A stretch of DNA of 29,064 bases. Source: a virus. The stretch's first letter is position 1, and every line of letters begins with the position of its first letter. Positions 1 to 29,064 of this stretch are shown piece after piece. The DNA lies in IMG/VR virus record IMGVR_UViG_3300022707_000474, positions 1 through 29,064 of that record; one strand, 5' to 3'. The notes below the pieces were generated by a model, which did not search any database, was not told the origin of the DNA, and saw nothing but the letters and a program-made list of their open reading frames with translations. The position numbers and the translations under genes were made by a program.

Positions 1-52
1 AGGAAGACGGTTAAAAAGTAATGGCTAAATTGACGGCAAAGCAGAAGGCCAA

Positions 53-514
53 TAACCGCATATCAAAGAATATCACATGTTTAAGGGTTCTTTGTCAGGG
101 TCGGGCCAAGATAGAGCCGATAAGATTTACATGCCGGAAGACGGGGATAAAGACACTGAGCCTAAAACTTACGCTGAGACCTTTAAGAACAACCGGGCAC
201 AGTACTATATAGCTTTAGCGAATAAATGTTACAATACGTATAAATGTGTGGTAAAGGGCGTCTATATAGACCCTGATGACATGATTAGCTTTGATGCTGA
301 AGGCATTGATAACTTGCCCAGTTTAAAGTCTCAGCTATGTAGAATCCCTAAAAAGGATCATGGTGGAGGATTGATTCAAATCATGAACAAGAAGGAAATG
401 AAGACTAATGGTATTCCTTCTCCGAATGAAGGGGACAGTATTATGATGTCTTTGTTTAAACCACCCACTGCAATTAAGAAAGTAAACCTCCAGTTCGAAT
501 CTATCTCAAGGTAG
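53..514 (+). pseudogene. Terminase large subunit, C-terminal nuclease-domain fragment
   Basis: The reading frame matches the end of a phage terminase large subunit, the motor that cuts and pumps DNA into the procapsid. The region from MFKGS at base 77 has the usual order of that domain's end: a MFKGS strand, an FKNNRAQYY helix, a YIDPDDMISFD segment, a CRIPKK/LIQIM segment and a closing SPNEGDSIMMSLF helix. Only about 145 residues remain; these enzymes are normally over 400. The frame is closed upstream by TAA at 26-28 and 50-52, so the Walker ATPase part is absent. Bases 1-47 instead look like a Shine-Dalgarno site and an ATG at 21 followed by MAKLTAKQK, which resembles the start of small terminase subunits. 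The nuclease end abuts the portal gene, the normal neighbour. It may be a deletion remnant or an assembly join at the window edge. Confidence 0.7.
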
Positions 515-518
515 GAGC

Positions 519-2897
519 ATGGCAAAGAAGAAAACCAAGAGCAAGCCCGTCCCCCAGGCTAATGATTTCAGCGATCACGCTGATACATTGATTGCCATCC
601 AAAAAACACAAGACTCCGAGCGCAATAGACGCGATAAAGTCAAGGAGGCTAAACGCTTCCTCACAGATACCGATGGGATGTGGGATCAAGACGCTGTTCG
701 TAAGTTAGACGGAAGATTTAGAGGGACTTTTGACCTTTGTTCTGGGATTATCGACGGTATTTCAGGCGAGATTGATCAAGCTGACTTTACTCTAAGAGTC
801 AGTCCTAGCGGTGGTGAGGCCAGTCAAGATACGGCCAAGACCTTAGATGGGATTATTCGTAACATCCGTAACATATCCAACGCTGAAGACATATTCAACA
901 AGGCAGGAAGGTCTAATGTTGTCGGTGGATTTGATGCGTGGGAAGTGGTTCAAGACTGGATTGATGGGGATAGTTTCGATCAAGACTTATTCATAAGGAA
1001 AATCCCTAATGCTTCTGATTCAGTATGGTTTGATATGGCTTCTGTCGAGCAAAATAGATCGGATGCCAAATGGTGCGTGAAATTAGTTGCCGTTCCCATT
1101 GATGACTATGAAGTCAGATGGCCTAAAGGCGGTAAAGTATCCATAGGGGATAATTCAAGAACACACGGCCATCAGCACAATGAAAAAGAAGTTGTTACGG
1201 TAGGTCAATTGTATTATCGGAAAGTAGAAGAGATCAACCTGGTAAGAATGACAGATGGTTCTGTTTATCGAGATGATGAGAAATTTAAGAAGACAAAAAA
1301 TGAACTGAGAAAACAAGGGATTAAGATAGAACTTGATAGTAAAGGCGAAGAGAAAAGACGTACTCGTGAATCGTGGAGATTCTACTCAAGAATGCTGGAC
1401 GGTGGTGATTGGTTAGCCCCTGAAGAAAAGACAGTCTTTGACTTCCCGCCCATCATTCCGATTTACGGAAACTTTGACATTATCGATAACGAAACGGTGT
1501 ATTTCGGTAAGCTGAAAAACCTGTTCGACCCTCAGCGCGCGTTAAATTATGGTATGAGCCGAGACATTGAAGATGGAGCTTTGTCTCCCGCTGAAACTAC
1601 GTGGATGACGGATACGCAGGCATCAGGTAACGATTACTCACGGATGAACACTGATCACGTACCTATTCGTATTTACAATACCGATGATAAGGCAAAAACC
1701 CCTCCCTTTAAAACTCCAGGCGCTCAAGGCAGTGTTGGGTTGCAAACCACTATTGGCAATATGCAGGAGATGATTACCGCTTCTTCCAATACATTCAACG
1801 CCCAACAAGGTAATGCAAGTTCAACTCAAAGCGGGATAGCCGGATTACAACAGATTGAGCAAGGCAATATCGGGTCTTTAAAATGGTTTAAATCCCTGGA
1901 GGTGGCTATTTGTCAGACAGGAAAGCTCTTAGTTAATGCCATTCCCAGAGTCTACGATGGAACCCGGCAGGCTAGAATTTTAGAAGAAGATGGTACGTCT
2001 AAATTCGTTCCGGTGAATAAGACAGTCTTTGACGAAGAATCAAAGGAAAATATTGTATTAAACGACCTTACAGTAGGCGAGTATGATGTTGTGTGCGAGA
2101 TGGGACCAGCCTTTAACAGCGCGCAGAAAGAAGCCGCGAGATCATTTGAGACAATGGCCGGTGTTGCCCCTGAATTTGTCGCAAGAGGGTTGGATATTTG
2201 GCTTAAGAACAAGAAAGAGCCTGGAATGGATTTAATGGCCGAACGAGTCAGAGAAGACTTGTTTAACCAGAACTTAATCCCTGAATCGCAAATGACTGAC
2301 GATGAAAAGCAAAAGGTAGCCGAAGCACAAGCTCTCGCTGCGCAACAACCTCCTCAACCCGACCCTGTCGCACTAGCCGCTCAAGGAGCATTATTGGAAG
2401 GTCAAGCCGCACTTCAGAACTCACAAAACAAAACGACTGAAATCCAGGGCAATCAACAAATAAGCGTCGAAAAGCTAAGACTTGAAGGGCAAGAATTATT
2501 GATTAGAGACAAGCAAGTTGATCTTGATACGCAGAAGTTTTTGCTTGAGAAAGAAGACAAGCTGAATGTTGCAGCCGCTAAACTACAACAAGGTGATAGA
2601 AAGCTCGATCAGTCAGAGCAGAAAATGATCATCGATGCCGACCAACAAGACAGAAAGATAGCCTTAGACGAACAACAGGCCCAGATAAGCAATATACTCG
2701 CCGTACAGGAACAAAGAGACAAAGAGTTTACTAGTGCGGTGGATAACCTAAACAAGCTTGCCACGACCATGCAGACGATTGTGGGACCGCATTTATTGGA
2801 AGCTACAGTTAACCAAGCCGTAGAGGTCACAGAGCTACAGGAAGAGCAGGGTGATACCGATATAGGGAAAGAGGTAGCGGGAACTGAGGATGAGTAA
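519..2897 (+). CDS. Portal protein (P22 gp1-like)
   Basis: This 792-residue protein is the likely dodecameric portal at the capsid vertex, through which DNA is packaged and ejected. Its length is close to P22 gp1 (about 725). The first 480 residues have the portal pattern: a charged N-terminal helix ending in a W-x-Q-D segment, a GxIxxISGEIDQ region, a DYEVRWPKG segment, and a region ending in a PIIPIYGNFDIID strand. From about residue 590 the chain becomes Gln- and Ala-rich, with long stretches predicted as helix or coiled coil, as in the barrel of P22-type portals. It starts 4 bases after the terminase stop with TAGGAG just upstream. Its end overlaps the next small gene by 8 bases. Assignment to the P22 portal family is from pattern recognition and position. 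Confidence 0.88.
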   Translation: MAKKKTKSKPVPQANDFSDHADTLIAIQKTQDSERNRRDKVKEAKRFLTDTDGMWDQDAVRKLDGRFRGTFDLCSGIIDGISGEIDQADFTLRVSPSGGEASQDTAKTLDGIIRNIRNISNAEDIFNKAGRSNVVGGFDAWEVVQDWIDGDSFDQDLFIRKIPNASDSVWFDMASVEQNRSDAKWCVKLVAVPIDDYEVRWPKGGKVSIGDNSRTHGHQHNEKEVVTVGQLYYRKVEEINLVRMTDGSVYRDDEKFKKTKNELRKQGIKIELDSKGEEKRRTRESWRFYSRMLDGGDWLAPEEKTVFDFPPIIPIYGNFDIIDNETVYFGKLKNLFDPQRALNYGMSRDIEDGALSPAETTWMTDTQASGNDYSRMNTDHVPIRIYNTDDKAKTPPFKTPGAQGSVGLQTTIGNMQEMITASSNTFNAQQGNASSTQSGIAGLQQIEQGNIGSLKWFKSLEVAICQTGKLLVNAIPRVYDGTRQARILEEDGTSKFVPVNKTVFDEESKENIVLNDLTVGEYDVVCEMGPAFNSAQKEAARSFETMAGVAPEFVARGLDIWLKNKKEPGMDLMAERVREDLFNQNLIPESQMTDDEKQKVAEAQALAAQQPPQPDPVALAAQGALLEGQAALQNSQNKTTEIQGNQQISVEKLRLEGQELLIRDKQVDLDTQKFLLEKEDKLNVAAAKLQQGDRKLDQSEQKMIIDADQQDRKIALDEQQAQISNILAVQEQRDKEFTSAVDNLNKLATTMQTIVGPHLLEATVNQAVEVTELQEEQGDTDIGKEVAGTEDE

Positions 2898-3072
2898 CGT
2901 TTTGGACTTACAACAACCCATCACACGGCCAGCTGTCGCCGAAATGCAAGAGCGAATCCACGATGTCATAAAGGAATATGATGGCGAGGTAGGATTTATC
3001 GAAGCATTAGGCGCGTTAGAGTTTTTAAAGATCATTATGACAGCCAGACAGATTGATAATATAGAGTCTTAG
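2890..3072 (+). CDS. Small protein of unknown function after portal
   Basis: A 60-residue acidic, helical protein whose ATG lies inside the last codons of the portal gene (8-base overlap), so it is probably translated by coupling. It has no cysteines, membrane segment or motif I recognise. Its C-terminal half (GFIEALGALEFLKIIMTARQ) reads as an amphipathic helix that could support oligomer contacts. Small genes with this EALGALEFLK-type helix are often found directly after the portal in podovirus-like genomes, but I know no function. It is the last gene before a strong terminator. Confidence 0.6.
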   Translation: MSNVLDLQQPITRPAVAEMQERIHDVIKEYDGEVGFIEALGALEFLKIIMTARQIDNIES

Positions 3073-3116
3073 CGGGCCTACTCCACCCGCCGCGCACCAT
3101 CCCAGTGCGCACCCTT

Positions 3117-3141
3117 GGCCCTCTTCGGAGGGTCTTTTTTT
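3117..3141 (+). terminator. Intrinsic terminator after the terminase-portal unit
   Basis: A 7-bp stem (GGCCCTC with GAGGGTC, one G-U pair) closed by a TTCG tetraloop is followed directly by seven T residues. This is a textbook rho-independent terminator for rightward transcription. It lies 45 bases after the small gene following the portal, so it ends or attenuates the packaging-gene transcript before the accessory block. Confidence 0.9.
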
Positions 3142-3155
3142 ATATACGGACACCT

Positions 3156-3590
3156 TCACGGGATTAAATATTGACACTCAAACCAGAAAATTACCGGCCT
3201 AGGAGGAGCCTCGATTAGTCCAAATCTTTCAGCAGTACGAAAATTAACTGATGATCTCCTAGCCCTTTCAACTTGTAACTGTATTTCTTTCCTGAATTGG
3301 TCAATAGTAAACGTCGCTTTGAATAGGTTGCAGGGAGCGCAGGAAGGAACCATATTGTCGATAGTGTCATTCTCAGGGTTCAGCATTCCGTCATTTTCCA
3401 GCAACGTCTGGACTGATTCAGGGACTTCACCAAAGGCATTGACAGCCTTAGTCTTTGTATTAATCACTCTAAAAACGGGGTTTAAGTGGTCTACATGCCA
3501 CCCCTTATCCGGTAATTTCTGACCACAATACCAGCACCAACCCTTTGATTTATCCCATATGACTTTTCGTTGTTTTTTACTTATAGTCAC
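3156..3590 (-). CDS. HNH endonuclease
   Basis: A 144-residue HNH-family nuclease on the minus strand. Visible elements are a zinc-binding CWYC (Cys19, Cys22), the catalytic HVDH (His32, Asp34, His35) and a second CAPCN pair (Cys84, Cys87) at the end of the beta-beta-alpha-metal fold. The start is GTG at 3590, with GGGAG 8 bases upstream. It is transcribed toward the terminator that ends the portal unit, opposite to its left neighbours. This is the usual look of a free-standing homing-type endonuclease inserted between phage genes. Such enzymes can also serve in packaging, but phages that use them that way place them next to the terminase in the same direction, which is not the case here. Confidence 0.87.
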   Translation of the reverse strand: MTISKKQRKVIWDKSKGWCWYCGQKLPDKGWHVDHLNPVFRVINTKTKAVNAFGEVPESVQTLLENDGMLNPENDTIDNMVPSCAPCNLFKATFTIDQFRKEIQLQVERARRSSVNFRTAERFGLIEAPPRPVIFWFECQYLIP

Positions 3591-3635
3591 ATCTATTCTC
3601 CCGGTTGTATTGGCCTAAATAATAGCAAATACACC

Positions 3636-3664
3636 TTGATAACACAACACTTAACTGTTATTGT
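3636..3664 (+). promoter_or_regulatory. Candidate sigma70-type promoter for the small-gene train
   Basis: TTGATA (3636-3641), a 17-base spacer and TATTGT (3659-3664) lie 24 bases before the GTG of the first rightward small gene at 3688. The -35 box and spacing are good and the -10 box is fair. It lies in the divergent space between the leftward HNH gene and the rightward gene train, where a promoter is expected. Confidence 0.45.
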
Positions 3665-3687
3665 TTCTTAACAAATTGAGGTGTTCA

Positions 3688-3813
3688 GTGGCAATTAAGA
3701 TCAAATGTTCAGAGTGTAAAAAGTTCAAGTGGATGAACCGCCATGCAAAGACTTGTGGCGTTAAGTGTCGTGCGCGAAGGTTCAGGCGGCTTGGAAAGCT
3801 AAAAAATAAATAG
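3688..3813 (+). CDS. 41-aa zinc-ribbon-like protein
   Basis: A short, strongly basic protein starting at GTG, with GAGGTG 5 bases upstream. It has CSEC near the N-terminus and a second pair, CGVKC, about 13 residues later, followed by an Arg/Lys-rich tail (RARRFRRLGKLKNK). The four cysteines suit one zinc ion, and the tail suggests nucleic-acid binding. I infer a small regulator or DNA/RNA-binding protein; the family is not recognised. Its stop is followed by GAGGAG, which serves the next gene. Confidence 0.6.
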   Translation: MAIKIKCSECKKFKWMNRHAKTCGVKCRARRFRRLGKLKNK

Positions 3814-3825
3814 AGGAGTATGGTG

Positions 3826-4281
3826 ATGGGGGTATTGCTGCAAGATTGGTTTAACGAGAACATGCCAGAGGAAGACTTGATTTATGGCAAAGGAATGAAA
3901 GGTCAAGTTATATGGGTTAGAGATTCGCTGGCATGGATGATATATAGATCGCTTGCAGAAAATCACCCTGAGCCAGAAAAAGGGTGGCGATCAATTGTAA
4001 GTGTAAGCAGCACACACAGGTCCAAGTCAGTAGTGCTTCCGGTATATCGGTTTTGCTGCGCCGACACGGTGATAAAGATTCGCGGTAACTTCCACGATTG
4101 GTGTGTTCGTTATTCTGGGCCTAAAGTCGCTGAGTTTCCTACTTGGATGAGGGTTTATGAGTCAACAGGTTTCTATGAAGGAATGGAAGGCGATCATTCG
4201 GATATTAAGTTCTGTGTTGGTTCGCGGGAAGAAATGTATGCTGTAATTTGGTGGATGCTTAACAATACAGAGGCTGCTTAG
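3826..4281 (+). CDS. Hypothetical protein, 151 aa
   Basis: The product is not recognised. I chose ATG 3826 over ATG 3820 because GAGGA ends 8 bases before it, while at 3820 the spacing would be only 2. The protein is rich in Trp, Tyr and Met, has a motif-poor middle with two adjacent cysteines (RFCCAD) and ends with an aromatic helix (AVIWWMLNN). There is no signal peptide and no clear membrane segment, so a soluble cytoplasmic protein is likely. It is the second gene of the rightward train of small genes. Confidence 0.65.
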   Translation: MGVLLQDWFNENMPEEDLIYGKGMKGQVIWVRDSLAWMIYRSLAENHPEPEKGWRSIVSVSSTHRSKSVVLPVYRFCCADTVIKIRGNFHDWCVRYSGPKVAEFPTWMRVYESTGFYEGMEGDHSDIKFCVGSREEMYAVIWWMLNNTEAA

Positions 4282-4314
4282 TCGCGTTTCTGTACAACAA
4301 CGGAGTATAAGATT

Positions 4315-4497
4315 GTGGGAAAAAGAGTAGCCAAAAAAGAGGTCTACAAGTTCAAGAAAGGCGAGCTACTTAGTCTTGATAGTATTTACGATGTGCAGGG
4401 TATCGGAGGCAACGATTGGTGGGAGCCTGAAGAAGGCAGCGAAGATAGCTTGATCGTAACTCGCGACCACCATTTTGTAATAACCTTTTACGAATAA
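4315..4497 (+). CDS. Hypothetical protein, 60 aa
   Basis: A small protein starting at GTG 4315, with GGAG about 9 bases upstream. It has a basic N-terminus (MGKRVAKKEVYKFKKGE) followed by an acidic part (WWEPEEGSEDS) and ends in a beta-like segment. The length and charge split recall small phage modulators of host proteins, but no family is recognised. A TGTAC motif lies 24 bases before its start. Confidence 0.55.
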   Translation: MGKRVAKKEVYKFKKGELLSLDSIYDVQGIGGNDWWEPEEGSEDSLIVTRDHHFVITFYE

Positions 4498-4575
4498 CAC
4501 GCGAATATGTACTTTGACGGGAGTTAGAAAATGACATGGCTCAGAGACAATAATACACACTGCGGAGGTATCGAT

Positions 4576-4803
4576 ATGAGCGACAAATTGACTAATAGAT
4601 TGCGCGGGCAATACAAGGTTGGGCCGGATAACGTATATGGAACCAGAAGTTTCGCTGATTTTATCCCGCCTATTTCATTGGAGGCAGCAGACAGAATCGA
4701 ACTACTTGAGCGGTATATCTGTAAAGTTGTTGAAATGGACATGGATGAATTTTCAATACTTGAGCCTGAAGATGTTTATTCAGAATTAGGTATAACGAGT
4801 TAA
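4576..4803 (+). CDS. Hypothetical phage protein, 75 aa (MSDKLTNRLR type)
   Basis: I chose ATG 4576, preceded by GGAGG with 7-base spacing. An in-frame ATG at 4531 also has an SD (GGGAG), which would add 15 residues. From 4576 the protein begins MSDKLTNRLRGQ and carries EAADRIELLERY. This is the layout of a widespread family of small phage proteins: an rLR motif near the start, then an EAA-x-RIE-x-LE helix. Their function is unknown. Two stacked start sites, each with an SD, are unusual and may give two protein forms or a short coupled leader. Confidence 0.65.
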   Translation: MSDKLTNRLRGQYKVGPDNVYGTRSFADFIPPISLEAADRIELLERYICKVVEMDMDEFSILEPEDVYSELGITS

Positions 4804-4827
4804 AGTACAACAAAGGAGTATTAATTT

Positions 4828-5199
4828 ATGAAAACTGGGATCGAACTAATAAGTAATGAGCGTTTGCGTCAGGTTTCTGATGAGGGTTGGACGCCAGAAC
4901 ACGATGATGAGCACGACGATGGCTCGCTTGCTTTGGCTGCCGTATGTTACGCAGCGCCGGTGCTTGTTTATAAGGTTAATGAATTGGCAACGGGATTTGC
5001 ATTTTTCGACCCTTGGCCGCATAACTGGAGTGATGGTTGGGATAAAAGATTCGTTTACGGCGAAAGGAAAAGGAATCCGGGCAACATGCCGCCAGACCCA
5101 AATACGTACACCAATACAGAACGCATCGACTTGCTTGTCAAGGCTGGTGCTCTGATTGCCGCAGAGATCGACAGGCTTCAGCGAATTGATAAAACGTAA
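4828..5199 (+). CDS. Conserved phage hypothetical protein, 123 aa (EGWTPEHDDEH type)
   Basis: This protein belongs to a common phage and prophage family whose members begin with a GIELI-x-ERxRQ segment, followed by EGWTPEHDDEHDDG, LA-x-AAxCYA, a Trp-rich centre (DPWPHNW) and a closing RIDLLVKAGALIAAEIDRLQR helix. All these parts are visible. Similar proteins occur in early or accessory regions of many phages, and I know no reaction for them. The conserved His/Asp/Glu cluster suggests metal binding, which is inference. GGAG precedes the ATG, and the upstream junction carries the AGTACAACAA form of the repeated leader. Confidence 0.75.
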   Translation: MKTGIELISNERLRQVSDEGWTPEHDDEHDDGSLALAAVCYAAPVLVYKVNELATGFAFFDPWPHNWSDGWDKRFVYGERKRNPGNMPPDPNTYTNTERIDLLVKAGALIAAEIDRLQRIDKT

Positions 5200-5222
5200 T
5201 TATGTACGAAGGGAGAAGTTAG

Positions 5223-5423
5223 ATGGTGAATGTAGTTATACCACCTGAACAAGAATTCCTGATGGAGAACGATTCTGCCTATAGGGAGGCAGTAAATCTA
5301 GCCGCTCACATGGTAAAAATGTTTTATCCAGAAAACGACACTTTCATTCTTTGTGACAGCACTGCTGGCGTTATCTCTCAGATCGATAACATGGTTACAG
5401 GATTGGAAAGAGTCAAAACGTAA
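5223..5423 (+). CDS. Hypothetical protein, 66 aa
   Basis: A small acidic protein, not recognised. A GGGAG site sits 8 bases before the ATG. Two helical segments (AYREAVNLAAHMVKMFY and AGVISQIDNMVTGLERV) flank a short FILCDST strand. There is no signal peptide or membrane segment. It sits in the train of small genes with the TGTAC leader 20 bases before its start. Confidence 0.6.
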   Translation: MVNVVIPPEQEFLMENDSAYREAVNLAAHMVKMFYPENDTFILCDSTAGVISQIDNMVTGLERVKT

Positions 5424-5447
5424 ATATGTACTTTGAGGTGAATTAGA

Positions 5448-5663
5448 ATGATGCAAACCGGCTTTAAAATATTCGAGTGGGATGAAACAACAGGAAAAGC
5501 AGACTTCTATCGGCAGGGAGATTTGATACTTAGTCTCACTCTGCCCAGCTATGAGGAAGCGCATAGTATTTATACTGCATTTGAACACTGCTATAACAAA
5601 GGCGTCGATGATGGCCTTCAATGGATTAGTGAAGCCATACTAGACAAAAGAAACAGGCTTTAA
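5448..5663 (+). CDS. Hypothetical protein, 71 aa
   Basis: A small mixed alpha/beta protein, not recognised. It starts ATG ATG after GAGGTG, so either ATG may be used. It opens with a beta-like region (FKIFEWDETTGKADFYRQGD) and continues as one long helix (YEEAHSIYTAFEHCYNKGVDDGL). The last part resembles small phage proteins that end in a GxxDGLxW helix. TGTAC lies 21 bases before the start. Confidence 0.6.
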   Translation: MMQTGFKIFEWDETTGKADFYRQGDLILSLTLPSYEEAHSIYTAFEHCYNKGVDDGLQWISEAILDKRNRL

Positions 5664-5726
5664 CGCGCAATAATGTACTAAAAGAGATTCCCATTGTCTA
5701 TCAAAGGGCTATAGAGAGGATTACTG

Positions 5727-5948
5727 ATGAAAAACATGAACATTGAGGCGGCAATCGATCAAGTAAAATACCTCATGAGCATTCCCCTTTCGAAAAGAGT
5801 GTCTGTTGTTAATTCCTATATTGAAATTAATGGGCTTGATGTTCCTAAAATATCGCTAGAAGAAGTCGAGGCCCATCCTGGGAAAGAGGCATTATTGAGC
5901 CATGCTTATTCCAGAATAACCAGACCACACCTAACTATGAGCAAATAA
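5727..5948 (+). CDS. Hypothetical protein, 73 aa
   Basis: A small protein, not recognised, starting at ATG 5727 after GAGAGG. It has a helical N-terminus (IEAAIDQVKYLMSIPLSKRVSV) and an acidic middle (SLEEVEAHPGKEALL). It has no cysteines and no membrane segment. The gap before it (63 bases) is longer than at the other junctions of this train. It contains the TGTAC motif but at 53 bases from the start, which could mean an extra short element was inserted there. Confidence 0.55.
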   Translation: MKNMNIEAAIDQVKYLMSIPLSKRVSVVNSYIEINGLDVPKISLEEVEAHPGKEALLSHAYSRITRPHLTMSK

Positions 5949-5949
5949 C

Positions 5950-6189
5950 ATGAGCGTGACTAGAATTATTTGTGACGATTGCGGATTCCTCCAGGTTTAC
6001 TGTGGATGCGTGAAGATAACCTCATGGCAACGATTTAACTCTGACACTGGAGCCTGGGTCCACAATCATATTCAAGACGGACATGTATCTGGCGACAAGC
6101 CTACCGGAGAGCCGCATCAGACATCTAATTGGGCTAAAGGTGATTGGAAGAAAGAATACAAGCATCTTGTTGATAACAGAGTGGGGTAA
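5950..6189 (+). CDS. Cys-rich hypothetical protein, 79 aa
   Basis: The ATG follows the previous stop by one base. The N-terminus holds four cysteines in a compact pattern (ICDDCGFLQVYCGC), which suits a zinc ribbon. The rest is Trp- and His-rich, with VHNHIQDGH and NWAKGDWKKEY segments. I do not recognise the family. It is the last gene of the rightward train and meets the leftward operon tail to tail with a 2-base gap and no visible terminator. Confidence 0.6.
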   Translation: MSVTRIICDDCGFLQVYCGCVKITSWQRFNSDTGAWVHNHIQDGHVSGDKPTGEPHQTSNWAKGDWKKEYKHLVDNRVG

Positions 6190-6191
6190 TC

Positions 6192-6389
6192 CTAGAGCCT
6201 GGACGAAGTATGCCACCTTCCACAATACGTACAGAGATAAGGTCTTAACTCATACCCTCGCTCAGCAATAAAGTCTTGAGTTAACTCAATCGATTCAAAA
6301 GAGCGCTTTTTAATACAGTTAACCGCATCCTTACGATGTATCCTTTTCCAGACATTAGGGGCTTTGCTGAATTGAGGGTATTTGTTCAC
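6192..6389 (-). CDS. Small zinc-finger-like phage protein, 65 aa
   Basis: A basic small protein that ends with LRPYLCTYCGRWHTSSRL. The CxxCGxWH ending is shared by many small phage proteins of unknown function and looks like a half zinc finger. The start is GTG at 6389, overlapping the stop of the upstream gene by one base (TAGTG), so translation is coupled. It is the last gene of the leftward operon that begins at the RHH regulator. Confidence 0.65.
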   Translation of the reverse strand: MNKYPQFSKAPNVWKRIHRKDAVNCIKKRSFESIELTQDFIAERGYELRPYLCTYCGRWHTSSRL

Positions 6390-6664
6390 TATTTTTTCGC
6401 TATGGGATTAATCTCGTTCCATTGCCTGATCGCTTCTTCTTTGGTCTCACAGCAAGGATCGTAAAATTGGGGCTTACCTACTGCATGATCGCAGTTCATA
6501 CAATGAGCCGCCCATCCGCCAACGTCAGAGCATATGCAGGAACCCCATCCGCATTTAATACATCGATTCGCTTCTTCCATCCTATCAACCTCTATCGCCT
6601 CCCCTGTAACAGCATTGCGAACGGTGGTTACATTGTCTGGTATTCTTGTTTTGCCTTCTTTCAT
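6389..6664 (-). CDS. Lar-like restriction-alleviation/zinc-ribbon protein, 91 aa
   Basis: This protein has CIKC (Cys35, Cys38), CIC (43, 45), CMNC (55, 58) and CC (71, 72), and ends in ETKEEAIRQWNEI. The combination of paired cysteines and a closing T-x-EEAIxxWN helix is the hallmark of Lar-type phage and prophage zinc proteins. Lar of the Rac prophage relieves type I restriction by acting with the host modification enzyme. Many relatives are annotated as Lar only by this pattern, so the activity is inference. Its extra cysteines and N-terminal basic segment differ from the short standard form. Confidence 0.6.
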   Translation of the reverse strand: MKEGKTRIPDNVTTVRNAVTGEAIEVDRMEEANRCIKCGWGSCICSDVGGWAAHCMNCDHAVGKPQFYDPCCETKEEAIRQWNEINPIAKK

Positions 6665-6743
6665 GGCCTTGGTCCTTGTGTCGTGTCAAATAACGTCAAA
6701 CCTTGTTGTGTCGCATATATTGAGAATTATCATACACAAAGTC

Positions 6744-6941
6744 CTATCCCTTCCTCGTATTGAAATCACCGGGCAATACATTATCAAGAAAATCCTCTTT
6801 ATTCTCTGGCCCGGCAAAAAACCGCTTTGACGATGAAAATTTACATTCTGGATAATTACTACACCCAAAGAAATCGCCATGCCTTCCCTTTCTCGCTACC
6901 ATCAAAACCTTGCAGCGTGGGCATGTAGGCGTCTTATTCAT
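6744..6941 (-). CDS. Topoisomerase-type C4 zinc-finger protein, 65 aa
   Basis: The first 35 residues form a classic zf-C4_Topoisom domain: CPRC (Cys7, Cys10), a KGRHGDFFGC stretch (Cys27) and SNYPEC (Cys33). This finger is found at the C-terminus of type IA topoisomerases, where it binds single-stranded DNA. Here it stands alone with a 30-residue tail, as in several phages and mobile elements. It probably binds single-stranded nucleic acid. The ATG overlaps the upstream stop as ATGA. Confidence 0.8.
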   Translation of the reverse strand: MNKTPTCPRCKVLMVARKGRHGDFFGCSNYPECKFSSSKRFFAGPENKEDFLDNVLPGDFNTRKG

Positions 6942-7132
6942 AATAGATCATCATTACATATCTGATACATACACCATGACCAGAAACCTTTAATCACCGG
7001 CCCGTGTATGTGATTTATGTTGAATGAACACTTATCCCTAACATCGATGGGAAAGAACCCTCCCACCTCTTCAGTGTTGCCTTCAAAATCCTCACAAATA
7101 TAGATGAAGGGCTCCCATTGGTTAAGATTCAT
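6938..7132 (-). CDS. Hypothetical protein, 64 aa
   Basis: I chose ATG 7132 because AGGAG lies 8 bases upstream; the longer in-frame version would run through the tRNA gene. The protein begins MNLNQWEPFIYICEDFEG and is rich in aromatic residues and isoleucine, with three cysteines spread along it. No family is recognised. It follows the tRNA-Cys gene directly and overlaps the next gene by four bases. Confidence 0.6.
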   Translation of the reverse strand: MNLNQWEPFIYICEDFEGNTEEVGGFFPIDVRDKCSFNINHIHGPVIKGFWSWCMYQICNDDLL

Positions 7133-7150
7133 TTTATTACTCCTAATTAT

Positions 7151-7224
7151 TGGAGGCTGTAGCTGGACTCGAACCAGCGAAAACGGTGTTGCAGACCGCG
7201 ACCTTACCACTTGGTTATACAGCC
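7151..7224 (-). tRNA. tRNA-Cys (anticodon GCA)
   Basis: A complete cloverleaf can be drawn on the minus strand. The 7-bp acceptor stem (GGCTGTA with TACAGCC) is perfect. The D arm is a 3-bp ACC/GGT stem, the anticodon stem GCGGT/ACCGT carries loop CTGCAAC, and the T stem GCTGG/CCAGC carries loop TTCGAGT. The anticodon is GCA, so it reads Cys codons. The base before the 3' end is T (U73), the known identity base for cysteinyl-tRNA synthetase, and CCA is encoded. It lies inside a leftward operon between the DUF5131 gene and a small gene. Confidence 0.96.
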
Positions 7225-7232
7225 TTAACTAT

Positions 7233-8069
7233 CTATAATCCTTGTGGCCAATTCTTGTGCTTGTTTCCATCGAGCGTAGACCCTGCTTTTTTCTTTCCTA
7301 CGCTCTCGCCCTGTTCGTTGAATTGGCCCCATTGTTTAAAAAAGAAATCGACGTTCGCTTCTGCGCATTGATCTCTAATTATTTTTGCCCACTCTGGATT
7401 CATTGGCCGAGCATTTGGCCCTGACTCGCCACCAACAACAACCCAGTCTAGCTTATGTAATCGACTATCAAAATAAACGCTCCTTATCAACGGTTCAGCG
7501 CTAACCCATCGAACGGCGGCGGGTGTATCGACTAAAAAAGGTATTCGTAAATCGTGTGTTACTTGATCTTCAACACTCACGCCAAGCCAGACATTTTTTA
7601 ATGGCAGGTTCAGCATGCTAGGCCAATTGACAGACTTATCGGTCATTTCATCCATGTGAACTGCTATTCTGGATTCCAATAATCCCATTTGGAAATATTT
7701 ATACATCCGCTCTGGTCGTTTGGTGAGGATTTGAAAGGTATGCTTTGGCGATAATGCCATCACTGCGAAAATCTTATCGATGTAATATTCTGGCACATTC
7801 TCATGGAACAAATCAGACATGGAATTAACGAACACCATCCGTGGTTTGGTCCATCTAATCGGCTGATCAAGCATCTTCTCGACAAGCTTAATCTTTCCGT
7901 TCCACTGGCCTCCTTTTGCAATTAATCCTTCATATGGCATGCCAACCCCTTTAAATCGATTGGCTACAGTTTCCGCATAGCAATTCATACAGCCTTCCGA
8001 AACCCTGGAACAACCTCTAATTGGATTCCATGTGGCATCCGTCCACTCAATTCCTGTTTTATCTCCCAT
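7233..8069 (-). CDS. DUF5131 (phage Gp37/Gp68 family) protein
   Basis: A 278-residue protein of the Gp37/Gp68 family, recognised by its opening: GIEWTDATWNPIRGCSRVSEGC and NCYAE. The three cysteines lie at 20, 27 and 30 (CX6CX2C), a spacing that suggests an iron-sulfur or metal site. Other family marks are FVNSMSDLFHENVP (about 80-93), ILTKRPERM (about 115-123), NVWLGVSVEDQ (about 158-168) and VVGGESGPNARPMNPEW. The alternating strands suit a TIM-barrel-like fold related to radical-SAM enzymes; that link is inference and the reaction is unknown. The length is typical. GAGGAG lies 8 bases before the ATG. It sits next to a tRNA-Cys in the same transcription unit. Confidence 0.88.
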   Translation of the reverse strand: MGDKTGIEWTDATWNPIRGCSRVSEGCMNCYAETVANRFKGVGMPYEGLIAKGGQWNGKIKLVEKMLDQPIRWTKPRMVFVNSMSDLFHENVPEYYIDKIFAVMALSPKHTFQILTKRPERMYKYFQMGLLESRIAVHMDEMTDKSVNWPSMLNLPLKNVWLGVSVEDQVTHDLRIPFLVDTPAAVRWVSAEPLIRSVYFDSRLHKLDWVVVGGESGPNARPMNPEWAKIIRDQCAEANVDFFFKQWGQFNEQGESVGKKKAGSTLDGNKHKNWPQGL

Positions 8070-8107
8070 AGTAATGACTCCTCATTGTTTATAGTTAGTT
8101 TTTTCTG

Positions 8108-8332
8108 CTAATTCATTTCAATATCTATAATCGCCTCTGGCCTTAAGCACAAGACATAAGGAGGCCCACTCGAAACGTCCGTTACTCTCGGTATCCCTCC
8201 CTTTTCTTCACAGCGCAACTCGGACGCTTCAGTTTGCTGCATCCTGGAGTGGACTATAGTGCCCAGCCAAATAAGCCATATCAATGATATTGCAATCAAT
8301 ATATAGAGCGCTCTATCGAGGGTTATATTCAT
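8108..8332 (-). CDS. Small single-pass membrane protein, 74 aa
   Basis: The N-terminus has one hydrophobic helix (about residues 7-26, rich in Leu, Ile and Trp) after MNITLDRA. A polar domain of about 48 residues follows, with two cysteines, CEEKGG and VLCLRPE, spaced to form one disulfide or metal pair. The topology is probably N-in with the domain in the periplasm. ATG 8332 overlaps the stop of the RHH gene (TGATG), so the two are co-translated. The family resembles small phage membrane proteins with a CxxxGGxP motif in the outer part; the function is unknown. Confidence 0.65.
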   Translation of the reverse strand: MNITLDRALYILIAISLIWLIWLGTIVHSRMQQTEASELRCEEKGGIPRVTDVSSGPPYVLCLRPEAIIDIEMN

Positions 8333-8481
8333 CACTTCAAATCCTTCTTAATAAGCCTGTCTATGTAATCAGACATGGTGATTTCCAGCTCTTCGCAGCG
8401 TTTTACCATCTTGGCTTTAATGGAAGGCTTGAGGTTGATTCCAACATGAGCTGTTCTGAGTTCTCGTTTAATCTTCGACAT
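8332..8481 (-). CDS. Ribbon-helix-helix (CopG/Arc-like) regulator, 49 aa
   Basis: A short protein with the layout of an RHH repressor: a basic N-terminus with a strand (LRTAHVGINL), then helix A (PSIKAKMVKRCEEL), a short turn (EITM) and helix B (SDYIDRLIKKDL). Its length is normal for the family, which binds DNA as dimers through the strand. It is the first gene of the leftward operon and lies next to two facing promoters and a palindrome, so it probably regulates that region. The direction of regulation is inference. A weak ribosome site precedes the ATG. Confidence 0.72.
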   Translation of the reverse strand: MSKIKRELRTAHVGINLKPSIKAKMVKRCEELEITMSDYIDRLIKKDLK

Positions 8482-8487
8482 TTTATC

Positions 8488-8516
8488 TTGACCTATATTG
8501 AATAATCATTTACTAT
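8488..8516 (+). promoter_or_regulatory. Rightward sigma70-type promoter
   Basis: TTGACC (8488-8493), a 17-base spacer and TACTAT (8511-8516) form a strong consensus-like promoter for the genes starting at 8567. The predicted start near 8523 leaves about 44 bases of leader. It faces a leftward promoter whose -10 box begins only 9 bases away. Confidence 0.7.
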
Positions 8517-8524
8517 TTGTTTGC

Positions 8525-8553
8525 AGTATAACGATTTATTAATAAATAATCAA
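8525..8553 (-). promoter_or_regulatory. Leftward sigma70-type promoter for the RHH operon
   Basis: Read on the minus strand, TTGATT (8553-8548), a 17-base spacer and TATACT (8530-8525) form a good promoter for the operon starting with the RHH gene at 8481. Its span faces the rightward promoter at 8488-8516, so one polymerase bound here should hinder the other. Confidence 0.68.
8534..8547. promoter_or_regulatory. 14-bp AT-rich palindrome, candidate operator
   Basis: ATTTATTAATAAAT is a perfect palindrome inside the spacer of the leftward promoter and just after the start point of the rightward one. Its position suits an operator for the RHH protein encoded next door, which would repress itself. 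AT-rich DNA can give palindromes by chance, so this is a candidate only. Confidence 0.45.
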
Positions 8554-8566
8554 ACGGAGAAGAGAA

Positions 8567-8752
8567 ATGTTATTCGATTTATTTTGTGCAGTGCTCGACC
8601 CAACCACATCAGTTGTCGGCGGCGTAACTGAGAACTATGCGGCCATTAAAGCTAGTCAGGCAGCAACAAGGAGGCTTTCTGAGATAAAAGATAGCGAGCT
8701 TAAAAGCGTGCAGATTGACTATTATCGCAAGAAGCTTAAAGAGTTAGAGTAA
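8567..8752 (+). CDS. Hypothetical protein, 61 aa
   Basis: A small protein with a mildly hydrophobic start (MLFDLFCAVLDP), then a Ser/Ala stretch, and a long charged helix (about residues 28-61, with KLKELE at the end) that may form a coiled coil. GGAGAAGAG lies a few bases before the ATG. It is the first gene downstream of the rightward promoter at 8488 and the opposite partner of the RHH operon. No family is recognised. Confidence 0.6.
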   Translation: MLFDLFCAVLDPTTSVVGGVTENYAAIKASQAATRRLSEIKDSELKSVQIDYYRKKLKELE

Positions 8753-8812
8753 ACCTAGATAATTTGCCTAATAAGCACTAACACCAAGGATGGCTATAAA
8801 CAGGAGAGAGTG

Positions 8813-8950
8813 ATGAAGGCGGTAAAAGATATGGGACCGACCAGCAAGACCACCATTGCACACCAGATGTGTGACATGGAAAGAAAGCATATTGAAATAT
8901 TGACTTGCGATAAATGCGGAAAGCTAAAGCGGTTCGTCGAGAGTATATGA
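8813..8950 (+). CDS. 45-aa CxxC protein
   Basis: A short ORF starting at ATG 8813, with AGGAG 7 bases upstream. It contains a helical centre (HQMCDMERKHIEI) and ends with TCDKCGKLKRFVESI, a half zinc ribbon. It is too short for one complete four-Cys site unless it dimerises or uses Cys20 and a His. It lies in line with the genes before and after it, with short gaps. Confidence 0.5.
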   Translation: MKAVKDMGPTSKTTIAHQMCDMERKHIEILTCDKCGKLKRFVESI

Positions 8951-8960
8951 GGTATAAGCA

Positions 8961-9164
8961 ATGAGCGATCACATAGAGTTTTTCAGAATAACAAAGGACG
9001 TAAAGATTAATATTGGTGATCCTGACTGGAATAACCCGGTAACCATTGAACAGCTCTATCAAGCCTTTAAGTCCAGGTTACTGGAAGAAACTAAGGAGCA
9101 GGCTGAGGAAGAGTTTCAGCAAGTTGTTTCTATGCTAATGAGAGGGGATGAGACGATTAATTAA
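8961..9164 (+). CDS. Hypothetical protein, 67 aa
   Basis: A small acidic protein, not recognised. The N-terminal half (DHIEFFRITKDVKINIGD) is beta-like. The C-terminal half is one long Glu-rich helix (LYQAFKSRLLEETKEQAEEE). It begins 10 bases after the preceding gene, with GAGG in the gap. Its end overlaps the end of the leftward gene at 9157 by 8 bases, tail to tail. Confidence 0.6.
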   Translation: MSDHIEFFRITKDVKINIGDPDWNNPVTIEQLYQAFKSRLLEETKEQAEEEFQQVVSMLMRGDETIN

Positions 9165-9378
9165 CCTTTCTTTTCAACATATCCAATACAGGTTTAAGCT
9201 CTCCAAAATCATTAATGTCATTCTCAATATCCTCTTCGTGCGCCATTACCCACTTTAAAACAGGCTCCATAGACTGAATAACAAGCTCTACAGCCTCAGC
9301 AGCTTCTTGAAATAGAACATACTTACCGTCTAATCGTTCTTTCATTACGAGTGAATTGGAGGGTTTAAAGCGTTTCAC
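9157..9378 (-). CDS. Hypothetical protein, 73 aa
   Basis: A small helical protein, not recognised: a basic start (MKRFKPSNSLVMKERLDGK), then two helices (FQEAAEAVELVIQSMEPVL and an acidic DIENDINDFGELKPVLDML). Its ATG overlaps the stop of the preceding gene as ATGA. It is the last gene of the leftward operon that starts near 11170. Confidence 0.6.
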   Translation of the reverse strand: MKRFKPSNSLVMKERLDGKYVLFQEAAEAVELVIQSMEPVLKWVMAHEEDIENDINDFGELKPVLDMLKRKVN

Positions 9379-9629
9379 GTTACATCCTCTACTATTTCAT
9401 CATCCATAAAAAAAATTGGCTCAGGGGTAATAAGATGAAAATATTCAAATTTAGGGAAGCGCCCTACATGATCGAAGGAAAGACCGGTAGGTGATCTGTG
9501 GTAGAAGTCAATGCTCCCATCGTCACTTACTTGGACTGAATAGGCGGAAATGATCACATGTTTATCTTTATCCAGTTGTAGATGAAAGGATCGCTCAAGT
9601 TCATTATGTGTACGTATTTTAGAAATCAT
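9375..9629 (-). CDS. Hypothetical protein, 84 aa
   Basis: A mostly beta-strand protein, not recognised. It has a His-rich centre (SIDFYHRSPTGLSFDHVGRF, EYFHLITPEP) and an acidic end. I chose ATG 9629, with GGAG 7 bases upstream; a GTG one codon earlier would sit too close. It lies between two leftward genes, with 21 bases to the one upstream. Confidence 0.6.
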   Translation of the reverse strand: MISKIRTHNELERSFHLQLDKDKHVIISAYSVQVSDDGSIDFYHRSPTGLSFDHVGRFPKFEYFHLITPEPIFFMDDEIVEDVT

Positions 9630-9650
9630 CACTTCACTCCATACAGTTGA

Positions 9651-10019
9651 CTAAGATAGACGGGCATATTCGTCTTCAGTAAAGTACGTATCTTTGAATA
9701 TGTCGGGCTTGCACGGGTAAAATTCTCCCTTAATTCCTTTGATAATCCAGTCAGCAGGACAAACAATATGACCCCCTTCCAGCGTATCGATCCAGCCGTG
9801 GTTATGCATTATGTCTGAGCAGTGCCGGCAGAAATCAGTACCGTTTGTCTTTGGGTTTCGGTAGCGCCGCACCACCTTTCCTTCGCTTAAAAAAGGCTCC
9901 CGTTCTGGCGCTCCAGCACCGCTAGGAGCAACCATTTCACAGATGTCCTCTGGATGATCGCCATTTTTAAACCATTGGTCAGCGTCTATTGCTACTGGCT
10001 TTTTAATAAATTTAGGCAT
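9651..10019 (-). CDS. Conserved phage protein, PGDYG-type, 122 aa
   Basis: This belongs to a widespread phage family that opens with a KKPVxIDAxQW strand and ends with W-I-x-TLEGGHIV, a DWIIKGIKGEFYPCKPDIF block and a short TYFTEDEYARL tail. All of these are clear here. The centre has CRHC (about 64-67) and NHGW, a probable metal site found in the longer members. No biochemical role is known to me, and such genes sit in early or accessory regions. Its start overlaps the end of the preceding gene by 8 bases. In this copy the usual GD before W is AD (PADWIIKG). Confidence 0.82.
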   Translation of the reverse strand: MPKFIKKPVAIDADQWFKNGDHPEDICEMVAPSGAGAPEREPFLSEGKVVRRYRNPKTNGTDFCRHCSDIMHNHGWIDTLEGGHIVCPADWIIKGIKGEFYPCKPDIFKDTYFTEDEYARLS

Positions 10020-10299
10020 TGCTTATTTCCTCTTCAATAATCTGAGCGGCTAAAATAGTGTTTTCATCTGTAAGCAGCTTTATCGTGCCAAACCCTTCGA
10101 TAGGCGCGCTTGTAGCGATGCATTGAGTAGGGTGTGTTCTATATATTCCGTCCCCTTTATTAAGTTCAGAAAGAGCCTGCAATTGTGTCATTGTCTTAAT
10201 CGCTCCTGTGAATTTATCCAGGTACTCTTTTGCATTGTCTATAGATTTGCGATTTTTTGCTTTGTTGTCAGAGTTCATTGCTCTTTTGACTAAATCCAT
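10012..10299 (-). CDS. Hypothetical protein, 95 aa
   Basis: A small protein with a helical, basic N-terminus (about residues 1-50) and a beta-like C-terminal half ending in a short acidic helix (AAQIIEEEISNA). No family is recognised. The ATG overlaps the preceding stop (TGATG) and GGAGGGAGAG lies just upstream, inside the end of that gene, so coupling is clear. Confidence 0.6.
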   Translation of the reverse strand: MDLVKRAMNSDNKAKNRKSIDNAKEYLDKFTGAIKTMTQLQALSELNKGDGIYRTHPTQCIATSAPIEGFGTIKLLTDENTILAAQIIEEEISNA

Positions 10300-11009
10300 C
10301 ACTCTCCCTCCAGTTTTTTGGTTGTACTAATCACCCAGTCCAGGCCCAGCGTCAACTCATCACTTAATGTAATAAGCTCGCTATCAGGTAACTCGGCTAG
10401 CTTTCTCAGCTTATCCAGGGCCGAGACAGCACGGCTGTAGGTGTATCTTTCTTTGTCAGGAGAGATGATAGTGCCCTCTACTTTAAGTTCGAAGTAGGCA
10501 GCTTCACCAGACAAGCCACCGAGCCTAAGATCGCCTATGGCCCACTCCTTAGACAAAAAGGCAGCGGGCTTGTTAAACTTATAAAAGTCACGGGAAGAAC
10601 GGAATACTTCGGAGATATAATGCATAGTCTCATAAACAATCTCACCCTCTCCTTTGTGTTTAGCTGCCAGTGCTTTTAATACGGCTTCGTGTAATTCGAC
10701 GCCTACAAGTTTTGGAGTGGCATTCCTGATGACGGTCTCATCGGTCCACTTAAAGCATAGGAACTGGCGGTCTGTTTTCTGCACGGAGGTATCCTGTGAT
10801 AATTCAGCCACTATCTCGCTAAATCTTTCTACGAGAATGCCTACATTAATCGCGTCAGATAGACGACCCATTTCTTCCTCTGAGTCTTCATCCCACTTCT
10901 TCCATTCCGCTGACAGAGACTCATGAACTGGCCTAATGGTTTTCTCATTGGCTTTTATGATTCGTAATAACGTAGCTGCTTTGTATGCTACGGCGCCTTT
11001 ATTTTTCAT
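10299..11009 (-). CDS. Hypothetical protein, 236 aa
   Basis: The largest unknown protein of the accessory block. It begins with a helix (AYKAATLLRIIKANEKTIRPV), runs through acidic helices (EWKKWDEDSEEEMGRLSDA), and has a single cysteine near residue 85 (QFLCFKW). A Ser/Leu-rich part from about residue 150 ends in long helices (SRAVSALDKLRKLAELPDS). There is no signal peptide, membrane segment or nucleotide-binding motif. ATG 11009 overlaps the stop of a small HTH-like gene. I do not recognise the family; a soluble, mainly helical protein is all that can be said. Confidence 0.65.
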   Translation of the reverse strand: MKNKGAVAYKAATLLRIIKANEKTIRPVHESLSAEWKKWDEDSEEEMGRLSDAINVGILVERFSEIVAELSQDTSVQKTDRQFLCFKWTDETVIRNATPKLVGVELHEAVLKALAAKHKGEGEIVYETMHYISEVFRSSRDFYKFNKPAAFLSKEWAIGDLRLGGLSGEAAYFELKVEGTIISPDKERYTYSRAVSALDKLRKLAELPDSELITLSDELTLGLDWVISTTKKLEGE

Positions 11010-11170
11010 TCTTCCTTATCTCCCATAGCCTCGATCATCTTATTTAACTTGTCGTGCTTTTTAGAGTCGGCAGTCATTCTTTCATAGGTTTTACGCGAGA
11101 TATGCCAATAAGAAAGGAGGTCTTCGACTAAAAAGCCTTTTCCGTGAAGGATAGAGGTGAATTTATTCAA
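11006..11170 (-). CDS. Small HTH-like protein, 54 aa (TTG start)
   Basis: The frame is open from TTG 11170, with AGGT 7 bases upstream, to a TGA that overlaps the next gene's ATG. Residues about 11-34 (KGFLVEDLLSYWHISRKTYERM) look like a helix-turn-helix, followed by a basic stretch and a closing helix (KLNKMIEAM). This recalls short DNA-binding phage proteins whose recognition helix contains SRKTYERW. It would be the first gene of the leftward operon and lies just after a promoter. The rare start codon is the weak point. Confidence 0.5.
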   Translation of the reverse strand: MNKFTSILHGKGFLVEDLLSYWHISRKTYERMTADSKKHDKLNKMIEAMGDKEE

Positions 11171-11226
11171 TATTGATACCTACATTTTGTATGTGTTGGC
11201 CCCCAATGAGCGTCAAGCACCCCCAT

Positions 11227-11254
11227 ATTGTACGCCATCTTGTCGGTATTTCAA
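11227..11254 (-). promoter_or_regulatory. Leftward sigma70-type promoter
   Basis: On the minus strand, TTGAAA (11254-11249), a 16-base spacer and TACAAT (11232-11227) form a good promoter about 50 bases before the TTG of the small HTH-like gene. A second, weaker option (TTGACG near 11215) lies downstream of it. Confidence 0.6.
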
Positions 11255-11277
11255 ATAGTTGTGTGCAGTTTTATAAT
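11249..11277 (+). promoter_or_regulatory. Candidate rightward late promoter before scaffold
   Basis: A perfect TATAAT (11272-11277) lies 71 bases before the scaffold ATG at 11349, with a poor -35 (TTTCAA, 11249-11254) at 17 bases. The weak -35 suggests it needs an activator or a phage factor. A 6-bp inverted repeat (AAGGTT/AACCTT, 11284-11302) directly follows and could be a regulator site. The region 11171-11348 has no gene apart from these signals. Confidence 0.45.
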
Positions 11278-11348
11278 TAGCCAAAGGTTCACGGCAAACC
11301 TTAATTGCTGGCATGGTAGAAATACCACACCTTTTAAAGGGCTGAGTT

Positions 11349-12170
11349 ATGAGTGATGAGCTACAAACCGGCGATGCGGCTGTGGAAACCACGCCAATTC
11401 CCGAAGACCAGGAAGCTGGAGCAGATTTAGCAACTGCTACTGAAGGGCAACAGGAATCAAACGCTCAGGTTGACGAAGCGGCTGCGAAACAAGCACAAGC
11501 GCAAGAAGCCACTCAAAAGGTTATTAACGAAAAGCACTACCAAGCCAAGCAAGCAGAGCGAGAGCGAGATGATGCTTTAGCCCAAGTTGCTAAGTTTGAG
11601 CAGGACAAGAGAGAGTCTGAAGCGGCGCGAGTCGGTGAAATTCCCCCTATTCCTGATGAATTCGATGATAACTTTAAAGAGAAAATGGTTTTACGTGACG
11701 AGGCGATTGCGAACAAGGCACACCACGAACACAGCGAAGCGGCTTATCAGCAAAGCCTCCAAGACCAACAGGCACAAGAGGTACAACGGCAAAACGCAGT
11801 ATTCCAACAGGCTTCGGTAAGTTACAACGCCAGGGCCTTAGAGCTTGGAATTGATACGCAAGAATTGCAAGCAGCCGGTAATCAGGTAGTTAGTTATGGC
11901 CTTACTCCTCAGCTGACAATGAACATTTTGGCTGATAAAGACGGACCATTGATTACTAAGTTTTTGGCCGCTAACCCTATGGAAGCTTTTAATCTGGCAA
12001 ACATGTCAGAGTTTCAACAAGGAGCAGCCATAGAAGCCATTCGTGCTAAAGCCGACTCTCTTAAGCCGAAAACAAGTAATACGCCCAATCCGCCCGACAT
12101 TTTGTCAGGCAATGGTGCTGAAGTGGATACAAACAAATATCCAAACAGTAAGGGGGCGACATTTTCATGA
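11349..12170 (+). CDS. Capsid scaffolding protein (P22 gp8-like role)
   Basis: A 273-residue, highly helical, acidic protein rich in Ala, Gln and Glu. It lies directly before the coat gene, the position of scaffolding proteins, which fill the procapsid and guide coat assembly. A long coiled coil is likely from about residue 40 to 165. The C-terminus has a PDILSGNGAE and KGATFS ending seen in scaffolds of this phage group. P22 gp8 is about 303 residues. Sequence matching in scaffolds is weak, so the call rests mainly on position and composition. The start ATG opens a new transcription unit after the accessory block. Confidence 0.8.
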   Translation: MSDELQTGDAAVETTPIPEDQEAGADLATATEGQQESNAQVDEAAAKQAQAQEATQKVINEKHYQAKQAERERDDALAQVAKFEQDKRESEAARVGEIPPIPDEFDDNFKEKMVLRDEAIANKAHHEHSEAAYQQSLQDQQAQEVQRQNAVFQQASVSYNARALELGIDTQELQAAGNQVVSYGLTPQLTMNILADKDGPLITKFLAANPMEAFNLANMSEFQQGAAIEAIRAKADSLKPKTSNTPNPPDILSGNGAEVDTNKYPNSKGATFS

Positions 12171-12187
12171 ATTAAGGAGCCACACTC

Positions 12188-13463
12188 ATGGCCAACAGTT
12201 TTAATACCTTTACGCTAGAGATAGCGAAACAATTCCTTGAGGGCTTTGAGTCCGCAAGAATCCTTTCAAAGAACGTTAATACCCAGTTGCTTCAGATTCA
12301 ATCCCGATACCGGCGACACCTTCGACTTCAAACGCCCTACTGATTATCTTGCTATTGAAACTGCCACTGGTGACGTTTCCGGCGCTACCGCGTCAGACAT
12401 CATTACTGGTCGTGCTTCTGGAGTCGTTCAGAACTACATCACTTCTTTTGTAGATTTTGACGAAGCCGATCAAGCACTTAAGATGGGTAATCTCGACGAA
12501 CTGCTTGCCCCGATGTCTACTCGCGTTGTTACTCGCCTAGAAACTAACTTCGGTAAGTTCATGGTGAAAAATGTGGGCTTGCTAGCAGGTACTCCAGGTA
12601 CTGCAATAACTACTTGGTCTGATGTGGCGGCTGCTACGGCCATTATGAAGGCTACAGGTGTCCCTCAAGACGCTATGTGGGTTCTAGCAGTTAACTCCTT
12701 CACTCAGATTGCATTAGCCGATATCCAGCGTTCTTTAGGCTCTGGTGGTGTATCGGGTGAGTTGGTTTCAGAAGCTCATCGCCAAGCAATCATCAGCGAT
12801 AACTTCGGTGGTTTACGTGTAATGACGGCTGATACTTTAGCCAGTCATGCTACTTTCACCGACGCCGACCGTGCGGGTACATTAACGGCCAACCCAGATG
12901 TTACCTATAACACGGCTAAAAACACCATGACACAGGTTCTAGCTGTTACCGCGTTTGGTGCAAACACTGTTGTAGCGGCTGGTGAAGTGATTCGTATCGC
13001 TGGTCGTAACCGTCTAAATTTAGCTACTCGTGAGCTATTGATAGACGGCTCTGCCTCAGCGGTTGAGTTTACAGGGACCGTGACTACGGATGTTACTCTA
13101 GGTGCTTCAGGCGAAGGTAATATCACTATTACTGGTCCTGCGATCTTCGAGACAGGCTCAGGCGCTGGTGCTTACAACACGGTTGATACTGCTCCGCTTT
13201 CTGGTGACGTTGTTACCTTGCTAGGCGCGGCATCCTTAAATGTCCAGCCCAACTTGTTCTGGCATAAAAACGCCTTCTCAATCGGCTCTGTGCCAATGAA
13301 ACGGTTGTTCTCCACTGATACCTTCGCGAAAACAGCGGATGGCCTTCAGATTCGGGTATCGCAAGGTGCTGGATTCTTGGAGAACACCAACAAGGTCAGG
13401 ATTGATATACGGCCTGCCTTTGCTGCACTTCAACCATTTTTTGCTGGGCAGCTTCACGGGTAA
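12188..13463 (+). pseudogene. Major coat protein (P22 gp5-like), frameshifted as read
   Basis: The protein forms the capsid shell. The natural start is ATG 12188, with AAGGAG upstream. It encodes MANSFNTFTLEIAKQFLEGF through NVNTQLL, the normal N-terminus of the family. This frame runs into TGA at 12341. The rest of the coat protein (RFNPDTGDTFDFKRPTDYL onward, about 390 residues) lies in the +1 frame from about 12294. In relatives I recall, about two residues sit between the LL and F positions. A net loss of about 5 bases near 12293 therefore explains the join better than an engineered slip. Known family marks follow: SDIITGRASGVVQNY, DELLAPMSTRVVTRLE and HRQAIISDNFGGLRV. Without repair, no full coat protein is made. 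Confidence 0.85.
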
Positions 13464-13475
13464 GTAACCACTAAC

Positions 13476-13505
13476 ATGGGCTTGGATTTCTCTGAGCCCA
13501 TTTTC
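13476..13505 (+). terminator. Hairpin after coat gene, likely attenuating terminator
   Basis: ATGGGCT (13476-13482) pairs perfectly with AGCCCAT (13495-13501) across a 12-base loop, followed by TTTC. The T run is short, so it probably lowers rather than ends transcription after the coat gene. Such hairpins behind coat genes are common and help to give more coat mRNA than tail mRNA. Confidence 0.65.
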
Positions 13506-13521
13506 ACTTCAAGGACACACT

Positions 13522-13785
13522 ATGAATCTATTGACTGAATGGCAAAAACCTAGCGGGATGCGCGTTGAACTTAACGACGAAGAAGCAACCGTTGAAATGG
13601 CCCGAAAATTAGGTTGGGTTCCCTTTGCCGATACAGAAGAAGGGCTCGCTGAGGCCAAAGAGATTTTGGCAGAGAAAGAGCGAAGGGCAGAAGAAACCGT
13701 AAACGCGGCAGAACAAAATCAATCTGCATTGAAGCCCGTAGAAGTAAAGCGTAAGCCTGGACGTCCGGCTAAAGACGCTGCGTAG
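13522..13785 (+). CDS. Small protein after coat, 87 aa, with basic AT-hook-like tail
   Basis: A charged helical protein with an acidic body (EEATVEMARKLGWVPFADTEE, EAKEILAEKERRAEE). It ends with KRKPGRPAKDAA, an AT-hook-like KxGRPxK motif that can bind the minor groove of AT-rich DNA. Its place between the coat and gp4 genes is where head-associated small proteins often lie, so it may be a capsid or head-completion component. The function is inference. It starts after the coat-gene hairpin. Confidence 0.6.
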   Translation: MNLLTEWQKPSGMRVELNDEEATVEMARKLGWVPFADTEEGLAEAKEILAEKERRAEETVNAAEQNQSALKPVEVKRKPGRPAKDAA

Positions 13786-13794
13786 GCGTGAGAT

Positions 13795-14271
13795 ATGGCA
13801 GATGCTGCTGAAGTAACCAAAGCAATATTACAAGAAATACTTGTCCATGGTGCCGAGTCAGAACTTGAGGCCGTTGAGTTTCAGGACACTGTTTTCGCCA
13901 TGAATAACTACATGACGGCCCTGGATGCTAAAGGGGTCAGTTTAGGTTATACGGTGGTGTCTGATTTGGGTGACCCTGTAACCGTTCCTGCTGGCGCATT
14001 AATGGGACTGATCAAGAATGTAGCCCTGGCCATGATTCCTCAGTTTGGCGGCACTATCGACGCACAATTACGAGAAGACGCACGGTTTGGGATGCAAGCC
14101 ATGTTCAAACTTGGAACAACTATTCAGCCTACCGCCTTTCCTAGTACGTTACCTCTCGGCTCTGGTAATGAGAACGAGTTTAGTGACTTCGAGCGTACAT
14201 TCTTCCCAGGAACGGATGAAAATGTCTTGACCGAAACCAATCAAAATATTGCATTAGAGTCTGACACATGA
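13795..14271 (+). CDS. Tail accessory factor (P22 gp4-like)
   Basis: A 158-residue protein, close to P22 gp4 (about 166), which forms the ring below the portal that joins the tail. The pattern matches: an N-terminal helix, a central NNYMTALDAKG helix, the GLIKNVALAMIPQFG segment, an AREDARFGMQAM-type helix, and the closing PSTLPLGSGNENE with FFPG. In P22 the related end reads PYPSRMPTGSGN and HYFPG. Position after coat supports it. It binds the portal in the finished head; the phage P22 protein also has muramidase activity, but I cannot judge that here. Confidence 0.85.
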   Translation: MADAAEVTKAILQEILVHGAESELEAVEFQDTVFAMNNYMTALDAKGVSLGYTVVSDLGDPVTVPAGALMGLIKNVALAMIPQFGGTIDAQLREDARFGMQAMFKLGTTIQPTAFPSTLPLGSGNENEFSDFERTFFPGTDENVLTETNQNIALESDT

Positions 14272-14372
14272 GCCATAACGACCGTAAAGGTAAAAAAATA
14301 AGCGACTTTATTGTCGATAATGTACGTAGTGAATGGGCAGAATTTTACCGTCACTCAAGAAGAGTATATTAA
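14268..14372 (+). CDS. Possible 34-aa ORF overlapping the spike gene start
   Basis: An ATG at 14268 overlaps the gp4-like stop (ATGA) and opens a 34-residue basic frame starting MSHNDRKGKKISDFIVDN. It overlaps the start of the following large gene in another frame. The tight coupling suggests real translation. It may be either a small gene or the true N-terminus of the downstream structural protein, joined by a frame change between 14298 and 14372. A run of seven A residues (14292-14298) lies in it. Evidence is thin. Confidence 0.35.
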   Translation: MSHNDRKGKKISDFIVDNVRSEWAEFYRHSRRVY

Positions 14373-15843
14373 ATTATTCGGCACCACAGGTTCCTTAGTA
14401 CAAGCCGGAGACCCCACAGCAACACCTGTATTAGACACACAAGGCTCTGTTAACAACATTCGTAACCTAGAAGATGGTAGTGGTGTAAAGTCCTCAGTAA
14501 GCGCACAGAACGGCATCACGCTCGCTCATAACTTTACGGTTGATGAAGTCGGCGTTCCCATAATGCTGAACAAGACATTAACCAGCCCTACACTCCCTAG
14601 TTTTATAGCGGGAACCGGCATATCAATTGCTTCTGTAGGGAATCAGATTCAAGTTGCTGTCTCTGGCCTAGCTGCTTCGACCAAGACTGTTATTGTCAAC
14701 CAGCTGTCTGACTTCCCTAGCGCTATATCCGGTGTGATTACTCTCAAAGCTGAAACAGACTATTTCCTGACTAATGATATTACGACCTCAGACCGATTTA
14801 ACGTCAGTGCAGGCAATATTGTTATCAGGGCGGCTGACTCTTCAATAGTCGCCTTCACTTATACAGGAACAGGTGATTTCTTTACCGGGCAAAATGCCAC
14901 GTTTAGAGTCGGAAGGATAACTCTCATTGCATTAACGGGTAGGGTTTTTAATCTATCCGACGATACAGGACTATCCTTATTTCAGTTTATTGACGGAAGT
15001 ATTCGAGGTTGTGACAAGGTGGGTTTGTTTGCGGGTCCAGGGTCCGGATATGGAGCAAATCAGTGGAATAATGTGGGGGTGTTTGGTGTTATTACGGACG
15101 GATTAGAATTTACCGGAACACATGGTGCGTTTTTGTCCTTTGGCAATATTGGGGTAATGACTAACGTAGGGGCTCTGTTTAATTTAGGCACGGCTACTTT
15201 TGGTTCGTTTAATGTCGATGATTCATTGGTTAGTTTAGTAGGCGCGGGTTCTTTCTTCTTAACGGGCTCTACCGGGTCGGCCAATATTTTAGTGAATGGT
15301 TTGGGGACTATTTTAAATACCCGAGAACAAGGTCCGGGTACGCTTTTATCCAACATTACCCCAGATGATGACCGATGGAGATTCTTATTAAACGATGACA
15401 TCCGTGATTCACGCATAGACGGATTGTTGTCTTTGCAGGGTAATGCAACAGAAACCATTATATCAGCATCAAGTTCTGATGGAAGTAACGCTGTATTAGT
15501 AGCGGGTACTTGGGTCGTTGAAGGCGCTAGTCAAATGACCGGAACAACAGCAGGAAGATTAACGCATACCGGAGGAAAGGACGCTCGATTGCCCATTAAC
15601 GCCACTTTAACGGTAGAGCCTGCATCAGGGGGCTCTATAAAAATCAATGCTTATATCTGTGTTGATGGTGTGATACAGACGGGTTCCAGAGGGTCTACAA
15701 CTACATCGGCGGGTAATGCACAAGAAATATCCCTACCATGGCAAAACACCTATCCGAACAACGGATTTACCGAGATTTTCCTTGAAAATACAGCGTCAAC
15801 CGTAAATATTTTAGCTTCTTCAGCCCGATTTGTGGTGAATTAA
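14320..15843 (+). CDS. Beta-helix-like tail spike/needle protein
   Basis: A 507-residue protein made mostly of short strands and glycine turns: many repeats of the I/V-x-G-x-G-x-F/L type between residues about 100 and 330, as in beta-helical phage spikes. The C-terminal 130 residues look like a trimeric beta-sandwich end (GTWVVEGASQMTGTTAGRLT to NILASSARFVVN). The N-terminal part is short and lacks the P22 gp9 head-binding domain. It lies between gp4-like and gp10-like genes, so it is probably a tail-tip or receptor-contact protein. No catalytic motif is visible. No Shine-Dalgarno precedes ATG 14320 (nor TTG 14311), so the start is uncertain. Confidence 0.65.
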   Translation: MYVVNGQNFTVTQEEYIKLFGTTGSLVQAGDPTATPVLDTQGSVNNIRNLEDGSGVKSSVSAQNGITLAHNFTVDEVGVPIMLNKTLTSPTLPSFIAGTGISIASVGNQIQVAVSGLAASTKTVIVNQLSDFPSAISGVITLKAETDYFLTNDITTSDRFNVSAGNIVIRAADSSIVAFTYTGTGDFFTGQNATFRVGRITLIALTGRVFNLSDDTGLSLFQFIDGSIRGCDKVGLFAGPGSGYGANQWNNVGVFGVITDGLEFTGTHGAFLSFGNIGVMTNVGALFNLGTATFGSFNVDDSLVSLVGAGSFFLTGSTGSANILVNGLGTILNTREQGPGTLLSNITPDDDRWRFLLNDDIRDSRIDGLLSLQGNATETIISASSSDGSNAVLVAGTWVVEGASQMTGTTAGRLTHTGGKDARLPINATLTVEPASGGSIKINAYICVDGVIQTGSRGSTTTSAGNAQEISLPWQNTYPNNGFTEIFLENTASTVNILASSARFVVN

Positions 15844-17315
15844 TGCCTAAAGTAGCCTTACCTATAGGGGGTGGTTCTTACCCATCAGAATCCCCTCCAG
15901 TCTCTCAGCAGAGAGCCATTAATTTGTACGTAGATGTCGTGCAAGCAGCGGCTTTGTCTCAAGAAATCCTAAAAGGTACTCCAGGGATCAACCAGTTAGC
16001 GACTACAGGACCAATCAAACAAGTTAACAGAGGGTCCGAAACCTTCAAAGACCGTTCTTATCATGTGAATGGCACTAGTTTATTTCGATTGAACCGGGCG
16101 ATAGACGGGGATGGTAACGAGACATTTACTACCACGAACTTAGGAACGATTGAAGGCACCGGCTTTGTATTTATGAGCGCAAGCCGAACTCAGTTAATGA
16201 TATTAGCCCCAGGTGGTAAAGGTTATATTTTCGTTGATGATCCCGCTGATCTTCTGACAGAGATTACAGACGCTGGCTTTACGTTTAATGGCGATCCTCA
16301 ATCATTAGAGTTTATTTCGTCCTTTTTCGCTTGTACGACTGATGAAGATGTGGCGATATTTTCTAATCAAAATGACGGTTTAAGCTGGAATCAATTAGAC
16401 GTTATTGCCGCTGATGCTGATCCTGATGCGCTAGTAGCTTCGTTTGAATACAAATCTCAATTAATGCTATTGGGCACTGAAACCACACAGGTAGCCACAC
16501 TGGTAGCAACGGCTGACACGCCTTTGCAAATACAGCCAGGGTTCGAGCTAAGTAAAGGGTTAGCGGCAAGGTTTGGCATAGCAGCAGCTAATGACACGTT
16601 CTTATGGGTAGGAGGCGGGAAGGATGAATCCCCTGCTATCTGGCAGTTTGCTGGGTCGACGACTCAGAAAGTCTCTACGACTGCAATAGACAATATCTTA
16701 CAAGGTCTTACTGATACGGAAGTGAGCAATATTCACGCTCTTTCTTACGCTCAAAAGGGGGCTTACTTTGTTAACTTCTACCTCCCTCAGACTACGTTAA
16801 GTTACAACACCATTACTCAGAAGTGGAATGATGTGCAATCAGACATTGTTAACGATCTAGGTGTGAAAGAAACCAAGCGATCAAGAGTGAATTCTCTGAC
16901 TACGGCTTATGGCCGAGTGATTGTGGCTGATTCACAAGATGGTCGGATAGGTGAGTTAAGCCCTGAAATATTCAGTGAGTACGGTAATGAAATTAAAAGC
17001 ACACTAATTACTCAGCCTTTCTCTGCAATGGGCAATGCGATTACAACCCCATTCCTCGAATTAACAATGGAGTCAGGTGTAGGTAATAGCGATACACCAA
17101 ACCCGGTAGTTAGAATGTCACGTTCGGTTAACGGGCAGACTTTTGGTGACGAATTAAGCCGAAAGATTGGGAAAAGAGGGGAATACAAGCGCAGACAAAT
17201 TTGGAACCGAGTAAACCGCGCCGAACGATTTGAATCATTTAAGTTTGTGATTAGCGGCATGATTAAGAAGGTCATCATTAAGCTGGAAGGTGATGTGAGA
17301 CAGTTATCACGATGA
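15843..17315 (+). CDS. Packaged DNA stabilization protein (P22 gp10-like)
   Basis: A 490-residue protein, near P22 gp10 (472), which forms the second ring of the tail machine and closes the head after packaging. The start MPKVALPIGGGSYPSESPPVSQQRAINLYV has the family pattern of strand, S/P-rich loop and QRxINLYV. Family features continue: GTPGINQL, the YHVNG strand, a YIFVDD segment and a LGTETTQVATL repeat region, building a beta-propeller-like body. The ATG overlaps the spike gene's TAA (TAATG). It is followed by a small beta protein in the same operon. Confidence 0.88.
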   Translation: MPKVALPIGGGSYPSESPPVSQQRAINLYVDVVQAAALSQEILKGTPGINQLATTGPIKQVNRGSETFKDRSYHVNGTSLFRLNRAIDGDGNETFTTTNLGTIEGTGFVFMSASRTQLMILAPGGKGYIFVDDPADLLTEITDAGFTFNGDPQSLEFISSFFACTTDEDVAIFSNQNDGLSWNQLDVIAADADPDALVASFEYKSQLMLLGTETTQVATLVATADTPLQIQPGFELSKGLAARFGIAAANDTFLWVGGGKDESPAIWQFAGSTTQKVSTTAIDNILQGLTDTEVSNIHALSYAQKGAYFVNFYLPQTTLSYNTITQKWNDVQSDIVNDLGVKETKRSRVNSLTTAYGRVIVADSQDGRIGELSPEIFSEYGNEIKSTLITQPFSAMGNAITTPFLELTMESGVGNSDTPNPVVRMSRSVNGQTFGDELSRKIGKRGEYKRRQIWNRVNRAERFESFKFVISGMIKKVIIKLEGDVRQLSR

Positions 17316-17584
17316 CACAAGTTATTGATGAAGTCACATTAACCAACCCGATTACTGAGAAAGATCAGCAGGGTAACGATGTCCCTAATCAGACGATGAG
17401 GTTGTTTATCACTCAAGTAGTAGGCAATGGCTTAATCATCGGTACAGGTACTCCAGAAACAAACGTAGAGGCTAATCAAGGCCGATTATTTATGGACGAT
17501 GCCGGTGGAACGGGAACGATTTTATACATTAAAAAGCAAGCGGCTATTGGCGGCGATGCTAAACAAGGGTGGATATTAGTTTGA
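17312..17584 (+). CDS. Small tail-associated beta protein, 90 aa
   Basis: A 90-residue protein with the pattern of phage spike C-terminal domains: GLIIGTGTPETNVEANQGRLF, then DDAGGTGTILYIKK and a GW close. In larger spikes the sequence G-x-G-x-P-x-G-x-V-x-A-x-G-x-LF-x-D-x-G is repeated and forms a small trimeric beta domain. Here it stands alone and may attach to the gp10-like or spike protein. The ATG overlaps the preceding stop by 4 bases. Confidence 0.6.
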   Translation: MTQVIDEVTLTNPITEKDQQGNDVPNQTMRLFITQVVGNGLIIGTGTPETNVEANQGRLFMDDAGGTGTILYIKKQAAIGGDAKQGWILV

Positions 17585-18030
17585 TTATTCGAGCAGGCCA
17601 AGCCATTGATCTTGAGAGCTGTCTTGATATGGCCGAACGATTTTATGAAGTCGCAGGATACAACGAAGACATTCCTATAGACCGGGACAGTTGCCGGACT
17701 TTTATGAATGTCTCTATTCAGCAAGGTTTGTTGTTTGTGGCGGATACAGGAAAACAAATAGTGGGGTTTATTGTGGGCATTGCCTCTCCTTCAATTGTGA
17801 ATAAAGACTATTTATCAGGTGCTGAATTGGCATGGTGGGTAGAGCCCGAACACAGAAAAGGAACCACCGGAATTAAATTAGTAAAAGCGGTAGAGAAATC
17901 CGCTAAAGAATTGGGCGTAAGAATGTGGTCAATGATGAGTTTAGAAGCTCAAGACCCTGAAAAGATTGAGAAATTGTATTTTGCAATGGGCTACAAGCGA
18001 ACTGAAAGAACATACGTGAGGATATTATAA
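17581..18030 (+). CDS. GNAT-family N-acetyltransferase, 149 aa
   Basis: A typical GNAT fold protein: an IIRAGQAIDLES start, GLLFVADTGKQIVGFIVG strands, the acetyl-CoA binding part AELAWWVEPEHRKGTTGIKL (motif A with RKGTTG), then KELGVRMWSM and the YFAMGYKRTERTYVRIL ending. I chose TTG 17581, whose TTGA overlaps the preceding stop; GTG 17569 is an alternative with poor spacing. It would transfer an acetyl group to an amine of a protein or small molecule; the target is unknown. It is unusual among structural genes, though several podoviruses carry one. Confidence 0.82.
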   Translation: MIIRAGQAIDLESCLDMAERFYEVAGYNEDIPIDRDSCRTFMNVSIQQGLLFVADTGKQIVGFIVGIASPSIVNKDYLSGAELAWWVEPEHRKGTTGIKLVKAVEKSAKELGVRMWSMMSLEAQDPEKIEKLYFAMGYKRTERTYVRIL

Positions 18031-18593
18031 TGGCTATTTCAACCGCTGCTGCAATTGTAGGTTCTGCTGTTGTTGGTGGGCTTGCAGCGAGTAAATCAGC
18101 TAAGTCGGCTCGAAAGGCTCAAGAAAAGGGTGGGGAAAGGGCTCAGGAAAGCGTAGAGCGGGCGGCGGCGCAAGCAAGAGCCGATGCATTAAGATTGTTT
18201 GGTGGTGCCGAAGCTCAACGATTAGGCGGATTTCAGGGCGCTCAAAACATTTTCGCAGGTACTGTGCCTCAACAGTTTGATATCTTCCAGCAAGGGAATA
18301 TTCAAGCACAGCAAACAGCAGGATTAGCGCCTCAACAAATACAGAACGCTCTGTTAGGACTTCCGGTTGACTTTGGGTTCTTACAACCTTCTGCACCTGT
18401 TCAAGCGGATTTTAGTTTCCTTAATCAACCTTTAGCAGGACAACCAACACCCGAAGAGATTGCACAACAACAAGCCCTTGCAGCTCAACAACCTCAATTA
18501 CCACAGTTTAGCTTCGGTCAAAATAATCCAGCAGGAACAACAGCGTTTGGTGGGCTTCCTCTAGGCAAGTTTAATATCGGGGGGTTCTTCTAA
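18030..18593 (+). CDS. Probable DNA ejection protein (gp7-like), 187 aa
   Basis: The N-terminal 25 residues are Ala/Gly/Val-rich and hydrophobic (AAAIVGSAVVGGLAASKSAK). A charged helix follows, then a Gln/Pro/Phe-rich tail. This layout resembles small ejection proteins, which travel with the DNA into the host envelope; the hydrophobic N-terminus could insert into membrane. It lies first in a row of four such genes, with 1-base overlaps. Identity with gp7 is by position, size (P22 gp7 about 229) and composition only. Confidence 0.6.
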   Translation: MAISTAAAIVGSAVVGGLAASKSAKSARKAQEKGGERAQESVERAAAQARADALRLFGGAEAQRLGGFQGAQNIFAGTVPQQFDIFQQGNIQAQQTAGLAPQQIQNALLGLPVDFGFLQPSAPVQADFSFLNQPLAGQPTPEEIAQQQALAAQQPQLPQFSFGQNNPAGTTAFGGLPLGKFNIGGFF

Positions 18594-19897
18594 TGACGCA
18601 TATACCAGGACATTTTCAGGCCTTAAGACCGCCTGTTAATCGATTAGCGGGACAAGCTCAACCCGGTATTAGCCTAGCCCTTCCTCCTGGCCAAGTTCCA
18701 GCGGGTCCAATACAACCAGGCCAAGTACAGACTCAGCCCTTTGGTCAACCTGTACCCTTAAATCAGCCTCAAGTCCCACCTACTGGACTGATAGGTTCAG
18801 AGGCGGCCCTACAAGCTGGGTTACAAGGTGGATTAGGTGCTTTAGCACAAGGTGGTCAAGGCGCTCTTAATTTATTGGGTGGTGCGGCTGGTGAAGCAAG
18901 GGGGTTTTTGGGTGGGGCCAGACAAGACATATTAGGTGGATTCGGACAAGGCCAACAAGCGATAGGTCAGGCCATAGGTCAGGGAGTACAAGGATTTCAA
19001 GGCTTTCAACAGCCTGGACAGGGTGCGTTTAACTTATTAGCCGCTCAGACCGGGGCTTTAGGTGCGCCCGCTCAACAACAGGCATTCCAGAACTTTCAAG
19101 AGTCCCCTAATGTTCAGTTTCTACGCGAGCAAGGTTTAAGACAATTAGGCTCAGGAGCAGCCGCGCAAGGAGGAGGCACAAGAGGTGGTGACTTTTCTAG
19201 AGACTTATCTCGATTCAATCAAGGACTCGCATTACAGGATTTAAGTAGGCAACAAGGCTTATTACAAGGTCTTGGGGGTCAAGGTCTTCAGGCCGCCGGT
19301 CAAGTAGGACAACTACGAGGACAGGAAGCGGGATTACGAGGTAGTTTATTTGGTCAACAAGCTGGACAACTGGGCAATTTAGGCCAATTCGGAGCAGGCC
19401 AAGCTTTTAACTTCGGGCAAGCGGGCAGTGGATTATTGCAAAATCTAGGCATTAATCAGGCCAATTTACTCACTGGAGCGGGACGAGATGTTTCAGCAGG
19501 AAGATTACAGACAGGTCAAGGTATAGCGGCGGCTGTAGGTGCTGGTGCCGGCGATGTCTTTGGATTGCAGGAAAGAGGTGGCGCAGGGCTCAGTGATATC
19601 CTCGGGGGTGCTGGGATTACTGCAGCTAACTTGCAGACTCAATTCGGTAATTTAAGTGCAGCTGACCAACAAGCATTAGCGGCCATATTAGCTAATATCA
19701 GCACAGGACAAGGCTCTCAATTGGCTAATATACAAAATCAACCTTTTGCGCCCACCAATATTTTAGGGCAAATAGGTCAGGTAGCGAGTGGATTAGGTGG
19801 AGTATTGGCGGCTTTCCCTAACCAACAACAGCCACCAGGACGGACACCACCTATAGCCACGATTAATACAGGATCACAGTTTGCGGGGTTTGCATAA
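18593..19897 (+). CDS. Gln/Gly-rich ejection-type protein, 434 aa
   Basis: An extremely Gln-, Gly-, Ala- and Leu-rich protein, with hundreds of residues in short repeats such as GQGxQ and GLGGQGLQ. The first 80 residues are Pro-rich. A mid segment (SPNVQFLREQGLRQL, DFSRDLSRFNQGLALQDLSR) is the most protein-like part and is shared with virion-associated proteins of similar phages. It lies between two other probable ejection proteins, so it likely forms part of the ejected complex. It has no catalytic motif. Its DNA is low-complexity for over 1 kb, which can hamper assembly. Confidence 0.6.
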   Translation: MTHIPGHFQALRPPVNRLAGQAQPGISLALPPGQVPAGPIQPGQVQTQPFGQPVPLNQPQVPPTGLIGSEAALQAGLQGGLGALAQGGQGALNLLGGAAGEARGFLGGARQDILGGFGQGQQAIGQAIGQGVQGFQGFQQPGQGAFNLLAAQTGALGAPAQQQAFQNFQESPNVQFLREQGLRQLGSGAAAQGGGTRGGDFSRDLSRFNQGLALQDLSRQQGLLQGLGGQGLQAAGQVGQLRGQEAGLRGSLFGQQAGQLGNLGQFGAGQAFNFGQAGSGLLQNLGINQANLLTGAGRDVSAGRLQTGQGIAAAVGAGAGDVFGLQERGGAGLSDILGGAGITAANLQTQFGNLSAADQQALAAILANISTGQGSQLANIQNQPFAPTNILGQIGQVASGLGGVLAAFPNQQQPPGRTPPIATINTGSQFAGFA

Positions 19898-21141
19898 TGG
19901 CGAACGGTTTTGATTTACAACAGTTTGCAACGGCCTTACAAGGCGCGGGTGCTGGCTTAACAGGTCAGTTAACCCCTTTCCTTGCTCAACAGGAGAGGCA
20001 GAGACGGACGCAGGTTGAAGAATCTAAGTTAGCTAATCAGAAAGCTAAAGACTCTGAACGCGAACGTATGATTACTTTGTTTCAGGATTCTCAGAGAGGT
20101 TTGGAACTGGCTAAAGCGGGTCAGTGGGATCGCCTGGCTAACCTAGCCTCACGAAGAGAACAATTATTAGCCACAGACTTCCCCGAAACAAATGCAACTG
20201 ATACCCAGCAATTTGCCTTGGTAGCAAGAGCGGCAGCGGCAGGTGATCCACAAGCTCAACAAGCGGCTTTGTTTAAATTGCAAGAGAACACCAATATAGG
20301 ATTGGATACGGGAATATTGGACCCACCTAAGGCTCCTAAACAGCAAATAGTTGACGGTCAAGTCGTTACTTTGGGAGACAGGCCGACTGCAGTGCCTATT
20401 GAAGGCTTTACCCCCACACAAAGAGGAAGAGATACGCTTTCACAAGTCCAGTCTTCGCAAATCTTGCCTAATGGCTCAACGGTTCAAGTCTTTCGGGATG
20501 GCTCTACACGTGTAACAGGGCCGCAAGGCAAAGTATTAACAGGACAAGAACGCGCAACCGCTGTTGAAGACGCACAAGAATTTGGTATTGATATTCAGTC
20601 ACGGAGAGCAGGAGGAAGGGCTGGAGCCACAGGAATAGAGCAGAGAGCAAGCGCATTAATTACAAGAGGTATTGCAGCCGCAGAATCTACCGCAACTGTG
20701 CGAAGAGCGCTTGATTTATTAGACAGGGTTAAGACTGGCGGCATAGCGGCTATATCACTAGCCGTGCGACAGCGACTAGGCATAGAAGGCGCTGATGAAG
20801 GCGAATTGTCCAACTCTCTTGGCAAGGCTGTACTAAGCCAGCTGAGAGAAACCTTTGGCTCAGCCTTCACCGAGTCTGAAGGCGAGAGATTAATTCGGTT
20901 AGAAGCAGCGATTGGCAAGTCCCCCGAAAGCAACCGTAGGATACTAGGTCAAGCTTTAAGAATTGCAGAAAGAACCGCTAACCGAGCCATTAAAGCGGCA
21001 GAGAAAAGAGGCAACCAAGCAGAAGCAGCGGATATCAGAGACCTATTAACCTTTAGTTTGGATATTGAGCCTTTACAGCAAGCGCCTCCAGCAGGACAGC
21101 AACAAACTGGACAACAACGAAACGTGGTGGTTGACTTTTAA
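19897..21141 (+). CDS. Probable DNA ejection protein (gp20-like), 414 aa
   Basis: The N-terminus is helical (FDLQQFATALQGAGAGLTGQL), followed by a charged, Gln-rich helical region to about residue 150. A beta-like segment (RGRDTLSQVQSSQILPNGST) leads into a helical C-terminal half with many Arg and Ala residues (ESTATVRRALDLLDRVKTGG and onward). P22 gp20 is about 471 residues. Position and composition support an ejection role. The ATG overlaps the preceding stop by one base. Confidence 0.6.
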   Translation: MANGFDLQQFATALQGAGAGLTGQLTPFLAQQERQRRTQVEESKLANQKAKDSERERMITLFQDSQRGLELAKAGQWDRLANLASRREQLLATDFPETNATDTQQFALVARAAAAGDPQAQQAALFKLQENTNIGLDTGILDPPKAPKQQIVDGQVVTLGDRPTAVPIEGFTPTQRGRDTLSQVQSSQILPNGSTVQVFRDGSTRVTGPQGKVLTGQERATAVEDAQEFGIDIQSRRAGGRAGATGIEQRASALITRGIAAAESTATVRRALDLLDRVKTGGIAAISLAVRQRLGIEGADEGELSNSLGKAVLSQLRETFGSAFTESEGERLIRLEAAIGKSPESNRRILGQALRIAERTANRAIKAAEKRGNQAEAADIRDLLTFSLDIEPLQQAPPAGQQQTGQQRNVVVDF

Positions 21142-23288
21142 TGCCATATTCCATTACCACACAAGACGGTATAACGATTCAAAATATACCCGACGATATA
21201 GACCCACAATCTGACGTGTTAAAGCAGAGGGTTGCGGCTATTCGAGGAGGTCAAACCGCACAACAGCCTAGTCTTGACATTCCTACAGGAGGCCCGATTG
21301 AAGGAGTCCCATTTGGTGAAGCTAGGGGCGAATCATTCGGACAGAGGATAGAGAGAGAATTTCAAAGACTTCCTGGCGCTCCTGTTCTCTCCGAATTTGC
21401 AGCAGCCATTAATAGACCCGTTCTTGGTGCATTGGACATTATTCCTGAAAGTATAAGCACTGCGATTAATTTAGCAGGAGGCGATGTAAATATTCCAACA
21501 CCTACACAGATAGCAGGAAGTCAGGGTGGATTTATGGACCCGGGGCTAGCAAGAGACATAGTACGCGGAGTAGGGGAGACAGTGCCATTAGCAGCAGGCG
21601 GCGGAGCAGCATTAAGACAAATAGCAGGAAAGTTACCGGCATTTACAGCAGGAGAAACAGCAGCAGCTACGGCGGCTAATTTAGCAAAGCAGGCTGGTCA
21701 AACTACAGTGGCGGCTGATATAGGGCTAGGCACAGTATCAGCAGCAGGTCAACAGGTAGGCGAGGTGTTTGGTGGCGATGTTGGCGGTACTGTAGGTGCT
21801 CTCGCCGCTCCTTTGGCTGTGGTTGCTACTGGAGGGATTTTGAAAATGGGAGTAAATGCCTTCAGGTCGTTTGCAAAAAGCTTGTCTAACATGTCAGAAG
21901 ATGGCGCTTCAAAGCTTTTAGCTACAGCTATGGTTAGAGAGGGGTTGTCTCCTGAAGATGTTGTAGCAAAAATAACTCAACTAGGGCCAGAGGCATTACC
22001 CGCCGATTTGGGGACTAATTTTGCAAGACTATTAAGAACGGCTTCAAATGAGGTTCCCAGAATAGAGGGTCGTGCAGGCGGGGTGTTTGCTGGCCGACAA
22101 GCTGGGCAATCAACAAGGATATTAAACGCACTAGATGACGCAAGTGGAACAAGCTCGTTGAATGTAGATGATGAGATAGTTAGGCTTGGTGACTCTTTAG
22201 GTCCAGAAATCAACAGGTTGTATGCCGCAGCAAGAGAGAGAGAAATATTTGCAACAGGAAAGATTAAATCAATATTGACTGGTGACAATTCTGCGGCAAG
22301 AGCGTTACGCAAGATCAGAACAAGGATTGCTGATAAAATCGCTGCTGGGGAGAGCATACCCGACACCGGGCTTACTTCTGAAAGAAGGGTTTTCATAAAC
22401 AAACAAGGGCTTTTAGAAAAAGAGAAGATTAAAATTGGCTTGGATTCAATCGACCTGACTAAGCAAGAGTTAGACGATCAAATAGGCGCAGCACTTAGAG
22501 CCGGAAGGAAAAACAAAGCGAGAGATATAGTTAGAGTCAAAAACGCGCTCATTGCCGAAGCTGATAAATTGATACCAGAATATAAGAGGGCCAGAAATTT
22601 ATTTGCTGGCAAGGCGCAAATGGAGAACGCCGCTGACTTAGGCCGTCAATTTTTTAAATTAAATGCAAGAGAAGTTCAAGCCTTTACGCAATCAATGGGG
22701 GATTCTGAACGGAGAATGTTTAAACTTGGGGCAAAACAAGCAATTTTAGACAGATTTGATGCCACACAGATTAACGCTGATTTAGTTAAACGTGTCTTTG
22801 GAAAGGGCGGTGATGCAAAAAAGCTAAGATCTCTATTTGACAGCGACGAGGCGTTTAAAAAATTCTCTAATGCAATGGAACGTGAGGCTAACTTTATTAT
22901 CACAAGGAATGCTGCACAGGCGAACTCTACAACGGCAAAGCAAATAGCCGATAGAGGAGCGTCAATGAACGTTATTGATGATACCAGGGCATTATTAGGC
23001 GATCCTGTTGCAGCTACCAACCGAATAGGCAGGATAATGGCAGGATTGAGGGGTCGCAAAACAGACGAGGCTTTCACTCAGGCGCTGGAAGATGCTGGTG
23101 ACATCCTTTTAACTAAAGGGATGAGCACTGATCGTTTAACTAAGATTCTTCGAGAGGGCAATAGAGAGGCTGTCGCAAAGGCTTTGGCTGGCACGCTACC
23201 AAAGCAGAAGAACTTTATTATAGACGTCTTGAGAGGTTTCGGCGCTGCTCAGATACCCCTTGGAGAAACCCAAGGACAAGCGCAATGA
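21141..23288 (+). CDS. Large ejection protein (gp16-like), 715 aa
   Basis: The longest ejection candidate. The start (MPYSITTQDGITIQNIPDDIDP) is the common opening of large ejection proteins that begin with a beta hairpin and a DIDPQSDVLKQRVAAIR helix. Around residues 125-245 there is an Ala/Gly-rich region with possible membrane-active segments. The C-terminal part is long, charged helices. P22 gp16 has 609 residues and is needed to pass DNA across the inner membrane. No lytic transglycosylase motif is visible. The next 31-aa gene overlaps it by ATGA. Confidence 0.68.
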   Translation: MPYSITTQDGITIQNIPDDIDPQSDVLKQRVAAIRGGQTAQQPSLDIPTGGPIEGVPFGEARGESFGQRIEREFQRLPGAPVLSEFAAAINRPVLGALDIIPESISTAINLAGGDVNIPTPTQIAGSQGGFMDPGLARDIVRGVGETVPLAAGGGAALRQIAGKLPAFTAGETAAATAANLAKQAGQTTVAADIGLGTVSAAGQQVGEVFGGDVGGTVGALAAPLAVVATGGILKMGVNAFRSFAKSLSNMSEDGASKLLATAMVREGLSPEDVVAKITQLGPEALPADLGTNFARLLRTASNEVPRIEGRAGGVFAGRQAGQSTRILNALDDASGTSSLNVDDEIVRLGDSLGPEINRLYAAAREREIFATGKIKSILTGDNSAARALRKIRTRIADKIAAGESIPDTGLTSERRVFINKQGLLEKEKIKIGLDSIDLTKQELDDQIGAALRAGRKNKARDIVRVKNALIAEADKLIPEYKRARNLFAGKAQMENAADLGRQFFKLNAREVQAFTQSMGDSERRMFKLGAKQAILDRFDATQINADLVKRVFGKGGDAKKLRSLFDSDEAFKKFSNAMEREANFIITRNAAQANSTTAKQIADRGASMNVIDDTRALLGDPVAATNRIGRIMAGLRGRKTDEAFTQALEDAGDILLTKGMSTDRLTKILREGNREAVAKALAGTLPKQKNFIIDVLRGFGAAQIPLGETQGQAQ

Positions 23289-23380
23289 CTAAGATAGACA
23301 CGCCAAAATATGGTGAAATCATAAAGGCAATAGCAAGCAATATGAAGTTCATAGCTCCGATTATAGCAGAGGATAAATAG
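23285..23380 (+). CDS. 31-aa microprotein
   Basis: An ATG overlapping the ejection gene's TGA opens a 31-residue frame (MTKIDTPKYGEIIKAIASNM and onward) whose stop is immediately followed by the next gene's ATG. The spacing on both sides is tight, as in a real operon gene. The product is basic and helical; the function is unknown. Confidence 0.5.
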   Translation: MTKIDTPKYGEIIKAIASNMKFIAPIIAEDK

Positions 23381-24001
23381 ATGTCCCGGTTCATTAATCC
23401 TGTAACCCAGTACGGAGACAGTGCGCTAGATCCACTTATTGACGGAAAGCTGTTCTTTTTCGAGAGTGGCAGTGCAACTCTAAAAGACATTTTCAGCGAT
23501 GTTAATGAAAGCATTCCTTTAGCCAACCCCGTCATATTAACGGGAGACGGCAGCGTACCTAATATATTTTATAGCGGTTCGGCCAGAGTTAAACTGACTG
23601 ATCGTGACGAAGTACAGAGGTGGGACCGTGACCCTGTAGGCGGCGACTCAGGCGCTGGTAATAACTTCTCGGACTGGAATAACTTAACAATTTATTCAAT
23701 TCCTGATTATGTTATTGGCTCCGATTCAAACATTTATTGTTCTTTTATTAACAACAATCAGTCGAATGACCCGGTTTCAAGTCCCGCAGCCTGGGAGCAG
23801 GTAGAGTTTATAGGCATATTTAATTTAAATATAACCTACGCAATCAACGATATAGTGAAGGCTTCGGACGGTAATTTATACCGTAGTATTGCCGGTGGAA
23901 ACATTGGAAACGATCCGATTAGCACCGCAGACTGGACCGCAGCCGTTGATATAACAGGCACCGATTTAGCATTAACGCAAGCCACAGCATTATCATTTTA
24001 A
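23381..24001 (+). CDS. Short tail-spike/adaptor with carbohydrate-binding-like repeats, 206 aa
   Basis: The first 90 residues resemble the head-binding domain of podovirus spikes: FINPVTQYGDSALDPLIDGKL, a FFESGS strand, an ANPVILTGDGSVPNIFYSG strand pair and a DRDEVQRWDRD segment. Two repeats follow (about 97-130 and 145-180), each with WNNLTIYSIPDYV-like or ITYAINDIVKASDGNLYRS strands and a closing W (PAAW, TADW). These resemble ChiC-type carbohydrate-binding modules. It lacks a long beta-helix and enzyme motif. It probably anchors fibres or binds surface sugars. The start codon directly follows the 31-aa gene. Confidence 0.7.
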   Translation: MSRFINPVTQYGDSALDPLIDGKLFFFESGSATLKDIFSDVNESIPLANPVILTGDGSVPNIFYSGSARVKLTDRDEVQRWDRDPVGGDSGAGNNFSDWNNLTIYSIPDYVIGSDSNIYCSFINNNQSNDPVSSPAAWEQVEFIGIFNLNITYAINDIVKASDGNLYRSIAGGNIGNDPISTADWTAAVDITGTDLALTQATALSF

Positions 24002-24010
24002 GGAACCATT

Positions 24011-24424
24011 ATGGCTATTACTGACACAGCGGCATTTGCCCAATTTACACAAACAGGATTTGCAGAGGCGACGGCGGTATCCGTTATCTCAACAAGTACC
24101 CCAACGAATACAATCTTAATTGCAACAGCTGGGATAGATGGAGCGTTGCTGTCAAGTTTAACCGCGATGCCAAGAGCAACCGTGGGCGCTACAGCTCTTT
24201 ACTTTTTTGTGAGTAAAGACAGCGGCACGACTAAGTTGCTTGCTGACAGTGAGGTAATGGCGGTTCATACCGTGGCGGCAACAACAGAAATTCCTGAAAC
24301 GGTGTTTACTAATATTTCACAGTCTAAGCCTTTTCGATTGAATGCCGGCGACCAAGTTTACGTGAGTATTGGCGTGGCATTGACAGAAGGTATTGTATTT
24401 AAAGCCGAATGGACTGATTTCTAA
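24011..24424 (+). CDS. Tail-associated beta protein, 137 aa
   Basis: A small beta-rich protein of a type found in many phages near the tail fibre genes. The signature is NTILIATAGIDGALLSSLTAMPRATVGATALYFFVS with a later FRLNAGDQVYVSIGVAL. The strands and glycine turns suit a small virion decoration or fibre-tip domain. The function is unproven. The gap to the previous gene is 9 bases, with AAGGAACC as the ribosome site. Confidence 0.65.
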   Translation: MAITDTAAFAQFTQTGFAEATAVSVISTSTPTNTILIATAGIDGALLSSLTAMPRATVGATALYFFVSKDSGTTKLLADSEVMAVHTVAATTEIPETVFTNISQSKPFRLNAGDQVYVSIGVALTEGIVFKAEWTDF

Positions 24425-25344
24425 TGGTTGATCGCGCATTACCCAAATTAGGCCCAACATCAAGCGTTAATCAGCTTGCAGGCTTAGATAGTGGGATAAG
24501 TCCTAGAGGAGAGGCGTTATTTACCCTCCCCGGTACTTATGAATGGATAGTGCCTGAAGGTGTATTAAGTGTTAGCGCTGTTACTATTGGTGCGGGCTCA
24601 GCCTCTAATGTTTTTATCTCTGCCGGTGACGGTTGGGGCGGTGCGGGCGGTGGTCTAGCTTGGAAAAACAATATTTCTGTTTCTCCCGGTGAGATAATAA
24701 ATGTGCTTGTTGGTGAGGGAGGAAAAGGCTTAGCAGCGGCGTCTGTTACAGCTTCAATGAACGGTGGTCTAAGTCAGTTTAAAGATGCGGCTACCTGTCA
24801 GGCTACCGGAGGTACATTAGGCGCTTCAACCTCTACAGGTGGTACAAATACAGCCGGTGATGGTGGTGGTTCAGGTGGTGATGGTGTTGTCGATCTTGCT
24901 ATCGCAGGTAATGCAGGACTTAGTGGCAGTGGTGCTGGTGGCTATACTGGTGATGGTGGTGATGGAGTAATAGATGCTGCCGGGCCAAGTTCAGGTAATG
25001 CAGGAACCGGAGGTGGCGGTGGCTCTGGCGGTGTTTCTGGATTTGAGATGGGCGGGACTGGTGGTGGCGTTGGATTATATGGCGAAGGCGATAACGGCGC
25101 GGCAGGAACAGCCGATGCTACTGATGCTGGTGGCGGCGGTGGTGGTTCCGGCGGTGCTGATGGTGATGATGTAGTAGGAAATATTACAGGACTCAACAGG
25201 AACGGCGCACGTTACGGGGGAGCTGCTGGCGCTAGTGATGGCACAAGTTTTGGTGTTGTTGGAGATGGAGCCGATGGTGCAGTTAGAGTTATATGGGGTG
25301 AAGATAGATTCTTCCCTTCGACTAATGTAGGTAGAAGCGAATGA
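24424..25344 (+). CDS. Glycine-rich adhesin/receptor-binding protein, 306 aa
   Basis: The N-terminal part (about 36-70) has the pattern PGTYEWIVPEGVLSVSAVTIG. A Gly-rich region of more than 180 residues follows, with GGGG runs and only short spacers. The family, seen in phage fibre ends and tail tips, forms stacked polyglycine-type helices whose short loops bind the host receptor. The DNA is rich in GGTGGT repeats, so slippage can change the loops. The call as receptor-binding is inference from composition and from its place at the end of the tail genes. Confidence 0.72.
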   Translation: MVDRALPKLGPTSSVNQLAGLDSGISPRGEALFTLPGTYEWIVPEGVLSVSAVTIGAGSASNVFISAGDGWGGAGGGLAWKNNISVSPGEIINVLVGEGGKGLAAASVTASMNGGLSQFKDAATCQATGGTLGASTSTGGTNTAGDGGGSGGDGVVDLAIAGNAGLSGSGAGGYTGDGGDGVIDAAGPSSGNAGTGGGGGSGGVSGFEMGGTGGGVGLYGEGDNGAAGTADATDAGGGGGGSGGADGDDVVGNITGLNRNGARYGGAAGASDGTSFGVVGDGADGAVRVIWGEDRFFPSTNVGRSE

Positions 25345-25901
25345 TACGAGTTGAGATTAATACTTTAGTAGCGGATAGAACGCCCGTACCCAAGGACATT
25401 AGAGGTATTGGTGACGACACACTACAAAACTTGCAGTCGAAAGGCCCGAAACCTGTACGTTATCCAGGCTTTGAATGGTGGCCCGAGAATATCAATTTAC
25501 CTACATTTAACTCTGATACTCACAAACAAGGCTCTGAAATACTCACTGTAGACGAACCGGCAAAGACTGTTGATGTAACTTATAATGTTGATGCTTTGGA
25601 CGCTGGAGAGTTAGCGGATGTATTGGCTGATAGAAAGCGAGCTAAAATTAAACTATTGAAAGCTGAAGGGTTGTCGAGAGTACATGCACTATTCCCTGCT
25701 ATTGCCACATGGGATGAGATAATGCTAGTTAAAGAGAGCTGGCTATCTATTGCATCTGCGGCAAGAAATCCCACGCCTAAGTTTTTATCTCTTATAAATA
25801 TATTTGTGGCAGGGTCAGACGCCGCAGATGCTATTAATGCGATGACAAATGTTAACGCGATAGATGCTTACAACGTAACGACCGATCCAGTGTGGCCATA
25901 A
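25341..25901 (+). CDS. Tail-fibre assembly-like protein, 186 aa
   Basis: A soluble protein overlapping the adhesin gene by ATGA. The first half has aromatic beta segments (RYPGFEWWPENINLPTFN) and the second is helical (DALDAGELADVLADRKRAKIK). Proteins of this shape, with an N-terminal part around a W-rich strand and a helical end, often follow fibre genes and may act as fibre chaperones. No firm family is recognised. It ends the virion part of the operon. Confidence 0.5.
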   Translation: MIRVEINTLVADRTPVPKDIRGIGDDTLQNLQSKGPKPVRYPGFEWWPENINLPTFNSDTHKQGSEILTVDEPAKTVDVTYNVDALDAGELADVLADRKRAKIKLLKAEGLSRVHALFPAIATWDEIMLVKESWLSIASAARNPTPKFLSLINIFVAGSDAADAINAMTNVNAIDAYNVTTDPVWP

Positions 25902-26116
25902 TGAAACCCTTAATACTCGCTTTAATCCTCTCATTAACATCGTGCGCGGAATTCCAAGCGATTAAGTCTGCTATAGGCTCATACGGAGCCGATGGTAGCG
26001 ATGAAGTCCTAGACACAGCCATTTGGACTATATGCAACGCAAGTCCTGTAGGAGCGCATAAGAGGCGTTTTAAGACCGATGATGAAATAGCAGCTGTTAA
26101 GGTTATTTGCGAGTGA
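25901..26116 (+). CDS. Small lipoprotein, 71 aa (possible outer-membrane spanin)
   Basis: From ATG 25901 the protein begins MKPLILALILSLTSCAEF, a clear type II signal with lipobox LTSC, so it should be lipid-anchored after cleavage at Cys15. The mature part is about 57 residues with two cysteines (near 44 and 70). This is the size of Rz1-type outer-membrane spanins, but it is not nested in an Rz-like gene as usual. The ATG overlaps the preceding TAA. Confidence 0.65.
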   Translation: MKPLILALILSLTSCAEFQAIKSAIGSYGADGSDEVLDTAIWTICNASPVGAHKRRFKTDDEIAAVKVICE

Positions 26117-26505
26117 AATTTGAGACTAAGCTAAAAGTAGAGTCCGTACAGGGTAAAACAGAATGGGTTTTGCTCAATGCTTTAGTATTCATTACGAAAG
26201 ATGGTAGAAAGTTCAGGGCGAAGAGAGGGGCGAATACAGACCTCTTTAGTATCCCCGGACTATTAAGAAGCTTTTTATTTCGGGCCAGAAAGTACGCAGA
26301 GGCAGCGGTATTGCACGATGGCGGTTATAGAGGTGTTTTAGAGGAGTTTATTGACAATGAGTGGGTACCTGCTTCACTTACAAGAGCTTATGTCGATGAA
26401 TATTTATTACGCGATCCTTTAGAATGTTTGGGCGCTCCATCCTCTTTACAAAGAGCGTTGTATTGGGGTGTTCGAATAGGCGGAAGAGGGAGTTTTAAAG
26501 CATGA
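26113..26505 (+). CDS. DUF1353 family protein, 130 aa
   Basis: Start at GTG 26113, which overlaps the lipoprotein stop as GTGA. The protein shows the DUF1353 marks: a KGANTD-like part (RGANTDLFSIPGLLRSF; relatives read TDxxSxP), then AAVLHDGGYRG with the conserved His-Asp (about residues 68-69), and a closing basic helix. The family is common in phage lysis and tail regions; its His/Asp residues hint at a metal hydrolase, which is unproven. Confidence 0.82.
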   Translation: MKFETKLKVESVQGKTEWVLLNALVFITKDGRKFRAKRGANTDLFSIPGLLRSFLFRARKYAEAAVLHDGGYRGVLEEFIDNEWVPASLTRAYVDEYLLRDPLECLGAPSSLQRALYWGVRIGGRGSFKA

Positions 26506-26795
26506 ACATCGACAGAAAGTTTATAAGCTGGGTCGCAGGACTTCCCATAGTGATTGGAGGTGTATTAGCCACGGCTGAAGATCGATGGAACCAGCAGCAG
26601 CAAGTAGAAGCCGCTAAGAAGGCTGGCAACGGTACGGCATATCTGATGTACGCTACAGTGGTAAACGGGCTGAATCGCAACGTAAGAAGGCTTACGCTGA
26701 AAGAAACCAAGACTCCCGAAGATAAACTTAATATTAAAGAAATGGAGCAGGAGATTAAGGATATTAAAGAGCATCAGAAGGGATTGCTTGAATGA
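26502..26795 (+). CDS. One-TM coiled-coil protein, 97 aa (possible inner-membrane spanin)
   Basis: The N-terminus has one hydrophobic segment (about residues 8-24, WVAGLPIVIGGVLATA). A long charged, mostly helical part follows, ending in EMEQEIKDIKEHQKGLL, which could form a coiled coil. This is the i-spanin layout (Rz-like), and the partner could be the lipoprotein upstream. The middle contains a YLMYATVVNGLNRNVRRLT stretch. No family is recognised by sequence. ATGA overlap with the DUF1353 gene. Confidence 0.5.
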   Translation: MNIDRKFISWVAGLPIVIGGVLATAEDRWNQQQQVEAAKKAGNGTAYLMYATVVNGLNRNVRRLTLKETKTPEDKLNIKEMEQEIKDIKEHQKGLLE

Positions 26796-27220
26796 TCGTT
26801 AATCAACTGAGAACTTATAAAGAAGATTGTACTGAATCAGACCTCTATATTAACGGATTGCAATACTGTTATGTCTTGGAAGATGTAGGCAGACCCCACG
26901 GAGTTAAAATTAACAGAGAAACCTGTATCCCAGAAGGCCACTACAAGGCCGTAATAACCCGTAGTAATCGATTTAAGAAGGATATGATCTTACTCTACAA
27001 CCAGGAAGATATGTCCGTAGAGCGCTTTGGAGTACGTTTCACAGGTATTAGAGTACATGGTGGGAATAACACCGAACACACAGCCGGATGTCCTTTAGTC
27101 GGATTTAAACGATCAGAAGGGAAAGTGTACAATAGTGCGAGTGACAAGTTACGAGAACGAGTTCAGTCAGCGATAGACGCTGGTGAAACCATCGATTGGA
27201 TTATTACAGAGGAATTATAA
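26792..27220 (+). CDS. DUF5675 protein with L,D-transpeptidase-like motif, 142 aa
   Basis: The protein shows the DUF5675 pattern: an LxTxKEDCTESDLYINGLQ start, CYVLEDVGRP, ETCIPEGHYKAVITRS and FTGIRVHGGNNTEHTAGCPL. The last stretch, His89-Gly90 with a Cys100 eleven residues after the His (preceded by His96, Gly99), resembles the HG-x(n)-GC active site of YkuD L,D-transpeptidases. Peptidoglycan processing is inferred, not known. It lies in the lysis part of the operon, where no classic endolysin is seen. The ATG overlaps the preceding stop. Confidence 0.72.
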   Translation: MIVNQLRTYKEDCTESDLYINGLQYCYVLEDVGRPHGVKINRETCIPEGHYKAVITRSNRFKKDMILLYNQEDMSVERFGVRFTGIRVHGGNNTEHTAGCPLVGFKRSEGKVYNSASDKLRERVQSAIDAGETIDWIITEEL

Positions 27221-27339
27221 TGGTCGGCATACTTAAAACCATAGCAAGGCGTAAGCCAAAGAAAGCCAAGAAATCGGCCAAGAAATCAAGTCACAAGTCG
27301 GGTCACAAATCGAGCCATAAAAAATCTCGGAAGACTTAA
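27220..27339 (+). CDS. Lys/Ser/His-rich basic peptide, 39 aa
   Basis: An ATG overlapping the DUF5675 stop (TAATG) opens a 39-residue frame that, after MVGILKTIARR, consists almost only of Lys, Ser and His with KK and SHKSGHK repeats. Charge is very high. It may bind nucleic acid or the membrane. The fit to both neighbours (stop, one base, next ATG) supports it as a real gene. Confidence 0.55.
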   Translation: MVGILKTIARRKPKKAKKSAKKSSHKSGHKSSHKKSRKT

Positions 27340-27340
27340 T

Positions 27341-27832
27341 ATGAACGAAATTTATCTAACCTTGTTAGGACTTGTTTTCATTGCTCTGGCTGGATGGCGC
27401 AATAGTGTACCGGCGGTATTGTTTGGCCTTCTAATGTTTGGTCATGCTATTTTCTTAGGTGATTTGGCACAATCCGATCCTATGACTTACTTATTCACCG
27501 CAGGGATAGCGTCTACTTTAGCGATGGCTGGTTGTTATGCATTCAGAACAAGTTTGCATGATGTAATTGCTTTCAGAATGGCGGCTATTGGAGCAGCGTG
27601 TTTGTTAGTGAATATCATTGGTATTATTTTTTGGTTAATGGATAGCCCAATGGGGGGTTTTAATTATGTATTTGCCGCGATTCTGCTGGCAAGCATCGTC
27701 GTCATCTTAAAAGGGGGCAAGGATGGACTGGGAAAAGGTGGAAGGAACCCTGTGGGTACTCATGCTCGTAATGCCACTGATAAAGTTTCTAATCGTGTGG
27801 TGGGACTGGAAAATAAAGAAGCAATTAAATGA
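27341..27832 (+). CDS. Polytopic membrane protein, 163 aa (holin candidate)
   Basis: Four or five hydrophobic helices are visible (about residues 3-20, 22-42, 49-68, 78-98, 103-123). A polar, Gly/Lys-rich tail of about 40 residues follows. The start context is GGAAG 8 bases before the ATG. Its place next to lysis-type genes makes it a holin or antiholin candidate, though it is longer than most. The stop overlaps the next gene's ATG as ATGA. No family is recognised with confidence. Confidence 0.55.
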   Translation: MNEIYLTLLGLVFIALAGWRNSVPAVLFGLLMFGHAIFLGDLAQSDPMTYLFTAGIASTLAMAGCYAFRTSLHDVIAFRMAAIGAACLLVNIIGIIFWLMDSPMGGFNYVFAAILLASIVVILKGGKDGLGKGGRNPVGTHARNATDKVSNRVVGLENKEAIK

Positions 27833-27947
27833 TCGAAGAACTGAAGAAGAAGATTTTGTCAGACCCGAATGTGCCCGATGTAGTTCCAGGGGTATTGGGT
27901 GTGAGCGTGGGCACAGCCGGTGCAGCCGATTTGACAGGGATGATTGA
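27723..27947 (+). CDS. Possible overlapping small TM gene, 74 aa
   Basis: In a third frame, ATG 27723 follows an unusually strong purine-rich ribosome site (AAAAGGGGGCAAGG). It encodes MDWEKVEGTLWVLMLVMPLI and more hydrophobic residues ending in WWDWKIKKQLND: a clear membrane helix with charged flanks. The rest (from residue about 38) is Cys/Arg-rich and looks like a frame shadow. The overlap with two other genes makes the whole ORF doubtful, but the first 37 codons look real. Confidence 0.4.
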   Translation: MDWEKVEGTLWVLMLVMPLIKFLIVWWDWKIKKQLNDRRTEEEDFVRPECARCSSRGIGCERGHSRCSRFDRDD

Positions 27948-28128
27948 TTTATTCGCCAATACATTTTCAACCCTCCTGACTTTATCCGCTCTAGTCGTAA
28001 CGATATTAACCGGAATCAATGCGTGGTACAGAAATAAACAGATCAAAATCAAGACGGCTAGGGATCAATTGGAGCTTGAAAAGGCTCGTTTGGAGCTTGA
28101 ACAACTACGCAAGACATATAAGGCTTAA
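27829..28128 (+). CDS. One-TM protein with coiled coil, 99 aa (holin/antiholin candidate)
   Basis: The protein starts MIEELKKKILSD, continues with an Ala/Gly/Val part, one membrane helix (about 48-65, TLLTLSALVVTILTGINAWY), then a Lys/Glu/Leu-rich coiled coil (RDQLELEKARLELEQLRKTY). The layout resembles class III holins or i-spanins. The ATG overlaps the preceding stop. It is the last rightward gene; its 3' end is overlapped on the other strand by a small ORF. Confidence 0.55.
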   Translation: MIEELKKKILSDPNVPDVVPGVLGVSVGTAGAADLTGMIDLFANTFSTLLTLSALVVTILTGINAWYRNKQIKIKTARDQLELEKARLELEQLRKTYKA

Positions 28129-28231
28129 AGAGATTAAACGTATACGTCACTACTCCAAGCGTTAATACACAAAAAAGAAGACTCAAGGTTACTTTCTGTC
28201 CAAAGGTTTCATTTTCCTTTTCACTGTTCAT
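28058..28231 (-). CDS. 57-aa single-TM protein, antisense overlap at 3' end
   Basis: On the minus strand, ATG 28231 overlaps the stop of the protease-like gene (ATGA), with GAGGT 6 bases upstream. It encodes a polar start (MNSEKENETFGQK), one membrane helix (VTLSLLFCVLTLGVVTYTF) and a Pro-rich tail. It shares 71 bases with the end of the rightward gene at 27829-28128. The start signal and the helix support it; the overlap means the last residues are less sure. Confidence 0.5.
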   Translation of the reverse strand: MNSEKENETFGQKVTLSLLFCVLTLGVVTYTFNLFKPYMSCVVVQAPNEPFQAPIDP

Positions 28232-28665
28232 TTTAATACCTCATTAAACGTATAAGATTGAATCCTTCCGCCTGTATGAACATTTCTTTTGCAAGCTATT
28301 TTGACGGCTTCTACAGCAGTAGCTCCAGCGTCCATAGCCCCTAAAGCTATTTCCCATCCGCTACCTTCAGTGACAAGCCCTGGATTTTTTTGTATGGTGG
28401 AGTACTCGAATAATAGATCCCAGCATTTCCCGGCGCGATCTATACAGACTAGAGATGCCTTCCCTTCCGGCATGTCTCCTTTTTCCCCAGCCCTTACCCA
28501 TCTTAAAGCTTTTTGGATATCACCTACAGATCCGGCAGCGGCAACAGCAACAAATCGACCAACCCTCAAAAATAGTTTTTTTGTTGTATTATTAGTAACT
28601 GTATCTCCACAGCACCTTCTACTATCCACGGCTAAAGTCTTTCCATCCCAAGCTATTGTTGTCAT
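28228..28665 (-). CDS. HslV/proteasome-like Ntn hydrolase, 145 aa
   Basis: After Met1 the sequence is TTIAWDGKTLAVDSRR, the opening of HslV and proteasome beta subunits: Thr2 as nucleophile, Asp14 in the AVDSR strand and Lys30 in the NNTTKKL segment match the HslV Thr1/Asp17/Lys33 triad. The glycine turn AAAGSVGD (about 42-49) matches HslV GFAGGTAD, and WEIALGAMDAG plus TAVEAVKIACKRN match its last helices. The length (145) is shorter than HslV (about 175). Met1 should be removed, as Thr is small. It probably forms a ring protease or a related enzyme; the partner unfoldase is not seen. The gene overlaps the next TM gene by ATGA. Confidence 0.82.
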   Translation of the reverse strand: MTTIAWDGKTLAVDSRRCCGDTVTNNTTKKLFLRVGRFVAVAAAGSVGDIQKALRWVRAGEKGDMPEGKASLVCIDRAGKCWDLLFEYSTIQKNPGLVTEGSGWEIALGAMDAGATAVEAVKIACKRNVHTGGRIQSYTFNEVLK

Positions 28666-28666
28666 A

Positions 28667-28891
28667 TCACTCTTCTCCTATAACAGTAATCTTACAATCA
28701 TCATTTAATGTTATTACACCGTCAATATTGCTTTTAACTGTGCAGGCGAGCATTACGGTTCTGGTTGATTCTATTGGTTCTGAATAAGTGTGTTTATCTG
28801 AAATAGTCACCAATATCACTAAAATAAGAAGCGCAATAAGGAATATCCCGATTGCCTGCAATACAAAATTTATCATCTTATTTGGCCGCAT
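28667..28891 (-). CDS. Small membrane protein, 74 aa
   Basis: The N-terminus has a positive start (MRPNK) and a strong hydrophobic helix (INFVLQAIGIFLIALLILVI); the rest is a small polar, beta-like domain with two cysteines (LACTVKSN and NDDCKITVIGEE), probably periplasmic. ATG 28876 (MINFV) could also be the start, as it follows the upstream stop directly. Gap of one base to the protease-like gene. The family is not recognised. Confidence 0.6.
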   Translation of the reverse strand: MRPNKMINFVLQAIGIFLIALLILVILVTISDKHTYSEPIESTRTVMLACTVKSNIDGVITLNDDCKITVIGEE

Positions 28892-29063
28892 ACTTTTTAG
28901 CTATAACCACCCTGTCTGGACATTCACACCGAGGAATTCCATGACGTTTTAATATACTACTCATTGTCTCGCGACATATTTCAAACTTCTCCGCTACAGA
29001 CCCCATCTGCGCCATTTTCCTGGCTTTTGAGTATTTTTCTTTAAGCTCCCAAAGCTCTGCAAC
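28878..29063 (-). CDS. HTH DNA-binding protein, 5' end outside window
   Basis: The frame is open to the window edge and ends at 28878. The visible 61 residues are helical and basic: KEKYSKARKMAQMGSVAEKF, EICRETMSSILKRHGI and a tail with CECPDR. The pattern MGSVAEKFEICRETMSSILKRHG is a helix-turn-helix of the type that reads DNA with its second helix. It is the first visible gene of the leftward right-end operon and may regulate it. The remainder lies outside the window. Confidence 0.6.
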   Translation of the reverse strand, partial: VAELWELKEKYSKARKMAQMGSVAEKFEICRETMSSILKRHGIPRCECPDRVVIAKKYAAK

Positions 29064-29064
29064 G

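Follow-up and report, generated by a model that had tools for sequence, protein, structure and literature searches.

Fuchs et al. described in 2021 a proteasome homologue of about 140 residues, PPH, in Caudovirales phages and their hosts, and called it the first true viral member of the proteasome family (PMC8665760). As published, PPH is devoid of helix H2, of a propeptide and of an AAA+ interactor, its genomic context was uninformative, and in the cluster map it falls with HslV and BPH (group I), apart from connectase (PMC8665760). Its closest known relatives are HslV (ClpQ), the dodecameric HslUV peptidase, the beta subunits of the 20S proteasome, and the betaproteobacterial proteasome homologue (BPH). 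Like PPH, BPH is compact and propeptide-free, and it is ATPase-independent, as PPH probably is; unlike PPH, it keeps H2, its pore loop is long and acidic, and it forms tetradecamers and is encoded by a bacterial gene (PMC5777263, PMC8665760). The literature that we searched on the function of phage HslV consisted of genome notes apart from the family description of 2021, with no report of PPH activity or function.

The DNA analysed here, referred to as the window, is a stretch of 29,064 nucleotides from IMG/VR record IMGVR_UViG_3300022707_000474. It belongs to a P22-like marine podovirus whose portal protein is closest to that of Pseudoalteromonas phage H6/1 (39% identity). An earlier note on this DNA had read one of its genes as an HslV/proteasome-like protease shorter than HslV, with no ATPase partner, in an operon with small membrane proteins.

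A new carrier of a described family

The open reading frame at 28228–28665 (minus strand) is a real gene. Its product of 145 residues starts MTTIAWDGKTLAVDSRR, with MTTIAWDG as its first residues, so that a threonine comes right after the start Met and would be exposed as Thr1 upon Met removal. A Shine-Dalgarno sequence (AGGAG, 28675–28679, minus strand) lies 9 nt 5′ of the ATG, within the 3′ end of the upstream gene. Since a single base separates the stop codon of that upstream 74-residue gene from the ATG, and the 3′ end overlaps a downstream open reading frame of 57 residues by ATGA, the gene is the middle member of a tightly coupled operon.

Profile searches place the product among the proteasome and HslV-related families, as the note had anticipated, and the similarity exceeds chance by a wide margin. 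The protein matches PHROG 1040 ("peptidase HslV family") at E 6e-33 and, as a single sequence, Pfam Proteasome (PF00227) at 23.9 bits against a cut-off of 22.4, and its best phmmer matches are archaeal and eukaryotic beta subunits. A profile of 59 family sequences searched against the PDB recovered archaeal beta subunits (2e-12), HslV (2e-9) and BPH (E 4e-8). The curated HslV equivalog model of NCBI gave no match at E ≤ 1, and the sole NCBI model listed was archaeal beta, at 38 bits against a cut-off of 224. Relatives were found by tblastn in 119 phage records and, in a seeded search whose seeds included MTTIAWDG, on 114 IMG/VR stretches; PPH is thus carried by well over 100 phages, with very different hosts.

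The features given for PPH in 2021 are all found here: a length near 140 residues (145, with a median of 147 in the 59-member alignment), absence of H2 with H1, H3 and H4 present in the AlphaFold2 model, equivalents of Thr1, Asp17, Lys33 and the oxyanion glycine, no propeptide, no AAA+ partner, and occurrence in Caudoviricetes phages and prophage-bearing hosts. Sequence and predicted structure likewise agree with PF00227, an Ntn fold with an N-terminal nucleophile. The assignment follows the published description, with membership in PHROG 1040 standing in for the reference protein WP_042125023.1 and for the cluster map. Since every defining feature examined is present, the product is a new member of PPH, a family already described in 2021, and not a new system (PMC8665760; PHROG 1040); what the window adds is that a P22-like marine podovirus can carry PPH, and that PPH there shares an operon with genes for HTH and membrane proteins, an arrangement common only to one sister phage. 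The proteasome-like part of the first reading therefore stands, whereas HslV identity does not: the equivalog match is absent and helix H2 is missing, which is why we name the protein PPH and not HslV.

Active site and predicted fold

The catalytic residues noticed at first as Thr2, Asp14 and Lys30 (Met counted) are Thr1, Asp13 and Lys29 of the mature protein. Their codons lie on the minus strand at 28660–28662 (Thr1, the predicted nucleophile), 28624–28626 (Asp13, equivalent to Asp17 of proteasome and HslV) and 28576–28578 (Lys29, equivalent to Lys33), and the glycine turn corresponds to Gly44, in the oxyanion-hole region (28531–28533). Conservation was read from two sets, 19 named-phage homologues collected by tblastn (unseeded) and the 59-sequence alignment (seeded). 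The seed MTTIAWDG covers Thr1, so N-terminal conservation in the IMG/VR set is partly selected. A search artefact can nevertheless be set aside, for Thr1, Asp13 and Gly44 hold in the 19 unseeded homologues, among which Trp5-Asp6-Gly7 is variable. Thr1 is invariant in the 19 unseeded and in the 59 seeded sequences, a position inside the seed in the latter. Asp13 is kept in 20/20 sequences of the unseeded alignment and in 58/59 seeded ones (one Glu), and Gly44 in 20/20 and 58/59, respectively. Lys29 is found in 19/20 sequences of the unseeded alignment, the exception being PEi21, where the alignment is uncertain and may be wrong, and in 57/59 seeded sequences; the two exceptions (L019 and L071) each have a Lys one column off and are probably alignment shifts. 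The triad and glycine turn are thus retained in homologues, Lys29 nearly without exception.

Thr-Thr follows the start Met immediately in 80/80 IMG/VR loci of the seeded search. In 18/19 named phages the annotated start codon abuts Thr1, and AH02, annotated with a longer start, has an internal Met directly before it. Closely related PPH pairs have dN/dS values mostly between 0.05 and 0.2, a few pairs being too similar to judge; PPH is under purifying selection.

These patterns bear on whether PPH could have lost catalysis and serve in structure or regulation, as the alpha subunits of the proteasome do. The literature searched reports no assay, and the window copy has Asn127 where 49/59 aligned members have Asp (equivalent to proteasome Asp166). 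However, Asn127 also occurs in one other member of that alignment, HslV likewise lacks the proteasome Asp166, and the nucleophile, usually lost in dead homologues, is kept together with Asp13, Lys29 and Gly44 almost without exception across very divergent phages. We regard a dead homologue as very improbable.

AlphaFold2, run on the family alignment, predicts the Ntn fold expected of such a protease (pLDDT 95.3, pTM 0.89). In VIA-align, 1000/1000 chains compared reach Z ≥ 5 and 999/1000 reach Z ≥ 8; the top chain is E. coli HslV (Z 19.6, 2.1 Å rmsd over 139 residues), and the first residues of the two chains superpose. BPH was not among the VIA-align rows, an absence that is not evidence against similarity, and the best Foldseek matches of the model are 20S beta subunits. 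The S1 strand and first hairpin are about 4 residues shorter in PPH than in HslV. We considered whether this would displace the nucleophile, an idea that found no support, as residue 1 of the model aligns with residue 1 of both HslV and the beta subunits.

The main departure from HslV lies further along the chain. Since the model passes from a helix at 46–57 directly to a strand at 69–75 (with later helices at 103–111 and 116–126), the second HslV helix, H2, is missing, as is likewise indicated by the sequence-profile alignment to HslV (a sequence identical to PDB 1e94). Model and alignment agree that H2 and the pore-entrance segment of HslV (the Arg86/Arg89/Lys90 region) are deleted. The window protein therefore shares with HslV the fold, the Thr1/Asp/Lys site, the GSG motif and the Thr-Thr N-terminus, but is shorter, as the first reading had it, by 30 residues (145 versus 175). 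With the 20S beta subunit it has the Ntn fold and catalytic residues in common, but it lacks a propeptide, H2 and H5, and no alpha subunit was seen in the phage.

The lack of an ATPase partner was borne out on a wider scale. Profile search for an HslU/ClpX-type ATPase (PF07724) found none in 50 records that carry PPH (19 from named phages and 31 from IMG/VR, the window among the latter and some of these perhaps fragments), while 14/14 control genomes were positive; we accordingly rejected a phage-encoded unfoldase. A host could still supply one, and the protein might then be an HslV of the phage that, by docking on the host's HslU (or ClpX), diverts the ATP-dependent proteolysis of the cell. 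E. coli HslV is indeed the structurally closest solved fold, the phage itself has no ATPase, and Salmonella phage pSal-SNUABM-04 has been described with HslV and without HslU (PMC7823757). Against this stand the unmatched equivalog model and the very different hosts of PPH carriers; moreover, BPH lost its HslU-contact residues on becoming ATPase-independent (PMC5777263). Because the segment with H2 and the pore-entrance residues is deleted, use of a host HslU, which the note had offered as one option, is unlikely, and we consider the docking scenario as a whole quite improbable.

A different chemistry should also be weighed. PPH could be an Ntn amidase or transpeptidase, a connectase-like ligase or an acylase, perhaps monomeric, and not a peptidase. 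The proteasome-like family does include a ligase, connectase (PMC8665760), chemistry varies widely within the Ntn clan, and PPH is without one helix of the apical ring face. On the other hand, the 2021 cluster map puts PPH in group I with HslV and BPH and not with connectase, and the helical insertion that connectase carries between S3 and S4 is absent from the model (E16–18, E21–24). We take this alternative to be improbable.

Genomic context of PPH genes

The window gene lies between two small membrane protein genes, and the three follow an HTH gene, all on the minus strand. The HTH protein (28878–29063) is represented by its C-terminal part, cut by the window end. Directly upstream of PPH is the 74-residue single-TM protein (28667–28891, alternative start 28876), with a relative only in the sister contig, and downstream the 57-residue single-TM protein (28058–28231), whose homologue lies at 5615–5782 of that contig. 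The operon is directed towards the late genes at their lysis end, a convergent plus-strand region that includes a neighbouring DUF5675 protein (26792–27220, Pfam E 2e-20) and ends with a holin-like protein (27829–28128, phrog_20 holin, E 2e-4) whose 3′ end overlaps the 57-residue gene. This tail-to-tail overlap measures 71 nt (28058–28128) and is similar in the sister (5709–5782).

The sister contig, IMGVR_UViG_3300022707_000823 (L002/L102/L103), shows the same order of HTH, membrane, PPH and membrane genes. Identity to the window is 97% for the HTH fragment, 88% for DUF5675, 56% for PPH and 55–57% for the two small membrane proteins. Searches with each HTH and membrane protein returned the sister contig or nothing, and a DNA search with the operon matched no named phage. 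The operon seen at first is thus present but is not a conserved unit, because its HTH and membrane genes occur only in the window and the sister while PPH elsewhere has other neighbours; we rejected these genes as family-wide partners, and the co-conservation that had been looked for in other phages ends at this one contig. Transcription against the lysis genes holds for the window and the sister phage, but in other phages PPH is co-directional, inside or beside lysis and terminase genes. As the sister's HTH gene comes after HNH, YbcO-nuclease and RusA-like genes, the window operon probably forms the end of a recombination region of the nin type.

Some side observations concern these two phages. 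In the upstream membrane protein (4772–4999 in the sister, 28667–28891 in the window) the C-terminal 38 residues, with two cysteines, are almost unchanged while the TM half looks unrelated, a mosaic join inside one small gene. A basic protein of 39 residues in the lysis region (27220–27339), histone-tail-like in its extreme richness in Lys, Ser and His (KKAKKSAKKSSHKSGHKSSHKKSRKT), is conserved in the sister and has no Pfam match. DUF5675 lies at most 4 genes from PPH in the window, in the sister and in two unrelated Vibrio phages of 130–140 kb (L095, L096), possibly by chance. Some 8 kb of mixed-strand cargo (3156–11009), in which an HNH nuclease and a strong match to DUF5131 (PF07505, E 3e-97) are encoded, separate the portal (519–2897) from a scaffold-like gene (11349–12170), and a smaller insert, on the minus strand, occupies the same place in Pseudoalteromonas phage H6/1.

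Across phages, a positional trend emerges. PPH lies within 1.2 kb of the large terminase gene (TerL), on the same strand, in 15/31 records with a detected large terminase, against 1.8 expected under uniform placement, which is a lenient null; the IMG/VR contigs in these counts were chosen partly by hallmark genes, and related phages are not fully independent. Among named phages alone the distance is at most 4 kb in 5/9 (P 0.003). NinG scores above the cut-off in 9 records, and in 7 of these PPH follows it on its strand at a distance of 0.5–3.1 kb. The gene follows nin-type genes in the sister phage, precedes holins and endolysin in Escherichia phage Ivi, stands directly before an M15 endolysin at one locus (L004) and, at another (L003), has a membrane protein and an amidase after it. 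Exceptions are PEi21, Vibrio phages (by PhoH), Ruegeria phage V10 (by RNA ligase) and Erythrobacter phage XM05 (by DNA primase). Overall, PPH genes are concentrated where nin, lysis and terminase genes meet, a signal absent from the 2021 paper.

Roughly half of the records have PPH close to TerL and on its strand, and in the jumbo phages EL and SPN3US the two lie no more than about 5 kb apart. Such positions would suit a protease linked to head maturation or packaging, whose task would be to trim a protein of the head or portal or one associated with terminase. Yet in the window PPH is on the strand opposite to the P22-like head genes and well away from them; the portal gene sits at the opposite end of the contig, and no terminase gene is seen there. 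The P22-type scaffold is not known to be cleaved, and PPH genes beside lysis genes, PhoH, DNA primase or RNA ligase do not strictly track the head module. We therefore think such a role unlikely. Since cargo genes commonly occupy the nin/terminase junction, no function can be assigned from location alone.

A possible role for a minimal threonine hydrolase

We hypothesize that PPH is an ATPase-independent threonine peptidase, probably ring-forming, with an accessory role around the early-to-late switch, a reading that we find reasonably likely, its activity, ring and substrate being inferred. PPH would be a minimal N-terminal threonine hydrolase of the proteasome/HslV type. Because Thr comes right after the start Met and there is no propeptide, host Met-aminopeptidase should, by established rules, expose Thr1. 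Model and conservation support Thr1, Asp13 and Lys29 as the putative hydrolytic site, with Gly44 at the oxyanion hole. Judging from its relatives, subunits would probably stack as a double ring through the retained H3 and H4, with the active sites inside. As H2 is gone and the phage encodes no ATPase, the enzyme probably needs no unfoldase and acts on substrates that are either specific or loosely folded. Gene position, between nin-type recombination and lysis/packaging genes, suggests expression around the delayed-early to late switch, and PPH would most likely play an accessory part at that point, degrading or processing a protein of the phage or of its host.

A conserved site does not prove peptidase activity, since BPH, the closest studied ATPase-free relative, is inert on standard substrates although its Thr1 is free (PMC5777263). 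By analogy, PPH activity may be narrow or need a trigger. A bolder proposal sees in PPH a viral mini-proteasome that needs no ATPase and has a single conserved task, namely to cleave, through Thr1, a specific factor of phage or host at the late switch, for lysis or DNA packaging. This would explain the recurrent nin-to-lysis/terminase position in unrelated phages, and we hold it as a tentative and rather doubtful idea.

PPH is among the smallest proteasome relatives. Its frequent annotation as HslV suggests dependence on HslU, against which its structure argues, and the label is best avoided for this family. The location signal, which the 2021 paper did not report, offers a testable lead on PPH function. 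The identity of its substrate would show whether proteasome-type chemistry works without an unfoldase, and how the phage benefits.
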